Source: Candidatus Nitrosacidococcus sp. I8 (GTDB lineage Bacteria; Pseudomonadota; Gammaproteobacteria; Nitrosococcales; Nitrosococcaceae). From it: a stretch of DNA of 64,000 nucleotides. Made by a program: the position numbers and the translations under genes. The DNA is taken from positions 558,001 to 622,000 of the forward strand of contig NZ_OX241534.1 of assembly GCF_945836005.1 (NCBI RefSeq), written 5' to 3'. The notes beneath the pieces are model-generated. The model ran no database searches, was not told the origin of the DNA, and was given only the letters and a program-made list of their open reading frames with translations. This document shows, in pieces, positions 1 to 64,000 of the stretch. The number at the start of each line of letters is the position of its first letter. Within the stretch, counting starts at the first letter, position 1.

Positions 1-2421
1 GAAATTCACAAGATTATTTTGGCAAAATGCTCCAATTAGGGCGCGTACTTTATTAGGATTAGTCAGTTTAAAGGCTGAGTGGCTAGTAAGCTGTTTTACT
101 ATCTCAAGGGCATCATCACATTTAGCACTTGCCTGAATACTAAGCCACTTATCCATCACTAAAGAATCTTGTTTCCATTGGTCATAAAACATACTTAGTG
201 CCGCTTCTCTTTCAGTGCTTTTTGTATCTGCTAGATAGCTTAAAGCAGCAATCCTATCGGTCATATTATCTGCTGTTTTAAATTGCTGAAAACAGTGTTG
301 ATGAATTTCTGTTTCATCTAATGCCATTAGATAGCCAAGGCATATATTGCACAAAGCTCGCCTTCCTACTTCTTGTGGGTTAAAAGAGTAGGGTTTTTCT
401 GAAGTAAGCCGATGATAAATAGTATTAAAAGAATCTTTTAAACTGTGCGCTAGTGTTTGCCTTAAAAAGGTTCTTGCTTGGTAAAGTGCTTCAGGGTCAA
501 TTACTTCCATAAATTCAGAGAGATAATGCTCTGAGGGAAGAACAAGCAGTTGAGCAATAAATGATTGATCATCTGTTTGATAATTTTCTAAAACTTTTGC
601 AATAGCTTCTATAAAAATGGAAGGTACATTAAGGGATTTTTCTTCTTGATAATATTTGGTAAGACTTAAAATTATTTTTACCGCTAATTGTTGCCCTGCC
701 TCCCAACGATTAAAAGGATCACTATCATGGGCTAATAAGAAACAACGTTCTTCATCACTTAATTCAAAATGTAATTTAACAGGAGTAGAAAATCCACGGA
801 GCAGGGAGGGAATAGGTTTAGTAGGAATATTTTTAAAAACAAAGGTTTCTTCTTGGTTTTTAAGTTCAAGAATACGAATGCCTTCAGTAATATAGTTTTC
901 CCCTACTAACTCTATAGGTATATGTTTACCATAAGAATCTAATAAACCCATTGTTAGGGGGAGATGAAACGGCTTTTTATGGGGTTGATCTGGGGTAGGT
1001 GGGCAAATTTGCTTAATTTTTAGGGTATAGATTTGCTGATCGACATCGTAACTACTTTGAACATGAAGCTCTGGAGTACCTGCCTGACTATACCAAAGGC
1101 GAAATTGAAAGAAATTCGCCTGATTAGCATCTTCCAAAGCTTTGACAAAATCATCGGTGGTAACTGCTTGTCCATCATGGCGTTCAAAGTAAAGATCTGT
1201 GCCTTTACGAAAACCAGTTTCTCCAAGTAAGGTATGGAGCATTCGTACCACTTCTGCTCCTTTTTCATAAATAGTAACGGTGTAGAAATTATTAATTTCT
1301 TCATAGGATTCAGGGCGAACTGGATGTGCCATAGGACCTGCATCTTCTCGAAACTGATAAGTACGGAGGCGATTTACATCTTCAATGCGTTTCACCACGG
1401 CACCACTTTGGCTAGCGCTAAATTGTTGATCTCGAAAAACAGTAAATCCTTCTTTTAGGCTTAATTGAAACCAATCTCGGCAAGTAATGCGATTACCAGA
1501 CCAGTTATGAAAATACTCATGACCAATTACCCCTTCAATATATTGATAATCTGTATCAGTCGCTGTTTCAGGATTCGCTAGGATAAACTTGGAATTAAAG
1601 ATATTTAACCCTTTGTTTTCCATAGCACCCATATTGAAATCATCTACTGCTACGATCATATAATTATCTAAATCATATTCTCGACCGTAGGCTTGTTCAT
1701 CCCAAGCCATCGCTCGCTTTAACGAGGCCATAGCATGAGCACATTTTTCAATGTTATGGGGCTGTACATAAATAGATAAGCTAACTTCTCGGCCGGATAA
1801 AGTGGTGAATTTATCTTGAATACTGGATAACTTACCTGCCACTAAAGCAAATAAGTAGGAAGGTTTTGGAAAGGGATCTTGCCAAGTAGCAAAATGTTCT
1901 CCGTGTTCTTTATCTCCTTGATCTATTAAATTTCCATTGGAAAGTAATACCGGATATTTTTCCTTATTTCCAATGATGGTCGTAGTATAAGTTGCCATGA
2001 CATCAGGACGATCTAGGAAATAAGTAATTCTTCGAAATCCTTCTGCCTCACACTGGGTACAGAAATTCCCTTCTGAAACATAAAGCCCTGAAAGAGTAGT
2101 ATTCTTTTGAGGATAGATTTTAGTTTCTATTTCTAGAATGAACTGATCAGATACCTGATGTAAGATAAGAAATTCGGAATTTATTTGATAACTATTTTCT
2201 GTAAGCAGCTGCCCATTCAATTGAATAGAGAGTAATTCAAGCGCTTCTCCATGCAAAACAAGAGGAGCTTCTTTGCCTAGAGAACGAGTAATACTCAGCT
2301 TAGTGTGAACCTTAGTGTGTTCTTCACCAAGATAAAAAGATAAATGAACGGTTTTAATTTGATAATCTGGGGGACAATAATCTTTTAAATATACAGTTTT
2401 GTTAATTTTACCCTCAGACAT
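1..2421 (-). CDS. pepN: Aminopeptidase N (M1 family), 3'-truncated by the window edge
   Basis: The frame is open from ATG at 2421 to base 1, giving 807 codons. It is a zinc metallo-aminopeptidase that removes N-terminal residues from peptides in the cytoplasm. The exopeptidase signature GAMEN lies near residue 264 and the zinc motif HEYFHNW near residue 300. An N-terminal beta domain precedes them and a long helical C-terminal region follows. E. coli-type PepN is about 870 residues, so some 60-70 C-terminal residues should lie left of base 1. It sits 63 bp downstream of the phosphonate genes on the same strand, but the gap and its household role suggest independent function. Several short open frames on the opposite strand inside it are shadows. 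Confidence 0.95.
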   Translation of the reverse strand, partial: MSEGKINKTVYLKDYCPPDYQIKTVHLSFYLGEEHTKVHTKLSITRSLGKEAPLVLHGEALELLSIQLNGQLLTENSYQINSEFLILHQVSDQFILEIETKIYPQKNTTLSGLYVSEGNFCTQCEAEGFRRITYFLDRPDVMATYTTTIIGNKEKYPVLLSNGNLIDQGDKEHGEHFATWQDPFPKPSYLFALVAGKLSSIQDKFTTLSGREVSLSIYVQPHNIEKCAHAMASLKRAMAWDEQAYGREYDLDNYMIVAVDDFNMGAMENKGLNIFNSKFILANPETATDTDYQYIEGVIGHEYFHNWSGNRITCRDWFQLSLKEGFTVFRDQQFSASQSGAVVKRIEDVNRLRTYQFREDAGPMAHPVRPESYEEINNFYTVTIYEKGAEVVRMLHTLLGETGFRKGTDLYFERHDGQAVTTDDFVKALEDANQANFFQFRLWYSQAGTPELHVQSSYDVDQQIYTLKIKQICPPTPDQPHKKPFHLPLTMGLLDSYGKHIPIELVGENYITEGIRILELKNQEETFVFKNIPTKPIPSLLRGFSTPVKLHFELSDEERCFLLAHDSDPFNRWEAGQQLAVKIILSLTKYYQEEKSLNVPSIFIEAIAKVLENYQTDDQSFIAQLLVLPSEHYLSEFMEVIDPEALYQARTFLRQTLAHSLKDSFNTIYHRLTSEKPYSFNPQEVGRRALCNICLGYLMALDETEIHQHCFQQFKTADNMTDRIAALSYLADTKSTEREAALSMFYDQWKQDSLVMDKWLSIQASAKCDDALEIVKQLTSHSAFKLTNPNKVRALIGAFCQNNLVNF

Positions 2422-2484
2422 AATTATCCTCTTAAATTAAAACAACTATAAATAGTGAACTTAGATTAAGGTAAAGAACACTAC

Positions 2485-3558
2485 TTATATAAATTTAATC
2501 TTTTTTACAGCCATAATAAATTGTTGCATATCTTGAGTAGTAATTGCACCCATAGTAGCTACTCTAAAAATTTTAGTATTTAACTTCCCTTGGCCTGCGT
2601 AAATAATAAATCCACGTTTTTTTAATTGATCATGTAAGGCTTCGTAAGCAAGAGTTTCTGGAAGATAGTAGGAACGTAGTACACAGGAAGAATCTTTACG
2701 AGAAAGCAGGGGTTTAATACCCAGTTGCTTAAATTCTTGTTCTACAAGATTACCTAGTTGCCGATAGTGGTTTTTTCTAGCACGCCAACCACCTAAGTCC
2801 ATAAATTCCTGTAAAGCTTCAAGGAGTACATAAAAAGACTGCACTGCAGGAGTAAAGGGTGTGCCTCGCTGATCTTGCTCCTGACAATAGGAGGCTAAAT
2901 CTAAATAAAGACTTCGCTTTGGAGGAACTTCAGGAAAGCTATCTCGTTGTACTATGACAAAGGCAGCACCTGGGGCACCATGGAGGCATTTATTTGCTGT
3001 AGCAGCAAGTCCACTAATTCCCCAATGATCAAAAGAGAGTAATTCAGCACCAAAGCTGCTTACTCCATCAACTAGAAGCTGAACTCCTTTTTGTTGGCAA
3101 ATTCTACCAATTATTTCTAAGGAATTGAGTCGTCCAGTGGTGGTTTCATGATGAATAACTGCTATATGGGTAATTTTAGAATCTTTTTTTAGGGTTTGTT
3201 CTAACTGATCAAAATTAATTTCTTCTCCCCAGCTATGAGGTAGTGTAGTATGTTTTATTTTATGAATTTGAGCAATTTTAGTAATACGCTCACCATAAAT
3301 TCCATTTTCAATAATTAATAATTTTCCTTGGATAGGAATAAGGCTACTAATCATTGCCTCTATTGCAGCAGTGCCTGAACCACTTAGTAATACCGCTGCC
3401 CATTTTTCAGGATTAAGCTTATAGGCTGCTAGTAACTGTTTTTTGATTTCATCTTGAAGATCAAAAAATTCTGATTCTCGATGGCATAAATCGGGGCCTA
3501 AAAAAGCTTCTCTTACTCGATGACTTAAATTAACAGGACCTGGATTAAGTAAAATCAT
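2485..3558 (-). CDS. 2-aminoethylphosphonate aminotransferase (class V, PLP)
   Basis: This 357-residue class V (fold type I) aminotransferase opens with LNPGPVNLS, typical of the AEP transaminase group. The PLP aspartate is D164 (LLVDGVSSFG) and the Schiff-base lysine is probably K190 (ATANKCLHGAPG). In a PEP mutase operon it should run in the biosynthetic direction: phosphonoacetaldehyde plus an amino donor to 2-aminoethylphosphonate. The gene follows the phosphonopyruvate decarboxylase gene by 1 bp, so the two are almost certainly cotranscribed. No phosphonatase or C-P lyase gene is present, which argues against catabolism. The amino donor cannot be read from sequence. Confidence 0.85.
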   Translation of the reverse strand: MILLNPGPVNLSHRVREAFLGPDLCHRESEFFDLQDEIKKQLLAAYKLNPEKWAAVLLSGSGTAAIEAMISSLIPIQGKLLIIENGIYGERITKIAQIHKIKHTTLPHSWGEEINFDQLEQTLKKDSKITHIAVIHHETTTGRLNSLEIIGRICQQKGVQLLVDGVSSFGAELLSFDHWGISGLAATANKCLHGAPGAAFVIVQRDSFPEVPPKRSLYLDLASYCQEQDQRGTPFTPAVQSFYVLLEALQEFMDLGGWRARKNHYRQLGNLVEQEFKQLGIKPLLSRKDSSCVLRSYYLPETLAYEALHDQLKKRGFIIYAGQGKLNTKIFRVATMGAITTQDMQQFIMAVKKIKFI

Positions 3559-3559
3559 A

Positions 3560-4708
3560 TTATTTACATTTTGAAATGTAGGTCATTAATCGCCTAGCAG
3601 TTTCCTCTGGACTGAGTTTAGGACGAGGAAGATGATCTACTGTACCAGAGTGTATTTTAATTTGAGCAAACTTAGGACCTTTAGTTGTCTTATGGGCAAA
3701 TATTTGATCCAATAGGGTAAAATCATTCCCTGATAATGCCATTTCATAACCGCAACTACTCGCTATATTAGCAAAGGAAAAATTGCCTGATACAGTTGCT
3801 TGAGATCCAGTAGAATCATGTACTTCATTGTCTAATAGTATATGGGTAAAGTTCGGTTGCCCATAGGTACCTACGGTCGCAAAGTTTCCCATCCGCATTA
3901 GGGCAGCACCATCTCCATCAATCACAATAACTTGTAAGTCTGGACGAGTAAGGGAAATACCCAGCCCTAGAGAAGAGGCGCAGCCCATGGAACCTACCAT
4001 ATATAGTTGATTTTCCCTGTCTTCTAGAGCAAATAATTCACGCCCAGTATAGCCCGTGGTGGCAATCACTACGCTGTTTTCTTTAGGTATTTGGCTATGA
4101 AGATAGCTAAGTACTTCACTTCGGGAATGAATTGGAACAGTTGAATGAAAATTTAGTGGCTTTTCTTTACTCAATATTCGATGAGGAATACCACCACTTG
4201 CACCATAAGAAGCAATAGAATCTTTGCGTACTACTAAAGCATAGGGACGTTTTTGCTCTTTTATATAGTGGGTAGCACGTTCAAGTGCAGGTTGTATTTG
4301 TGCAGTTTCTTGAGGAAAATACTCCCAAGGAATTTCCATTGATTCTAATAAAGAACCCGTAATTCGCCCCATTAACTCATGTTGAGGCTCATCCTTAAGA
4401 TCAGGATCCCCTCTTAGGGTCACAATTAATAAAATGGGAATACGAAATGTATGGTTAAGAGAAGTCAGTGGATTAATTGCATTGCCTAGACCAGAGTTTT
4501 GCATCATTGCTACTGCAGGTTGCCCACCTAAATAAGCCCCTGTTGCTATGGCAACCGCATCTCCCTCATTTGCTGCAGAAACATAGTTTATATCATCTCG
4601 AGCAATCACATGATTAATAAAGGGCGTTAAGAACGAGCAGGGTACTCCAGCATAGGAATGGTAGCCAAATTTTTGTGCCTGATCGATAAATTCATGTGTT
4701 TCTATCAT
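3560..4708 (-). CDS. aepY: Phosphonopyruvate decarboxylase
   Basis: A thiamine diphosphate enzyme of 382 residues, the usual length for the Ppd/Fom2 family. It decarboxylates phosphonopyruvate to phosphonoacetaldehyde, the step that pulls the unfavourable PEP mutase reaction forward. The N-terminal pyrimidine-binding half carries the conserved TPP glutamate (ANEGD, about E48). The C-terminal half carries the metal/diphosphate motif starting GDGAALMRMGN at residue 265. It sits between the PEP mutase gene (19 bp upstream) and the AEP transaminase gene (1 bp downstream), so the three steps from PEP to AEP lie in pathway order. Confidence 0.92.
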   Translation of the reverse strand: MIETHEFIDQAQKFGYHSYAGVPCSFLTPFINHVIARDDINYVSAANEGDAVAIATGAYLGGQPAVAMMQNSGLGNAINPLTSLNHTFRIPILLIVTLRGDPDLKDEPQHELMGRITGSLLESMEIPWEYFPQETAQIQPALERATHYIKEQKRPYALVVRKDSIASYGASGGIPHRILSKEKPLNFHSTVPIHSRSEVLSYLHSQIPKENSVVIATTGYTGRELFALEDRENQLYMVGSMGCASSLGLGISLTRPDLQVIVIDGDGAALMRMGNFATVGTYGQPNFTHILLDNEVHDSTGSQATVSGNFSFANIASSCGYEMALSGNDFTLLDQIFAHKTTKGPKFAQIKIHSGTVDHLPRPKLSPEETARRLMTYISKCK

Positions 4709-4727
4709 GGAAATACGCTTCCTTTAA

Positions 4728-6389
4728 TTATTGATAACCATGGGCAAAATCTCCAGCTCGTGTTAAATCCTCAATATTATTGATATCTAACCAATGCCCA
4801 TTAATATATAACACTCGAATAGGATAACCTCTATCGATTAAGTTATTTAATAAATCTGGAATAGTGAGCTGCAAAAAATCTTCCTGCTTTGCTAGATTAT
4901 GAAGTGTGCTTAATATCCAATTTCGTCCTTCACCTACTACCCGTATCATTCCAACCCAATATCCATTGGGTTGCTTGATACTCTCTTTATTATTCTGGTA
5001 AGTTTCAATTCTAGTTAAATTCACTTCTTGGCTAAATAAAGATCTATCATCTGGTTTTGAACAAAATGCAATATCTTTAACGTGATCTTTTTGCGGACTA
5101 GGAAACATAGAATCTACTACGGTAATAATTTCCCCGGACATATGGGATAAATCCCGCAGAATATAGCTACGAAAGAGTAAATCTCCATAAGTAATTATAG
5201 TGTCGCTAGAAAGGGACTTAAGTGCGCAGTGAAGAGAGTAGAGCTCATTACTATAAGCATAGGTATCATTGTGTACTAAAGAAATTCCTTTTACAGTAAT
5301 AGATTCTGGTTTGTAACCAGTCACTACAGTAATGTTATTGATCTGCTGATGCTTGAATTTATCTACTAAACGCCGTAATAAAGGAATGCCTGCAATAGGT
5401 AGCATAACCTTGGGATATTCACTAGTAACTGTCTCTAGCCCTTCTCCTTGACTAGCAGCGAGTACAATTGCATTGATTTCACCAGATGGCTTACAATAGC
5501 GTTTTTCAGCAGTAAGTAGCTCATCAGCACCTTGTAAATGGAAAATTTCACTTACCGAAGCAATCTGATCTTCTATATTAACTAAAGTTTCGGTTTTGTG
5601 AATTTCCTTAGCTATTTTTGTCATAGAAGCAGCCGCTGCTCTAATAAGGTGGTTAGCCCAAATAACAATACTGATATTTGCAGTACGAAATACTTCTGTT
5701 GGTGTGCTGTAATATTTGGTAGGTACAATAATTAAGGGGGCTCGATTAGCCCATTCTTTAGTAAATGCTAAAATTTCATCTGCTTGAGAAAGTTTGCTAT
5801 GAATTAAAATACCATCAGCTCCTGCTTGATGATAGGTTTCTGCACGATGTAATGCTTCACTTAACCCCCAACCAGCAATCAGAGCTTCTACCCGTGCAAT
5901 AATAGAAAAATCTGGATGACGCTGTGAATCCTTACCTGCTTTAATTTTTCCACAAAATTCATCGATATCAGCTAAAGGCTGTTTTTCTCCCTCAATAAAG
6001 CTATTAGTCTTAGGGAAAACCTTATCCTCAATACATACGCCAGCGATTTCTCTCTGCTCTAGTTTTTTTACTAATCGCCGTAAATTATTAAAATTCCCAT
6101 AGCCTGTATCCCCATCTAGTAGAATGGGAATTTGAGTGGTATCAGACATGAACTCTAGTATATCTACTACTTGAGTCCAACTTGCTTCATTATTATCCCT
6201 AACCCCAAACTGGGCAGAAAGAGCAAGCCCACTTGCCCAAATTCCTTTGAATCCAACTTCTTCTACAATGCGTGCACTTAACCCATTATGAGCTTCTAAT
6301 AAAAATTCTGTTTGATGAGAATTTAATAAAGATCTTAACTGAGTAAACTTTGAAACTTGGGAGACTTGAAGAGATAGTGGAATATCCAT
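4728..6389 (-). CDS. aepX: Phosphoenolpyruvate mutase fused to a nucleotidyltransferase domain
   Basis: Two domains in 553 residues. Residues 1 to about 290 form an isocitrate lyase-like barrel with LDGDTGYG at 91-98 and the PEP mutase signature [10 protein letters not shown] at 121-130 (EDKx5NS separates mutases from lyases). It makes the C-P bond: PEP to phosphonopyruvate. Residues from about 305 to 553 form a sugar-nucleotide-type nucleotidyltransferase domain with AASQGEG at 311-317, a following PKVMLPI, and [10 protein letters not shown] near the end. The loop differs from the usual AAGxGxR. The fusion suggests the phosphonate product is activated with a nucleotide (for example CMP-AEP) for transfer to a lipid or glycan. 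The stop is 8 bp... upstream neighbour (a second nucleotidyltransferase) ends 8 bp before this start. Confidence 0.92.
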
Positions 6390-6397
6390 AAAACTTT

Positions 6398-7159
6398 TTA
6401 ACTAGCTTTTGGCGTAGATTGGATAAGCGGAAGGATAATTTGTTGTGCTCGAATAATGTCTTCTGGAAAATCAATCTCTATCCATGGTAACCCTGTAATA
6501 TCCTCAATACCAAAACGCTGGAGATTAGCTAACAATACATCTCTTATCGCCTCTTCATAAGGCAGATCATAATATTGGTGATCTATGTAATATTGGCAGC
6601 GATCTGCTAATTGTGAAGCCATTTCTGCTGAAAAACGAAAAAAACCTACGGATTCACCGATGAGATCATAGGAAATATTTTTTGAAATATTTTTCCTAAA
6701 TTCTATAGGAATTCCATGATGAAGGCATAACTTCACTGGTTCTTCATCATTAATATCAACCCGGCGATCTAACAAAAAGCAATTATCATGGGGCGATTGT
6801 AATAATTGCTGGCAGATTTGATAATCGTAAAGTACATCTGCATCCATCAGAAGAATATCTTCTTTTAAGCGAAGATATTCCCTAAGTGTCCATAGAGTGA
6901 CTACACTACCTTGATTAAAATAAGGATTATATTCAATATTAAATTGAATACGGGAAGAATAATTACCTAGTACTTTCCTAATTTTATCAGCTTGATACCC
7001 TAAGCCAAAAGTAATTTTTTGAATACCTAGATATTCAAGAATAGATAAGTGCCGCTCAAGTAAACTAGCTGATTCACAGATTTTTAACAAACATTTAGGC
7101 TGCTCAATACAACCTGCAAGCCGTTTACCCTGACCGGCTGCTAAAATAATAGCGTGCAC
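6398..7159 (-). CDS. Nucleotidyltransferase, phosphonate/phosphocholine cytidylyltransferase-like
   Basis: A stand-alone 253-residue nucleotidyltransferase. The nucleotide loop AAGQGKR is at 7-13 with PKCLLKI after it. Further on are [13 protein letters not shown], the metal-binding [10 protein letters not shown], and near the end [12 protein letters not shown]. This layout resembles LicC and PntC-type enzymes that couple CTP to phosphocholine or 2-aminoethylphosphonate. Given the PEP mutase operon around it, the likely product is an activated phosphonate headgroup such as CMP-AEP. The PEP mutase gene already carries a related domain, so the operon has two such activities. Substrate and nucleotide are inferred from context only. 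Confidence 0.75.
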
Positions 7160-7179
7160 TATCTAAAAGGCAGCACTGA

Positions 7180-7950
7180 TTAAACTGCTAAAAGGGCAGG
7201 ACCTATACAAGCAACTACTGTTCTTAGGGTAGTACGTGCTGCATGGAAATGGGTTGCAAGCTGCCATAGTTTTAGAATGTCTTTAGGACACTTCAATAGA
7301 TTTGCTAATAAAGCAAGTTTACGGATATTGCCCTCCATATTTACCGTACTTAATATAGAGTTAGGTAGAGCCATATGCGCAGGATCAACTACCGAACGGA
7401 TGACTAAAAATGGAATACCTGCTTTAGCTGCAACACTAGCAATAGGGGCACTTTCCATATCTGTAGCCACACATTGAGTTTGATGATAGATAAGGTTCTT
7501 TGTCTCAGGGCAGCCAAGAGTAATTTCTGTATGGTGGAGTGCATCGATAGAAAAGGTTAGCCGAGAATCTAAGCGATTAATAATGCGCTGTCGCCATTCA
7601 TGATCCGTGTGGTAAATCTCATCTTCAGTGACTCGTATTTGTTTAGGTAGTAACAAGGTGCCAGATTTTATATGAGGTGCCAAACCTCCTGCAACTCCCC
7701 AGCTGATTAGAGCTTTAGCACCTGCTGCTACGAAAGATTCAGCAGCTAACTGAGCACGTTCAGATCCCATACCAGAAAGCTGTAAATATAAGGACTCAGA
7801 TAAGTGAATACTTTCTTTAGGATAAAGATTCTTTTTAGTAAGGCAACGCCCTTCCGAAGGAAGGGCAGCAATAATTCCCGTATCAATAGGAGCAATAGCT
7901 AATATCTCAGCTTCTATTGGATCATGAGTTAAATCAGAAGCAACTAGCAT
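7180..7950 (-). CDS. hpnG: Hopanoid-associated phosphorylase HpnG
   Basis: A 256-residue nucleoside phosphorylase-family protein. Visible family features are the nucleotide-recognition stretch CVATDMESAPIA, a glycine-rich GVAGGL segment, and VIRSVVDPA. In hopanoid producers HpnG removes adenine from adenosylhopane in building the C35 side chain. Here its start overlaps the squalene-hopene cyclase stop by 7 bp, which ties it to hopanoids rather than to general purine or MTA salvage. HpnH (the radical SAM enzyme making adenosylhopane) is not in this window. Confidence 0.85.
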   Translation of the reverse strand: MLVASDLTHDPIEAEILAIAPIDTGIIAALPSEGRCLTKKNLYPKESIHLSESLYLQLSGMGSERAQLAAESFVAAGAKALISWGVAGGLAPHIKSGTLLLPKQIRVTEDEIYHTDHEWRQRIINRLDSRLTFSIDALHHTEITLGCPETKNLIYHQTQCVATDMESAPIASVAAKAGIPFLVIRSVVDPAHMALPNSILSTVNMEGNIRKLALLANLLKCPKDILKLWQLATHFHAARTTLRTVVACIGPALLAV

Positions 7951-9875
7951 AGATTATTAATATAATTGCGGTATTTTGCTAAAGCCCAAAGTGGGAAAAA
8001 TTTATCATAGCCGTGATACCTAAGGTAGAAAACCCGAGGAAATCCTGGTGCATTAAATGCTAAGTGATTCCAAGAGTTTTTATCTTGGTTAGTAAGTAAA
8101 TATTCAACACCTCGTTTTACTGTAGTACTATTTCCTTCTCCTACAGCAATTAACCCAAGTAGCGCCCAAGCGGTGTGGATAGGGGTGCTTTCCTTATATG
8201 TTCCTGCAATAAACGAGTCATAGTAAGAATAATTATCCTCACCCCAACCTCCATCTGGACGTTGAACTTCTTGAAGCCAATGAACTGCTTTGCGAATAAA
8301 TTCTTCTTTTGGATCGATTCCTACTTGTTCTAAAGCAGTGAGTACTGACCAAGTCCCATAAATGTAATTGGTTCCCCACCGCCCAAACCAGGATCCACTA
8401 GGTTCTTGTTCATTACGTATATAAGAGAGGGCGTGTTTTAATGATTCTGAATCTTCAGATCGTTTCAGCCGCCCCATTAAAGCCACACACCGAGCAGTAA
8501 CATCTACGGTAGGGGGATCAAGTAAGGCACCATGGTCTGCAAAGGGAATTTCATTTAAATAATAATGCATATTATTAGTTTCAAATGAGGCAAATCCGCC
8601 ATTTCTTGATTGCATTCCCCGTAGCCAATCGCAAGCAAGGGTAATTGACTCTCCGTATCGATCAGAATTATTAGCCTGATCCATCGCCCAAGCAACTACT
8701 GAAGTATCATCTAAGTCCGGATAATAAGCATTATTATATTGAAAAGCCCAACCACCACTCTTAAGATTTGGGTGTATTTCCTGCCAATCTGCTGGGTGAT
8801 CTAAAATCTGTTTTCTTTTTAGCCAATCAAGGGCATGAATTACTTGGTTTGTAGTTCTTCCATTTTCTACCTCTTGAAGTGCTAAAGCAGCTAATCCCGT
8901 ATCCCAAACAGGTGATACACAAGGCTGGCAATAAGCTGATTCGCCATGATCTACAACTAAATTTTGGATTGATTTTTTAGCAATTACCCTGATTGGGTGA
9001 TCTAGAGGGTAATCTAATAATATTAAGGACTCATGGGCATTAACCATTGCTGGGAAAATAGCCCCTAATCCATCAATACCATTGATTCGTTCAACAACCC
9101 AGGTTTCTGCTTTCTTAAGGGCTTTTTTCCGTATAAATGATGGAATAATCGGCTCTATCAGCCGAACCGCACGCTCTACATAAAGTAGTATTTTATTTGC
9201 CCGAGATCGTGCTGGAAAATAATTACGCTCCTTTTCAGGAGGTACGGTAAAGAGCTCTTGAATATCCACCTTATTAGGATTTTTTGCTTCAGCTTTTAAG
9301 CTATAGAGGATAGCTAAAGGCACCATTACAGTTCTTGACCAATAGGCCACTTTCGTTAAGTGGAAAGGAAACCAGCGAGGGAAAAGCATAATTTCCACAG
9401 GCACAAGAGGGACTGCTCGCCAAGGAATTTGCTTAAACATAGCTAAAGTAAGACGAGTAAATGCATTAGATCGTGCTGCTCCTCCATAGGCTAAAATAGC
9501 TTCCCTAGCTCGCACCATATGAGGTGCGTTGATATCATCGCCTACTAGTTTAAGAGCAAAATATACTTTTACTGAACAACTAATATCTAACTTACCATCA
9601 TAAAATAAGGGCCAACCACCATGATCAGCTTGTTTTTCACGCAAATAAACTGCTAATTTACGCCCTAACTCTGGTTCTAGATCGCCAGTAAAGTGGGTCC
9701 AAATAATATATTCAGCAGGGATAGTACAATCTGCTTCTAGCTCAAAACACCAGTGACCATCTTTATGTTGCTGTCTTAATAAGTAATCTCTAGCACGAGA
9801 TATGGCACTATCTAATTTATGATTAGATTGCATTTCGGTGGGTTCTATAATAGTTTTTTCAATCGCATGAGCCAT
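7944..9875 (-). CDS. shc: Squalene-hopene cyclase
   Basis: A 643-residue terpene cyclase of the usual bacterial length. It cyclises squalene to hopene/hopanol at the cytoplasmic membrane. The catalytic DxDD motif is DLDD at 387-390. QW-type repeats (for example GHWCFELEAD, GGWPLFYDG, GGWAFQYN, GSWFGRWG, GGWGEDNYS, NSWNHLAF) are spread along the chain. It follows the squalene synthase gene by 35 bp and overlaps hpnG by 7 bp, giving a compact squalene-to-hopanoid unit. The start ATG at 9875 has weak upstream ribosome-binding sequence. Confidence 0.97.
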   Translation of the reverse strand: MAHAIEKTIIEPTEMQSNHKLDSAISRARDYLLRQQHKDGHWCFELEADCTIPAEYIIWTHFTGDLEPELGRKLAVYLREKQADHGGWPLFYDGKLDISCSVKVYFALKLVGDDINAPHMVRAREAILAYGGAARSNAFTRLTLAMFKQIPWRAVPLVPVEIMLFPRWFPFHLTKVAYWSRTVMVPLAILYSLKAEAKNPNKVDIQELFTVPPEKERNYFPARSRANKILLYVERAVRLIEPIIPSFIRKKALKKAETWVVERINGIDGLGAIFPAMVNAHESLILLDYPLDHPIRVIAKKSIQNLVVDHGESAYCQPCVSPVWDTGLAALALQEVENGRTTNQVIHALDWLKRKQILDHPADWQEIHPNLKSGGWAFQYNNAYYPDLDDTSVVAWAMDQANNSDRYGESITLACDWLRGMQSRNGGFASFETNNMHYYLNEIPFADHGALLDPPTVDVTARCVALMGRLKRSEDSESLKHALSYIRNEQEPSGSWFGRWGTNYIYGTWSVLTALEQVGIDPKEEFIRKAVHWLQEVQRPDGGWGEDNYSYYDSFIAGTYKESTPIHTAWALLGLIAVGEGNSTTVKRGVEYLLTNQDKNSWNHLAFNAPGFPRVFYLRYHGYDKFFPLWALAKYRNYINNLC

Positions 9876-9910
9876 GATGGTTCAATCCTTATCCGTTTAA
9901 TTCCTTAAAT

Positions 9911-10963
9911 TTATTTACCGTAACTAATTTGAGGGGTTTTTAAAGGGGAAAGAGGTATACCCTTGGCAGCAAGGCTAAATAAAAATTTCAGTACTCTATC
10001 ATGATTTGCCGCAAGGTTGGTCAAAAAAATAGTTATCTTTACACTACGGCGTGAAATTTTAACCTGATTTCCACTAGAAAAATCCTGATGATGATGTAAT
10101 TTACGTAAAGTTAAAATGGCAAACCCAATTGCCCAAAGGCAAAAACGGCGAATACCTACTTCTTTAGACGGAATAAGCAAGGTATAAGCTAGAGCATTTT
10201 GCAAATGGGTATGAGCAATGCTAATCAAATACTGAAATCCCTCTCCAAAAGTGGAGGAGTACTGATTAGGTGTTAAATCTTCTAGATTAAAATGTGCTTT
10301 TTCAAATACACTACGAGGTAACCAACATACGCCTCGTTCCCTATCATCCCAAATATCCTTAAGGATATTGGTCATCTGTAAGCCTTGCCCAAAAGAGAGG
10401 GTAAGTTTACGTAATCCATCGCAGTTTTCGTGAACTTCTGGAGAATAGTCACAAAATAACTCTGTGAGCATTTCACCTACCACACCAGCAACGAAATAAC
10501 AGTACTTATCCATTGCTATCATGTCCTCTAATCCTTTTAAGCTGGCTGATCTTTGAAATCTAGGCATTCCATCGCACATAATACGAACACACCGCTCTAG
10601 AGCAGCACGCTGAGGAGGCGTAAAACTATGGGTTACTCGAATAACTCGAGAGGTGTTCAGAATGAGCTCCCGTTCAGCGGGAAGCATTTGATCGGATAAA
10701 AGAGGATAGAGATCTTTAGCAAAAGATTGAGCAGATTTATCTCCCTTGACTACTTGAGTAAATGCTTTAGAGAATATATTTTTTTGATCTAAGCTCAGGG
10801 TAGGTTCATCTTCAATAGTATCTGCAATCCGGCATAATAAATAACCATTTGCGACGACTTCTCTTAGTTTATCAGGTAGCTGGGGAATTGTAAGTGCAAA
10901 GGTGCGGGAAACATCCACAAGCATTTTATCTTGATACACTTTGTCTTCAATAACAGCATCCAT
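9911..10963 (-). CDS. Squalene synthase (farnesyl-diphosphate farnesyltransferase type)
   Basis: A 350-residue all-helical trans-isoprenyl diphosphate synthase. The two metal/diphosphate motifs are DTIED at 48-52 and DIWDD at 203-207. YCYFVAGVVGEM lies between them, as in eukaryotic-type squalene synthases. It condenses two farnesyl diphosphates and reduces presqualene diphosphate to squalene. Many bacteria use the three-gene HpnCDE route instead; no hpnC or hpnE partner is seen here. It is the first gene of the hopanoid-phosphonate run, and the promoter should lie in 10964-11212. Assignment as HpnD (presqualene synthase) is less likely because of the motif context and length. Confidence 0.85.
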   Translation of the reverse strand: MDAVIEDKVYQDKMLVDVSRTFALTIPQLPDKLREVVANGYLLCRIADTIEDEPTLSLDQKNIFSKAFTQVVKGDKSAQSFAKDLYPLLSDQMLPAERELILNTSRVIRVTHSFTPPQRAALERCVRIMCDGMPRFQRSASLKGLEDMIAMDKYCYFVAGVVGEMLTELFCDYSPEVHENCDGLRKLTLSFGQGLQMTNILKDIWDDRERGVCWLPRSVFEKAHFNLEDLTPNQYSSTFGEGFQYLISIAHTHLQNALAYTLLIPSKEVGIRRFCLWAIGFAILTLRKLHHHQDFSSGNQVKISRRSVKITIFLTNLAANHDRVLKFLFSLAAKGIPLSPLKTPQISYGK

Positions 10964-11112
10964 AATCTCTAACTTTTAAAATTTAAAACAATAAGAACAA
11001 TGCAGATTATAATCTTGTATATAATTGCAGCTTATTCTACATGAAGCATCATAAATGAAATACATATTTTTATGCCTATTTTATAGAAAATACTTTATAA
11101 ATCCATTATAAA

Positions 11113-11143
11113 AATAGTAGTAGTATTCTACTATTAAAGGAGG
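11113..11143 (+). promoter_or_regulatory. Hairpin followed by an orphan Shine-Dalgarno sequence
   Basis: An 8-bp perfect inverted repeat, AATAGTAG (11113-11120) and CTACTATT (11128-11135), has a 7-nt loop. It is followed at once by AAAGGAGG (11136-11143), a near-perfect Shine-Dalgarno. No ATG, GTG or TTG lies at a workable distance, and the next gene starts 70 nt further on after a second small stem (GGATTT/AAATCC). Together this looks like a structured leader for the lipoprotein gene at 11213. A regulatory role is a guess. Confidence 0.3.
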
Positions 11144-11212
11144 TTTTAAAAGTAAATTCATAATAATTTAATAGGATTTAAATAAAAATCCATCTTTTTT
11201 AAAATAATTATT

Positions 11213-11851
11213 ATGCTTTTTTTGCTACTCTTCATTATGCTAATAGCATTTAATGGCTGTATCACCACAGTACAAGGATCTCTTCCTAAACGAACAGCTA
11301 CAGAAGAACTACTTATTTCTACTGCGGTGGATCATAGCGTAGTAGAGTTAAATTTTGATATCCCATCGGGGGCAAAAGTTTGGTTTGATACCAGCATGCT
11401 ACCTGGTATTAGAAATCAAGATCAAGATATTTTATATGCTATTAGTGCCATTAAAGCACAGTTACTTAAACAAGGTGGACAGCTAATTACAGACCAAAAA
11501 GAAGCTGATTTGATCATGGAAGCAAGGATAGGGGCACTTTCTATTGATAAAATTGAGAGGTTGATAGGTATCCCTAGTTTTTCCGTTCCGGTACCTTTAG
11601 CAGGTACCTTTAAAACCCCAGAAATAGCATTTTACAAAAAATCAGATATGCGTGGCATTGCTAAGCTAGCTTTTTTTATTTATGGTGCCAAGAATGGTAA
11701 ATTACAAAATTTTTCAGTTCCTGTTCATGGAGATTCTTACTATATTCATGTGCATACACCAGTGAGTAATTGGTTTAGGGATGATTTTGTTCCTGAAAAA
11801 AATTGGTTTGAAACTGATTTCTCTCTTAGAAATAAAAGAACTAGAAATTAA
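11213..11851 (+). CDS. Putative lipoprotein of unknown function
   Basis: 212 residues starting with a hydrophobic signal segment that ends in NGC (cysteine about residue 16), a weak lipobox because the -3 residue is F. The mature part is a mixed alpha/beta domain with a hydrophobic IPSFSVPVPLAGTFKTPE stretch and no catalytic motif I recognise. It may belong to the DUF6655-like group, but that is from memory. The ATG at 11213 has no good ribosome-binding site directly upstream; the strong AAAGGAGG is 70 nt away. The gene is divergent from the squalene synthase gene and convergent with glcD. Probably envelope-located. Confidence 0.6.
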   Translation: MLFLLLFIMLIAFNGCITTVQGSLPKRTATEELLISTAVDHSVVELNFDIPSGAKVWFDTSMLPGIRNQDQDILYAISAIKAQLLKQGGQLITDQKEADLIMEARIGALSIDKIERLIGIPSFSVPVPLAGTFKTPEIAFYKKSDMRGIAKLAFFIYGAKNGKLQNFSVPVHGDSYYIHVHTPVSNWFRDDFVPEKNWFETDFSLRNKRTRN

Positions 11852-11885
11852 TAATTTTAATCAATAAGGATTAATTTGTAAGCAA

Positions 11886-13370
11886 TCAAAACCGCTCCAG
11901 ATCAGGAAAAGCAAAATTATTGTGATGTACATGGGTTGCACCAAATTCAGCACAACGATGCAGTGTTGGAATTCCTTTTCCAGGATTAAGTAAATTATTA
12001 GGATCAAAAGCCGATTTTATTTCATGGAATTGTTGAAGCTCTTCAGTACTAAATTGAATACACATTTGATTAATTTTCTCAATCCCTACTCCATGTTCAC
12101 CGGTAATTGCGCCGCCAACGGTAACACAAAGCTCTAAAATCTCAGCCCCTAGTTGTTCTGCTCGCTCTAGTTCTCCGGGCTTACTTCCATCGTAAAGAAT
12201 CAAAGGGTGTAAATTACCATCTCCGGCATGAAATACATTAGCGATAGGTAATTTAAACTCCTCTGAAAGCTTATTAATTTGTATTAATACTTCGGCAAGT
12301 TTTTTGCGTGGAATAGTCCCATCCATACAGTAATAATCCGGAGAGATACGACCTACTGCAGGAAAAGCTGCTTTACGCCCTTTCCATAGCTTTAACTGTT
12401 CTTGTTTATTTTCTGCAATACGTATCTCTGCAGCACCTGAAGCAGATAATAAGCTTTTCACTTGCTCAAATTGATAGCTAACTTCGGTAGCATTTCCATC
12501 TAGCTCACATAGTAAAATTGCTGCAACATTTCTAGGGTAGCCTACTTGAACAAAATTTTCTGCCGCTTGAATTGCTAGCTGATCCATCATTTCTAATCCA
12601 GCAGGAATAATTCCCGCACTTAAAATAGTGCTGACTGCCTTACTTGCCTCTTCTACTGTATTAAAAGCAGCGAGTAATAATTGAGTTTGTTCAGGAATAG
12701 GGAGTAATTTTACGGTGATCTCAATAATTATTCCAAGCAACCCTTCTGATCCTGTCATCAGTGATATTAAATCATAACCAGGATAATCTAGGGTAGTGCT
12801 CCCTAAAGAAATAAGTTCACCAGTAATGGTGAGGATTTTTAGTGCTAGGACATTATGAACTGTTAATCCATATTTCAAACAGTGTACTCCACCAGAATTT
12901 TCTGCAACATTACCCCCAATAGTACAAGCGATCTGAGAGGATGGATCAGGTGCGTAATAAAGTCTATGAGGTGCTGCTGCTTCGGAAATAGCAAGGTTAC
13001 GTACCCCAGGCTGTACCCGAGCTGTTCTGTTGAGAGGATCAATGGCTAAAATGCGATTAAACTTAGCAAGGCTAATCAGTACCCCATTGCTTAGAGGTAA
13101 AGCTCCTCCAGAGAGTCCCGTTCCTGCCCCTCGAGGCACAATAGGAATATTATTTACGTTGCAAATCTGAAGAAGTTTTTGAATTTGAGCAATCGTTTCT
13201 GGCAGAACTACTAACCAAGGGAGGATTTGATAGGCAGAAAGCCCATCACATTCATAAGGAGATAGGTCTTCCTCTTTGTATAGAATTCCATTTTTAGGTA
13301 AAAAAGCACTCAGCTCTTTAATAAGTTCTTTCTTATTAAAAGAGTGGTTGGGGATTTTCGAAGTAAACAA
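11886..13370 (-). CDS. glcD: FAD-linked glycolate oxidase subunit GlcD
   Basis: A 494-residue FAD-binding oxidase (PCMH fold, with a C-terminal cap). PRGAGTGLSGGA at 79-90 is the FAD diphosphate loop. The C-terminus holds GEHGVGIEKI and FDPNNLLNPGK, typical of GlcD. It oxidises glycolate (or D-lactate) to the keto acid. GlcE and GlcF are not adjacent, so partners must lie elsewhere or the enzyme works alone. The start appears to be TTG at 13370, with AGG upstream and no ATG nearby. It is divergent from the glycerate kinase gene with 40 bp between starts, which supports a joint C2-salvage role. Confidence 0.88.
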   Translation of the reverse strand: MFTSKIPNHSFNKKELIKELSAFLPKNGILYKEEDLSPYECDGLSAYQILPWLVVLPETIAQIQKLLQICNVNNIPIVPRGAGTGLSGGALPLSNGVLISLAKFNRILAIDPLNRTARVQPGVRNLAISEAAAPHRLYYAPDPSSQIACTIGGNVAENSGGVHCLKYGLTVHNVLALKILTITGELISLGSTTLDYPGYDLISLMTGSEGLLGIIIEITVKLLPIPEQTQLLLAAFNTVEEASKAVSTILSAGIIPAGLEMMDQLAIQAAENFVQVGYPRNVAAILLCELDGNATEVSYQFEQVKSLLSASGAAEIRIAENKQEQLKLWKGRKAAFPAVGRISPDYYCMDGTIPRKKLAEVLIQINKLSEEFKLPIANVFHAGDGNLHPLILYDGSKPGELERAEQLGAEILELCVTVGGAITGEHGVGIEKINQMCIQFSTEELQQFHEIKSAFDPNNLLNPGKGIPTLHRCAEFGATHVHHNNFAFPDLERF

Positions 13371-13410
13371 TCTTTAACCTTTAAATAAAATAAATTCTAT
13401 ACTGTACTCT

Positions 13411-14523
13411 ATGATAGAGGAACTAAGAAATACGCATATAATAAATGCGCTTCAGAAATTAGCAGAAGGAAGAGATATTTTCTCTTATTGCTCTGAGGGA
13501 ATTTGCTCTACTCTAGTAGATTTAGAGTTAGATACCTACGCTTTGTGGGGAAAAAATTCAGATAAATCAAATAAGATTATTTACCACAGCATACAAGAGA
13601 AAATTAGATTACTACATTTAAACAGTGCTATCTCAGCAAAGCATGATCAATTACAAATACCACCACTAGAAACCCTATGGCAGGTCCACTTACCTATAGC
13701 CATGTGGATCATAGAGCAACAAGAAAGGCTAGGGAAAAATCCTTTAGTATTAGGGCTAAGTGGTGCTCAAGGATCGGGGAAATCCACCTTGAGTAGGTTT
13801 TTGGAAGTTATTTTGACTACTTATTTTCATCAAAAAGTAGCTACTTTATCACTGGATGATTTTTATCTTTCTCATGGTAAGAGACAGCAGTTAGCTAAAA
13901 AAGTGCATCCTTTGTTTGTGACTCGGGGCGTACCCGGCACTCATGATACAATACTCGCAATAAAGACACTAGAATCCTTAAAATCAGCAAATCAGGACTC
14001 AATTACCCAATTTCCTAAATTTGATAAAGGATTAGATAATAGACTGCCTGACGCAGAAGGTATTATTTTTCAAGGGCGACCTGATATTATAATTTTTGAA
14101 GGATGGTGTGTAGGTACTCATCCAGAATCTGATCAGCAACTTATCGTCCCTATTAACCAGTTAGAGATTGAAGAAGATAAGGATAGTGCATGGCGACACT
14201 ATATAAACCAAGTATTGCATCATGATTATGCTAAATTATTTTCCTTATTAGATAGGTTAATTTTTATAAAAATCCCTTCTTTTCAAACTGTATGTAAGCA
14301 GCGATTGGAACAAGAACAGAGTCTCGCTCACTCAAATCAGCAAAGATATCTGAATAAACGTACCTCAGAAATAAAAATAATGGACAAAGTAGCAATCAAG
14401 AGATTTATTGCTCATTTTCAAAGAATAACTGAATATATGTTAAGAGAAGTACCTTCTTATGCTGATATGGTATTAGAGATTAATGATCGGAGAGTATTTT
14501 TAAAAATACAGGCTAAAAATTAG
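13411..14523 (+). CDS. D-glycerate 3-kinase (plant/cyanobacterial GLYK type)
   Basis: 370 residues of the P-loop kinase (uridine kinase/PRK-like) superfamily. The Walker A is GAQGSGKST at 118-126. SLDDFYLSHGKR, RGVPGTHD, FPKFDKGLDNR and IIIFEGWCVG follow in the order seen in plant photorespiratory glycerate kinases. It should convert D-glycerate to 3-phosphoglycerate, the last step of 2-phosphoglycolate salvage. The N-terminal 100 residues are a family-specific helical extension. The neighbours glcD (divergent) and serine-glyoxylate aminotransferase (57 bp downstream) act in the same route, so the call rests on both motifs and context. Confidence 0.88.
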   Translation: MIEELRNTHIINALQKLAEGRDIFSYCSEGICSTLVDLELDTYALWGKNSDKSNKIIYHSIQEKIRLLHLNSAISAKHDQLQIPPLETLWQVHLPIAMWIIEQQERLGKNPLVLGLSGAQGSGKSTLSRFLEVILTTYFHQKVATLSLDDFYLSHGKRQQLAKKVHPLFVTRGVPGTHDTILAIKTLESLKSANQDSITQFPKFDKGLDNRLPDAEGIIFQGRPDIIIFEGWCVGTHPESDQQLIVPINQLEIEEDKDSAWRHYINQVLHHDYAKLFSLLDRLIFIKIPSFQTVCKQRLEQEQSLAHSNQQRYLNKRTSEIKIMDKVAIKRFIAHFQRITEYMLREVPSYADMVLEINDRRVFLKIQAKN

Positions 14524-14580
14524 CGATATTTATATTATAGATATACTTAGTAATACTATTCTTCCTTTAGGAGCCTATTC

Positions 14581-15762
14581 ATGCCTATTTCTTCTTTTCA
14601 CCCCCCTACTCGAATTTTATTGGGCCCAGGTCCATCTGATGTAAATCCTCGAATTTTAGAGGCTATGTCTCGCCCCACCATTGGTCATTTAGATCCGCTT
14701 TTTGTTGCCATGATGGATGAGATGAAATCTCTACTGCAATATACTTTTCAAACTCAAAATGAGCTCACTTTTTCTGTCTCTGCTCCTGGGAGTGCAGGGA
14801 TGGAAACTTGTTTTGTTAACTTATTAGAACCGGGAGATAAAGCCATCGTTTGCCAGAATGGTGTGTTTGGTGGTCGGATGAAAGAAAATGTAGAACGATG
14901 TGGTGCTATCCCAGTTATGATACAAGATACTTGGGGAAAACCTGTAGATCCAAATAAGCTTGAAGAAACCCTTAAAGCGCACCCAGATACGAAAGTGGTT
15001 GCGTTTGTCCATGCAGAAACCTCTACAGGTGCTCAGTCAGATGCAAAAACCTTAGTAGAAATTGCTCACCGCTATGGTTGTCTTACTATTGTAGATACAG
15101 TTACTTCCTTAGGAGGCAGCCCGGTAAAAGTAGATGAGTGGAAAATTGATGCCATTTATTCAGGTAGCCAAAAATGCCTTTCCTGCACCCCTGGGCTTTC
15201 TCCAGTAAGTTTTAGTTCACGGGCAGTAGAAAAAATTAAAACTCGAAAAACAAAAACCCAGAGTTGGTTTTTAGATTTAGGGTTAGTCAGTAGTTACTGG
15301 GGTGGAGCAGGAAAACGAGCCTATCATCATACAGCACCTATTAATGCTCTTTACGGATTGCATGAATCTCTAGTTATTTTACAAGAAGAAGGGATTGAGG
15401 AATCTTGGGCAAGGCATAATCGTAATCATCAAATACTCAAAGCGGGTATTGAAGCTATGGGATTATCCTTTATTGTTGATAAACCTTATCGCCTTCCTCA
15501 GCTCAATGCAATTAAAATTCCTGAAGGTATTGATGATGCAAAAGTACGCACCCAATTATTGCAGCAATACGGCATAGAAATAGGGGCTGGGCTAGGGGAT
15601 ATGGCAGGTAAAATATGGCGTGTTGGTTTAATGGGTCACAGTGCTAACTTACGTAATGTCTTAATTTTCCTAGGGGCCTTAGAGAAGATTTTAAGCGATT
15701 TAGGTGCCAAAATTGAAGTAGGTGCAGCAACTAAAGCCGCTTCTTTAAAAGCAGCAGCATAG
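14581..15762 (+). CDS. Serine-glyoxylate aminotransferase (class V)
   Basis: 393 residues with the family opening LLGPGPSDVNPRILEAMS, PLP aspartate D172 (TIVDTVTSLGG) and Schiff-base lysine K198 (SGSQKCL). These match the alanine/serine-glyoxylate aminotransferase group. It transfers an amino group to glyoxylate, giving glycine, with serine going to hydroxypyruvate. A good AGGAG lies just upstream of ATG 14581. Placement after glycerate kinase and near glcD points to photorespiratory-type or serine-cycle use. No hydroxypyruvate reductase or serine hydroxymethyltransferase is present here. The C-terminus is alanine-rich. Confidence 0.88.
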   Translation: MPISSFHPPTRILLGPGPSDVNPRILEAMSRPTIGHLDPLFVAMMDEMKSLLQYTFQTQNELTFSVSAPGSAGMETCFVNLLEPGDKAIVCQNGVFGGRMKENVERCGAIPVMIQDTWGKPVDPNKLEETLKAHPDTKVVAFVHAETSTGAQSDAKTLVEIAHRYGCLTIVDTVTSLGGSPVKVDEWKIDAIYSGSQKCLSCTPGLSPVSFSSRAVEKIKTRKTKTQSWFLDLGLVSSYWGGAGKRAYHHTAPINALYGLHESLVILQEEGIEESWARHNRNHQILKAGIEAMGLSFIVDKPYRLPQLNAIKIPEGIDDAKVRTQLLQQYGIEIGAGLGDMAGKIWRVGLMGHSANLRNVLIFLGALEKILSDLGAKIEVGAATKAASLKAAA

Positions 15763-15784
15763 TAAAACTACTTAGGGGTTAGGG

Positions 15785-16834
15785 ATGGAAGTGATTAATC
15801 ACAATAAGGAAGCACGTAATACTTCTACTCCTTCTGCTCCATTTGAAATAAGCTATGAGAACCCTGCTTGTATCGAAGATATCCTTAGTGAGCAAAATAT
15901 ACTATGCATAATAAGGTTTGGTGATTATTTAACTCATATAGACGATCCTAGAGTAATTACTGTTAATTTACCTGAGTTACAAGTACCACAATTATCTACA
16001 GTTGAGGTTTGGCGTACTACCCAAGGGCTAGAAGCAGGATATGATAAAGAAAGAGGGATTTGGTATAGTCGAACCGATTCTATCTTATTTGGCTATCTTC
16101 AAATTGAAGAGAATAATACTTCAAGTTTAAATGAAACTACTTATCATATCTATCGTTCTATCATCGAGTGTCAACAAAATTTAAATTATCCATATTTATT
16201 AAGAACATGGAATTATTTACCTCATATTCATAATGAGGAAGAGGGCTTAGAGCGGTATCGGGCTTTTTGCTTGGGTCGCCATAGAACTTTAGAAACCCTT
16301 CCAAACTTTGAGCGTTTTTTAGTTGCTGCTACCGCAACGGGTACAAGCACAGGGAAAACCCTTGTTTATTTTCTCGCAGCAACTAATCCTGGCGAACGAG
16401 TAGAAAACCCACGACAAGTCAGTGCTTTTCGATACCCATTTTATTATGCTCCTCGTAGCCCTTCTTTTTCTCGGGCTACATTAAAAAGGTGGCATTCTGA
16501 AATTCACTTTTATATTTCTGGTACAGCGAGCATTATTGGTCATGAAACTAAGCATATTGGAAAGCCACTGGTCCAACTGGAAGAAACCTTAAACAATTTG
16601 CATGCACTGATAAAAAATGCTAATCAAGTCCATCAATTACATATTAAGAATCTACAAGAACTTAGCTTATTAAAAGTTTATATTCGACAAGGTGTAGAGG
16701 TAGGTCCTATTGCACAATATTTAAAAGAAGCTCTTGGAAATACAGTGCCTACGATTTTTCTTCAAGGAGATATTTGCCGAGAAGAATTATTAGTAGAAAT
16801 TGAAGCATTTTACCGAGAGCAAATAAAAAAATAG
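15785..16834 (+). CDS. Chorismatase family protein (FkbO/Hyg5/XanB2-like)
   Basis: 349 residues resembling the chorismatase family once annotated as pteridine-dependent deoxygenases. The C-terminal half holds ATGTSTGKTLVYFLAA, NPRQVSAFRYP, RSPSFSRA and HFYISGTASIIGHE, the conserved RidA-like fold segments with active-site Arg, Tyr and Glu candidates. Such enzymes hydrolyse chorismate. The XanB2 branch yields 3- and 4-hydroxybenzoate, the latter feeding ubiquinone. It lies 22 bp after the aminotransferase gene on the same strand, so it may be cotranscribed, though the pathways differ. Product specificity cannot be judged by eye. Confidence 0.75.
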   Translation: MEVINHNKEARNTSTPSAPFEISYENPACIEDILSEQNILCIIRFGDYLTHIDDPRVITVNLPELQVPQLSTVEVWRTTQGLEAGYDKERGIWYSRTDSILFGYLQIEENNTSSLNETTYHIYRSIIECQQNLNYPYLLRTWNYLPHIHNEEEGLERYRAFCLGRHRTLETLPNFERFLVAATATGTSTGKTLVYFLAATNPGERVENPRQVSAFRYPFYYAPRSPSFSRATLKRWHSEIHFYISGTASIIGHETKHIGKPLVQLEETLNNLHALIKNANQVHQLHIKNLQELSLLKVYIRQGVEVGPIAQYLKEALGNTVPTIFLQGDICREELLVEIEAFYREQIKK

Positions 16835-16838
16835 ATAA

Positions 16839-17975
<1,137 letters not shown>

Positions 17976-17988
17976 TCAATTATTTTAT

Positions 17989-18810
17989 TTAAATATCACG
18001 GAGTAACTCATTAATCCCCACCTTACTACGAGTCTTCTCATCTACCTGCTTTACAATTACAGCACAGTAAAGGCTATAAGTACCATCTTTAGAGGGAAGG
18101 TTACCAGAAACAACCACAGATCCTTCTGGAATTCGTCCATAGCTGATTTCATCGGTTGCTCTATTTAGGATTTTTGTACTTTGACCAATAAATACGCCCA
18201 TAGAAATTACCGATCCTTTCTCAACAATGACTCCTTCTACTACTTCAGATCGGGCACCGATAAAACAATCATCTTCAATAATAGTAGGTCGGGCTTGTAA
18301 AGGTTCTAGAACACCACCGATACCCACACCGCCAGAGAGGTGAACATTTTTCCCAATTTGGGCACAAGATCCTACGGTTGCCCAAGTATCTACCATAGTG
18401 CCTTCATCCACATAAGCACCAATATTTACGTAGGAAGGCATCAGTACTACATTAGGGGCGATAAAAGCACCCTTACGTACCGTAGCAGGTGGAACGACTC
18501 TTACATTATCTTTTTGAAAATCACTAAGAGTATAGTGATTATACTTTGGGGGGACTTTATCAAAATAATGAGTAAATCCCCCTTGAATAAGGGAGTTATC
18601 AGAGAGTCGAAAAGAAAGTAATACTGCTTTTTTCAGCCACTCGTTAACTAGCCATATTCCTTCTTTTTTTTCTGCTACTCGTGCACGACCAGTATTTAAG
18701 AGCTGTAGTGCTTCTGATACTGCATTTCTAACCTTAGCCTCTCCATTATGGGGATTAATTTCAGATCTATGCTCAAAGGCCTCTTCAATAATTGTTTGAA
18801 TATCACTCAT
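17989..18810 (-). CDS. dapD: Tetrahydrodipicolinate N-succinyltransferase
   Basis: 273 residues, the usual DapD length. After an N-terminal helical domain come left-handed beta-helix hexapeptide repeats, seen around [19 protein letters not shown] and [16 protein letters not shown]. It succinylates tetrahydrodipicolinate in the lysine/diaminopimelate pathway. It precedes dapE and follows the DUF815 ATPase gene by 22 bp, all on the minus strand. Confidence 0.97.
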
Positions 18811-18832
18811 TGATTTATTTGTTGTCCTAGTA

Positions 18833-19720
18833 TTATTTAGTTTTATCTTTAAGTTGTTGAGATCCTGCGAAATCTAGAGCAAACTGCCAAGCCGTACGCC
18901 CGCTTCTTGAACCTCTGGCTAAGGCCCATTGTAGAGCCGCTTTGTCTGCTTCTTCCCATAATTTTAAATCTACCTCATGATATTTTAACCAAGTGTGCAC
19001 TATTTCCAAGTAACCTTCTTGATTGATAGGGTAAAAAGAAAGCCATAGGCCAAATCGATCAGAAAGGGAAATTTTCTCTTCTACTGTTTCTCCGTGGTGA
19101 ATTTCTTGATCTATAAGCTGTGTTTGTTGATTTTCTGACTCATATTCAGGGAGTAAATGGCGGCGATTAGAAGTAGCATAAACTAATACATTTTTTGGAG
19201 TAGTACCTATAGAGCCATCTAAAACAGCTTTTAAAGATTTATAGCTAGAATCGTCTGCTTCAAATGAGAGATCATCGCAGAATAATATAAAGCACTCAGG
19301 GCGTTGTATCACCTGAGCAATAATATCAGGTAAATGAATTAATTCATGTTTATCCACTTCAATTAGCCTTAGACCTTGATGAGCAAACTTATTGAGAACA
19401 GCTTTAATTAAGGAAGATTTTCCGGTACCTCGAGAACCCCATAAGAGTGCATTATTTGCTGGTAACCCAGAAATAAATTGATGAGTGTTTTGAATTAACC
19501 GCTGTTTTTGGGAATTTACTCCGCATAAATACTCTAACTGAATAGAATGGGTATTTGAAATAGGCTCTAAGTAACCTGAATGACTTAGATGAGTGGCTCG
19601 CCAGCGGAAAGCAATGGATGATTCCCAATTAAGAGCTCTATCCTGGGGAAAAAAATGATATTCAATACGATCAACTAAATCTGATACTCTATCAATTAGT
19701 TGTTGAGTGGTTGAGGACAT
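18833..19720 (-). CDS. DUF815 family AAA-like ATPase
   Basis: About 295 residues from ATG 19720; an in-frame TTG at 19732 would add four residues, and neither has a clear ribosome-binding site. The Walker A is GSRGTGKS at 95-102, a Walker B-like [11 protein letters not shown] follows, then a sensor segment [12 protein letters not shown] and [12 protein letters not shown]. The family is widespread in proteobacteria and has no firmly established role that I know. It heads the dapD-dapE run, but a role in lysine synthesis is not implied by its sequence. Confidence 0.85.
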
Positions 19721-19938
19721 CGTTATTTTCAAATCAATAAAGAAAAAACTACAATTTACTTAATTTTTAGATACCACTATCTATAGGTTAAATAATAAAA
19801 ATAAGAAATATAATTAAACAGTAAGTATTTTACTAGTTACTATAAATAAATTAATAATTACTATAGGTAAATAACTGGCTTTAATCAATTTACTACTTGA
19901 AAATAACCATCATATTAAGTATTATATCTAACTAGTGA

Positions 19939-20015
<77 letters not shown>

Positions 20016-20049
20016 CATTATATATATCAGTTATGTAGTATTTAGAATA

Positions 20050-20069
20050 GGGCCGTTGGCCCTTTTTTT
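20050..20069 (+). terminator. Intrinsic terminator after the initiator tRNA
   Basis: GGGCC, a GTT loop, GGCCC and then seven T residues. It lies between the tRNA and rimP and should end most tRNA transcripts while letting some polymerase pass into the nusA operon, as known for metY in E. coli. Confidence 0.85.
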
Positions 20070-20086
20070 GTTTTAAATGGTTAAAT

Positions 20087-20542
20087 ATGTGGGATAGGGA
20101 AAGTATTTATACTGTAATAATGCCAACTATTACTACCTTAGGCTATGAGCTAGTAGGTATAGAGTGTCATGTCAATCATAAAAATTCCCTCTTACGTGTG
20201 TATATTGATTCAGATTTAGGAATTACAGTAGATGACTGTGAAAATATCAGTCATCAAGTAAGTGCTTTACTAGATGTAGAAAAGCCAAATATGGGATCTT
20301 ACACTCTAGAGGTATCTTCTCCTGGGCTTGATCGGCCGCTTTTCACTAAAGCACACTATGTTCGATTTATTGCAAATGACATTTCAATCACGCTCTATGA
20401 GTCTTTAGATGGGCAAAAAAAATTAAAGGGCTTACTAAAAGCTGTTCTTGAAGATGAAATTGTAATTGTAGTTACTGGGAAAGATTTCCAAATTCCATTG
20501 TCGAACATAAAAAAAGCGCGTTTAGTACCAAAAATAAATTAA
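20087..20542 (+). CDS. rimP: Ribosome maturation factor RimP
   Basis: 151 residues with the RimP core: GYELVGIECH, LRVYIDSDLGITVDDCENISHQVS and YTLEVSSPGLDRPL, then a C-terminal SH3-like domain. It assists 30S subunit assembly. It is the first protein gene of the nusA operon, 18 bp before nusA. Confidence 0.95.
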   Translation: MWDRESIYTVIMPTITTLGYELVGIECHVNHKNSLLRVYIDSDLGITVDDCENISHQVSALLDVEKPNMGSYTLEVSSPGLDRPLFTKAHYVRFIANDISITLYESLDGQKKLKGLLKAVLEDEIVIVVTGKDFQIPLSNIKKARLVPKIN

Positions 20543-20560
20543 GTTGACTTAGGGTTAATA

Positions 20561-22051
20561 ATGAACAAAGAAATATTAATGGTAGTAGACGCTGTTTCTA
20601 ATGAGAAAGGCGTAAATAAAGAGGTAATTTTTCAAGCCCTAGAAGCAGCTCTTGTAATGGCAACCCGAAAACGCTATTCGGAAGACATTGCGGTACGCGT
20701 TGCTATTGATCGGATAACAGGCGAGTATGAGTCTTTTAGAGTGTGGGAAGTGGTTGAAAATGAAGAAAGCATAGAATTTCCGCATCGACAGATATCTTTC
20801 AGTAAGGCACAAGATCAAGCGCCTAATATTAAATTAGGTGAATTTATTGAAGAGCCTATAGGATCTATAGAATTTGGTCGTATTGCAGCTCAAACCGCAA
20901 AACAGGTTATTGTTCAAAAAATTAGAGAAGCAGAGCAAGCTCAAATTTTTGAAATATATAGAAATCAAATAGGTAAAATGATGGTAGGGGTAGTAAAGCG
21001 TACTACTCAAGGTAATGTTATTTTAGATTTTGGAGATAATGCTGAAGGTATTATTCTACGAGAAGAAATGATTCCCCGTGAAACCGTACGCCCTGGAGAT
21101 AGGTTACGGTGCTACCTTAGAGATGTACGTGGCGAAGGAAGAGGTCCACAATTAATGGTAAGTCGTATTGCTCCAGAACTTTTAATAGAGCTATTTAAAT
21201 TAGAAGTACCAGAAATTAGCGAAAATAGAATAGAAATTAAAGGTGCTGCAAGAGATCCTGGAGTTCGAGCTAAAATTGCGGTCAAAACTAATGAATCTCG
21301 TATTGATCCGATAGGGGCATGTGTAGGAATGCGTGGATCTAGAGTACAAGCAATCTCAAATGAGTTAGCAGGAGAACGAATAGATATTGTGTTGTGGGAT
21401 GAAGATCCAACCCATTTTGTGATTAATGTGATGGCACCTGCAGAAATTAGCTCTATTGTTGTAGATGAAGAAAACCATAGTATGGATATTGCGGTAGCTG
21501 AGGAAAATTTATCTCAAGCAATTGGTCGAGGTGGGCAAAATATTCGCTTAGCTACTCAACTTACTGGATGGTCATTAAAAGTAATGACGGAGCAGGAAGC
21601 AGGTAAAATCGGAGAAGCAGAAAATGAAGTATTACAGAAACTATTTACCGATCAGCTTAATGTAGAGGAAGAGATAGCAGCTATTTTAGTACATGAAGGA
21701 TTTTCTAGCATTGAAGAAATTGCTTATGTACCAGAACAAGAACTACTAGCCATTGACGAATTTGATCAAGAAATTGTGAAGGATCTAAGAGGGCGTGCTA
21801 GAGATGTACTTCTTAGTTGTACAACGAACGGTGAAGAATCCCAAACCTCGCAACCAAGCCAGGATCTCCTAGCACTAGAAGGTATTGATAAAGTATTAGC
21901 TGATAAATTTGCAATGGCAGGAATTTTCACGAGGGATGATTTAGCTGAGCAAGCAGTAGATGATCTTATTGAAATCAAAGGAGTCGATAGAGAACAGGCC
22001 GCTCGTTTAATTATGGCAGCTAGAGAAGTTTGGTTTGCTAATGAACAGTAA
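20561..22051 (+). CDS. nusA: Transcription termination/antitermination protein NusA
   Basis: 496 residues: an N-terminal RNA polymerase-binding domain (to about 130), an S1 domain (VGVVKRTTQGNVILDFGDNAEGII), two KH domains (IGACVGMRGSRVQAI and AIGRGGQNIRLA) and two C-terminal acidic helix-hairpin-helix repeats as in E. coli NusA. It binds RNA polymerase and nascent RNA to control pausing and termination. Position between rimP and infB is the conserved one. Confidence 0.98.
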   Translation: MNKEILMVVDAVSNEKGVNKEVIFQALEAALVMATRKRYSEDIAVRVAIDRITGEYESFRVWEVVENEESIEFPHRQISFSKAQDQAPNIKLGEFIEEPIGSIEFGRIAAQTAKQVIVQKIREAEQAQIFEIYRNQIGKMMVGVVKRTTQGNVILDFGDNAEGIILREEMIPRETVRPGDRLRCYLRDVRGEGRGPQLMVSRIAPELLIELFKLEVPEISENRIEIKGAARDPGVRAKIAVKTNESRIDPIGACVGMRGSRVQAISNELAGERIDIVLWDEDPTHFVINVMAPAEISSIVVDEENHSMDIAVAEENLSQAIGRGGQNIRLATQLTGWSLKVMTEQEAGKIGEAENEVLQKLFTDQLNVEEEIAAILVHEGFSSIEEIAYVPEQELLAIDEFDQEIVKDLRGRARDVLLSCTTNGEESQTSQPSQDLLALEGIDKVLADKFAMAGIFTRDDLAEQAVDDLIEIKGVDREQAARLIMAAREVWFANEQ

Positions 22052-22082
22052 CAAACCAAACTTAAGAAATAAAAGGTGAAAC

Positions 22083-24686
22083 ATGAGTGATGTAACGACG
22101 GTACAACAATTAGCTAGTGCTATGGGCACACCCATAAACCATTTATTAGAGCAGCTATATAAAGCCGGTATTAAAGTGGATGGAGAAAATAGCCTAATAA
22201 CTGAGTCTCAAAAATCACAGTTATTACTATATCTAAAACAAGAAGGGAGTATAGGTGCAGAGTTCAAAGTTCCTAAAAAGATTACACTAAAACGTCGAAG
22301 TTATAGTGAAATTCAAGTTAGTAACAGTGGTGGTCATTCTAAGCGTGTCAATATTGAGGTACGTAAAAAGCGCACTTATATTAAGCGAAGCGTGATCCTA
22401 GAGCAAGAACAAGAACGCCTTGCAGAGGCAAAAACAGAGCGTCAAGAACGTTATCGCGAAGAGGGTAATACCACCATTCAAGAACCTCAGGAGAATAGTG
22501 CTAATTCAGTAAGTACCCAGATAGTTCAAGATTCACTTCAAGAAGAAATTAAGCTAGTTACTAAAGTAGATCAAGTAGAGGTATCTAAGCCTATTGAAAA
22601 GTTAGAACAAGTAAACGAGCCTAAAGAGCAAGAATCAACTGAGAATTCAGATATTGAAAAGTCAAACTCTCAGGATAATAAATCTTTATCTACCCCTGCT
22701 TTAGATGATTCTATTTCAAATTCAAAAAACAAGGCAAGTAAAAAAAATAAATCTGATAAAGCTAATCATAAAGATAATCCCCGGGAATTTAGTGATGAAG
22801 ATAAGAAAGAAAAACATAGTTATAAAGAGCAATCCCTAAGTTCTGATAAATTTATTGGAAAAAATAAAAAATCTCGCCCCAAAAAAGCTATACCCACCAT
22901 AAAACATGGATTTGAAAAACCAAGTACTCCAATAATCCGAGAAGTTGTAATCCCACAAACAATCACTGCTGCTGAGCTTGCCCAGAAAATGGCAGTAAAA
23001 GCTGCTGAAGTAGTAAAGCATCTTATGCGTCTAGGGATTATGGCAACGATTAATCAAGCACTAGATCGAGATACAGCGGTGATCCTAGTAGAAGAAATGG
23101 GTCATAAACCAAAACTTTTGGAAGAAAATACATTGGAGCTCACACTTCATGAGCAACAGTCCATACAAGGCATTAAAAAAGTACGTGCTCCTGTTGTAAC
23201 GGTAATGGGGCATGTAGATCATGGAAAAACATCATTACTCGATTGCATTCGCCGATCCAAAATAGTTTCTAGTGAGTCAGGGGGTATTACCCAACATATC
23301 GGAGCCTATAAAGTACATTCGGAAAAAGGGGACATTACCTTTATTGATACACCAGGTCATGCTGCATTTACCGCCATGCGTGCTAGAGGAGCTAAAGTTA
23401 CGGATATTGTAGTTTTAGTTGTTGCTGCAGATGACGGAGTGATGCCCCAAACCATTGAAGCTATCCAACACGCAAGAGCAGCAGAAGCACCTATTGTAGT
23501 TGCAATCAATAAAATTGATAAGCCAGACGCTGATCCTGATAGAGTAAAACAAGGGTTAGCAAATCATAACGTAATCAGCGAGGATTGGGGTGGGGATATT
23601 CAATTCATACCTGTTTCTGCTAAAACAGGCGTAGGGATAGACAATCTTATTGAATCTATTTTACTTCAAGCTGAAATAATGGAGCTTAAAGCTTCCTCTG
23701 AAGGACCAGCAAAAGGAGTAATTATCGAATCTCGCCTTGATAAAGGAAAAGGACCTGTAGCAACTATTCTGGTACAAAACGGTACCCTTCGTAAGGGAGA
23801 TATACTCTTAAGCGGTATAGAAACCGGTAGGGTTCGAGCTATGCTAACTGAATCTGGGCTTGAGATAGAAGAGGCTACTCCTTCTACACCTGTAGAAATT
23901 ATAGGCTTATCAGGCACTCCTAATGCAGGAGATGAAGCGATTGTTGTCTCCGATGAAAAAAAGGCACGAGAAATTGCAGAATTTCGCCAGAATAAGGAGC
24001 GAGAAAACAAACTAGCTCGCCAACATCCAGCAAAACTTGAAAATATGTTCGATAGGGTTAATTCTGGAGAAACTCAAGTACTCCACCTTATTATTAAAGC
24101 AGATGTACAGGGATCGGCAGAGGCACTCTCTGATTCTCTAACCCAATTATCTACAGATAAAGCTAGAGTTAAAGTAATTACTGCTGGGGTAGGTGGTATT
24201 AACGAAACTGATGTAAATCTAGCAGTTGCAGCCGATGCAATTATTATTGGCTTTAATGTCCGTGCAGATACATCAGCACGTCGTGCTATTACAGAGAAAG
24301 GAGTAGACCTTCACTACTATAGCATTATTTATAATGCTATTGATGAGGTTAAAAAAGCACTCATGGGTATGTTAGAGCCAGAATACCAAGAAAGTATTAT
24401 TGGTCTTGCTCGAGTAGATGATGTATTTCGCTCACCTAAATTTGGGGCTATTGCAGGATCCCTAGTTGTTGAAGGTGTTATTCGCCGAAGTAACCCAATT
24501 AGAGTACTAAGAGACAATATCGTTATTTTTGAGGGACAATTAGAGTCCTTACGTCGATTTAAAGAAGACGTACAGGAAGTACGAGCTGGTACTGAATGCG
24601 GTATTGGAGTTAAAGATTATCGTGACGTAAAAGTAGGGGATCAAATAGAGGTATACGAGAAGATAAAGGTAGATCCTACGCTATAA
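22083..24686 (+). CDS. infB: Translation initiation factor IF-2
   Basis: 867 residues. An N-terminal IF2N domain is followed by a long lysine/glutamate/serine-rich low-complexity linker (about 100-290), then a second IF2N-like segment. The GTPase domain starts near 370 with GHVDHGKT at 376-383, DTPGHAAF and NKID, and domains II-IV follow. It brings initiator tRNA to the 30S subunit, fitting with the initiator tRNA gene at the head of this block. It ends 2 bp before rbfA. Confidence 0.98.
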
Positions 24687-24688
24687 AA

Positions 24689-25057
24689 ATGAATCAGAAT
24701 TTCCCACGTACACACCGTATCAATGAGTTGCTAAAGCGGGAATTAGCACTACTGATTCAGAAAAATATAAAAGATCCTAGAATAAAACTAGTTACTGTCT
24801 CCTACGTAGATATTTCTCCAGATTTAAAACAAGCAAAAGTATATATTACCTCTATGGAACAAGATAAAGCGAGGATTAACGCTCAGCTAAATGTTTTAAA
24901 TAAAGCAGGAGAATTTTTTAAAAGAAATTTGTACCAAAGAGTTGATCTACGCGTAGTACCAAACTTAAAATTTTTATATGATAATTCCATTGAGCACGGT
25001 AATTACCTACGCTCTTTAATTGATAAAGTAGTTAAAGAAAATCACCATTTACCATAA
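24689..25057 (+). CDS. rbfA: 30S ribosome-binding factor RbfA
   Basis: 122 residues of the KH-like RbfA fold, with RINELLKRELA near the start, ISPDLKQAKVYI in the middle and LRVVPNLKFLYDNSIEHGN near the end. It acts in late 16S rRNA maturation and cold adaptation. The start lies 2 bp after infB, so translation is probably coupled. Confidence 0.95.
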   Translation: MNQNFPRTHRINELLKRELALLIQKNIKDPRIKLVTVSYVDISPDLKQAKVYITSMEQDKARINAQLNVLNKAGEFFKRNLYQRVDLRVVPNLKFLYDNSIEHGNYLRSLIDKVVKENHHLP

Positions 25058-25061
25058 ATAG

Positions 25062-25988
25062 ATGGAAAAACAAAATCAATTAAAGAGCCATAGTATTATC
25101 CATGGTATGGTTTTATTAGATAAACCCATAGGGATGAGTTCTAACGCTGCTTTACAACAGGTAAAACGAATTTATCAGGTACGTAAAGCAGGTCATACGG
25201 GGAGTTTAGATCCTATGGCAAGTGGTTTATTGCCTATTTGTTTAGGAGAAGCTACTAAACTCTCTCAATTTATCTTGGATGCAGATAAGCGTTATTTGGT
25301 CCGTTGCCGTTTAGGAGTAACAACTACTACAGGAGATGCTGAAGGCGAGATAATAAAAACAACTCCGGTAAAAACCTTCGATTGGGAGTTTATTGAAAAT
25401 ACCTTAAAGAGATTTATTGGAGCCCAAGAGCAAATACCGCCCATGTACTCAGCAATTAAGTATCATGGCCAACCGCTGTATAAGCTAGCACGCCAAGGGA
25501 TTGAAATTAAAAGATCTCCTCGTAAAATTATCATTTATAATATAAAGCTTACTGAAGCTACAGAAACTTATTTAAGTCTTGAAGTTTTTTGTTCTAAAGG
25601 AACTTATATTCGTACTTTAGTAGAAGATATTGGCCATGCTCTTGAATGTGGTGCACATACAACAATGCTTCGGCGTATCCAAGTAGGTAATTTTAATAGT
25701 GTTGACATGATATCCCTTTCCCAATTGAAAGATCTTGCTGAGATGGATAATCAGTTAAACACGTTAGTTTTACCTCCAAGGGATATTCTTAAAAACCTAC
25801 CTGAAGTTAGTATTATTCCTCATCTAGCTCATTGCCTCCGGCAGGGACAAACAGTATTTATTTCTCAGCTGATCCCCCAAGGATTAGTACGTTTAGTTGA
25901 AGATAATAAGGATTTTTTTGGAATAGGTAAGGCTGTAAACAGTAACCAAGTAGCCCCATATAGGCTATTATTTACCTCTAATGGTTAG
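25062..25988 (+). CDS. truB: tRNA pseudouridine-55 synthase
   Basis: 308 residues with the TruB signature GHTGSLDPMASGLLP, in which D50 is the catalytic aspartate, followed by KRYLVRCRLGVTTTTGD and SKGTYIRTLVEDIG. It makes the pseudouridine in the T-loop of tRNAs. A C-terminal PUA-like region completes the protein. It starts 4 bp after rbfA. Confidence 0.97.
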   Translation: MEKQNQLKSHSIIHGMVLLDKPIGMSSNAALQQVKRIYQVRKAGHTGSLDPMASGLLPICLGEATKLSQFILDADKRYLVRCRLGVTTTTGDAEGEIIKTTPVKTFDWEFIENTLKRFIGAQEQIPPMYSAIKYHGQPLYKLARQGIEIKRSPRKIIIYNIKLTEATETYLSLEVFCSKGTYIRTLVEDIGHALECGAHTTMLRRIQVGNFNSVDMISLSQLKDLAEMDNQLNTLVLPPRDILKNLPEVSIIPHLAHCLRQGQTVFISQLIPQGLVRLVEDNKDFFGIGKAVNSNQVAPYRLLFTSNG

Positions 25989-26029
25989 CATTTAGTTAAA
26001 GTAAAATTAAGAAATTAATAGGAAAGTAT

Positions 26030-26299
26030 ATGCCTTTAAGTTACGAAGATAAAGCTCGGATTATCAAAGAACATCAGTATAACACAAACGATACAGGTTC
26101 TTCAGAAGTGCAGATAGCACTACTATCAGAACGGATTAGTCAACTCTCTGAACATTTTAAAGTACATAAACACGATCACCATTCACGACGAGGCTTATTA
26201 CGTGCAGTAAGCCGTAGAAGAAAACTGCTTGATTTTTTAAAAAGAAAGAACTTAGAAGGTTACCGTGATCTAATTAGCACGCTTGGACTACGTCGCTAA
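26030..26299 (+). CDS. rpsO: 30S ribosomal protein S15
   Basis: 89 residues, full length, with the conserved [26 protein letters not shown] and [11 protein letters not shown] segments. It binds 16S rRNA in the platform of the small subunit. It lies between truB and pnp in the standard order. The 69-bp gap to pnp holds no strong hairpin that I can see. Confidence 0.98.
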
Positions 26300-26368
26300 T
26301 ACTAAACACTCTAAGAAATATAGATTTTCTCTTTTGAACATTTATTCACTATTTATAAGGATTATAAT

Positions 26369-28456
26369 GTGACTCCAGTTAAAAAAGTAATTGAATATGG
26401 CGATCATACGCTTATTATTGAAACCGGCTATATGGCACGGCAAGCTACTGGATCTGTCATTGTCCATTATGGTGAGACTACTGTGTTAGTAACCGCAGTA
26501 GGTGTAAAAGCAGTGAGTGAAAATCGGGATTTTTTTCCACTTACTGTAAATTTTCAAGAAAAATCTTATGCTGCTGGTAAAATACCCGGTGGATTTTTTA
26601 AGCGAGAAGGTAGACCTACAGAAAAAGAAACTCTAGTTTCTCGTCTTATTGATCGTCCTCTACGCCCCTTATTTCCAAAAGGATTCACTAATGAAGTGCA
26701 AGTGATTGCTACTGTCCTTTCTTCAGATGGAGAAAATGATTCAGATATTCCTGCTATTATCGGCGCATCTACTGCACTTGCCATTTCTGGTATTCCATTT
26801 AGCACTCCTATTGCAGCTGCAAGGGTTGGGTATATCGATGGGCAATACGTAATTAATCCAACCACTAACGAGGCTAAAAAATCAGCCCTAGATTTAGTAG
26901 TTGCAGGTACAGCAAAAGCAGTGCTTATGGTTGAGTCAGAAGCACAAGAATTACCTGAAGAAATTATGTTAGGTGCCGTGATGTTTGGTCATCAAGAAAT
27001 GCAAGGAGTGATCCAAGCAATTGCAGAGTTAGTTGCAGAAATAGGAAAAACACCTTGGAATTGGCAACCACCTTTAGAGGATACTGATTTACAGTCAGCA
27101 GTTGAGGAGATTGGGAAAAAGCATTTAGAAAGTGCCTACCAAATTCAATCAAAACAGGATCGCCAAGAGAATTTGGCATCGGCACGTGAACTTATAGTAC
27201 AACAACTCGTACTAGGTGAGGTCCCAAAATGGGGCTCTGATCAAGTATTAGTAGCGATTAATCGTCTAGAAAAAAACTTTGTAAGAGGGCAAATTATTTC
27301 TGGAAAACAACGAATTGATGGTCGCAATAAAAATGAAGTTCGACCTATTAGTATTATGGTTGGACTATTACCTAGAACTCATGGTTCAGCACTCTTTACT
27401 CGAGGAGAAACCCAAGCATTAGTAACTACCACCTTAGGCACTGAGCGAGACGCTCAAGTGATTGATGCTATTGATGGAGAATACCGAGAGCGGTTTATGC
27501 TTCATTATAATTTTCCACCTTTCTGTGTAGGAGAGGTGGGTATGGTGGGTGCACCAAAACGGCGAGAAATTGGTCATGGTAGGCTAGCTAAGCGCAGTAT
27601 TAGTGCCGTGATACCTAGTGAAATAGATTTTCCTTATGTAATCCGGGTAGTCTCTGAAATTATGGAATCTAATGGTTCCAGCTCAATGGCAACGGTATGT
27701 GGTACAAGCCTTTCTTTGATGGATGCAGGTGTCCCCATTAAATCTCCTGTAGCAGGCATTGCCATGGGGCTAATTAAGGAGGGTGGTCAGTTTGCAGTAC
27801 TTAGCGACATTCTTGGTGATGAAGATCATCTTGGTGATATGGATTTTAAAGTAGCGGGTACGGCAAAAGGTGTAACAGCCTTGCAAATGGATATAAAAAT
27901 CGATGGAATTACCGAAGAGATAATGCGTACTGCTCTATCTCAAGCTAGGGAAGGGCGGTTTCATATTTTAAATGAGATGAATAAAGCTATTTCTACTCCT
28001 CGGGGGGAAATGTCTGAGTATGCTCCTCGAATGGTAACTTTCAAAGTTAATCCCGATAAAATTCGAGACATCATCGGCAAAGGTGGTGCAACAATACGTA
28101 CTCTAACTGAAGAAACAGGTGCTACTATTGATATTAGCGATGATGGTACTGTAAAGATATTTTCTACCGATAAAGCGAATGGACTAGAAGCAAGGCGTAG
28201 AGTAGAACAGATTGTCTCTGATATAGAAGTTGGGAAGATCTATGAGGGAAAAGTATCTAGATTAATGGATTTTGGCGCTTTTGTGACTATCCTCCCTGGT
28301 AAAGATGGCTTACTTCATATTTCTCAAATTTCAGATGAAAGGGTAAATCATGTGAGTGATAAACTCTCAGAAGGGGATATAGTTCGTGTAAAAGTTTTAG
28401 AAGTAGATAAGCAAGGCAGAATTCGTCTAAGTATAAAAGCAATTAAAGAAGAATAA
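26369..28456 (+). CDS. pnp: Polyribonucleotide nucleotidyltransferase
   Basis: 695 residues with two RNase PH domains, then KH ([15 protein letters not shown]) and S1 ([20 protein letters not shown]) domains. It degrades RNA phosphorolytically in the degradosome. The start is GTG at 26369; the overlapping ATG one base to the left leads straight to a stop. AAGGA lies upstream. It is the last gene of the block. Confidence 0.98.
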
Positions 28457-28484
28457 AAAGTAAGTTGTTTGTTTCTCTTATTTT

Positions 28485-28516
28485 CTTATAGGCATAACTA
28501 TACTTATGCCTATAAG
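28485..28516. terminator. Terminator-like hairpin between convergent pnp and fabA
   Basis: A perfect 13-bp inverted repeat, CTTATAGGCATAA (28485-28497) and TTATGCCTATAAG (28504-28516), with a 6-nt loop. It lies between the convergent pnp and fabA stops. Neither side has a clean T-run, so it may act as an RNA 3'-end stabiliser as well as a weak bidirectional terminator. Confidence 0.6.
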
Positions 28517-28541
28517 GAATCTCTGGTATTATTAAGTAGAG

Positions 28542-29057
28542 TTAAAAACTCTCAGTTGATGTAAAAAGCCCAACGCGAAGATCCTGAGCAGTATAAATTT
28601 CACGATTGTCCACGAACATAGTACCATCTGCTATTCCCATCACTAATTTACGCATTACTACTCTTTTTAAATCAATATGATAAGTGACTAGTTTATTTTT
28701 AGGAGTTACTTGTCCCGTAAATTTCACTTCCCCTGATCCTAGTGCTCGACCGTGACCTAATCCCCCTAGCCAAGCGAGATAAAAACCTAACAATTGCCAC
28801 ATGGCATCTAATCCTAAACATCCTGGCATGACTGGATCTCCGCTAAAATGGCAGTCAAAAAACCATAAATCAGGTTTAATATCCATCTCTGCAATAATTT
28901 TCCCTTTTTCAAATTTGCCGCCATTATCACTGATATGAGTGATACGATCTACCATAAGCATTGGTGGAGATGGTAGTTGTGCATTACCAAGGCCAAACAT
29001 ATCGCCTTGGGCGCATTGAAGCAAATTTTCGTAGCTAAACTTATTAGGTTTTTCCAT
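28542..29057 (-). CDS. fabA: 3-hydroxydecanoyl-ACP dehydratase/isomerase
   Basis: 171 residues of the hot-dog fold. The catalytic histidine is H70 ([13 protein letters not shown]) and the partner aspartate D84 (LGLDAMWQL), the same numbers as in E. coli. It dehydrates 3-hydroxydecanoyl-ACP and isomerises the product to start unsaturated fatty acid synthesis. FabB is not adjacent. It is convergent with pnp. Confidence 0.97.
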
Positions 29058-29169
29058 TACATAAATGTTTACTTAATTGGAGAGTGCGAATTAATAGTTT
29101 CACTGAATTCTAGACTAGGATAATCAATAACCTACATTAAATTCATAACTATGAGAATAGAGCTATATT

Positions 29170-29823
29170 TTATGAATTTTTTTTAATTTCATGAAGAGGT
29201 TTTTGGCTTAATTGAGCACTTGATCTTTTACTTATTTCTTCAAACCAACTAGATAGGTGTTTTAATTGGCTAAAATTTATAGGTTGGTTTACTTGAACCT
29301 GATTTGCAAAATCTAACCAGACATAAAGCCAAATATCCGCTGCTGAAAAACGATCTCCACATAAATAAAGACCATGCATCATACTATCTAGCCATTGAAT
29401 TCTATCTTGAGCTACCATTTTTAAACCGGGTGCAGCCTCTGGAACAACAGGAATACGAGATTTAAAACGATTTAATCCTTCACTATAATGAAATGCGTTA
29501 TGAATAAATTCTGTAATATTCAGCTCCACACGTCGCCACCACATACGAGTTTCTGCTCGTTCCTTTGGGTTATTACCAATTAATACTGGTTGAGGATAGA
29601 GCTCTTCTAAGTATTCTGCAATTGCTAATGATTCTGTAATATAGCTACCATCATCTAACTGTAAACTAGGGGTTTGCCCTGCAGGATTAATAGATAGATA
29701 CTCAGTTTCTCGGTTTTCCCCAGTTATAACATCAATAAACTGGCTATCTAATTGAATATTTTTTTCTAAAAGAAACATACGTAAACATCTAGGTGCTGGG
29801 CTAATTGCGTCTAAAACAAGCAT
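29170..29823 (-). CDS. Glutathione S-transferase family protein
   Basis: 217 residues with an N-terminal thioredoxin-like domain (SPAPRCLRMFLLEK, then NPAGQTPSLQLDDGSYITESLAIAEYLEELYP) and a C-terminal helical domain (YLCGDRFSAADIWLYVWLDF). These are the usual GST glutathione-site and N-capping motifs. The substrate is unknown. It stands alone, 112 bp upstream of fabA on the same strand. Confidence 0.88.
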   Translation of the reverse strand: MLVLDAISPAPRCLRMFLLEKNIQLDSQFIDVITGENRETEYLSINPAGQTPSLQLDDGSYITESLAIAEYLEELYPQPVLIGNNPKERAETRMWWRRVELNITEFIHNAFHYSEGLNRFKSRIPVVPEAAPGLKMVAQDRIQWLDSMMHGLYLCGDRFSAADIWLYVWLDFANQVQVNQPINFSQLKHLSSWFEEISKRSSAQLSQKPLHEIKKNS

Positions 29824-29975
29824 AATATTTTCCCTAACTGATTATTTTATTTCTTAATTTTATTATATACTTCCATTTTTCCGTTAGAAGAATGCTCCTC
29901 TATAACAGTACTATATATTCAGATGGTATCCGCTACTTTTAAGTAAAAATTTAAATATACTGTACTTATTCTAAC

Positions 29976-30797
29976 ATGGAAGGAATATCCCTAGCTGATG
30001 CAGCCCTTCACTGCCTTACCATTTGCGATCCTGAAGAAAAAATTAACGCTACTCAACAAGTAGCACAGATCTGGAAAGAAGATAAATTAACTATTTCTTC
30101 TCCATCCACTTATAGTGCTCAATTGATTCCAGGCTTACCTCAGATCTTACGCTTAGTTGCTCCAAAATACTTATCTCGACGTAAATTACATTCTCTTGAA
30201 GGAAAAGCTGCTTTTATCCACGCCATCGCACATATTGAGTTCAATGCAATAAATCTAGCTTGGGATGCTATATACCGTTTTCAAGGATTACCTGAAGCAT
30301 TCTATAGTCATTGGATACAAGTTGCAGCTGAAGAAGCCCATCATTTTTATTTGCTGAATATACATTTACATTCACTAGGCTATCAGTATGGAGATTTTCT
30401 TGCTCATAATGGTCTTTGGGAAATGGCAGAAAAAACAGCTTATGATCCTATGGTTAGGATGGCACTTGTCCCAAGAGTGCTGGAAGCAAGGGGGCTAGAT
30501 GTAACCCCGAGTATGATAGAGCGCTTAAGGGCAATAGGAGATCTAAGAGCAATTGCTATTTTGGAAATTATTTTTCGAGATGAGATAAACCATGTCGCTA
30601 TTGGATCTTATTGGTTTCGGTATTTTTGTAAAATACGCAATTTAAATCCCGAAGATACTTTTTCTAGTCTGATTAGGCAGTTTTTTAAAAGCATCCCTAA
30701 GGGGGCACTTAATTATGATGCAAGACTTAAGGCAGGATTTTCTAAACAGGAGTTAATGATGCTAGTGCAGAATCAGAATATTCTAAGTACACCATAA
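29976..30797 (+). CDS. DUF455 ferritin-like di-iron protein
   Basis: 273 residues of the DUF455 family. The four-helix carboxylate ligands are visible in order: E88 (AHIEFN), E119/E120 with H122/H123 (AAEEAHH), E170 (VLEARG) and E203xxH206 (DEINH). This is the E, ExxH, E, ExxH pattern of ferritin-like di-iron oxidases such as MiaE. The substrate is not known. It is divergent from the GST gene and 68 bp upstream of argG on the same strand. Confidence 0.85.
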   Translation: MEGISLADAALHCLTICDPEEKINATQQVAQIWKEDKLTISSPSTYSAQLIPGLPQILRLVAPKYLSRRKLHSLEGKAAFIHAIAHIEFNAINLAWDAIYRFQGLPEAFYSHWIQVAAEEAHHFYLLNIHLHSLGYQYGDFLAHNGLWEMAEKTAYDPMVRMALVPRVLEARGLDVTPSMIERLRAIGDLRAIAILEIIFRDEINHVAIGSYWFRYFCKIRNLNPEDTFSSLIRQFFKSIPKGALNYDARLKAGFSKQELMMLVQNQNILSTP

Positions 30798-30865
30798 AAG
30801 AATGGTTTAAAATAAACCAAACTTAATCACTCTCTAAATAATTTTATATAGATAATAGCTATCCC

Positions 30866-32083
30866 ATGTCTACTATTCGTAAAGTTGTATTAGCCTACTC
30901 TGGAGGGCTGGATACCTCCGTTATCCTAAAATGGTTACAAGAAACATACCAATGTGAAGTTATTACTTTCACTGCAGACATCGGTCAAGGTGAAGAAGTA
31001 GCACCTGCCCGAACAAAGGCTGAAAATCTTGACGTAAAAAAAATCTATATTGAAGATTTACGAGAAGAATTTGTTAAGAATTATGTTTTTCCTATGTTTC
31101 GAGCGAATACTTTATACGAAGGGGAGTACTTACTAGGTACCTCTATTGCTCGTCCTTTGATCGCTAAAAGACTAGTAGAAATTGCCCATGAAACTGGTGC
31201 TGATGCAATTTCACATGGGGCTACGGGTAAAGGCAATGATCAGGTACGCTTTGAGTTGGGAGCTTATGCCCTATCTCCTAATCTTAAAGTAATTGCCCCT
31301 TGGAGAGAATGGAACTTAACATCAAGAGAGACATTACTTGCCTATGCAGATCAGCACGGAATATCTATTGAAGGAAAACGAAAAGGAAAATCCCCTTATT
31401 CTATGGATGCAAATTTATTGCATATTTCCTATGAAGGTGGGTTGCTAGAAGATCCTTGGTGTGCTCCTGAAGAATCCATGTGGCGTTGGACTACTTCTCC
31501 AGAAAAAGCCCCTGAGCAACCAGATGAAATAGAGCTTGAGTATCGACAAGGGGATATTATTAAAGTTAATAGGGAATCTCTAAGTCCTGCTAAAGTATTA
31601 GAAACTCTAAATCTCTTAGGAAATAAACATGGAATCGGGCGGTTAGATTTAGTGGAAAATAGATATGTAGGAATGAAATCCAGAGGTTGCTATGAAACTC
31701 CTGGGGGTACCATTATGCTAAAAGCCCATCGAGCAATTGAGTCTTTAACTCTAGATAGGGAAGTAGCTCACCTTAAAGATGAACTCATGCCTCGGTATGC
31801 AAGCCTAATTTACAATGGATATTGGTGGTCTCCTGAACGGAAATTATTACAGCAGCTTATTGATTCTTCTCAAGCCACTGTAACCGGGCTTGTATCTCTA
31901 AAATTGTATAAAGGTAATGTGATTGTATTAGGACGGCAATCAAAGGAGCATAGCTTGTTTATGCCACAGATTGCAACTTTTGAGGAAGATGCAGGCGCTT
32001 ATAAGCAACAAGATGCTGAAGGATTTATTAAGCTTAATGCCCTGCGACTACGAATTGAAGCAATGAATAAGTATCAATCTTAA
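30866..32083 (+). CDS. argG: Argininosuccinate synthase
   Basis: 405 residues with the PP-loop motif [10 protein letters not shown] at 10-19 and the family segments [21 protein letters not shown] and [17 protein letters not shown]. It ligates citrulline and aspartate with ATP in arginine synthesis. The length is normal. It is convergent with purB, with 14 bp between the stops. Confidence 0.98.
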
Positions 32084-32097
32084 CGTCTAAAGTAGAG

Positions 32098-33495
<1,398 letters not shown>

Positions 33496-33587
33496 TTAAG
33501 GTGTTACACTAAAGCACTAATATAAAGAATATCGTTTTATATCCTTATAAATAATAGATATGAAACTTAATATAAAAAAGGAATCGA

Positions 33588-33920
33588 ATGAGTTATTTAT
33601 TTATTTTTAGTTTACTCTTGTCAAGTATGTGTATCTTACCAATGCGAATCTCCTATGCTAGAAAAATAGATGATATCCAGCAAGCAACATCTCAGGAGGT
33701 AAGCAGTTGTGAATTTTTAGGTCGTGTTCAAGGATTTTCAGGCTGGGGTAAAACCATCTCTAGACAGGAATATAATAAAGCAAAATATATCGCTTTGGAG
33801 AAAGCTGCAAACCTTAATGCAACGCATATCATATGGACTCGGCTTCCTAGAAGTTATTCATCTCCTTATGCTTATGGGAAAGCTTATAATTGCGATCATC
33901 AGTTACTGGCTAATGATTAG
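33588..33920 (+). CDS. Small secreted protein, DUF4156-like
   Basis: 110 residues with an N-terminal hydrophobic signal segment ending near SYA (about residue 24). The mature domain has CEFLGRVQGFSGWG, an alanine-rich helix (AKYIALEKAANLNATHIIW) and a C-terminal YAYGKAYNCD. This pattern resembles the DUF4156 lipoprotein-like family, with two cysteines that could form a disulfide. AAGGA precedes the ATG. It is divergent from purB. No function is known. Confidence 0.65.
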   Translation: MSYLFIFSLLLSSMCILPMRISYARKIDDIQQATSQEVSSCEFLGRVQGFSGWGKTISRQEYNKAKYIALEKAANLNATHIIWTRLPRSYSSPYAYGKAYNCDHQLLAND

Positions 33921-33971
33921 CTATACAAGCTCTCCCAGCTATTTTAAGAAGTGAATTTAAAGATTCACTTC

Positions 33972-34868
33972 TTAGGCTTGGCAATAAGTGGGTACCCAAC
34001 TTTGATCGATGAGCTTATCGTCCATGAGGCTATAGTCAAAATCAAGCCCATCTTGGATCATTTTCTCTACATTGAACAAGTATTTTCCTTCTGGAACGCA
34101 GCTTCTAAAGAAATAACGATACCATGCTGGGGTAGTTGCTTTTGCGATTTTCACTTGCATTGGGCTTAGGAAATTTCTCCGCTGGCCTAAGTGGGCAAGC
34201 TCATCAATAGTAATCTCATATAAAAGCTCTCTTAGTCGTTGTGCTGCTTCAGGCTCATCAGCAAACACATCATCAATTAAAACATCTAAATGTTTATAAA
34301 AAGTAGTACCCATAAGCTCCATATTAAAGGCTGGCATATCTTTAATTAGACCGGGAAGGTGAACAAAATAGTAATAGAATTTTTGAGTAAAAGGACCAAA
34401 GAGCGCCCACTCTGCTTTATCTAGGTTGAACACTTGTAACATCTCATAGAAAAGACGGGCATGGCAAAACTCCTCTGCCATATGTAGACGGCTAATTTTC
34501 TGGGTAAGTTTTTTAGAATCTGCCATGACAGGTTCTGCATCCCAAGCAGCTGTAATGCCAGCCCATTCATGGCGAGCAAATTTATATACATTAGTAAGCC
34601 ATAGAACTTTACGATCTACTTTACTAGGATCATCCTTGAATTTCATATAATTACGATAGAATGCTTCCTTATCAATAGGGTTCTTAGCCCGTACTGGATT
34701 ATCCTTAAAGTATTGTAATCTCGCTTTTTTTCTAACTAAATCTTTTTCTTCTTCTAAAAGCCCCCCAGTATGCTCTTGAGTATATTCCCAATAACTTTCA
34801 AAGTTTTTTTCCATTTCTTCAGGAGAAGCAGGTGAAAAAATGGAACGATATTTTCCTTTCTCGGACAT
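33972..34868 (-). CDS. Unrecognised ferritin-like di-iron protein next to RuBisCO
   Basis: 298 residues, all-helical, not matching a family I can name. The chain shows a full six-ligand di-iron set in the right order: E101 (RHEWAG), E133xxH136 (AEEFCHARLF), E184 (FNMELMG) and E223xxH226 (IDELAHLGQRR). The spacing fits a four-helix bundle oxidase or oxygenase. An extra 90-residue charged N-terminus and a 70-residue tail flank the bundle. It is divergent from cbbL across a 399-bp gap, so the two may share regulation. Substrate and function are unknown. Confidence 0.75.
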   Translation of the reverse strand: MSEKGKYRSIFSPASPEEMEKNFESYWEYTQEHTGGLLEEEKDLVRKKARLQYFKDNPVRAKNPIDKEAFYRNYMKFKDDPSKVDRKVLWLTNVYKFARHEWAGITAAWDAEPVMADSKKLTQKISRLHMAEEFCHARLFYEMLQVFNLDKAEWALFGPFTQKFYYYFVHLPGLIKDMPAFNMELMGTTFYKHLDVLIDDVFADEPEAAQRLRELLYEITIDELAHLGQRRNFLSPMQVKIAKATTPAWYRYFFRSCVPEGKYLFNVEKMIQDGLDFDYSLMDDKLIDQSWVPTYCQA

Positions 34869-36737
<1,869 letters not shown>

Positions 36738-36760
36738 TAAGATTAGGAGAATACTCAATT

Positions 36761-37195
36761 ATGATGACCAATCACGGAAATCGTCTCACCCAAGGGCAGT
36801 TTTCTTTTCTGCCTGATTTAACTGACGATCAAATTTTAGCTCAAATTAAATATGCTCTAAAAAACAATTGGGCAGTAAACATAGAATACACCGACGATCC
36901 CCATCCTCGTAACACCTATTGGGAATTATTTGGCTTACCTATGTTTGATCTTAAAGATCCTGCTGGAATTTTAATGGAGATCAACGAGTGCCGTAAAACT
37001 TATCCTAATCACTATATTCGGGTAACTGCCTATAGTAGTGTTCGTGGTACTGAATCTCCTGCTATGTCCTATATTGTCAACCGTCCTAAGAATGAGCCTG
37101 GGTTTAGCTTAGTACGTCAAGAATGGGAAGGGCGTAAAGTCCGTTATACCGTCAGTAGTTATTCTGCCCAAAAGCCAGAAGGTGAGCGGTATTAA
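36761..37195 (+). CDS. cbbS: RuBisCO small subunit (red-type)
   Basis: 144 residues. TQGQFSFLPDLTDDQI at the start, NTYWELFGLPMFDL in the middle and the long C-terminal beta-hairpin extension (FSLVRQEWEGRKVRYTVSSY) are typical of red-type small subunits. It forms the L8S8 enzyme with CbbL. It follows cbbL by 23 bp with AGGAG upstream, so the two are cotranscribed and equally translated. Confidence 0.97.
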   Translation: MMTNHGNRLTQGQFSFLPDLTDDQILAQIKYALKNNWAVNIEYTDDPHPRNTYWELFGLPMFDLKDPAGILMEINECRKTYPNHYIRVTAYSSVRGTESPAMSYIVNRPKNEPGFSLVRQEWEGRKVRYTVSSYSAQKPEGERY

Positions 37196-37213
37196 TTTCT
37201 ACTAAACTTCTTT

Positions 37214-37243
37214 ATCACGGGTCTTATAAAAAAGACCCGTGAT
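37214..37243 (+). terminator. Strong hairpin between cbbS and cbbX (attenuator or RNA stabiliser)
   Basis: A perfect 12-bp inverted repeat, ATCACGGGTCTT (37214-37225) and AAGACCCGTGAT (37232-37243), with a 6-nt loop. No T-run follows, so it is unlikely to be a full terminator. It could protect the 3' end of the cbbLS message and lower cbbX expression relative to cbbLS. It ends 14 bp before the cbbX ribosome-binding site. Confidence 0.7.
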
Positions 37244-37271
37244 TCAGTTAGATATCAAAGGAGCAGATATC

Positions 37272-38177
37272 ATGAGTCATGATAATAAAAATACAGGTGC
37301 GGTTTTAGCTGAAAATTCATCGGTGGATTTAGATGCTGAATTTAAATCCTCTAATATCCAAGAGGTTTTAGATCGGCTAGATAAAGAGCTTATCGGTTTA
37401 AAACCTATTAAAACCCGTATCCATGAAATTGCTGCTCTTTTATTAGTCGATCGGTTACGTAAGCAATTTGAGCTTCTCTCTGAAACGCCTACTTTGCATA
37501 TGAATTTTACTGGCAATCCAGGTACAGGTAAGACTACTGTTGCTGTACGTATGGGGGAAATTTTAAAAAGACTAGGTTATGTACGGGAAGGTCATTTAAT
37601 TACCGTAACTCGAGATGATCTTGTAGGTCAATATATCGGTCATACTGCTCCGAAAACTAAAGAAGTTATTAAAAAAGCCATGGGGGGCGTGCTGTTTATT
37701 GATGAAGCTTATTATCTTTATAAGCCAGAAAATGAGCGGGATTATGGCCAAGAATCTATCGAAATCCTACTGCAAATCATGGAAAATAATCGAGATGATC
37801 TCGTGGTTATTCTCGCAGGCTATAAGGATAAGATGGATCGGTTCTTTTTAAGTAACCCAGGAATGCGTTCCCGAATTGCCCACCATCTAGATTTCCCTGA
37901 TTATACTCCAGACGAGCTCATGGCGATTGCTAGAATTATGCTGGCTAACCAAAATTATCGCTTTAGTACTGAAGGAGAGAAAGCATTTGCAGAATATATT
38001 CCAGAACGAATGAAACTTGAGCATTTTTCTAATGCTAGATCTATTCGTAACGCCCTTGATCGTGCCCGTCTTCGTCAAGCCAATCGATTATTTGCATCTC
38101 GGGGTAAAAAATTAAATAAGATTGATTTGATTACTATTGAAGCAGAAGATATCCGAGCCAGCCGTATTTTCAAATAG
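37272..38177 (+). CDS. cbbX: RuBisCO activase CbbX
   Basis: 301 residues from ATG 37272, which has AAAGGAG 9 bp upstream. A GTG at 37239 is in frame but lies inside the cbbS-cbbX hairpin and lacks a ribosome-binding site. The AAA+ core has Walker A GNPGTGKT at 81-88, Walker [11 protein letters not shown], and pore and sensor segments ([19 protein letters not shown]). CbbX removes inhibitory sugar phosphates from red-type RuBisCO by pulling on the large-subunit C-terminus. Its presence supports the form IC call. Confidence 0.97.
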
Positions 38178-38309
38178 ATAAGTACTAAGATAATTAATTT
38201 CTGTAGATAAAAAATAATAATCATTAGCTCAAGAAAGTGGTATAAATGAAATAATCGTTTAATAATATAGATAGCTTTGCTATTTAGGATAGATAGGGAG
38301 GAGTAGGTT

Positions 38310-38720
38310 GTGAATATATATGATAATGACAGCAACGAACTATCACCCCTTCGGACAATGCCGAAGACCATTGATGCGGTTCATTTTAATCGTGTTCGCT
38401 TAGCACTACGAAGAATCAGCAACCCCCTACAGATACCATTACCTAAGCATCGAGGTCTTTTGATGCTCCTAGATAATAAAGAATGGCTCTGCGTAGATAG
38501 CTTTCATGCAGATCGACTCATTCTTGCATGGCGTTCTTTTGATACGAGCCATAGGCAAGGGATTCATGAACCTATCTCCTGTAAGCTTAGCTTTTATCAC
38601 ATGCACGCAGGATTAATCATGGGATCGGCAATTGAACACCTTAGCCAAACACTTGCCCAACAACTTGAGGAAGTACGTCCTCATTCCATCAAAGAAGGAA
38701 AGACTTCCTCTATCGCTTAA
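38310..38720 (+). CDS. Hypothetical protein downstream of cbbX
   Basis: 136 residues starting at GTG 38310, with GGGAGGAG 6 bp upstream, an unusually strong ribosome-binding site that fixes the start. The protein is basic in its first half (VRLALRRISNPLQIPLPKHRG), then has WLCVDSFHADRLILAWRSFD and a histidine-rich FYHMHAGLIMGSAIEHL segment. No signal peptide, membrane span or known motif is seen. It lies 132 bp after cbbX on the same strand and may belong to the CO2-fixation locus, but the gap leaves this open. Confidence 0.65.
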   Translation: MNIYDNDSNELSPLRTMPKTIDAVHFNRVRLALRRISNPLQIPLPKHRGLLMLLDNKEWLCVDSFHADRLILAWRSFDTSHRQGIHEPISCKLSFYHMHAGLIMGSAIEHLSQTLAQQLEEVRPHSIKEGKTSSIA

Positions 38721-38782
38721 TTATTTCTACTAAAAAACTAATATGCTTTAATTAAAGCGCCCGTTTTTAGATAGCTTATATT

Positions 38783-39448
38783 TTATTTACTCTCTTTCTT
38801 ATTTTGAGCTTCATAGGTTTGAATAAAGCTATTAGCTTCATCAATCGCAGATTCCATTTCACTTACTAATTTGCTCACATCAGTTTTAATTCCATCTAAA
38901 CTACCCTGTAAAGAAGCAATCGCTTTTGCATTTAAGTTATGCTTTAAAAAAAGCACTTGATCATGGAAAGTAGTTAGGACTGGATTCATTTTTGCTGCGG
39001 CCCGTTTCATAGATTGCAACAACTTTTCGTAATGTGCTCGAGTTTCAATCAGTTCCTGCCTGCTTTGTGCTTTTAGCGAAGCATTACTATACTGCTCTAG
39101 TTCTCCTTCCCATTCTGCAAATAGGGCATCGGCAACATTTTCAACAGATTTAATTCGGTTATTGACTGCTTTAGCTTTTGATTCGCTATCTTCATACTCT
39201 CCATTCATTTTTTTATACATCACCTCCAAGTCCCCACCATCAAAATTAACGACAGAAGAAAATTGTTCGAGAGCTGATTGGAATTGATCTTTAGCGTCTA
39301 CTTGGGCATCTCTTACTTTTTCAACTCGGCTAGTAAGAATATCTCGCTTCTGAACGCCAAATTTTTCCATAGTGTTGTAATAAACAGTCTCACAACCCAT
39401 GAGAAATAAGGTGATAATAATAATGTTGAAATAGCGAACTTGATTCAT
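38783..39448 (-). CDS. DUF2959 family lipoprotein
   Basis: 221 residues with a signal segment ending in the lipobox LMGC (cysteine 19), so probably an outer- or inner-membrane lipoprotein. The mature part is a long, mostly helical, charged coiled-coil (ESKAKAVNNRIKSVENVADAL, then repeated heptads to the end). The length and pattern match DUF2959. Function unknown. The upstream gene on this strand ends 150 bp away beyond a terminator, so it has its own promoter. Confidence 0.85.
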   Translation of the reverse strand: MNQVRYFNIIIITLFLMGCETVYYNTMEKFGVQKRDILTSRVEKVRDAQVDAKDQFQSALEQFSSVVNFDGGDLEVMYKKMNGEYEDSESKAKAVNNRIKSVENVADALFAEWEGELEQYSNASLKAQSRQELIETRAHYEKLLQSMKRAAAKMNPVLTTFHDQVLFLKHNLNAKAIASLQGSLDGIKTDVSKLVSEMESAIDEANSFIQTYEAQNKKESK

Positions 39449-39561
39449 GGTGGATACAAAATGATTTATGAGAGTAACAATTTACTTATTGTTTAAATTT
39501 TTTAGATTTAAGCTATTAAAGTAATAATAACAAAATGGATAGAAAGGGAAAAATTTTTATA

Positions 39562-39592
39562 TTAGGGCTATTTACTTTAAAAATAGCCCTAA
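39562..39592 (-). terminator. Terminator downstream of the GST gene at 39598
   Basis: A perfect 12-bp stem, TTAGGGCTATTT (39562-39573) and AAATAGCCCTAA (39581-39592), with a 7-nt loop. On the minus strand it is followed by an A/T tract (ATATAAAAATTTTT). It separates the GST gene from the DUF2959 gene. Confidence 0.75.
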
Positions 39593-39597
39593 ATTTT

Positions 39598-40218
39598 TTA
39601 GACTAATCCTTCAATTTTAAGTACTTGTTGCACTTGAGCATCTTGCACTAAGGTATCATGAAAGCGTTGTAAGTTAGCGTAGGGCTTAATCCCATCCTTG
39701 AGTGCTTTATTGCCCCATTGGAGCATAGGAAGGGCATAGGCATCTACTGCAGTACGCTTATTGCCTACAATGTGATCTTTACTATCAAGGTGATTTTCGA
39801 GTAACTCATAGCGCTTAGCGATTAATTTTCTTGCGGCAGCACGAACAACTTCTAGATCTTCCTCATCCTTAGAAGTGGTATAGCGTTGAGGAAAATAGAA
39901 AGGATAGAAAGCAGGATGTAAATCCCCCGTCATAAATAACAACCAACGATCAAACTCGGCATTTCCACGTAAAGAACCGTCAGAGCCTAAATTTGATTTA
40001 GGAAAACGATTGGTTAAATACTTAAGAATTGCACCTGACTGGGTTAAGGTCCAGCCTTCTCCTGTATCTAATACCGGTACAGCACCTGCGGGATTTAATT
40101 TAATAAGTTGTGGACTACCAATCTTTACTGCCTCTGCCCCGTAAGACTCTCCAATCCACTCAAGCACAATATGAGAAGCTAAAGAGCAAGCTCCCGGTGA
40201 ATAATAAAGCTTAATCAC
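39598..40218 (-). CDS. Glutathione S-transferase family protein
   Basis: 206 residues from GTG 40218, which has AAGGAG 8 bp upstream. An ATG ten codons further up is in frame, but the added residues are not family-like. The N-terminus IKLYYSPGACSLASHIVLEW is the beta-class GST opening, with LNPAGAVPVLDTGEG and TQSGAILKYL as the glutathione-site segments. The C-terminal helical domain has AVDAYALPMLQW. Substrate unknown. Confidence 0.87.
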   Translation of the reverse strand: MIKLYYSPGACSLASHIVLEWIGESYGAEAVKIGSPQLIKLNPAGAVPVLDTGEGWTLTQSGAILKYLTNRFPKSNLGSDGSLRGNAEFDRWLLFMTGDLHPAFYPFYFPQRYTTSKDEEDLEVVRAAARKLIAKRYELLENHLDSKDHIVGNKRTAVDAYALPMLQWGNKALKDGIKPYANLQRFHDTLVQDAQVQQVLKIEGLV

Positions 40219-40462
40219 TATTAATCTCCTTACCAAAATCAAATTCATGTGTTTTGGCTAAATATTCATCAAGAAGCAATAAAAATATCTTTTTGAATGT
40301 TTAACCAGAATAGAAGCCACTTATTAAGTAGCTTAATAAAAGTATAGAGTGAAATACAAAACTTGGCTAATAAGGTCTTTAATCCCTTGAATTTATACTC
40401 TTTAAGTACCATATACTTTAATGTTATAGCATTTTAATTTTCTTAGGCTAAGGGATAAAGCG

Positions 40463-41296
40463 ATGAAACAGCGACAGGTCATTCAAACCGTACAAGGGCG
40501 ATCCACTTATGATGGTGCCGGAGTACACATTAATCGAGTGATGGGTACATCTCAATTACTTCAATTAGATCCGTTTTTATTATTAGATGAATTTAAATCT
40601 GATAATCCAAATGATTATATTGCAGGATTTCCCGATCACCCTCATCGAGGATTTGAAACCGTCACTTATATGCTTACAGGGCGGATGCGTCATAAAGATA
40701 ATCAAGGAAATAAGGGATTGTTGACTGCAGGTGATGTGCAGTGGATGACAGCAGGTCGTGGTATTGTTCATTCAGAGATGCCAGAGCAAGAAGATGGATT
40801 ATTGTGGGGTTTTCAGCTTTGGGTTAATTTACCAGCTCAAGATAAGATGACTGCCCCCCGTTATCAAGATATTCAATCAGAGCGTATTCCTATTTTTGAA
40901 GAAAATGGAGTAAAAGTAAAAGTGATTGCTGGAGAAATCAATGGCTATAAAGGACCTGTAGATGCTCCTACCACCCAGCCTATTTATTTGGATATGGAAT
41001 TACCACCTCAAGCTAGCTATAGCTTATCTTTGCTTGATCACTATAGTGCATTTATTTATGTTTATGTAGGATCTGCTCAAGTAGGTAACCCTATTAAAAC
41101 GATAAATCAAGGCACCCTTGCGGTGCTTGATTCAGGAAATACAATCACCATAACTACAACAGATGAATCTGCCAGATTATTATTTATCGCAGGTCAACCA
41201 CTTAAAGAGTCTATTGTGCGCTACGGACCTTTTGTCATGAATAGCAAAGAAGAAATCCAACAGGCACTTGCAGATTACCAATCGGGTATTTTATAA
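40463..41296 (+). CDS. Pirin family protein
   Basis: 277 residues, a bicupin. The N-terminal metal site is visible as PDHPHRGFETVTYMLTGRMRHKD with a downstream GDVQWMTAGRGIVHSEMP, the classic pirin H-x-H and H/E ligand pattern. Bacterial pirins include quercetinase-like enzymes and regulators; nothing here decides between them. It stands alone with its own promoter region upstream. Confidence 0.9.
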   Translation: MKQRQVIQTVQGRSTYDGAGVHINRVMGTSQLLQLDPFLLLDEFKSDNPNDYIAGFPDHPHRGFETVTYMLTGRMRHKDNQGNKGLLTAGDVQWMTAGRGIVHSEMPEQEDGLLWGFQLWVNLPAQDKMTAPRYQDIQSERIPIFEENGVKVKVIAGEINGYKGPVDAPTTQPIYLDMELPPQASYSLSLLDHYSAFIYVYVGSAQVGNPIKTINQGTLAVLDSGNTITITTTDESARLLFIAGQPLKESIVRYGPFVMNSKEEIQQALADYQSGIL

Positions 41297-41445
41297 AAAA
41301 TTTTATAAGGGATTTTTATTTTCTGAGTTCAATATGACAAAAAACGACATTTTTAGTCATAACCTGCCTATTTAGGTCAGTAAAAATACCTAGTATTTCT
41401 GGGATAAAATACATAACTAATTGATTAATCTATTTAAGATAAAAT

Positions 41446-41461
41446 TGGCACGGTAATTGCT
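41446..41461 (+). promoter_or_regulatory. Sigma-54 (RpoN) promoter
   Basis: TGGCAC-GGTAA-TTGCT with GG (41447-41448) and GC (41459-41460) separated by exactly 10 nt, matching the -24/-12 consensus. Transcription should start near 41472. The only thing downstream before a terminator is the candidate RNA at 41472-41566. Confidence 0.8.
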
Positions 41462-41471
41462 TTATATTTTA

Positions 41472-41566
41472 TCGAGTACTAAAGTACTTGGTAAGATGGT
41501 TTTCAAAGGTAGCATAAATTGCCTTTGTTTTGGCTCCTAATCGTGGTGTATTAGGAGCCTTTTTTT
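41472..41566 (+). ncRNA. Candidate sigma-54-driven small RNA or attenuated leader
   Basis: About 95 nt between the predicted sigma-54 start and an intrinsic terminator, with no open frame of note. It folds by eye into three stems: 41473-41490 (7 bp, TAAA loop), CAAAGG 41504-41509 with CCTTTG 41522-41527, and the terminator stem GGCTCCTAAT 41532-41541 with ATTAGGAGCC 41550-41559, then seven T. The PEP-CTERM gene starts 228 nt beyond the terminator. It is either a free small RNA or a leader that must be read through. I recognise no known RNA family. Confidence 0.5.
41532..41566 (+). terminator. Intrinsic terminator of the candidate small RNA
   Basis: A 10-bp perfect stem, GGCTCCTAAT and ATTAGGAGCC, with an 8-nt loop followed by TTTTTTT. 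A strong classical terminator, 230 bp downstream of the pirin stop but only about 60 nt after the sigma-54 start. Confidence 0.9.
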
Positions 41567-41740
41567 GCTCAGAAAAAAATATCCTGTCTTTTTTTATTCC
41601 TATCAAAAATAAATCTCCCCTATTTTCCGCCTGCAACTAGCTTTTAAATAAATTTTTTGAGTTAAATTTCTCTACTTCCTTGATTATTTAAGATCATGAT
41701 CTATAGTTGACAATTGATATAATAAATACAAAATAGTGCA

Positions 41741-41758
41741 TCTTATCCAACGCTTTAG
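41741..41758 (+). repeat. Leader motif shared with the second PEP-CTERM gene (copy 1)
   Basis: TCTTATCCAACGCTTTAG, 17 of 18 bases the same as copy 2 at 42973-42990. It lies 35 nt before the start codon. Flanking ATAGTG (41733-41738) can pair with CACTAT (41774-41779) just before the ribosome-binding site GGAG; the internal TAGTGT (41756-41761) can pair with the same arm, giving two exclusive folds. Confidence 0.55.
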
Positions 41759-41793
41759 TGTTTTGTATCAATACACTATGGAGACTTGGATTA

Positions 41794-42645
41794 ATGAAAG
41801 TAACGAAAATATCTGCTGCACTCGCCTTGAGTACAGCTTTTACAATAAACGCTCACGCAGCCCCTTTAGTCTCAAATGGAGATTTTTCTCAGTCCACCTA
41901 TAGTACAGCCAGCCAAGTAGGCGATAGTGGTACCACATCTTATGGACAAGGACTCGCTGGCTGGACAGCGACTGGTTATACCATTTGGTATCCTAGCGTA
42001 CAGGATTCTATTGACGGACCAGTAGCCAATCAATTTACTAATGATACTGGCACATCTCCAGATAACGCTCAGAATTTACACTCTACTATGACAGGTACGG
42101 ATGCCAATGGAACTAGTATGAATATTGGTGCCTTTGTCGGGTTAGACGGAGATCAGACTCAGGATCAAGACTTTTCTAATGGGAATACTGTTCAAGCTTC
42201 TATCTCTCAGACGATCAATGGATTAACAGCTGGGCAAAACTATACTGTTAGCTTTGATTGGGGCGCAGCCCAACTACAAGGTCGTACTGGAAAAACTACT
42301 GAGCAGCTTCAAGTTTCTCTAGGTAATGTACCTCTATCTCCAAGTGGGACTCTCCCAAGTGGTGCTCAATCTACAGCTGTTCTTGATAATTCTAGTGGTG
42401 GATTCACTGGCTGGCAATCTCAATCTTTTACCTTTACCGCCCAAGGTGCTAGCCAAGTGTTAAGCTTTCTTTCTGTAGGTACTCCAGGCGGACTTCCTCC
42501 TATGGCAGTATTAGCTAATGTAGCTATGGTAGCGGATGTTACTCCTCCTAATAATGTGCCAGAGCCTGCTGCAATTATTTTATTTGGGACGGGGTTATTT
42601 GGATTAGCCTTCTTTATGCGTCGCTATAGCGCAAATTTATTATAA
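41794..42645 (+). CDS. PEP-CTERM sorting domain protein (paralog 1)
   Basis: 283 residues from ATG 41794 (GGAG at 41780-41783); an ATG at 41758 would spoil the signal peptide. The signal peptide ends at AHA. The mature protein starts LVSNGDFSQ and is Gly/Ser/Thr/Gln-rich, with GAFVGLDGDQT, FDWGAAQLQGRTG and FLSVGTPGGLPPMA shared with paralog 3. The C-terminal 29 residues are the sorting signal: PEP at 256-258, a hydrophobic span (ILFGTGLFGLAFF) and MRR. Such proteins are cut by an exosortase and linked to the surface or exopolysaccharide. No exosortase gene is in this window. Confidence 0.92.
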   Translation: MKVTKISAALALSTAFTINAHAAPLVSNGDFSQSTYSTASQVGDSGTTSYGQGLAGWTATGYTIWYPSVQDSIDGPVANQFTNDTGTSPDNAQNLHSTMTGTDANGTSMNIGAFVGLDGDQTQDQDFSNGNTVQASISQTINGLTAGQNYTVSFDWGAAQLQGRTGKTTEQLQVSLGNVPLSPSGTLPSGAQSTAVLDNSSGGFTGWQSQSFTFTAQGASQVLSFLSVGTPGGLPPMAVLANVAMVADVTPPNNVPEPAAIILFGTGLFGLAFFMRRYSANLL

Positions 42646-42656
42646 TCAGTATTTTC

Positions 42657-42692
42657 AATGGGTTACTAGGAAAAACTCCCTAGTAACCCATT
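42657..42692 (+). terminator. Hairpin terminator after PEP-CTERM paralog 1
   Basis: A perfect 14-bp stem, AATGGGTTACTAGG (42657-42670) and CCTAGTAACCCATT (42679-42692), with an 8-nt loop. The T-tract is interrupted (TTTCTCTC). Confidence 0.75.
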
Positions 42693-42972
42693 TCTCTCGT
42701 ATAGTAGTACATACCTTGAGGGTGTTATTATTGCTAATATCTGTTTATATTTCAGGGGTTATAAAATTTACTAGCCTTCTCTGTGAAGATAGACTTCAAA
42801 AATAGTATAAATTTCTCGATAAATTAATATTCTGCTTTTTTTCATTTTTTACCTGCCATTTTTCCTCTACCAAAACGTATAAATGCTTTACTATATAATC
42901 TTTTTCTTCTTGAATTTTTAAAGAAATAACCTATTTTTACTTTAGGCTGATTATAAAATAATAAAAATTACG

Positions 42973-42990
42973 TCTTATCCAATGCTTTAG
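42973..42990 (+). repeat. Leader motif shared with the first PEP-CTERM gene (copy 2)
   Basis: TCTTATCCAATGCTTTAG, differing from copy 1 at one base. Here it forms the loop of a stem made by ATTACGT (42967-42973) and ACGTAAT (42993-42999). It lies 43 nt before the start codon at 43034. The following ribosome-binding segments are also alike (GGAGACTTGGAT in copy 1, GGAGGCTTGGAT in copy 2). Confidence 0.55.
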
Positions 42991-43033
42991 CTACGTAATT
43001 AGTTATGTAACTACTTTAAGGAGGCTTGGATCC

Positions 43034-43303
43034 ATGAGATCATCGAAAATATCTGTGGCACTTGTTTTGAGTACAATGCTTGCTAGTGCACATGCTATAT
43101 CTCCTCCTCTAGTTCAAAATGGGGATATCTTTGATACTGTTAAGATAAGCTCAATTCCTGTCAATGGTTCTATGCAGCTTGATTCTAAAAGCAGTAATGA
43201 TGGTTCTCCTTCTGTGCTAGAATCTGCTACAGTTACTCTATTTGGGACTGGGTTATTTGGATTAGCCTTCTTTATGCGTCGCCGTACCATTGATTTATCA
43301 TAA
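43034..43303 (+). CDS. Internally deleted PEP-CTERM-like protein (paralog 2)
   Basis: 89 residues with GGAGG 9 bp upstream of the ATG. It keeps a signal peptide (to AHA), the mature start LVQNGDI and a C-terminal 29-residue block nearly the same as paralog 1 (LFGTGLFGLAFFMRR). The central 170-190 residues are missing. The PEP motif has become LES, which needs only CCA to CTA and CCT to TCT. It may be a decaying copy or a small secreted protein that is no longer sorted. The last 45 bases of the membrane segment are almost identical to paralog 1, so the duplication is recent or under conversion. Confidence 0.75.
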   Translation: MRSSKISVALVLSTMLASAHAISPPLVQNGDIFDTVKISSIPVNGSMQLDSKSSNDGSPSVLESATVTLFGTGLFGLAFFMRRRTIDLS

Positions 43304-43340
43304 CTATTTGCCTTACTAAAAAAAGCCATTGTATGATGGG

Positions 43341-43376
43341 GGCTACTTGGAATATCTATTCCAAGTAGCCTTTTTT
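43341..43376 (+). terminator. Intrinsic terminator after PEP-CTERM paralog 2
   Basis: GGCTACTTGGAATA (43341-43354) pairs with TATTCCAAGTAGCC (43357-43370), then TTTTTT. A very stable classical terminator, 22 bp before the next gene. Confidence 0.92.
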
Positions 43377-43398
43377 CATATAAAACATCACTTATTTT

Positions 43399-44205
43399 AT
43401 GAATGAACTCACTGTTACCATCTTACATCTATCTGTTTGGTTGTTTTTACTCTGTGCTATTTTTGTTCCCTTAGAGCGCGTATTTAAAATTGAGAAACAA
43501 GCTTTTTTTCGCTCTCAATTCTGGGTGGATCTTGGTTATTATATGGTCAATGGAATAGTCTCTGGCATCATGCTGACACCGCCTTTAGCCATTATGGGCG
43601 GCTTTATTTACCAGCTAATTCCAATCCATATTCATGAAGCCATTAATGGGCTTTCTGGAGGTGCTCGCCTTGCTTTATCACTCACAGTAGGGGAATTAGG
43701 TTTCTACTGGGCCCATCGTCTGACTCATAAGGTTCCTTTGCTTTGGCGATTTCATGCTATTCATCATAGTGCTAAAGAGGTAGATTTTTTAACCAATACC
43801 CGTGCTCATCCGGTAGATATTCTTTTTACCCGGATTTGTACTTTTCTACCTGTACTTTCCTTAGGATTGACTGGGGATTCATCTACGGTAACTGCATTGT
43901 TTTTAGTCATTGGGGTAACGTGGGGATTTTTTATTCACGCAAATATCCGCTGGCGTTTTGGATTTTTGGAGAATTTTATTGCCTCTCCTTTTTTTCACCA
44001 TTGGCACCATACTAATATGGGGCAGCGGGATAGAAATTATGCCTCTATGCTACCTATCTTAGATCATATTTTTGGGACTTATATTTCCCCTAAACACTGG
44101 CCTACTCAGTACGGCATTGATGCTCCTATGCCTGTTTCATTTTTTGGCCAACTCATTAAACCTTTTCGTAATCTTTACGCTTCAACTACCCGCCGTACCT
44201 CTTAA
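43399..44205 (+). CDS. Sterol desaturase/fatty acid hydroxylase family protein
   Basis: 268 residues, integral membrane, with four or so hydrophobic spans. The eight-histidine di-iron motifs are H106xxxH110 (HRLTH), H119xxHH123 (HAIHH) and HH201xHH204 (FHHWHHTN). The family hydroxylates or desaturates lipids. In this hopanoid producer a hopanoid or fatty acid substrate is possible, but nothing in the sequence decides it. The gene lies between PEP-CTERM paralogs 2 and 3 and behind a terminator, so it needs its own promoter in the short gap. Confidence 0.88.
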   Translation: MNELTVTILHLSVWLFLLCAIFVPLERVFKIEKQAFFRSQFWVDLGYYMVNGIVSGIMLTPPLAIMGGFIYQLIPIHIHEAINGLSGGARLALSLTVGELGFYWAHRLTHKVPLLWRFHAIHHSAKEVDFLTNTRAHPVDILFTRICTFLPVLSLGLTGDSSTVTALFLVIGVTWGFFIHANIRWRFGFLENFIASPFFHHWHHTNMGQRDRNYASMLPILDHIFGTYISPKHWPTQYGIDAPMPVSFFGQLIKPFRNLYASTTRRTS

Positions 44206-44657
44206 CTATAAAAACTCTAAGAGCTTTAGTCATTTTCTATTTTAATTTTTTATTTATTTTAAATTTTAGTCATAATTTTCAATTAGATATATTATCTAAG
44301 TATTTTTATATATGGTATCTGTTTTCTAATAGCCCAAAATTGATACTGACAAAAATAAGCAATCGTGCTTACCCAATAGAATATCTTTCTTAGAAGAAAG
44401 ATATTAACCTCATCATTATGATGAATAATTAGATCTTATCTTAAATAAGCTCAATAATTGGCTTTTTGTTACCATGAGCGTCACTGACAAAATAGATACC
44501 TAAATATGTACTTATAGGCGCATATTATCAATAAGTTATCAATTATAATTGATAATTAAGTATGTAATTATATTGTAATATATTGTAAATGGCACGAGTG
44601 TTGCTCTATATCTCAAGTAACTTTTTATGTAACTAAATGATATAGAGGTTAATCTCA
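44206..44657. other. Palindrome-rich regulatory region before PEP-CTERM paralog 3
   Basis: 452 bp, AT-rich, without a gene. It contains three perfect palindromes: AATATCTTTCTT/AAGAAAGATATT at 44380-44405 (12 bp arms), CATCAT/ATGATG at 44411-44423 and TTATCAATTA/TAATTGATAA at 44536-44555. A sigma-54 promoter follows at 44590-44605. The layout fits enhancer-binding-protein sites 35-210 bp upstream of an RpoN promoter. Confidence 0.6.
44590..44605 (+). promoter_or_regulatory. Sigma-54 (RpoN) promoter of PEP-CTERM paralog 3
   Basis: TGGCAC-GAGTG-TTGCT, with GG (44591-44592) and GC (44603-44604) exactly 10 nt apart; an excellent -24/-12 match. The predicted start near 44616 leaves a 42-nt leader before ATG 44658. 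Confidence 0.88.
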
Positions 44658-45455
44658 ATGAAACTATCAAAAATATATACAGCACTTGCTTTTAGCACGG
44701 TACTTGCCACTAGTGCCCATGCCAATTTAATTTTAAATGGTGATTTTTCTGATGCTGGTGGTATCACTACTCCTACTCAGTTTGGTACTGCAAGCGGTAA
44801 TGGCTATACAGCATCTAACTTTATTGCAAATTGGACTGGAAATGATGGCTATGAGATCTGGTACCCAAGCGCATCAGATGCGACTACCATGAATGCTACT
44901 GGACAATGGACTAGCACTGGTCAAGAAATGCTCTGGGGTCCTGTTGCTCCACCACCTAGTGGGAGTGGCTCGTTCGTAGGTCTAGATGGTGATCAGACAG
45001 CTGGTGTCCAATCTAGTATTAGCCAACAAGTCACAGGTTTAACAGCCGGCCAACAATATACCCTAACTTTTGATTGGGGTGCAGCTCAAATGCAAAGCCG
45101 TACCGGTGGTACCACAGAATTTCTACAAGTTTCTTTTGGTGATGATACACAATACACTGGTACTAATGGTGCACAAAGCACTATTCCTACAGGTAATGAT
45201 CTTTTAAACAACGCTTCTGAGGGCTTTACTGGTTGGCAGTCTGCAACTATGACCTTTACCGCAACTGCAACAAGCCAAGCCTTAACATTTCTTTCTGTCG
45301 GTACCCCAAGTGGGCTTCCTCCTATGGCATTACTCACCAATGTATCTATGGTAGCTAATCCTAGCGTGCCAGAGCCTTCTATGATGATGCTATTTGGTAC
45401 AGGATTGTTTGGATTAGCTTTCATAAGCCGCCGCTGTGCTGTTACGCTAGGGTAG
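44658..45455 (+). CDS. PEP-CTERM sorting domain protein (paralog 3)
   Basis: 265 residues with a signal peptide ending at AHA and a mature start LILNGDFSDAGG. It shares with paralog 1 the blocks GSFVGLDGDQT, FDWGAAQMQSRTGG, GFTGWQS and FLSVGTPSGLPPMA. The last 29 residues form the sorting signal: PEP at 238-240, LFGTGLFGLAFI and RR. It is likely to be an exported, surface-retained structural or matrix protein. The sigma-54 promoter just upstream fits the known RpoN/PrsK-PrsR control of PEP-CTERM genes in other proteobacteria. Confidence 0.93.
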   Translation: MKLSKIYTALAFSTVLATSAHANLILNGDFSDAGGITTPTQFGTASGNGYTASNFIANWTGNDGYEIWYPSASDATTMNATGQWTSTGQEMLWGPVAPPPSGSGSFVGLDGDQTAGVQSSISQQVTGLTAGQQYTLTFDWGAAQMQSRTGGTTEFLQVSFGDDTQYTGTNGAQSTIPTGNDLLNNASEGFTGWQSATMTFTATATSQALTFLSVGTPSGLPPMALLTNVSMVANPSVPEPSMMMLFGTGLFGLAFISRRCAVTLG

Positions 45456-45496
45456 AAATCTTTATTATTTTTTCATAAATTAATCCTCACATTTAT

Positions 45497-45523
45497 AAGG
45501 GCGTAGTAATATGCCCTTTTTTT
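45497..45523 (+). terminator. Intrinsic terminator after PEP-CTERM paralog 3
   Basis: AAGGGC (45497-45502) pairs with GCCCTT (45513-45518), with a 10-nt loop and a run of seven T at 45517-45523. Confidence 0.8.
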
Positions 45524-45631
45524 ATGGTGAAATTTCAGTAGATAAGAAATAATTATTCTCTTATGATATTCCCACTATTAGGAAGGTTAGATAGTATATA
45601 AAGATTTAAATTAAAAATTGGAGCGTAATGA

Positions 45632-46012
45632 ATGAAATTACCATTAGAGGTAACTTTTCGTGATACTGAATATTCACCTGCGGTGGAAGAAAATATAAAA
45701 GAACAGGCAGATAAACTACACCAATTCTATGAGGAAATTATTCGCTGTCATGTGATTGTAGAAAAAGGGGATAAACACCACAATCATGGCAATATCTACC
45801 ATGTAAGGATAGATTTGACTATTCCGGGAAAAGAGCTTGTGGTCAGTCGTGAGCCTGAAAAGAATCATGCCCATGAAGATGTCTATATTGCTATTCGAGA
45901 TTCTTTTCGAGCGATGCGCCGCCAACTAGAAGATCATGTACGCCGCCAGCGGGATCAGGGAAAGCATAGCAAAATATTACCTGATGAAGACGAGCAAGAT
46001 AAATCTTCCTGA
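45632..46012 (+). CDS. HPF/RaiA-family ribosome-associated protein
   Basis: 126 residues with the sigma-54 modulation protein/S30EA fold: LEVTFRDTEYSPAVEENIKEQADKL at the start, then CHVIVEKGDKHHNHGN, VRIDLTIPGKELVVSREP and YIAIRDSFRAMRRQLEDH. The family binds the small ribosomal subunit in resting cells. The His-rich HHNHGNIYHV and the basic tail (RRQRDQGKH) suggest a divergent branch. It is upstream of corA but separated by 97 bp. Confidence 0.82.
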   Translation: MKLPLEVTFRDTEYSPAVEENIKEQADKLHQFYEEIIRCHVIVEKGDKHHNHGNIYHVRIDLTIPGKELVVSREPEKNHAHEDVYIAIRDSFRAMRRQLEDHVRRQRDQGKHSKILPDEDEQDKSS

Positions 46013-46109
46013 TAATTTATCCTAATCTTTTAGGGTTAATTTTCTATTTGGGGCGCCTGTAAATCTGCAATCTATTCAAATTACCCACTATACGAAATCT
46101 CATCTTAAA

Positions 46110-47060
46110 ATGCAGGAGTTTTCTGAGGTATCTGAATGCCAAGGAAAAATTCTTGAATCTGAGAATGTTTGGGTTCATATCCAAGATTTAGCAGATTATA
46201 AAACTTTATTGCACCTTGCGGCATTGTTTAATATTCATCCGTTAGCGGTAGAAGATATTTTTAAAAAAGAACAGCGTCCCAAAATAGAGCCCTATGAAGA
46301 GCAATTATTTATTGTTCTAGGATTACCTACTATTGAAGACAATACTTTAAAAATTAGAAGAGTAGGGTTATTTCTAGGAAAAAACTATTTAATCAGTTTT
46401 TGTGATGGGGTAAATAACCCCTTTACAACACTTCAAAAAAAATTACACAAAAAAAACAATACGATTCAAGCACACAGTATCGATTATCTTTTTTATACCT
46501 TGGTTGACTCTGTAATCGATCAGGGTTTTCCTTTGTTAGAGAGTAAAGGAGAAGAGGTTGAGAACTTAGAAGAAATTTTATTATTCCAGCCTACCCGAAC
46601 TGAATTGACTCACATACATCGATTAAAGCGAGAATTATTACATTTACGACGAATATTTTGGCCACAAAGGGAAGTGGTTAACGCATTGTTACATATGGAA
46701 AGTGATTTAATTAGATCAGATACCCAAATATATCTTCGAGATTGCTATGATCATAGTATCCAGCTCATGGAACTATTGGAGACTTATCGAGATATGGCAG
46801 GAAATATGCTCGATCTGTATCTCTCTAGCATCAGTAATCATACCAATGAGATTATGCGAGTACTGACTATCATTTCCACCATCTTTATTCCATTAACGTT
46901 TATTGTGGGAGTTTATGGGATGAATTTTGAGTCAAACAATCATAATCCTTGGGCAATGCCAGAATTAAGATGGCATTATGGCTATCCGATAGTGTGGCTA
47001 GTCATGATTTCTATTGTGATTGGATTACTAGTATTTTTTAAAAAGCGTAAATGGTTCTAA
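46110..47060 (+). CDS. corA: CorA family magnesium/divalent cation transporter
   Basis: 316 residues: a large cytoplasmic domain with HPLAVEDIFKKEQRPKIEPY, then two C-terminal membrane spans with the GMN selectivity motif (G270-M271-N272) after the first. It carries Mg2+ (or Co2+/Ni2+) into the cell. The ATG at 46110 has no ribosome-binding site. The same frame stays open about 90 bp upstream without ATG, GTG or TTG, so a non-standard start or weak translation is possible. Confidence 0.9.
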   Translation: MQEFSEVSECQGKILESENVWVHIQDLADYKTLLHLAALFNIHPLAVEDIFKKEQRPKIEPYEEQLFIVLGLPTIEDNTLKIRRVGLFLGKNYLISFCDGVNNPFTTLQKKLHKKNNTIQAHSIDYLFYTLVDSVIDQGFPLLESKGEEVENLEEILLFQPTRTELTHIHRLKRELLHLRRIFWPQREVVNALLHMESDLIRSDTQIYLRDCYDHSIQLMELLETYRDMAGNMLDLYLSSISNHTNEIMRVLTIISTIFIPLTFIVGVYGMNFESNNHNPWAMPELRWHYGYPIVWLVMISIVIGLLVFFKKRKWF

Positions 47061-47080
47061 CTTACTTTAAGTAAAAAACC

Positions 47081-47719
47081 ATGATGTCTTACTGGGATTA
47101 TGGGTTTACTGTACTCGCAGCGATTATATTAAGCGGTTACCATATTTGGCTTCTTTGGAAAACTCGTCATCAGCCCTTATCTACCGCTATTGGGCTATCT
47201 CGCAGGATTCGTAAAATATGGGTTAAGCAAATTATCGCTGAAAATCAAGCGTTACTTGCTATTCAAACCCTTAGAAATTGGACGATGGCAGCCACTTTAT
47301 TGTCCTCTACTGCAATTTTAATTGCATTGGGAATTTTAAATGTAGCTTTTATGACAAAAGGTCAGCCTGATCTTGCGAAAATCATAGACTATTTTGGCTA
47401 TTCTAGTAATCGATTTTGGTTTTTAAAATTAGTCACTTTAAGCAGCAATTTTTTCTTTGCTTTTTTTAATTTTATCTTGGCTATTCGTTACTATAATCAT
47501 GTAGGTTTTATTATTACAGTCTCTGGGCATCAAGAATCAGGTATTAGTGTGGAATCTGTAATAAAGATCTTTCAGAGAGGAGCGGATCATTACACTTTAG
47601 GCATGCGAGGTTATTACTTCTCTATTCCATTATCTCTATGGTTATTTGGATCAATATGGCTATTTGTAGGTTCACTGCTATTAATTGCTATACTCTTTAG
47701 ACTAGATCGATTTGAGTAA
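47081..47719 (+). CDS. DUF599 family membrane protein
   Basis: 212 residues with four hydrophobic spans (around 8-25, 75-95, 110-135 and 180-205). The start MSYWDYGFTVLAAIILSGYH and the conserved TLRNWTMAATLLSSTAILIALG match DUF599. Function unknown. It follows corA by 20 bp on the same strand, so they may be cotranscribed. Its last 106 bp overlap the 3' end of the opposite-strand czcA-like gene. Confidence 0.85.
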   Translation: MMSYWDYGFTVLAAIILSGYHIWLLWKTRHQPLSTAIGLSRRIRKIWVKQIIAENQALLAIQTLRNWTMAATLLSSTAILIALGILNVAFMTKGQPDLAKIIDYFGYSSNRFWFLKLVTLSSNFFFAFFNFILAIRYYNHVGFIITVSGHQESGISVESVIKIFQRGADHYTLGMRGYYFSIPLSLWLFGSIWLFVGSLLLIAILFRLDRFE

Positions 47720-50700
47720 GCCCAAGCATAAAAAGTAGGTAAAAGTAATAAAGTAAGTATAGTAGAGGAAAGAATTCCTCCAATCACTACGGTAGCTAAG
47801 GGACGCTGTACTTCAGCACCTGCACTAACCGCTAATGCCATAGGGATAAAGCCTAAGGAAGCGACTAGTGCTGTCATAAGCACTGGGCGAAGGCGGGTAA
47901 GTGCACCATGATAAACAGCATCTTCTAGTGATAATCCATCTTCTTTATAGAGTTTATTAATAAATGCTACCATCACTAGACCATTAAGAACAGCTACCCC
48001 AGAGAGGGCGATAAAACCTACTCCAGCAGAGATGGATAAGTTAATCCCTCGTAGCCAAAGTGAAACTATTCCACCCGTGAGTGCAAAGGGAATCCCGGTA
48101 AAGACTAATAAACCATCTTTAAAGTTACCAAAAGTGCTATATAGTAGAAAAAATACAAGGAGGAGTGCGACAGGAATCACAATAGTAAGCCGTTTTGCCG
48201 CTGCGATCATCAACTCGAAATTACCTCCCCAAGTTACCCAATAACCTGCAGGAATTTTCATTTTAGCTTTAATTTTTTCTTGTGCCTCCGCCACGACTGA
48301 ACCCATATCTCGACCCCGAACATTAAAAGTGGCAACGATTAATCGCTTAGTATCCTCTCGGGAAATCTGGTTTGGTCCTGCATGAATATCTATTTCTGCC
48401 ACTGAACTTAAAGGAATATAGCTCACTCCATCGTTATCCTGAATATTAAAGTCAGTTTTTCCAAGACTTAAACTAAATCCTGAAAAGGGTTGAGAAATCT
48501 CTGAAGAAGAAACAGGGTTTATAGGCAAGGGAATAGGCAAACGACTTAGATCAGAAATATCTTGTCGATATTGCTCTGGTAGTCGTACAACTAGATTAAA
48601 GCGTCGATCTCCTAAATAAATTTTCCCAGCGATTACTCCACCAGTTGCCGCTTGAACAAGATTTTGAATATCTGCTTTATTGAGTCCATAGCGAGCTAAA
48701 TTTCGTTGATTCATTTTTATATTCAAAATAGGTAACCCCGTCACCTGCTCTACCCGTACGTCTGAAGCACCCGGTATAGTTTTAACAATTGCTGCAATAC
48801 GATCAGCCGTCTCTAATAGTATTGAGCGATCCTCTCCAAATACCTTGATAGCTACATCTGCCTTTACCCCAGATAGCAACATATTCATCCGATCTTGAAT
48901 TGGCTGGCTATATTCATGAAATGCAGCACCTGGAAGAGCATCTACTTTTTTAGCTATGGTATCAACTAAATCTTGTTTAAGAAGCTTTGGATTTGGCCAC
49001 TCTTCTCGAGGTTTTAACATCACATAAGTATCACTTCGCTCAGGACCCATAACTTCAGTGGCTATTGCAGGGGTACCAATTCTAGCAGCAACGGTTTTTA
49101 CTTCAGGAAATGACAATAATAATTTTTCTAAATCCTTTTCCATCTCAATAGATTGACTCAAGCTGGTGCCGGGCATTCGAATATTGGCAATTAACATATC
49201 CCCTTCATCTAGGCTAGGTACAAATTCAGTGCCTACTCGAGTCACTAATAAACCGCTTAAAATCACGGTAACGAGAGCAATAACTACCATGAGGGATCTG
49301 TTTTCAAGGGAAAATTTGAGTACGGGTACATAAGCTTTTTTTGCTATGCTCATAAAGAAATTTTCTTTCTCCGAAACCCATTGTCCAATAAAAAGAGCGA
49401 TAGCTGCAGGTACAAAAGTAATTGAAAAAATCATAGCCCCTAAAAGAGCGATAATTACTGTCTGTGCCATGGGATGAAACATTTTACCTTCCACCCCAGT
49501 GAGGGCAAAAATCGGAATGTATACCACCATAATAATCATCTGCCCAAATAGCAATGCCCGTCGTGCTTCTTCAGAAGATTTATAAACTGATTCCATACGC
49601 TCAGCTAAGGTTAATGGACGCTTTAACCGATGTTGCTCCTCTGCTAAATGGCGGACGCTATTCTCTACAATGACCACTGCCCCATCCACAATCACCCCAA
49701 AGTCGATTGCCCCTAAACTCAACAAATTAGCACTGATTCCGCCAATAGTCATTCCAGAAATAGTGAACAATAAAGAAAGAGGAATAACTGTAGCAGCAAT
49801 GAGAGCAGCACGGACATTACCAAGCAGTAAAGTTAAGATAATAATAACAAGTGCAGCACCCTCAAGCAGATTATGAGATACAGTATTAATTGCATTATCG
49901 ATTAGCATAGTGCGATCATAAAAAGGCTCTGTTTCCACCCCTTTAGGTAAGGAATAATCTATTTCCAATAGCTTTTTTCTTGTTGCGTGGGCAACATCAT
50001 GGCTATTTTTACCCATCAGCATCATAGCAATGCCTATTACTGCTTCTTTACCATCTTTGGTTGCTGCCCCAGTACGCAGCTCCTTGCCTAGTAATACTGT
50101 AGCAATATCTTTAATAAGAATTGGAATCCCTTGAGAAAGCTCTACTTGAATATGACTAATTTCATCCAAAGTATGTACTCGCCCAGGTACCCGAATAAGA
50201 TATTGTTCTCCTCTATGTTCAATATATCCTGCCCCTATATTATTGTTATTATTAGTAAGTGCCAAGATTACATCCTGAAAACTTAGCCCATAGGCAACTA
50301 ATTTCTTGGGATCGGGAGTCACATGATATTCTTTCTGATAGCCGCCCATACTATTTACTTCTACCAATCCTGGAGTAGTCAGTAATTGCGGGCTAATTAC
50401 CCAATCTAGTAGGGTACGTAAATCGGTAATATTATAAGAAGAGCCATTTGGCTTGTGAGCATCAGGTGTAGTCTTTAAGGACCATAAGAATATTTCCCCT
50501 AGCCCAGTAGAAATAGGACCAATGCGAGGTACGATTCCAGGAGGTAAATTTGCTGTAGCAGCTTGAATACGCTCATTAATTTGCTGGCGTGCAAAATAAA
50601 CATCTGTGCCATCTTCAAAAATGGTCGTTACCTGCGATAGACCATACTTTGAGATAGAACGTATTTTTTCAAGCCGAGGAGCTCCTAGCATTGCTAACTC

Positions 50701-50907
50701 TACCGGAAAAGTAATTAATTCTTCAGTTTCTAAGGGGGAATAACCTGGGGCATTAGTAGCAACCATCACTTGGACGTTACTAATATCAGGTACTGCACTA
50801 ATCGGTAGATGCTGGAAACTAAAAACGCCAAAAGCACTAAGCGCAAAAACAACAGCGATGACTAACCATCTTTGCTGGAGTGAGAAATTTAATAGGTAGG
50901 AGAACAT
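47614..50907 (-). CDS. CzcA-type heavy-metal RND efflux pump
   Basis: 1097 residues, a proton-driven inner-membrane RND pump of the heavy-metal efflux class with 12 membrane spans. The fourth-helix motif SLGAIDFGVIVDG near residue 403 has the DFG and second acidic residue typical of the Zn/Co/Cd (Czc-like) branch, unlike the CusA pattern in the second pump here. The metal is not certain. It ends the run FTR1-orf169-tolC-adaptor-pump. After the last span (PTFYAWAYS) it has a 32-residue hydrophilic tail that overlaps the convergent DUF599 gene by 106 bp. Confidence 0.93.
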   Translation of the reverse strand: MFSYLLNFSLQQRWLVIAVVFALSAFGVFSFQHLPISAVPDISNVQVMVATNAPGYSPLETEELITFPVELAMLGAPRLEKIRSISKYGLSQVTTIFEDGTDVYFARQQINERIQAATANLPPGIVPRIGPISTGLGEIFLWSLKTTPDAHKPNGSSYNITDLRTLLDWVISPQLLTTPGLVEVNSMGGYQKEYHVTPDPKKLVAYGLSFQDVILALTNNNNNIGAGYIEHRGEQYLIRVPGRVHTLDEISHIQVELSQGIPILIKDIATVLLGKELRTGAATKDGKEAVIGIAMMLMGKNSHDVAHATRKKLLEIDYSLPKGVETEPFYDRTMLIDNAINTVSHNLLEGAALVIIILTLLLGNVRAALIAATVIPLSLLFTISGMTIGGISANLLSLGAIDFGVIVDGAVVIVENSVRHLAEEQHRLKRPLTLAERMESVYKSSEEARRALLFGQMIIMVVYIPIFALTGVEGKMFHPMAQTVIIALLGAMIFSITFVPAAIALFIGQWVSEKENFFMSIAKKAYVPVLKFSLENRSLMVVIALVTVILSGLLVTRVGTEFVPSLDEGDMLIANIRMPGTSLSQSIEMEKDLEKLLLSFPEVKTVAARIGTPAIATEVMGPERSDTYVMLKPREEWPNPKLLKQDLVDTIAKKVDALPGAAFHEYSQPIQDRMNMLLSGVKADVAIKVFGEDRSILLETADRIAAIVKTIPGASDVRVEQVTGLPILNIKMNQRNLARYGLNKADIQNLVQAATGGVIAGKIYLGDRRFNLVVRLPEQYRQDISDLSRLPIPLPINPVSSSEISQPFSGFSLSLGKTDFNIQDNDGVSYIPLSSVAEIDIHAGPNQISREDTKRLIVATFNVRGRDMGSVVAEAQEKIKAKMKIPAGYWVTWGGNFELMIAAAKRLTIVIPVALLLVFFLLYSTFGNFKDGLLVFTGIPFALTGGIVSLWLRGINLSISAGVGFIALSGVAVLNGLVMVAFINKLYKEDGLSLEDAVYHGALTRLRPVLMTALVASLGFIPMALAVSAGAEVQRPLATVVIGGILSSTILTLLLLPTFYAWAYSNRSSLKSIAINSSEPTNSHIDPNNHRDNGIEK

Positions 50908-50932
50908 TGTTTAGATTTCTTGATTTATAGTA

Positions 50933-52150
50933 TTATTCAGCAGCATCCATAGTATCGAACTTATTTAACTCGGATTTAAGAATAAAACTATTACTAGCGA
51001 CATAGGACTCACCGGCAGAGAGGCCCTCTCGTACTTCAACCCATTGATCGTCCTTTACGCCTAAAACTACTGATCGTGCTTCAAATTGATCTCCATCATG
51101 TTGGACAAAAATGATTGGATGATCTTGATAGGTTTGTATTGCACCACGATCCACAGCCACAGGAGTTTGATTTTCTTTATGAGATATTTTGGCATTTATA
51201 AATAAACCAGGATACCAATAACCTTCAGGGTTAGGGATTTGCACATAGGCTGTTGTTGAACGTGTTTTTTGCCCTACTAAGGGGGCAATATAAAAAACAG
51301 TACCAGTAGTAGTAAATCCCGCATCTGTAGCTTCAATCATCACTGAATGACCGATTTGAATATCTTTCAAGTCTCTGGTGTATATTGTGATTTCTCCCCA
51401 AACGGTAGAAAGATCGGCAATAGAGAATACTATTGAGGTAGAGCTAGCAGACTCGCCCAATACAAGATTTTGTTGAATAACCTCTCCATCGAAAGGTGCT
51501 CGCAGCTCATAGCGATTATAAGGAATATTAGAATCCAAGACTTGGTCTTTAGGAATGCCTAGAGCAAGGAGTTTTTGAGTTGCTGCCTCTACTAAAATTT
51601 TTGCTTTCTGTAGTTCAATTTTTGCTGCTAAATAGTCCTGTTTTGCAGAAACTTTTTCTTTCCATAAAATTTCCTCTCGCTCTGCGATTACTTTAGCAAA
51701 ATCTAGCTGACGTAACGCTACAAAGTATTGGCTTCTTAGATCTGCCAATGTTTGGCTTTCTAAAATAGCTAGAATCTCATCTTTTATTACTTTATCGCCT
51801 ATAAATTTATAGACTTTAGTTGCTATTCCATCCACCCGAGAGACTACATCAGATACTTTTTTAGGGTTAAGTTCGATTTCCCCAGGGAGAGTTAAGATGG
51901 ACTGAATTATTACAGGACCAGCAGTCTTTATTTGAATACCTATTTTCTGTTGTGTTTCTGCAGTAATATGTATAGAAGGGTAATTACTATTTGTCCCTTG
52001 TTCTTTTTGAGAATCTTTTTTAAAATCCTCTATTTTTTGTTGATCATACACAGAATCTGAAGGAGATCCTGATCTTAATATAAGCACTCCAAGGATGATA
52101 CCTACTCCAATTACGCTTAATATTGCAACATACTTGGTATTATATTTCAT
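50933..52150 (-). CDS. RND efflux periplasmic adaptor (CzcB-like)
   Basis: 405 residues from ATG 52150, with GGAGGG 7 bp upstream; an in-frame TTG five codons earlier overlaps the preceding gene and is less likely. An N-terminal membrane anchor (VAILSVIGVGIILGVLIL) is followed by a barrel-sandwich hybrid half, a helical hairpin (LRSQYFVALRQLDFAKV to ATQKLLAL), the second half (RAPFDGEVIQQNLVLGE) and a beta-barrel. It bridges the pump and the outer-membrane channel. The Met-rich copper motifs of the CusB-like adaptor at 59943 are absent. Confidence 0.92.
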   Translation of the reverse strand: MKYNTKYVAILSVIGVGIILGVLILRSGSPSDSVYDQQKIEDFKKDSQKEQGTNSNYPSIHITAETQQKIGIQIKTAGPVIIQSILTLPGEIELNPKKVSDVVSRVDGIATKVYKFIGDKVIKDEILAILESQTLADLRSQYFVALRQLDFAKVIAEREEILWKEKVSAKQDYLAAKIELQKAKILVEAATQKLLALGIPKDQVLDSNIPYNRYELRAPFDGEVIQQNLVLGESASSTSIVFSIADLSTVWGEITIYTRDLKDIQIGHSVMIEATDAGFTTTGTVFYIAPLVGQKTRSTTAYVQIPNPEGYWYPGLFINAKISHKENQTPVAVDRGAIQTYQDHPIIFVQHDGDQFEARSVVLGVKDDQWVEVREGLSAGESYVASNSFILKSELNKFDTMDAAE

Positions 52151-52154
52151 AGAA

Positions 52155-53588
52155 CTACCCTCCAAGATTCATGGCTGCTTCAAGTCGATCTCCAATAAGT
52201 CGTTCTACCTCTGCGACAGATTGATGATATTCAGTAAGTGCCTGTAAATATTGGGCTTTAGAATCAAAAAGAGTTTGTTGGGCATTAAGCACACTGAGAA
52301 AATCAAATTTACCTAGACTAAACCCTCTAGTAGCTGCATCAAAAGCACTTTGTGCCCCTGGGACAGTTTGAGTATTTAAAATAATTGCCTCTGCTCGAGC
52401 GCTGGCTAATTGTTGATAGGCAGTACTCAAATCAGAAACAATCTGTACTCGAGCAGCATATTGGGCATCTTCAGCTTTAGCTAAACGATGGTATGCTGCT
52501 AAAATATTCCCCTGATTACGATCAAATATAGTTAAAGGCACTGAAATTCCAGCAGCAAGCCCGTGTACATTTCTACTCATTCCTTGCCCTGGGGTAGGAT
52601 AAAGTATATCTCCTATACTCACAGTAATATCTGGAATTGCCTCACTTTTTTCTAAATCAACGATAGCTTTCCTCTGAGTAAGTTCAGTAGCCCAGCGAGC
52701 AAGATCAGGATTTTGATGAATCAACTGAGTTAATTGTTCTAAAGAAGGAATAGGAGCAATTTTTCCAAACTGACCTATAATTCTTTCAAATTTAGGATCA
52801 GTACTTCCCCAAAGTGCTGCTAATCGCTTTTTAGATGCATTAAAATCCTGTGTTGCGTGAATTAGTGTTATTCGTACAGAAGATAGAGCCACTCGAGCTT
52901 TAGTTTCTTCGACAGGCGAGGTTTTTCCTCTTTCAACTCGCTTAGAAACAACATAAACCACTTGTTCAGCAAGTTGCATTAACTGTTTTACAAGATCCAA
53001 TTTTTCTTGAGCGTTGAGCATGGCAGTAAAATTTTTAGAGGCTTGAGTTAATACATTCATTCGCTGCACTTCATAATCCCAAGTGGCAAGATCCCGAGTA
53101 AGGTTAGCTGCAATCACTCGCTTCATCCGTTTTCCCCCAAGGAGGATAACTTGACTTAAACTACTAATAATTTGGGGACCATCTCCAAATTGTAGGAGCT
53201 GATCGTTAGCAAGATCTTCTGAGTCGAAGTGCAACTCTGGATTTGGTAATAAACCTGCTTGAATAATTTCTGCCTCTCTTGCTCGAATTTCTTTTGAAAA
53301 TACAGAAAGCTGTGGATTATTCATAAGTACAGAAGCCAATGTTTGAGATAAAGTAATATTTCCTATTGGCTCATTAATTATAAAACTAGAATCTTCCTGT
53401 AAATTTTTTTTAATGTCTTGAGCTAGGGGCGTTTTAATTATCTCCCTCTCATTAATGACTTCCTGATCCCTTACGGAAGCTAACCCAATTTTGGGGAATC
53501 GGGAACTATAATACGCACCACACCCAGTTAAGGTAGATATAAAAATAAATTCTATAAATAGTAAGATAGAGATTTTTTTAGTAAGCAT
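52155..53588 (-). CDS. TolC-family outer-membrane efflux lipoprotein (CzcC-like)
   Basis: 477 residues from ATG 53588; an ATG eight codons upstream is also in frame. The start here gives a proper lipoprotein signal with lipobox LTGC. The mature protein has the two TolC repeats of paired coiled-coil helices, the first after TLSQTLASVLMNNPQLSVFSKE and the second after LTQLIHQNPDLARWATEL. It forms the outer-membrane exit duct. Its stop lies 4 bp before the adaptor start, so translation is coupled. Confidence 0.92.
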   Translation of the reverse strand: MLTKKISILLFIEFIFISTLTGCGAYYSSRFPKIGLASVRDQEVINEREIIKTPLAQDIKKNLQEDSSFIINEPIGNITLSQTLASVLMNNPQLSVFSKEIRAREAEIIQAGLLPNPELHFDSEDLANDQLLQFGDGPQIISSLSQVILLGGKRMKRVIAANLTRDLATWDYEVQRMNVLTQASKNFTAMLNAQEKLDLVKQLMQLAEQVVYVVSKRVERGKTSPVEETKARVALSSVRITLIHATQDFNASKKRLAALWGSTDPKFERIIGQFGKIAPIPSLEQLTQLIHQNPDLARWATELTQRKAIVDLEKSEAIPDITVSIGDILYPTPGQGMSRNVHGLAAGISVPLTIFDRNQGNILAAYHRLAKAEDAQYAARVQIVSDLSTAYQQLASARAEAIILNTQTVPGAQSAFDAATRGFSLGKFDFLSVLNAQQTLFDSKAQYLQALTEYHQSVAEVERLIGDRLEAAMNLGG

Positions 53589-53695
53589 TTCTATGCTTTC
53601 ACTCAAAACCATATAAAGTTCTAGATTTGAATTTAGAGGTACTTAGAAAGTACACGTTATTGATTATACTTAGGTAGACAAAGTTTATTTTCAAT

Positions 53696-54205
53696 CTAAA
53701 TCTGTAATACTGTAGTAGCAAGATGTGGAGGAGTTAAGGAAATCTTTAGAGATTTTTTCCTAAAAAAACTAGTAAATAAATATTTAGTTGGATAGATAAT
53801 AAATACTAATGGAGTGATTGCAGCAAAAAATACCGTAATTGCTTTAGTAGGGTTAAAACTAGATATTTTATCTACTTCTAAAAAGGGTGATTTATCTAAA
53901 GGAATATAAAAAATATGGTCTGGATCTTCTTGCTTGTTTTCATCTACAAATACATTAATTAATTTATCTAATAAATCTTGCTCTAAATTAATGGATGAAG
54001 AAGCTAGTTCACGCTGATCGTAATGACCAGGATGATGTAGAGAAATTTCTAAATGATTATTTTGCTGAGTTACAAATAATTGATGAGAATCACCAAGTGT
54101 TGCTATAAATAAGGGTAATACTTGGGCATTTACTAGCCAGCTTATCAGATAAACAAATAGGCATATTTTGCTAATTACTTGTTTTTTATTTTTACTAAAT
54201 AACAT
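53696..54205 (-). CDS. Small membrane-anchored protein heading the RND genes
   Basis: 169 residues with an N-terminal hydrophobic span (KICLFVYLISWLVNAQVLPLF), a mainly hydrophilic middle with a histidine-containing LHHPGHYD segment, a second span (ITVFFAAITPLVFIIYP) and the tail PPHLATTVLQI. Short proteins with such His-containing loops and PP-x-L tails are common in front of metal RND operons, but I cannot name a family. The histidines could bind metal in the periplasm. It lies 38 bp after the FTR1 gene and 107 bp before the tolC-like gene. Confidence 0.65.
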   Translation of the reverse strand: MLFSKNKKQVISKICLFVYLISWLVNAQVLPLFIATLGDSHQLFVTQQNNHLEISLHHPGHYDQRELASSSINLEQDLLDKLINVFVDENKQEDPDHIFYIPLDKSPFLEVDKISSFNPTKAITVFFAAITPLVFIIYPTKYLFTSFFRKKSLKISLTPPHLATTVLQI

Positions 54206-54243
54206 GGCTAGTAATGATGGTGAGTACTTAATGAGTATCTTTA

Positions 54244-56178
54244 TTATTGAGCGGCTTTATCGTTTTGTACCATTCGATTTTGATAGAAAAATCCTAAGAA
54301 AATAAGTGCTAATATTACTCCTTGGAGACTCAGCCCCTGCCAGCTTGGATATATGCCTAAAAGCGGAATGGTTGGGAAAGATACTGAATCTAGGGAGACC
54401 CAACCTGCTTCTTGTAATGCACTGATACCTTTACCAGCTAATACTACAGCGAGTAAAGCAAGAATAGCTGAGGTGCTACTAAAAAATAGCTTTAAGGGTA
54501 GGCGAATGCTTGAGTAAAAAATAATACTGCTTAAAATAATAAGCAACCCAGTACCTGCAATAAAGCCCCATAGTACCGCACTTTTTCCCGTAGCACCTAC
54601 TTGAGTAAGGAGTGCTTCGTAGAATAATACAGTTTCAAATGCTTCTCGATATACTGCAAGAAAGGATAAAGAAGCCAGTGCCCAAAGGGTTCTTTGGTTT
54701 AAAGCTCCTTGCACTTGTTTAGAAATAAAACGCTGCCAACCATCTGCATAAGTTTTACTATGAAGCCAAAATCCTACATAAAGTAGAATAATCATAGCAA
54801 TGAGTGCTGCGATCCCTTCAGTAACTTCACGGCTTGCTCCACTAATTTTGATAAAATGGGTAGCTGCCAACCATGTAAGTCCACCAAAGATTAAGGCAAT
54901 GATCCAGCCAGCATGAACATAAACCAATCCATCTCGCCTTTGGGTACGGATAAGCACAGAGAGTAGAGCACCAATGACTAATACCGCTTCTAATCCTTCT
55001 CGAACAATGATAGTTAAAGCGCTTAAAACAACAGCGGTAGTAGAGAACTCTGTCTCTTGTAGGCGCTGCTGGGTTTTCTCTAGTAGATGATATAAAGACT
55101 CATATTGTTGCTCTAACGTATCTAAAGATACTTTCTTATGAATCATCTGGCGATAGGCCATCATTTCTTGTTCAACTTGGATTCTAAGCTGGGAGTTGAT
55201 GGCATCTAAATTATTTTCGATTAACTCAAACCCTTCTAAATAGGCTTCAATAGCCAATTGCTGTGCTTTAGGGTAGTTATTTTGTTGGTAAGCCTCAAGG
55301 CTTTGTTTCAGGCGTTGTTGGCTAAATTCTAATGGAGATTGACCACGATTAATTTGGCTAGGATCACTGCGTAAATAAGCTAAAACACTCTGAGCTTGTT
55401 CCCCATACTGAGTTTTTATTTCCTTTGGGGTCTGGCTAGTTAAGATTTGTAGATTAGTAAAAATCTCTTTACTTATTCCTTGTTGCCAAAGAGTTTTTCC
55501 ATTAACTCTTTCTTTCTCAGTAGCTGAAAATGTGCTGACAAAAAATGCGATAGCCCAGCGTTGATCCTCGCTTAAATTCTCTTGAAAACTAGGCATAGCC
55601 GTTCCTGATACTCCTAAAGTTAGGGTATTAAATAGGCTATAGATACTACGTTGATCTTGGCGAATCTTGTCTCTGAAATCGGTAGGTTGCGGATCTAAGT
55701 TTTCAGCATTAGGACCTTTTCCATTCCCACTTACCCCATGGCAACTGGTACAGTGTTCCTGATATAGAGTTTTTCCTATCGCAATATCAGGTATATTTTT
55801 AGGAGCAATCTCAAGATGATAGGCTTGAATAAGATCATCATGGATTTTATTAGCTATTGTGGTGATAGCTTCTCCAGATTCTTTATTGTTTATTTGAATC
55901 ACTAGCTTTTGTGCTTGTTGTAGAAGAATATCTTTTTCAGGATTATCAGGGAGGGTTTTTAAAGTTTTTACAACGGTTTGGGAAAATTCCTGTTGCTCTT
56001 GATACTCCTGATCATCTAGTACTTGTTCATTTTGAACAAAGGTAGGGTAATCTACACTAATGTAATCCAACATATGCAGAGCATTTTGAGCGGGTTGGTT
56101 TAACGCTCCATAGCTAATAATGCTATAGCTAAGTAACCCTAGCCAAAAAATTGGGTATGTGAAAAACCTACACTGCAT
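54244..56178 (-). CDS. Cytochrome c-FTR1 iron permease fusion
   Basis: 644 residues. A signal peptide is followed by a class I cytochrome c domain: heme motif CTSCH at 143-147 and probable axial Met195 (GTAMPSF). A helical periplasmic linker runs to about 375. Then comes an FTR1-type permease with seven membrane spans and the two iron motifs REGLE (393-397) and REAFE (511-515). It would import iron with redox handling at the periplasmic face. A candidate Fur box lies at 56274-56292. It heads a run of genes ending in the CzcCBA-like pump. Confidence 0.93.
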   Translation of the reverse strand: MQCRFFTYPIFWLGLLSYSIISYGALNQPAQNALHMLDYISVDYPTFVQNEQVLDDQEYQEQQEFSQTVVKTLKTLPDNPEKDILLQQAQKLVIQINNKESGEAITTIANKIHDDLIQAYHLEIAPKNIPDIAIGKTLYQEHCTSCHGVSGNGKGPNAENLDPQPTDFRDKIRQDQRSIYSLFNTLTLGVSGTAMPSFQENLSEDQRWAIAFFVSTFSATEKERVNGKTLWQQGISKEIFTNLQILTSQTPKEIKTQYGEQAQSVLAYLRSDPSQINRGQSPLEFSQQRLKQSLEAYQQNNYPKAQQLAIEAYLEGFELIENNLDAINSQLRIQVEQEMMAYRQMIHKKVSLDTLEQQYESLYHLLEKTQQRLQETEFSTTAVVLSALTIIVREGLEAVLVIGALLSVLIRTQRRDGLVYVHAGWIIALIFGGLTWLAATHFIKISGASREVTEGIAALIAMIILLYVGFWLHSKTYADGWQRFISKQVQGALNQRTLWALASLSFLAVYREAFETVLFYEALLTQVGATGKSAVLWGFIAGTGLLIILSSIIFYSSIRLPLKLFFSSTSAILALLAVVLAGKGISALQEAGWVSLDSVSFPTIPLLGIYPSWQGLSLQGVILALIFLGFFYQNRMVQNDKAAQ

Positions 56179-56273
56179 AGTAACTCCTCATTTCTGAATA
56201 AAGATTGATCCATCCTTTTTTTAGGATTTTAATCTTAAATATTAAGTTAACTTAATTAGATTAATTAAATATG

Positions 56274-56292
56274 AATAATAATTACCATTATT
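56274..56292 (-). promoter_or_regulatory. Candidate Fur box upstream of the FTR1 fusion
   Basis: On the minus strand AATAATGGTAATTATTATT matches the 19-bp consensus GATAATGATAATCATTATC at 15 positions. It lies about 96 bp before the FTR1 start and fits iron control. AT-richness raises the chance of such a match, so confidence is moderate. Confidence 0.5.
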
Positions 56293-56389
56293 TTTAATTT
56301 ATCGTGGAGGAAAAATACAAAATACTATAAGTAGATATAATGGTAAGTATCTTAAATTATAAATAGATAAGCTAGTAGGTGATACTGCT

Positions 56390-56797
56390 ATGGATAATAT
56401 GAATGTGGCTATAAGTAATAACACGCCAAACCCTGAGGAACGATTATGGGCAACTTTGGCTCATTTATCTTCATTTCTTGGTGGATTGCTTACGAGTCCT
56501 ACCGCAGGATGGGGTTGTTTTGTAGGTCCTTTGATCGTGTGGCTGATTAAGCGTAACACGATGCCCTTTGTAGATGATCAGGGAAAAGAATCTTTTAACT
56601 TTAATATTACTTTAGGTATTTTTTCTTTAGCCTTATTTTTACTCGTTACCATCACTTTTGGTTTGGGTTTGATTATTGCGATACCTTTATGGGTAATGCT
56701 GGCAATTTATTGGTTAGTCTTTACTATTATTGCCTCTTTTAAAGCCAATCAAGGAGAGCAATATCGTTATCCTCTAACTTTAAGAATTTTTCACTGA
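56390..56797 (+). CDS. DUF4870 family membrane protein
   Basis: 135 residues with three hydrophobic spans. The N-terminal half has NPEERLWATLAHLSSFLGGLL, VGPLIVWLIKR and VDDQGKESFNFNITLGIF, the pattern of DUF4870. The family is small, common and without a settled function. It lies between the two metal clusters on the opposite strand and its 3' end overlaps the CusA stop by 18 bp. Confidence 0.87.
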   Translation: MDNMNVAISNNTPNPEERLWATLAHLSSFLGGLLTSPTAGWGCFVGPLIVWLIKRNTMPFVDDQGKESFNFNITLGIFSLALFLLVTITFGLGLIIAIPLWVMLAIYWLVFTIIASFKANQGEQYRYPLTLRIFH

Positions 56798-59700
56798 GTT
56801 TTTTATCTCTTGCCCTTTCCAAATAGAAAAAATTGCAGGAAATACAATTAATACTGTTACAAAAGAAACAATAACACCACCTATCATGGGAGCGGCAATT
56901 CGTTGCATCACTTCAGATCCTGTACCTTGGGTATACATGATAGGAATAAGCCCTATAAAAAGGGCAAAACCAGTCATAAGTTTAGGTCTAAGCCGCTTTG
57001 CTGCTCCATCTACAATTGAATCAATAAGGTCAGTCCAGTTATTTAACTTTCCCTTATCCCAATAATTTTGATAAGAAATATTAAGATAGAGCATCATTAA
57101 TATTCCTAACTCAATTGCTAGACCTGCTGAAGCAATCATGCCTATGGCAACTGCTACACTTAATTTATAGTGAAGCCAAACAACAATACCCACACTGCCT
57201 AGTAAAGAAAAAGGTAAAATCCCCATAATAATAAACGTCTCTGTCAAAGATTTCCTATGGAGATAGAGCATAAAGAAAATAATCGTAAGGGTAAGAGGCA
57301 CAAGTAAAGAAAGGCTTTTCTTGGCATGGGTATAGTGCTCAAATTGACCTGCCCATACCAAATGATAGCCGGTAGGGATAGATACTCTATTGCCAATAAT
57401 TTCTTTAGCTTTTTCTACATAATCTACAATACCAATATCATCTGCTACATTTATAGTAATCGTGCTGATTAGCTGAGCGTTTTCACTATAAATAGTTGCT
57501 GGTCCAGTGCGAAATTGAATATCTGCCACTTGGGAAATAGGAATTTTGGCCCCATTTGGGGTATCAATCAGGGTTCGTTGAAGAGTTTGGAGATGATCTC
57601 GATAGGATCGTTCATAGCGTACTAAAATATTGTATCGCTCACGACCTTCTACCGTTTGGGAGACTACTTTACCGCCAATACCCGTAGCAATCACACTTTC
57701 CACATCAGCTACATTGAGTCCAAAGCGGGCTGCCTTAACCCGATCAATATCAAAGTCTATAAAATACCCCTCAGTGGCACGCTCTGCAAAAGCATTACGA
57801 GTGTAAGGCTGAATACGAGAATCGGTTTTTAAAACTTGCTCAATTTCAGTAGTAATTTGCTGAATTATGTTTAAATCAGAGCCAAAAACTTTAATGCCAA
57901 GCGGAGAGCGAATTCCCGTAGTGAGCATTTCAATTCTCGTTTGAATAGGCATCCACCAAATATTAGCCATCCCAGGAAATGCCATTGCTTGATCCATTTT
58001 TTGAATTAGCTTATCCCAAGTCATTCCTTGTGACCACTGATCTTGAGGTTTCAATTGAATATTAATTTCAAACATAGAAAGGGGGGCAGAGTCTGTAGGA
58101 CTAGTAGATCGTCCTGTCTTTCCGAACACCTGCGCTATTTCTGGAAATTGACTCAGCACTCGATCCATAGTTTGTAGAGTTTGGGTAGCTACCTGCATAG
58201 ACATCCCCGGTACTGAGGTGGGCATATATAAAATAGCTCCTTCATTTAAAGGAGGCATAAACTCTGTATCTAGGGATTGAGATAAAGGCACAATAGCAAT
58301 TAAGCTAATCCCAGTTATGCTTATAACTATCCATCTTAATTTCACTATCTCTCGAATGAGAAAGGCATAGCCTGTGATTAACCATTGATTTAACCAATCC
58401 TGCTTATTAGGAATATACCCTTTTATTACTAATACCGCTAAAGCAGGAATTAGAGTAATGGATAACAGTGCAGCAAAAAACATGGCATAGCTTTTGGTAA
58501 AAGCTAAAGGCTTAAAAAGCCGTCCTTCCATCCCTTGAAGTGCAAAAATAGGAGTAAAGGAAACAGTAATAATAAGTAAGGCAAAAAAAATACTTGGACC
58601 TACTTCCTGCAAAGCATTAATAATCACTTGGGTACGTGTTGGATTTTTTTTAGCACTATTTTGCCATTGACCTAAATGACGATGCACATTTTCAATCATG
58701 GCAATCGCACCATCTACCATAGCCCCAATAGCCACCGCAATCCCTCCTAAAGACATAATATTGGCAGTAAGATTTTGATAATACATAGGAATAAACCCTA
58801 ACAATACAGCAATAGGTAGGGTAATGATCACTACTAATGCAGAAGGCACATGGAGTAAAAAAACAATAATTACTAGCGAGACAATAGCTATCTCTTTAAT
58901 CAAGGTATGATTTAAGGTATTTACTGCTCGATTAATCAGCTCAGATCGATCATAGATAGAGATAATTTCAATTTCTTTAGGTAAGTTTTTTTTAATTTCC
59001 TCTATTTTTTGCTTTACCCCCTTAATCACATTAAGAGCGTTTTCTCCATAACGCATAATGACAATGCCACCTACGGTAACTCCTTCTCCGTTTAAATCTG
59101 CTTGCCCTATCTGATAGGCTGGTCCTAAATGCACCCTAGCTACTTGATTTAAGGTAGTAGGAATATTTTCTTTATCTATTGCTAAAACCGTTTTTTTTAA
59201 ATCCTCAATAGAGTGAATATATCCTCGACTACGGATGAGTTGTCGAGTGCCACTTATTTCAAGTACTCGTCCACCTACTTCCTGATTTGAATCTCGTACT
59301 GCATTGATTACTCTATTTAAAGGGATACTGAAGGCAGCTAATTTATTAGGGTCAATATCCACTTGATATTCTTTTTCATAACCTCCAATGGAAGCTATTT
59401 CTGCTACACCATTTACTGAAGCAAGAGCATAACGAAGGTTAAAATCTTGAAGGCTACGTAGCTCCGAAAGATCGTGAGTGCCACTAGTATCTCTTAATGC
59501 GTATTGATATACCCAACCAATCCCTGTCGCATCTGGTCCCAAAGTAGGCTGTACATTTTTAGGGAGCTTTGCTTGAGTGGTATTTAGGTATTCTAATACT
59601 CGAGATCTTGCCCAATATATATCTGTATTTTCTTCAAAAATAACGTAGATAAAAGAATACCCTTCCATGCTCTGCCCCCGTACATAGCTGACTTTAGGAG

Positions 59701-59926
59701 CGGAAAGAAATAGAGTAGTAAGAGGGTAGGTAATTTGATCTTCAACTAAATCTGGGCTTTGTCCCTCCCATTGAGTGTAAACAATGACTTGAGTTTCAGA
59801 AAGATCAGGAAGTGCATCTAAAGGAGCATGGATAAGAGAGTGATAGCCTAAAAAAGTCACTAAAGTTGTTACTATTAGGGTAGAGAGCCAATTTTCTCCA
59901 CACCAAGCAATGATTCTTTGGATCAT
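56780..59926 (-). CDS. cusA: CusA-type copper/silver RND efflux pump
   Basis: 1048 residues from ATG 59926 (MIQRIIAW, as in CusA); an in-frame TTG ten codons earlier overlaps the adaptor gene. The three methionine ligands of E. coli CusA (573, 623, 672) appear here as M568 (LYMPTS), M618 (PLSMFEI) and M667 (RIEMLTTG), all with the same offset of five. The fourth-helix motif GGIAVAIGAMVDGA is of the Cu/Ag branch. It pumps Cu(I)/Ag(I) out of the periplasm. It follows the cusB-like gene by 16 bp. Confidence 0.95.
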   Translation of the reverse strand: MIQRIIAWCGENWLSTLIVTTLVTFLGYHSLIHAPLDALPDLSETQVIVYTQWEGQSPDLVEDQITYPLTTLFLSAPKVSYVRGQSMEGYSFIYVIFEENTDIYWARSRVLEYLNTTQAKLPKNVQPTLGPDATGIGWVYQYALRDTSGTHDLSELRSLQDFNLRYALASVNGVAEIASIGGYEKEYQVDIDPNKLAAFSIPLNRVINAVRDSNQEVGGRVLEISGTRQLIRSRGYIHSIEDLKKTVLAIDKENIPTTLNQVARVHLGPAYQIGQADLNGEGVTVGGIVIMRYGENALNVIKGVKQKIEEIKKNLPKEIEIISIYDRSELINRAVNTLNHTLIKEIAIVSLVIIVFLLHVPSALVVIITLPIAVLLGFIPMYYQNLTANIMSLGGIAVAIGAMVDGAIAMIENVHRHLGQWQNSAKKNPTRTQVIINALQEVGPSIFFALLIITVSFTPIFALQGMEGRLFKPLAFTKSYAMFFAALLSITLIPALAVLVIKGYIPNKQDWLNQWLITGYAFLIREIVKLRWIVISITGISLIAIVPLSQSLDTEFMPPLNEGAILYMPTSVPGMSMQVATQTLQTMDRVLSQFPEIAQVFGKTGRSTSPTDSAPLSMFEINIQLKPQDQWSQGMTWDKLIQKMDQAMAFPGMANIWWMPIQTRIEMLTTGIRSPLGIKVFGSDLNIIQQITTEIEQVLKTDSRIQPYTRNAFAERATEGYFIDFDIDRVKAARFGLNVADVESVIATGIGGKVVSQTVEGRERYNILVRYERSYRDHLQTLQRTLIDTPNGAKIPISQVADIQFRTGPATIYSENAQLISTITINVADDIGIVDYVEKAKEIIGNRVSIPTGYHLVWAGQFEHYTHAKKSLSLLVPLTLTIIFFMLYLHRKSLTETFIIMGILPFSLLGSVGIVVWLHYKLSVAVAIGMIASAGLAIELGILMMLYLNISYQNYWDKGKLNNWTDLIDSIVDGAAKRLRPKLMTGFALFIGLIPIMYTQGTGSEVMQRIAAPMIGGVIVSFVTVLIVFPAIFSIWKGQEIKNSVKNS

Positions 59927-59942
59927 TATGTTCTGAAGGATT

Positions 59943-61466
59943 TTACCACTGCTCAAGACCTGCTTTTAATTGAGTTTCTGAGGAAATAAGAAAATTTCCA
60001 GAGCTGATAATTGAGTCTCCATCTTTTAACCCTGTGAGTATTTCAATATAATCTTTATTAGATTGACCTGTTTTTACTTCGACGGGAGCTAATTGCCCAT
60101 CGTCTAGATCTCTAAATACAATCTGATGATTGCCAGAGAAAAGTATTGCACTCTCAGGAACAGTTAAACGATTTCCTAAATTAGCAAGAATATTAACCTG
60201 AGCATACATACCCGGTTTTAAAATTCCTTCAGGATTATCTAATACTAAGCGTACTTTTCCCGTACGGGCGTTTTCTTGAAGATAAGGATAAATATAATCA
60301 ATGTATCCTTGAAACTCTCGATTAGGTAAGTAGGGAAAGGTGATTAACGCAGGAGTATTTTTTTGAATTAAAGGAATTTCATCTTCGTAGATTTCAGCTT
60401 CTATCCAAACTTTAGAAAGATCAGCAATCCGCATTAATAACTTACCAGCTTGCTGCGATGTCCCCTCAACAATATTTTTTTCTATAATTACACCAGAATG
60501 GGAGGCATGGATAGAGACGTAATCATTAGGTATACCTCGTTGTGCCAAGGCTTTTATTTCCTCAGATTCTATATTCCATAATGAAAGCCGTTTGTGTGCT
60601 GCATTTAATAGTGTTTTAGTAGATAACTCATTGTGATGAGGTATTTGGCGTTTCAGATCTAAATATTCTTGCTGGGCAGTGAGTAATTCAGGGCTATAAA
60701 TAGTAAATAAGGGTGTATTTTTTTCAACTGGAATACCTATATAATTTGCATATACTTTTCCAATCCAAGCATCAACTTTTAAGGTAATATCAGTGAGGGT
60801 AGTTTCATCATAAGTTACTTGGCCTAAAGCTCGGATAGTACGAATTAAAGGGCGATATTCAGCTTTAGTTGTTTTTACCCCAATGAGTTGACGGCGATGA
60901 GGGTCTATAATAATCGCACTAGATTTTTGTTGCTCCATTTTCATCCCCTCCATGCCTTCCATGCCTTCCATGCCTTCCATTTTATGCTTTTTTTCAGTAA
61001 GGGATGCACCTGAAATTAAAGTAAGACCCGATCGACCCGTTGTCATATCAAAACGTAATTTAGTGTGCTCTCTCTGGGTACTAATTTCTAAGCTAAGAGG
61101 CCAATTCCCCTCCATAGGGATTTTAAATATACCCTTATATAGCCCTGAATTGATCTCGTGAATAGATATGGGTATTTGCATACTTGCCATAGATCCCATT
61201 GCCGGCATTTGGGCTTTTGCTTTAATCACACTGTAGCTAATAGATTTATACTTTTTATCCTGTATCGTAATGGTGAGTGTATTTTCTCCTACGATGGGAG
61301 TTTGTGGATTAAGATCGATACCAACAAGTAATGATCCAGAGTGATATTTTTGTAGAATGGAAGGTGAAGCTAGGTTTATTTGGTAATTTTTAAAAGAGAA
61401 GCCCTTCCATATTATTAGTACAGCCAAGATGGTCAATACTAACCATATAGCAATATTTCTTACCAT
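59943..61466 (-). CDS. cusB: CusB-like efflux adaptor with N-terminal FixH/YtkA-like domain and Met repeat
   Basis: 507 residues. After an N-terminal anchor, residues about 40-135 form an immunoglobulin-like FixH/YtkA-type domain (TPIVGENTLTITIQDKK, MPAMGSMASM). A Met-rich linker follows, HKMEGMEGMEGMEGMKMEQ near 163-181, then the adaptor core (barrel-sandwich, hairpin, beta-barrel). Methionine clusters are well placed to bind Cu(I)/Ag(I) in the periplasm. The linker is coded by a 9-bp tandem repeat. It lies between the tolC-like and pump genes, with 13 bp to the former. Confidence 0.92.
   Translation of the reverse strand: MVRNIAIWLVLTILAVLIIWKGFSFKNYQINLASPSILQKYHSGSLLVGIDLNPQTPIVGENTLTITIQDKKYKSISYSVIKAKAQMPAMGSMASMQIPISIHEINSGLYKGIFKIPMEGNWPLSLEISTQREHTKLRFDMTTGRSGLTLISGASLTEKKHKMEGMEGMEGMEGMKMEQQKSSAIIIDPHRRQLIGVKTTKAEYRPLIRTIRALGQVTYDETTLTDITLKVDAWIGKVYANYIGIPVEKNTPLFTIYSPELLTAQQEYLDLKRQIPHHNELSTKTLLNAAHKRLSLWNIESEEIKALAQRGIPNDYVSIHASHSGVIIEKNIVEGTSQQAGKLLMRIADLSKVWIEAEIYEDEIPLIQKNTPALITFPYLPNREFQGYIDYIYPYLQENARTGKVRLVLDNPEGILKPGMYAQVNILANLGNRLTVPESAILFSGNHQIVFRDLDDGQLAPVEVKTGQSNKDYIEILTGLKDGDSIISSGNFLISSETQLKAGLEQW
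60943..60978. repeat. 9-bp tandem repeat coding MEG units
   Basis: Three exact copies of ATGCCTTCC (60952-60978) and one divergent copy ATCCCCTCC (60943-60951), read on the minus strand as Met-Glu-Gly. Such an in-frame repeat can expand or shrink without a frameshift and so vary the number of metal-binding methionines. Confidence 0.9.
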
Positions 61467-61479
61467 AAAATATTGCTAG

Positions 61480-62784
61480 CTAGTCTTTAGCGGTTGCTAC
61501 TGTGTTTGTCTCTATCAGTATAGGTAAGGGTACGCCTAACCAATACTCCAGATTCGCTAAACTACGTATATAATCTGCATCTGCTCGGGCTAATTCATCA
61601 GCAGTACGTAGTTGTTCGTTTTCCGCATCAACCACTGTTGAGAATAACCCTGCACCAGTACGATAATTGGCTTGGGCTGTTTTAAGATTACTTTCAGTAA
61701 GGGGAAGAAGCTGATTGGTATAGAGTTGAATAACTTGCTGAGCCTCTTCTGTAGCAGCTTGGCTAATTTCTAGCTGACCAAGTAAGCGTTCTTTCTCATC
61801 AGTAAGTTGCCACCTTGCTCGATTAAGATCAGCTTGAGCTGCATCTAAAGCAGCACCTCTTTTATTACCATAATTAATAGGAAGATTAACTCCTAAACCG
61901 ACACTCCATCGTTGGCTAGGTTCTGCCCAAAAATTATTATAGCCGGCTATCGCCTGAAAATCTGGATAAAAATCTTTTTCAGCTAATCCTTTTTGTGCCT
62001 CTATTCTGGTAATCTGTGCATAAATTCGTAAAATTTCAGGATGCTGTTCACGGAAAGACGATTGTTGAAGTTGATTTAGTATGGTTAATTCACTTAAACC
62101 ATGAAGATCAGTGGGTGATGGGATAGAGGTTTCTACTGGACGGTTTAATAACACATTAATCCGAGCTTGAGTTTCCCGTAATTTGCGTTGTAGGGTAGCT
62201 GCTTTTACTTTAAGTCGAGCTTGAGCCATCTGTGCTTGTAAAAAATCTTTTTGTTCTGATTTCCCTGCTCTATATTGATATTCATTGACCTGCTGTAGAG
62301 TTTTAAACAATTTTTGATGTTTTTTATTAATACCAAGTGCTTTGTGTACATAGAACCATTCAGCATATAGAGTTTTAGCTGCGGTTGCCATTTGTAAGCG
62401 TAGGACATTTTCATCTGTAATAGCTTCCTGAGCTTGTTCCTCTGCAACCTGTTTGCGAAGTGCTAATTTACCTGGCCAAGGAAGGGATTGGCTAAACTCA
62501 ATTTTCTGGCTAAATCTTTGATGATTACCTAGGGTGGCAGGTGCTGTATAGTAACTTAATGTTGGGTCGTCTAAATTGCCAGAAGGAATAATACGATAAT
62601 TTGCTGCGGTCACTGCTGCTTGTTGTGCCTTGATTCCTGGATTATGAGAAAGCACTAACTCTACAAGCTGGGTAATGGTGATACTCTCTGATAACCCTTC
62701 CTGTAAAGCGTATAGGGGATGAGCAATTAGTTGAGCAAATATTCCTATTGCTAATATTAAAAAAATAGGGCTTTTGGGGACCAT
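61480..62784 (-). CDS. cusC: TolC-family outer-membrane efflux protein (CusC-like)
   Basis: 434 residues from ATG 62784, which gives a clean signal peptide (SPIFLILAIGIFAQLIAHPLYA). The frame continues upstream to a TTG at 62847 that would bury it. Two TolC repeats are seen: one after ITITQLVELVLSHNPGIKAQQA, the second around REQHPEILRIYAQITRIEAQKGLAEKD, which is followed by FYPDF. No lipobox cysteine is present, unlike the channel at 52155. First gene of the cusCBA-like operon. Confidence 0.9.
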   Translation of the reverse strand: MVPKSPIFLILAIGIFAQLIAHPLYALQEGLSESITITQLVELVLSHNPGIKAQQAAVTAANYRIIPSGNLDDPTLSYYTAPATLGNHQRFSQKIEFSQSLPWPGKLALRKQVAEEQAQEAITDENVLRLQMATAAKTLYAEWFYVHKALGINKKHQKLFKTLQQVNEYQYRAGKSEQKDFLQAQMAQARLKVKAATLQRKLRETQARINVLLNRPVETSIPSPTDLHGLSELTILNQLQQSSFREQHPEILRIYAQITRIEAQKGLAEKDFYPDFQAIAGYNNFWAEPSQRWSVGLGVNLPINYGNKRGAALDAAQADLNRARWQLTDEKERLLGQLEISQAATEEAQQVIQLYTNQLLPLTESNLKTAQANYRTGAGLFSTVVDAENEQLRTADELARADADYIRSLANLEYWLGVPLPILIETNTVATAKD

Positions 62785-62901
62785 AAAATCCAATAGAAAT
62801 TTTGTAATTATCTGAATAAAGATAGAACAATAGGACCAAAATAGCAAAATAGATGAATGGATTTCTAGCTATTGCAGAAAATAATTATCTTCTATACTGA
62901 T

Positions 62902-62920
62902 AATAAAGATTCTCATTATT
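62902..62920. promoter_or_regulatory. Candidate Fur box between cusC-like and PepSY genes
   Basis: On the minus strand AATAATGAGAATCTTTATT matches the Fur consensus at 15 of 19 positions and contains the common core AATGAGAATC. It lies 38 bp before the PepSY gene and 118 bp before the cusC-like start, so it could act on either. Confidence 0.5.
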
Positions 62921-62957
62921 AATCTTAATTATAGAAATAGAGGAGATTTATTAAGCA

Positions 62958-64000
62958 ATGGAAAAAGTAACTTATCAAACGACTTATGACTTACCTCAAA
63001 ACGATGAGATCATACTTTCCCATCAAGCTTCTAAACAACTCCAATCAAGAGTAACCAGCAACCAGAGAGTTACAAAAACCCTTTTAAAGGCTCATGGTTA
63101 CTTAGGTATTCTATGTAGTTTATTTCTTTTCATTATTGTAGGAACGGGTATTTTATTAGGTTTTTACCAACAATTACGCTATGCTTCTGCTCCCTATAAA
63201 TTAGATAGTCCTGCGACTCACTCCTTATCTCCAAAAACATTAGTGGAGAAAATTCACGAGCATTACCCTCGGTATCAATTTACCGAACTTAGTCTTTCTT
63301 CAAATTTGTGGCATGCAGTAGTTGCAAAAGCTAAAAATGCGGATGGAGAAAACCAAGTAGTTTTTATTAACCCAGCGACAGGCTTTATTTTTGCATCCCA
63401 GCCAGCAAATCATCAAGACTGGCTTAGTTTTATTCATTCTTTACATCATGGAAAACCATTTGGGCTAATAGGGAAAATAATTGTAAGTGCTAGCGGATTT
63501 TTTCTATTATTTTTATGGTTAATGGGTTTTGTGCTTTGGTGGCGTAACCCTACCCGTGGGTATCATTGGCGTAGGAAGTCTTGGAAAATAAAATTACGGA
63601 GCCTACATCGAGGAGTAGGTCTAACCTTAGGTGGAGTAATTGGAATTATGGCTATTTTAGGTGCGTTACTCAATTTTGAAAAACCCTTGAGCCAGCGATT
63701 AGATCCTCTACCCTCAATTGGTACAGTAGCGATAAATCAACCTCTTAAAATAGTACAAGCTATTGAAAAAGGGCAAGAGATTTACTCTAAAGATGTACGC
63801 CTAGATCGAATTTATTTCCCTAAAGGTAAGCACACTTGGGTAGAGCTACGCTTCCAAGACCATGGGAAAGTTTATTTACATGGAGACAAGCCTATTAAGG
63901 TTATTTTACCCACTTCCCGCTGGATCTATTCACTATACTCGTTTCATACTTGGGAATTTTTAAAAATAGGTAGATCTTGGGTCATTTCAATTCTAGGTCT
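62958..64000 (+). CDS. PepSY-associated transmembrane protein, cut by the right edge
   Basis: Open from ATG 62958 (AGGAG upstream) to the window end, at least 347 codons. It has a membrane span near 43-65 (GYLGILCSLFLFIIVGTGILLGF), a PepSY-like periplasmic part (TLVEKIHEHYPRYQFTELSL), a second span near 175-195 followed by WWRNPTRGYHWRRK, and a third near 215-235. These PepSY-TM proteins often accompany siderophore or heme uptake and are thought to reduce or release ferric iron. The Fur-like site upstream agrees. The C-terminus is not in view. Confidence 0.85.
   Translation, partial: MEKVTYQTTYDLPQNDEIILSHQASKQLQSRVTSNQRVTKTLLKAHGYLGILCSLFLFIIVGTGILLGFYQQLRYASAPYKLDSPATHSLSPKTLVEKIHEHYPRYQFTELSLSSNLWHAVVAKAKNADGENQVVFINPATGFIFASQPANHQDWLSFIHSLHHGKPFGLIGKIIVSASGFFLLFLWLMGFVLWWRNPTRGYHWRRKSWKIKLRSLHRGVGLTLGGVIGIMAILGALLNFEKPLSQRLDPLPSIGTVAINQPLKIVQAIEKGQEIYSKDVRLDRIYFPKGKHTWVELRFQDHGKVYLHGDKPIKVILPTSRWIYSLYSFHTWEFLKIGRSWVISILG

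Follow-up and report, generated by a model that had tools for sequence, protein, structure and literature searches.

The Pnt phosphonyl-tailoring pathway comprises a PEP mutase (Ppm), a decarboxylase (Ppd), an aminotransferase (AEPT) and a cytidylyltransferase (PntC), and in about one third of the known Ppm proteins the mutase is fused to an NTP-transferase domain (PMC6697681). For most phosphonate clusters of the cell-surface type, the product has yet to be identified (PMC6697681). In Nostoc and Burkholderia, a cluster designated as 'phosphonolipid' encodes a CDP-alcohol phosphatidyltransferase, a 2OG-Fe(II) oxygenase, an NTP transferase, PepM, Ppd, AEPT and HpnL (PMC5987646, Fig. 7). A survey of the Acetobacteraceae describes, for Roseomonas, a linkage between hopene cyclase and PEP mutase, and guesses at a hybrid cluster for a 'terpene-phosphonate' (PMC8776678). 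The bacteriohopanepolyol pathway, as outlined in PMC12583986, involves shc, hpnH, hpnG, hpnIJK, hpnO and hpnN; the relevant passages of that source describe no phosphonate head group and state the functions of hpnA, hpnB and hpnL as unknown. Our literature search combining hopanoids with aminophosphonates, incomplete in its coverage of phosphonate surveys, found nothing.

We analysed a window of 64,000 nucleotides from Candidatus Nitrosacidococcus sp. I8, in which hopanoid genes are joined to a module for 2-aminoethylphosphonate (AEP). The module resembles the Pnt pathway in its PEP mutase, decarboxylase, aminotransferase and a cytidylyltransferase with PntC catalytic residues, and its PEP mutase is likewise fused to an NTP-transferase domain. 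It differs from the Pnt pathway in pairing a canonical standalone PntC-like enzyme with an arginine-less fused domain, in being joined to hopanoid genes, and in its candidate transferase, which is of the CDP-alcohol type. With the Nostoc/Burkholderia cluster it shares the AEP genes; hpnL and a CDP-alcohol transferase are also present in the source genome, but there they are located elsewhere, whereas sqs-shc-hpnG is directly joined to ntp-aepXYZ. The Roseomonas linkage, compared by description only, is similar in placing shc near PEP mutase, but belongs to the Alphaproteobacteria, and its description proposes no transferase. Of the bacteriohopanepolyol pathway, the run holds sqs, shc and hpnG, and hpnH, hpnM, hpnN and hpnIJKL are encoded outside it. 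The initial annotation knew of no description of the two halves as one unit. Parts of the linkage have been published (PMC8776678; PMC5987646); its breadth and an AepX clade restricted to hopanoid producers appear to be new.

According to the ORF listing, the run occupies positions 2485-10963 of the minus strand, in the transcription order sqs-shc-hpnG-ntp-aepX-aepY-aepZ. The intergenic distances along transcription are 35, -7, 20, 8, 19 and 1 bp, so that the coordinates bear out the initial description of a seven-gene, single-strand run whose gaps do not exceed 35 bp, with a 7-bp overlap at one junction. The first gene, sqs (9911-10963), encodes a probable squalene synthase of the SQS/PSY family (Pfam SQS_PSY, 176.5 bits, cut-off 26); it scores 118.8 bits against NCBIfam squal_synth, under the cut-off of 286.75, and shares 71-73% identity with its positional counterparts in four genomes of the sister genus. 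It is followed by shc (7944-9875), encoding squalene-hopene cyclase (TIGR01507, 790.7 bits, cut-off 431.1), and, overlapping shc by 7 bp, hpnG (7180-7950), encoding the hopanoid-associated phosphorylase (TIGR03468, 193.2 bits, cut-off 187.1). The AEP half consists of ntp (6398-7159, GTG start), a standalone nucleotidyltransferase gene; aepX (4728-6389), encoding a PEP mutase that carries an NTP-transferase domain at its C-terminus (TIGR02320, 398.4 bits, cut-off 319.6) and containing the PEP-mutase motif EDKXXXXXNS; aepY (3560-4708), encoding phosphonopyruvate decarboxylase (TIGR03297, 458.3 bits, cut-off 312.5); and aepZ (2485-3558), encoding 2-aminoethylphosphonate aminotransferase (TIGR03301, 416.3 bits, cut-off 360.8). 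Upstream of sqs lies an AT-rich divergent intergenic region (10964-11212), which probably holds the promoter of the run; the gene beyond it, coding for a DUF6655 protein, runs on the opposite strand from 11213. Neither a terminator-like nor a promoter-like match was found in the 20-bp gap between hpnG and ntp (7159-7180), where such an element would have argued against one unit, and across the entire run such matches are about as frequent as expected from shuffling. From this layout the seven genes are probably transcribed jointly.

Two nucleotidyltransferase activities had been proposed for the run. The standalone ntp product bears the full catalytic signature. Its closest match in the PDB is PntC of Treponema denticola (6pd1, E 1.5e-8), and R13, K22 and K156, which align with the catalytic R15, K25 and K153 of PntC, are invariant across 85 sequences. 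Judged by these residues, ntp encodes a putative PntC-type CTP:AEP cytidylyltransferase which would activate AEP as CMP-AEP. The second activity is less certain: in the fused NTP_transf_3 domain of AepX (residues 307-415) the PK lysine is retained, but the arginine of GXGxR is replaced, with G, E, D or A in its place in nearly all of 126 sequences.

The order of the seven genes is identical in all four sister-genus genomes; a lack of conserved adjacency in relatives had been named at the outset as evidence against the idea. In a third genus, sqs-shc-hpnG is retained together with an orphan aepY, and ntp, aepX and aepZ are missing. In the source genome, hpnH is found about 120 kb from the run (G000:C1:683965-684921, 556 bits, cut-off 225), and homologues of hpnM and hpnN are also present outside it. 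The same holds for hpnIJKL, the route to other BHT head groups; its presence in the source organism speaks against a phosphono-hopanoid.

Across the class Gammaproteobacteria, the association was surveyed in 321 evenly sampled genomes. There shc is present in 19 of the 24 aepX-bearing genomes as compared to 26 of the 297 without aepX (p=3e-14). In the genome survey of adjacency which had been suggested at the outset, 9 of the 20 genomes possessing both have hopanoid genes no more than 10 kb from aepX, with about 0.3 expected. Since the same order occurs in four other genomes and the class-wide linkage is significant, the linkage goes beyond chance. Gene order around AEP loci in other genomes was mapped by tblastn. 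Gammaproteobacterial MAGs show sqs, shc, hpnG, hpnN, a CDP-alcohol phosphotransferase gene, hpnA, HpnL, ntp, aepXYZ and hpnH in a cluster; clusters of this kind also occur in Mycetohabitans and Pandoraea. In six cyanobacteria, whose genomes were reached via their individual loci, aepZ lies 0.3-5 kb from hpnA/hpnH. Altogether, the linkage is seen again, with the genes arranged differently, in no fewer than seven families of the class as well as in betaproteobacteria and cyanobacteria. The membrane-protein gene of the AEP module encodes HpnL (318 bits, cut-off 195.7), and in Mycetohabitans the glycosyltransferase encoded next to hpnH is HpnB, a hopanoid-associated protein. One AepX clade, comprising sequences from gammaproteobacteria, betaproteobacteria and cyanobacteria, is confined to hopanoid producers, all 69 of its 69 entries coming from shc-bearing genomes; outside this clade, 10 of 13 AepX entries come from genomes without shc. 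Co-occurrence, adjacency in several families and the restricted clade strongly support that the hopanoid and AEP halves belong together, as was initially claimed. In the Burkholderiaceae, the AEP module lies within 10 kb of hpn genes in only 1 of 53 loci; this prevailing distance of more than 10 kb counts against a phosphono-hopanoid.

The initial annotation saw no transferase for the last step. This is true within the window, but a matching CDP-alcohol phosphotransferase is encoded elsewhere in the genome, about 1 Mb from the run (G000:C1:1616484-1617095). It is related to the CDP-alcohol phosphotransferase found beside hpn and aep genes in other genomes, and its group is present in five of five genomes of the family with AEP and absent from the one without. 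PgsA-like and PssA-like groups were rejected as the missing transferase because both also occur in the AEP-lacking genome. The candidate has the full motif D-x2-D-G-x2-A-R-x8-G-x3-D-x3-D, matched as DHVDGELARISGKQSNFGHFYDLTVD. Its AlphaFold model, built on an alignment from which plasmid sequences were excluded, reaches pLDDT 93, and Foldseek matches the fold to AF2299, IPCT-DIPPS and PIP synthases. Its family profile finds a match in CEPT1, whose substrates are CDP-choline/ethanolamine and diacylglycerol. No relative of the candidate was detected among the viral contigs searched. In the source genome the gene adjoins ubiD rather than hpn or aep genes, a position unfavourable to a phosphono-hopanoid.

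Gene identities, gene order, conservation, catalytic residues and linkage are observed directly; the reactions of the following pathway are predicted from them. Squalene synthase and the cyclase would yield C30 hopene, to which HpnH would attach an adenosyl group; once HpnG has removed adenine, a ribosyl/polyol side chain would remain. Alongside this, PEP would be converted to AEP by AepX, AepY and AepZ, the standalone ntp product would turn AEP into CMP-AEP, and the CDP-alcohol phosphotransferase would transfer AEP from CMP-AEP to a membrane lipid alcohol. The acceptor is the most conjectural element. A hopanoid polyol is a likelier acceptor than diacylglycerol, the likeliest site being its terminal hydroxyl, as in bacteriohopanetetrol; the product would then be a zwitterionic phosphono-hopanoid. 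We give slightly less than an even chance to this preferred reading, in which the run represents one branch of a conserved hopanoid-phosphonate pathway and AEP is passed from CMP-AEP to a hopanoid polyol by the CDP-alcohol phosphotransferase. Of the two products originally considered, a phosphonolipid made alongside hopanoids and a hopanoid whose side chain carries a phosphonate, both are live, and the data lean to the second.

The first of these, a glycerophosphonolipid, would be formed by the same phosphotransferase acting on diacylglycerol; the resulting diacylglycerol-AEP is the C-P analogue of phosphatidylethanolamine, and the hopanoid linkage would reflect cooperation of both lipids in the outer membrane, comparable to sterols and sphingolipids. 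We regard this as possible though on balance not probable. The profile match to eukaryotic choline/ethanolamine phosphotransferases, which use diacylglycerol, argues for it, as does the location of the module away from hpn genes in most Burkholderiaceae, and the same module in lichen Nostoc and Burkholderia has been interpreted as a phosphonolipid cluster (PMC5987646), an interpretation which also weighs against a phosphono-hopanoid. A glycerophosphonolipid alone, however, leaves unexplained why the AepX clade is limited to hopanoid producers and why the module is interleaved with hpnN, hpnA, HpnL and hpnH in several families.

AEP might instead be attached to LPS or another polysaccharide, by analogy with the phosphonoglycans already described, and the hopanoid link would then indicate co-regulated envelope genes. 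For most AEP clusters the predicted role is indeed the modification of glycans or lipids at the cell surface (PMC6697681), but many of the scanned clusters contain a phosphotransferase of the membrane-lipid type, and the glycosyltransferase next to hpnH in Mycetohabitans is HpnB, which makes this fate improbable. A functionally meaningless chance neighbourhood, vertically inherited in one family, would fit an order merely inherited inside the family and the location of hpnH and the candidate transferase elsewhere in the source genome. It is very improbable and was largely refuted by the class-wide survey, given the co-occurrence of aepX and shc far above chance and the return of the linkage in varied arrangements across seven or more families of the class, betaproteobacteria and cyanobacteria.

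A further point against the phosphono-hopanoid is that hopanoid surveys of Burkholderia are not known to report an AEP-hopanoid, although standard extraction and acetylation may miss such a compound. The pairing of hopanoid and AEP genes suggests a membrane lipid with a phosphonate group that has yet to be described. A broader proposal, tentative and held a shade less firmly than the pathway itself, is a widespread class of phosphono-hopanoids in gammaproteobacteria, betaproteobacteria and cyanobacteria, made via a dedicated CDP-alcohol phosphotransferase, with HpnL, HpnA or HpnB possibly serving the route. The conserved cluster and the named candidate for the last enzyme make the product and the function of HpnA, HpnB and HpnL testable in culturable strains of Nostoc, Paraburkholderia and the Nitrosococcus type. 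A phosphono-hopanoid product would represent a new class of membrane lipid and would bear on outer-membrane chemistry, hopane biomarkers and the phosphorus cycle.

The initial annotation had placed, on one strand of the window (positions 558001-622000 of a genome made up of one contig of 1,848,551 bases), a tightly packed run joining hopanoid genes to genes of 2-aminoethylphosphonate (AEP) synthesis, and this packing was borne out. The genes sqs, shc, hpnG, ntp (a standalone nucleotidyltransferase), aepX (PEP mutase fused to a nucleotidyltransferase domain), aepY (phosphonopyruvate decarboxylase) and aepZ (AEP aminotransferase) follow each other on the minus strand at window 2485-10963 with gaps of 35, -7, 20, 8, 19 and 1 bp. 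SHC, HpnG and the three AEP enzymes score above the cut-offs of curated models; the squalene synthase passes the Pfam cut-off and misses that of the NCBIfam equivalog. The 20-bp hpnG/ntp junction contains no terminator-like or promoter-like match, and across the whole run promoter-like (26, with 30.3 expected by shuffling) and terminator-like matches (11, with 6.6 expected, sd 3.0) are close to expectation. A putative promoter of the run plausibly lies in the AT-rich divergent region at window 10964-11212, from which a DUF6655 protein gene (window 11213-11851) diverges. The adjoining genes at window 11886-15762, encoding an FAD-linked glycolate-oxidase-like protein, a kinase-like protein and a class-V aminotransferase (top model BhcA, 221 bits, below the cut-off), look like glycolate/glyoxylate salvage.

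The adjacency is kept in relatives. In a family sample of six genomes from three genera, all four sister-genus genomes carry the seven genes in identical order, followed, as in the window, by an aminopeptidase-like gene. The genome of the third genus (G062) keeps sqs-shc-hpnG and has at that place an orphan aepY, without ntp, aepX and aepZ. Because this aminopeptidase-like gene comes next in every family genome, the simpler reading is that G062 probably lost the AEP block. Its orphan decarboxylase (L035:11466-12620; contig 1, about 1425465-1426619; 456.8 bits) may be either a remnant or an enzyme of other use, e.g. on sulfopyruvate.

The link between hopanoid and AEP genes is wide and reaches gammaproteobacteria, Burkholderiaceae and cyanobacteria, as a marker-gene scan of the loci of the best 80 AepX relatives from named genomes shows. 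A Nevskiaceae MAG holds sqs-shc-hpnG-hpnN-transferase-hpnA-2OG oxygenase-HpnL-ntp-aepX-aepY-aepZ in one run. At seven loci of other gammaproteobacterial MAGs (L117, L093, L121, L079, L091, L102, L155) aepXY(Z) adjoins dxs, hpnH and an HpnB-like gene; most of these loci also have hpnM, and several have hpnG or shc. In Pandoraea and Mycetohabitans the module lies beside dxs, hpnN, hpnM, ispH and hpnH, and in cyanobacteria hpnA and hpnH occur within about 5 kb of aepZ at 6 of 16 loci. Among the 53 Burkholderiaceae loci of this set, one has hpn genes in its flank and 28 have HpnL inside the module (TIGR03476 for the Mycetohabitans copy). Some Paraburkholderia loci, including L081, L085, L090 and L097, carry aepXYZ alone, the flank being without ntp, transferase and HpnL; these genomes have shc.

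In a quickly built AepX tree of 82 rows, many of them chosen for similarity to the window's AepX, 69 rows from these three groups form one clade (SH-aLRT 99), and all 69 come from shc-bearing genomes, with shc in the locus itself in Mycetohabitans. Outside the clade, where some branches are long, 10 of 13 rows come from genomes without shc, and at their loci this ntp and transferase are likewise missing or only weakly matched. All 44 genomes reached via AepX loci have shc. When 321 genomes drawn evenly from the class (aepX at E<=1e-60) were surveyed for shc/aepX proximity, linkage was far above expectation. Here aepX occurs in 24 genomes, shc in 45 and both in 19 (Fisher p=3.4e-14; p=1.1e-14 for aepX with hpnH), and shc or hpnH lies within 10 kb of aepX in 9 of the 20 genomes having aepX and a hopanoid gene, from seven families, against about 0.3 expected (12-kb limit, 3-Mb genome); these tests ignore kinship within families, and MAG contig breaks lower the proximity count.

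Two nucleotidyltransferase activities had been proposed for the run, of which the standalone one is canonical. The best PDB match of ntp is Treponema denticola PntC (6pd1); its R13, K22 and K156, invariant across 85 sequences, align with PntC R15, K25 and K153, whose exchange to alanine leaves <10% activity (PMC6697681). The C-terminal domain of AepX (gene at window 4728-6389) retains the PK lysine in 126 of 126 sequences, but the GXGxR arginine has given way to other residues, chiefly G, E, D or A, also where no ntp is nearby, as in the Paraburkholderia loci. Since the PntC residues are kept in ntp and the arginine is replaced in the fused domain, ntp is the likelier AEP cytidylyltransferase.

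That no transferase for the last step is seen holds inside the window, but the genome encodes a candidate CDP-alcohol phosphotransferase at C1:1616484-1617095. A search across the family showed that each of the five genomes carrying the AEP block has a member of the candidate's group (L054 in the window's genome; L059, L062, L063 and L064 in the sister genus), and found none in G062; because this is one single absence, the pattern supports, and does not prove, the assignment. Group members share 38-56% identity with the Mycetohabitans enzyme whose gene immediately precedes those for 2OG-oxygenase, HpnL, ntp and aepXYZ. The candidate has the full family motif, and its confident AlphaFold model (pLDDT 93) matches AF2299, IPCT-DIPPS and PIP synthases. 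In all five genomes it adjoins a ubiD-type decarboxylase gene (L157:8149-9612; L158-L161). The same region of the window's genome encodes, in tandem, two small exported proteins that contain His (L157:9824-10129 and 10510-10815), which we take by eye to resemble SmbP of ammonia oxidisers. Elsewhere, a second CDP-alcohol phosphotransferase-like gene without the exact motif adjoins AEP genes besides a canonical copy (L093:8532-9173, L121:7766-8392, L168:11074-11691).

The hopanoid-phosphonate linkage itself, of which the initial annotation knew no description as one unit, is not wholly new. In some Roseomonas hopene cyclase and PEP mutase are linked, and a terpene-phosphonate was suggested for them (PMC8776678); in lichen Nostoc and Burkholderia the AEP module was shown together with hpnL and a CDP-alcohol phosphatidyltransferase and was called phosphonolipid synthesis (PMC5987646). 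Hopanoids and CDP-alcohol enzymes are unmentioned in PMC6697681, and work from 2025 on hopanoids of alphaproteobacteria gives the functions of hpnA, hpnB and hpnL as unknown and found no further obvious candidate genes near hpn clusters (PMC12583986). Apparently new are the breadth of the linkage, the hopanoid-restricted AepX clade and, for this family, the assignment of a transferase, none of which was found in the literature searched, most subscription papers being beyond reach.

HpnH and HpnG build the C35 side chain of hopanoids, and AEP arises through PEP mutase, decarboxylase and aminotransferase. From there, ntp would form CMP-AEP, from which the CDP-alcohol phosphotransferase would transfer AEP to a lipid alcohol. 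The favoured predicted acceptor is a hopanoid polyol, as only hopanoid producers carry the AepX clade and hpn genes are interspersed among the genes of the pathway. Diacylglycerol is a serious rival, for which count the resemblance of the transferase to CEPT1 (the profile of its group also matches eukaryotic choline/ethanolamine phosphotransferases) and the Burkholderiaceae modules not linked to hpn genes. The window's organism has hpnIJKL as well (hpnI and hpnL identified by model, the pair that separates them by position and visual inspection), so an AEP head group would there be one among several.

Follow-up and report, generated by a model that had tools for sequence, protein, structure and literature searches.

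Exosortase/PEP-CTERM systems shape flocs and biofilms in many environmental bacteria. Their described control is transcriptional, through RpoN and PrsK/PrsR (PMC1569441; PMC9850573): upstream of 99 of 167 proteobacterial PEP-CTERM genes, Haft et al. found an enhancer motif and a -24/-12 motif, the promoter lying 23-221 nt from the start codon, and linked this arrangement to PrsK/PrsR (PMC1569441), and RpoN dependence has been demonstrated for a PEP-CTERM gene of Aquincola (PMC9850573). A small RNA under sigma-54 is also known from V. fischeri, where Qrr1 is common to quorum sensing and to the biofilm regulator SypG (PMC10162802). In D. vulgaris the regulator of an sRNA is not the one that governs the PEP-CTERM genes. 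The acid-tolerant gammaproteobacterial ammonia oxidizer Ca. Nitrosacidococcus tergens RJ19, with a genome of 1.8 Mb and 37% GC, forms flocs and biofilm (PMC8115276).

The locus described here lies in a 64-kb stretch of DNA (the window; bases 558001-622000, 37.4% GC) of a single-contig genome of 1,848,551 bp, which also contains RuBisCO genes. Judging from its promoter and the box upstream of it, we propose that the RNA gene in this locus is very likely a non-coding member of a PEP-CTERM sigma-54 regulon. The elements of the locus, in window coordinates, are as follows.

41334..41360, + strand: enhancer (UAS) box, dyad ATGACAAAAAACGACATTTTTAGTCAT holding TGACAAAAA at 41335-41343; shared with the regulon
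41446..41461, + strand: sigma-54 (-24/-12) promoter TGGCACGGTAATTGCT; exact consensus
41472..41566, + strand: predicted small RNA of about 93-95 nt; from the fold (z -4.62)
41472..41491, + strand: stem-loop 1, 8 bp, loop of 4; from the fold
41496..41540, + strand: 14-codon ATG ORF (MVFKGSINCLCFGS) with its stop inside the terminator 5' arm; in-frame tail of the ORF 41457-41540
41504..41527, + strand: stem-loop 2, 9 bp, loop of 6; from the fold
41532..41566, + strand: intrinsic terminator, perfect 10-bp stem, loop of 8, seven T; from the fold and a terminator scan
41794..42645, + strand: PEP-CTERM paralog 1 (DUF642 plus PEP-CTERM; PF04862, PF07589), the next gene downstream and a possible read-through target
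44590..44605, + strand: sister promoter TGGCACGAGTGTTGCT of PEP-CTERM paralog 3, with a TGACAAAA box at 44485
44658..45455, + strand: PEP-CTERM paralog 3, 52 nt past its own sigma-54 site

The promoter matches the -24/-12 consensus exactly: GG at 41447-41448 and GC at 41459-41460 are separated by ten bases. Exact TGGCACN5TTGCW sites number two in the window and three in the genome, where base composition leads one to expect 0.03 and 0.95, respectively. The window contains no rpoN gene, and rpoN of this genome was not located, the search having found rpoN only in a relative (G003). The predicted RNA start, 41472, is 12 nt past the C of the -12 element.

From 41472 to 41566 the sequence folds at -31.9 kcal/mol (z -4.62), a value equaled by none of 200 shuffles, into three stems (41472-41491, 41504-41527, 41532-41559), with seven T (41560-41566) directly behind the third. 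About half of this energy comes from the terminator, as the fold without it has -16.3 kcal/mol. With the terminator removed, stems 1 and 2 retain a z of -3.06 (41472-41531), or of -1.88 if transcription begins at 41474 (41474-41527); stem 1 has its two outermost pairs only if the start is at or before 41472. Since the score is weaker once the terminator is removed, we take the terminator as the solid element and the 5' stems as modest evidence. On the + strand there is no ORF of at least 30 codons within 41472-41566. The sole ATG ORF, that of 14 codons at 41496-41540, lacks a good Shine-Dalgarno sequence and is probably a chance occurrence, although a leader peptide is possible. The earlier note, read from the letters of the DNA, had described a -24/-12 site with exact 10-nt GG-GC spacing, two stems and a 10-bp terminator with seven T behind it, no coding sequence, and a like promoter directly before paralog 3, and all of these are borne out. 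The described feature is real and well formed, and it is likely that a short terminated transcript arises from the promoter at 41446.

What ties this gene to the surface proteins is the box upstream of its promoter, which the earlier note had not recorded and which is the strongest added evidence. The TGACAAAAA box of the RNA promoter is at -111, within its dyad, and that of paralog 3 is at -105. Nine PEP-CTERM promoters (844235, 845591, 993658, 1203356, 1292658, 1293859, 1356237 and 1437705 in the genome, and 44590 in the window) have a sigma-54 site close to TGGCAYN5TTGCT together with a TGACAA(AAA) box, and their sites mostly lie about 40-66 nt 5' of the start codons, with a few further away. 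Other sigma-54 sites precede a 54-codon hydrophobic ORF (1288780) and pilA (1550525). The count covered the nine PEP-CTERM promoters and the 1288780 site; pilA was left out beforehand, and so was the second gene of L062, whose weak site lacks a TGACA box. In the 200 nt preceding the -24 element, TGACAA occurred in all ten (dinucleotide shuffles give an expectation of 0.64) and TGACAAAA in seven (expectation 0.1). The chance of finding the box in the upstream region of the RNA is 1.3% for the 8-mer TGACAAAA and 0.7% for the 9-mer TGACAAAAA. A search of the window for a palindromic TGACA-N9-TGTCA box gave nothing useful. The genome encodes one exosortase, Hfq, and 16 PEP-CTERM matches, 14 of them over the cut-off. 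As to the proposal in the earlier note that the RNA is RpoN dependent and made together with the surface proteins, it gains strong support in silico from the same -24/-12 element and TGACAA(AAA) box before nine PEP-CTERM genes. The 1288780 site itself, on the minus strand, carries a GACAATATTTGTCA box, and the ORF behind it (MHSIIRLIVIMLVLVTAYFF...) is possibly a small membrane protein of the regulon.

Several further observations concern the PEP-CTERM genes and their surroundings. Between paralogs 1 and 3, at 43034-43303 of the window, is an 89-aa shrunken PEP-CTERM-like ORF that has kept a signal peptide and the C-terminal end, has lost the body of the protein and has no Pfam match. The PEP-CTERM gene 3' of the site at 844235 (genome 844235-845047) has a broken frame, its first ORF being 74 aa long, and its twin at 845591 is intact. 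Shortly 3' of paralog 3 lies a ribosome-hibernation/sigma-54 modulation gene (45632-46012, PF02482).

The RNA was also compared with other genomes and with known families. A DNA search of 59 relatives gave no homolog beyond short chance words, and the covariance search suggested in the earlier note, run with a single-sequence model, gave no homolog either in 63 genomes of the order, no congener among them and with no match at all in the family, or in 369 genomes of the class, where no match fell below 0.01. A contig scan with the neighboring pirin gene likewise turned up no congener. As such a model finds only close relatives and no congener was sampled, these results show only that the RNA is not widespread in recognizable form. 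Weak covariance matches in other families of the order (L079-L082) were taken as chance because the sequences look like coding ends and ordinary terminators. No Rfam family reached its gathering cut-off for 41472-41566; weak matches to Gram-positive sRNAs were far under the gathering scores, and Qrr was not among them. Predicted pairing of the free linker with the 5' regions of the regulon ranked no better than with background genes. The terminator loop (41541-41552) could form 12 pairs with the ribosome-binding region of paralog 1 (41770-41781); this match, considered as a target site or cis lock, was dropped because shuffled leaders reach at least 12 contiguous pairs in about 17% of trials. 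In a genome of the sister genus (G001; L190 1501-1830) a perfect sigma-54 site precedes some 300 bases that hold no sizeable ORF and have no Rfam match, possibly an unrelated non-coding RNA.

Three other explanations of the locus have to be weighed. That the -24/-12 sequence is a chance match and no promoter is hardly credible. Of the three exact genomic sites, that at 89265 does lie within a coding region, which is why the -24/-12 sequence alone is not decisive, but here the exact site is combined with the TGACAAAAA box and with a terminator at sRNA distance, and the pattern TGGCAYN5TTGCW, in which TGGCAT is also allowed, has 13 sites in the genome compared with none for the reversed control pattern. 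It is improbable, though less so, that 41532-41566 simply ends the transcript of the pirin gene, with the short RNA a functionless by-product and the sigma-54 site a relic of a former paralog 1 promoter severed by the pirin terminator. Pirin (40463-41296) is upstream on the same strand, from the pirin stop codon to the RNA the + strand scan came upon nothing that resembles a terminator, and no conservation was seen among the sampled genomes, which included no congener. Nevertheless, both the promoter and the enhancer box have kept their full consensus, which is not what one expects of a relic, and stems 1 and 2 beat shuffled sequences.

The most serious competitor, which we still consider rather unlikely, is an attenuated leader, in which the sigma-54 site would be the promoter of paralog 1 itself and the hairpin a terminator needing read-through. 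Control could then lie with a protein, or with a ribosome on the 14-codon ORF, which ends within the terminator 5' arm. The RNA is followed on its own strand by paralog 1 as the nearest gene, and no GG-N10-GC site occurs between the terminator and its ATG, as would be expected if the RNA were its leader, while the close paralog 3 has a -24/-12 site of its own. In the regulon leader at 844235, too, the ATG is preceded by a hairpin that resembles a terminator but is weaker, GCGTAATTTAAGAATTACGC-TTTTT, but the gene there is the frame-broken one and the leader of the intact twin at 845591 scores no terminator. An ORF as short as that of 14 codons is to be expected by chance, and this one lacks a good ribosome-binding site. 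The leader would span 322 nt, its fold showed no alternative antiterminator pairing, and a sigma-70-like promoter (TTGACA-16-CAAAAT, 41707-41734), of a kind common by chance, sits between terminator and gene. Moreover, paralog 1 would be an unusual target of the 41446 promoter, because the 332 nt from the sigma-54 site to its ATG (41794), with the terminator between, exceed the survey maximum of 221 nt. The position of the strong terminator, 60-95 nt past the start, also favors a free RNA. Both readings, sRNA and attenuated paralog 1 leader, were named in the earlier note; the sequence cannot choose between the two, and we give the free RNA about twice the weight. Both could hold, with a free RNA plus rare read-through feeding paralog 1.

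We therefore lean, by no wide measure, toward a trans-acting small RNA that RpoN and a shared enhancer-binding protein would turn on together with the PEP-CTERM surface proteins. Such a protein, at the TGACAAAAA-type box about 110 nt upstream, would activate the RpoN promoter at 41446-41461, which would yield an RNA of about 93 nt ending at the strong intrinsic terminator. As the same pair of box and promoter precedes at least nine PEP-CTERM genes, one and the same enhancer-binding protein would switch on both the RNA and the exosortase-sorted surface proteins, and the RNA would probably, as an Hfq-type small RNA, adjust mRNAs while the surface or biofilm program is on. Two features of Hfq-type sRNAs are present, namely an intrinsic terminator with a U tract and an Hfq encoded in the genome. 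The promoter sequence, the shared box, the regulon, the terminator and the fold are likewise seen directly, while transcription of the RNA, the action of RpoN and PilR on it and its action in trans are what we infer from them.

The candidate activators are three full enhancer-binding proteins encoded in the genome, one PilR-like (1551369), one a response regulator preceded by a kinase (798545) and one without a receiver domain (461948). The best of the three reaches 360 bits with the PrsR model (TIGR02915; cut-off 502.6), and with the LuxO model (NF041946; cut-off 800) they score up to 336. TGACA/TGTCA boxes are also found in the pilA promoter of this genome and in the pilin promoters of two sister-genus genomes. 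From these boxes, and with no PrsR at the cut-off, PilR, encoded near the pilin gene, emerges as the best candidate activator of the regulon. That the box is unlike the published motif ending in TTTACA likewise suggests, together with the lack of a recognizable PrsR, an activator other than PrsR, e.g., PilR. Since the pilin promoter, too, bears TGACA/TGTCA boxes, a PilR-type activator may have taken the place of PrsR in the surface program of this acidophilic ammonia oxidizer.

Public RNA-seq across pH is available for Ca. N. tergens (PRJEB95883). A co-regulated sRNA, if true, adds a second layer to the transcriptional control so far described for PEP-CTERM genes. It is conceivable, if somewhat doubtful, that the exosortase/PEP-CTERM program here has such a post-transcriptional arm, in the form of an sRNA under the same box and RpoN promoter.

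Among known systems, GlmY/GlmZ and CrcZ are other sigma-54-driven sRNAs; they are alike in sigma-54 control, whereas the RNA described here differs in size, neighborhood and genes and has no Rfam match to them. The PrsK-PrsR regulon of PEP-CTERM genes (PMC1569441; PMC9850573) shares with this locus an enhancer motif and a -24/-12 element before PEP-CTERM genes. In contrast to that regulon, the member considered here is non-coding, its box is TGACAAAAA rather than a motif ending in TTTACA, no PrsR reaches the cut-off, and the distance to the paralog 1 ATG is outside the range of the Haft survey. The closest parallel is offered by Qrr1 and SypG. Both there and here one finds an intergenic RNA of about 100 nt with a sigma-54 promoter, an enhancer box and an intrinsic terminator (the latter set predicted in our case), and in V. 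fischeri the enhancer-binding protein also runs an aggregation/biofilm program, a logic like the one we propose. Neither in sequence nor in activator is the RNA a Qrr, with no Qrr match in Rfam and no enhancer-binding protein at the LuxO cut-off; by analogy of its circuit, however, it would be nearest to Qrr1 under SypG.
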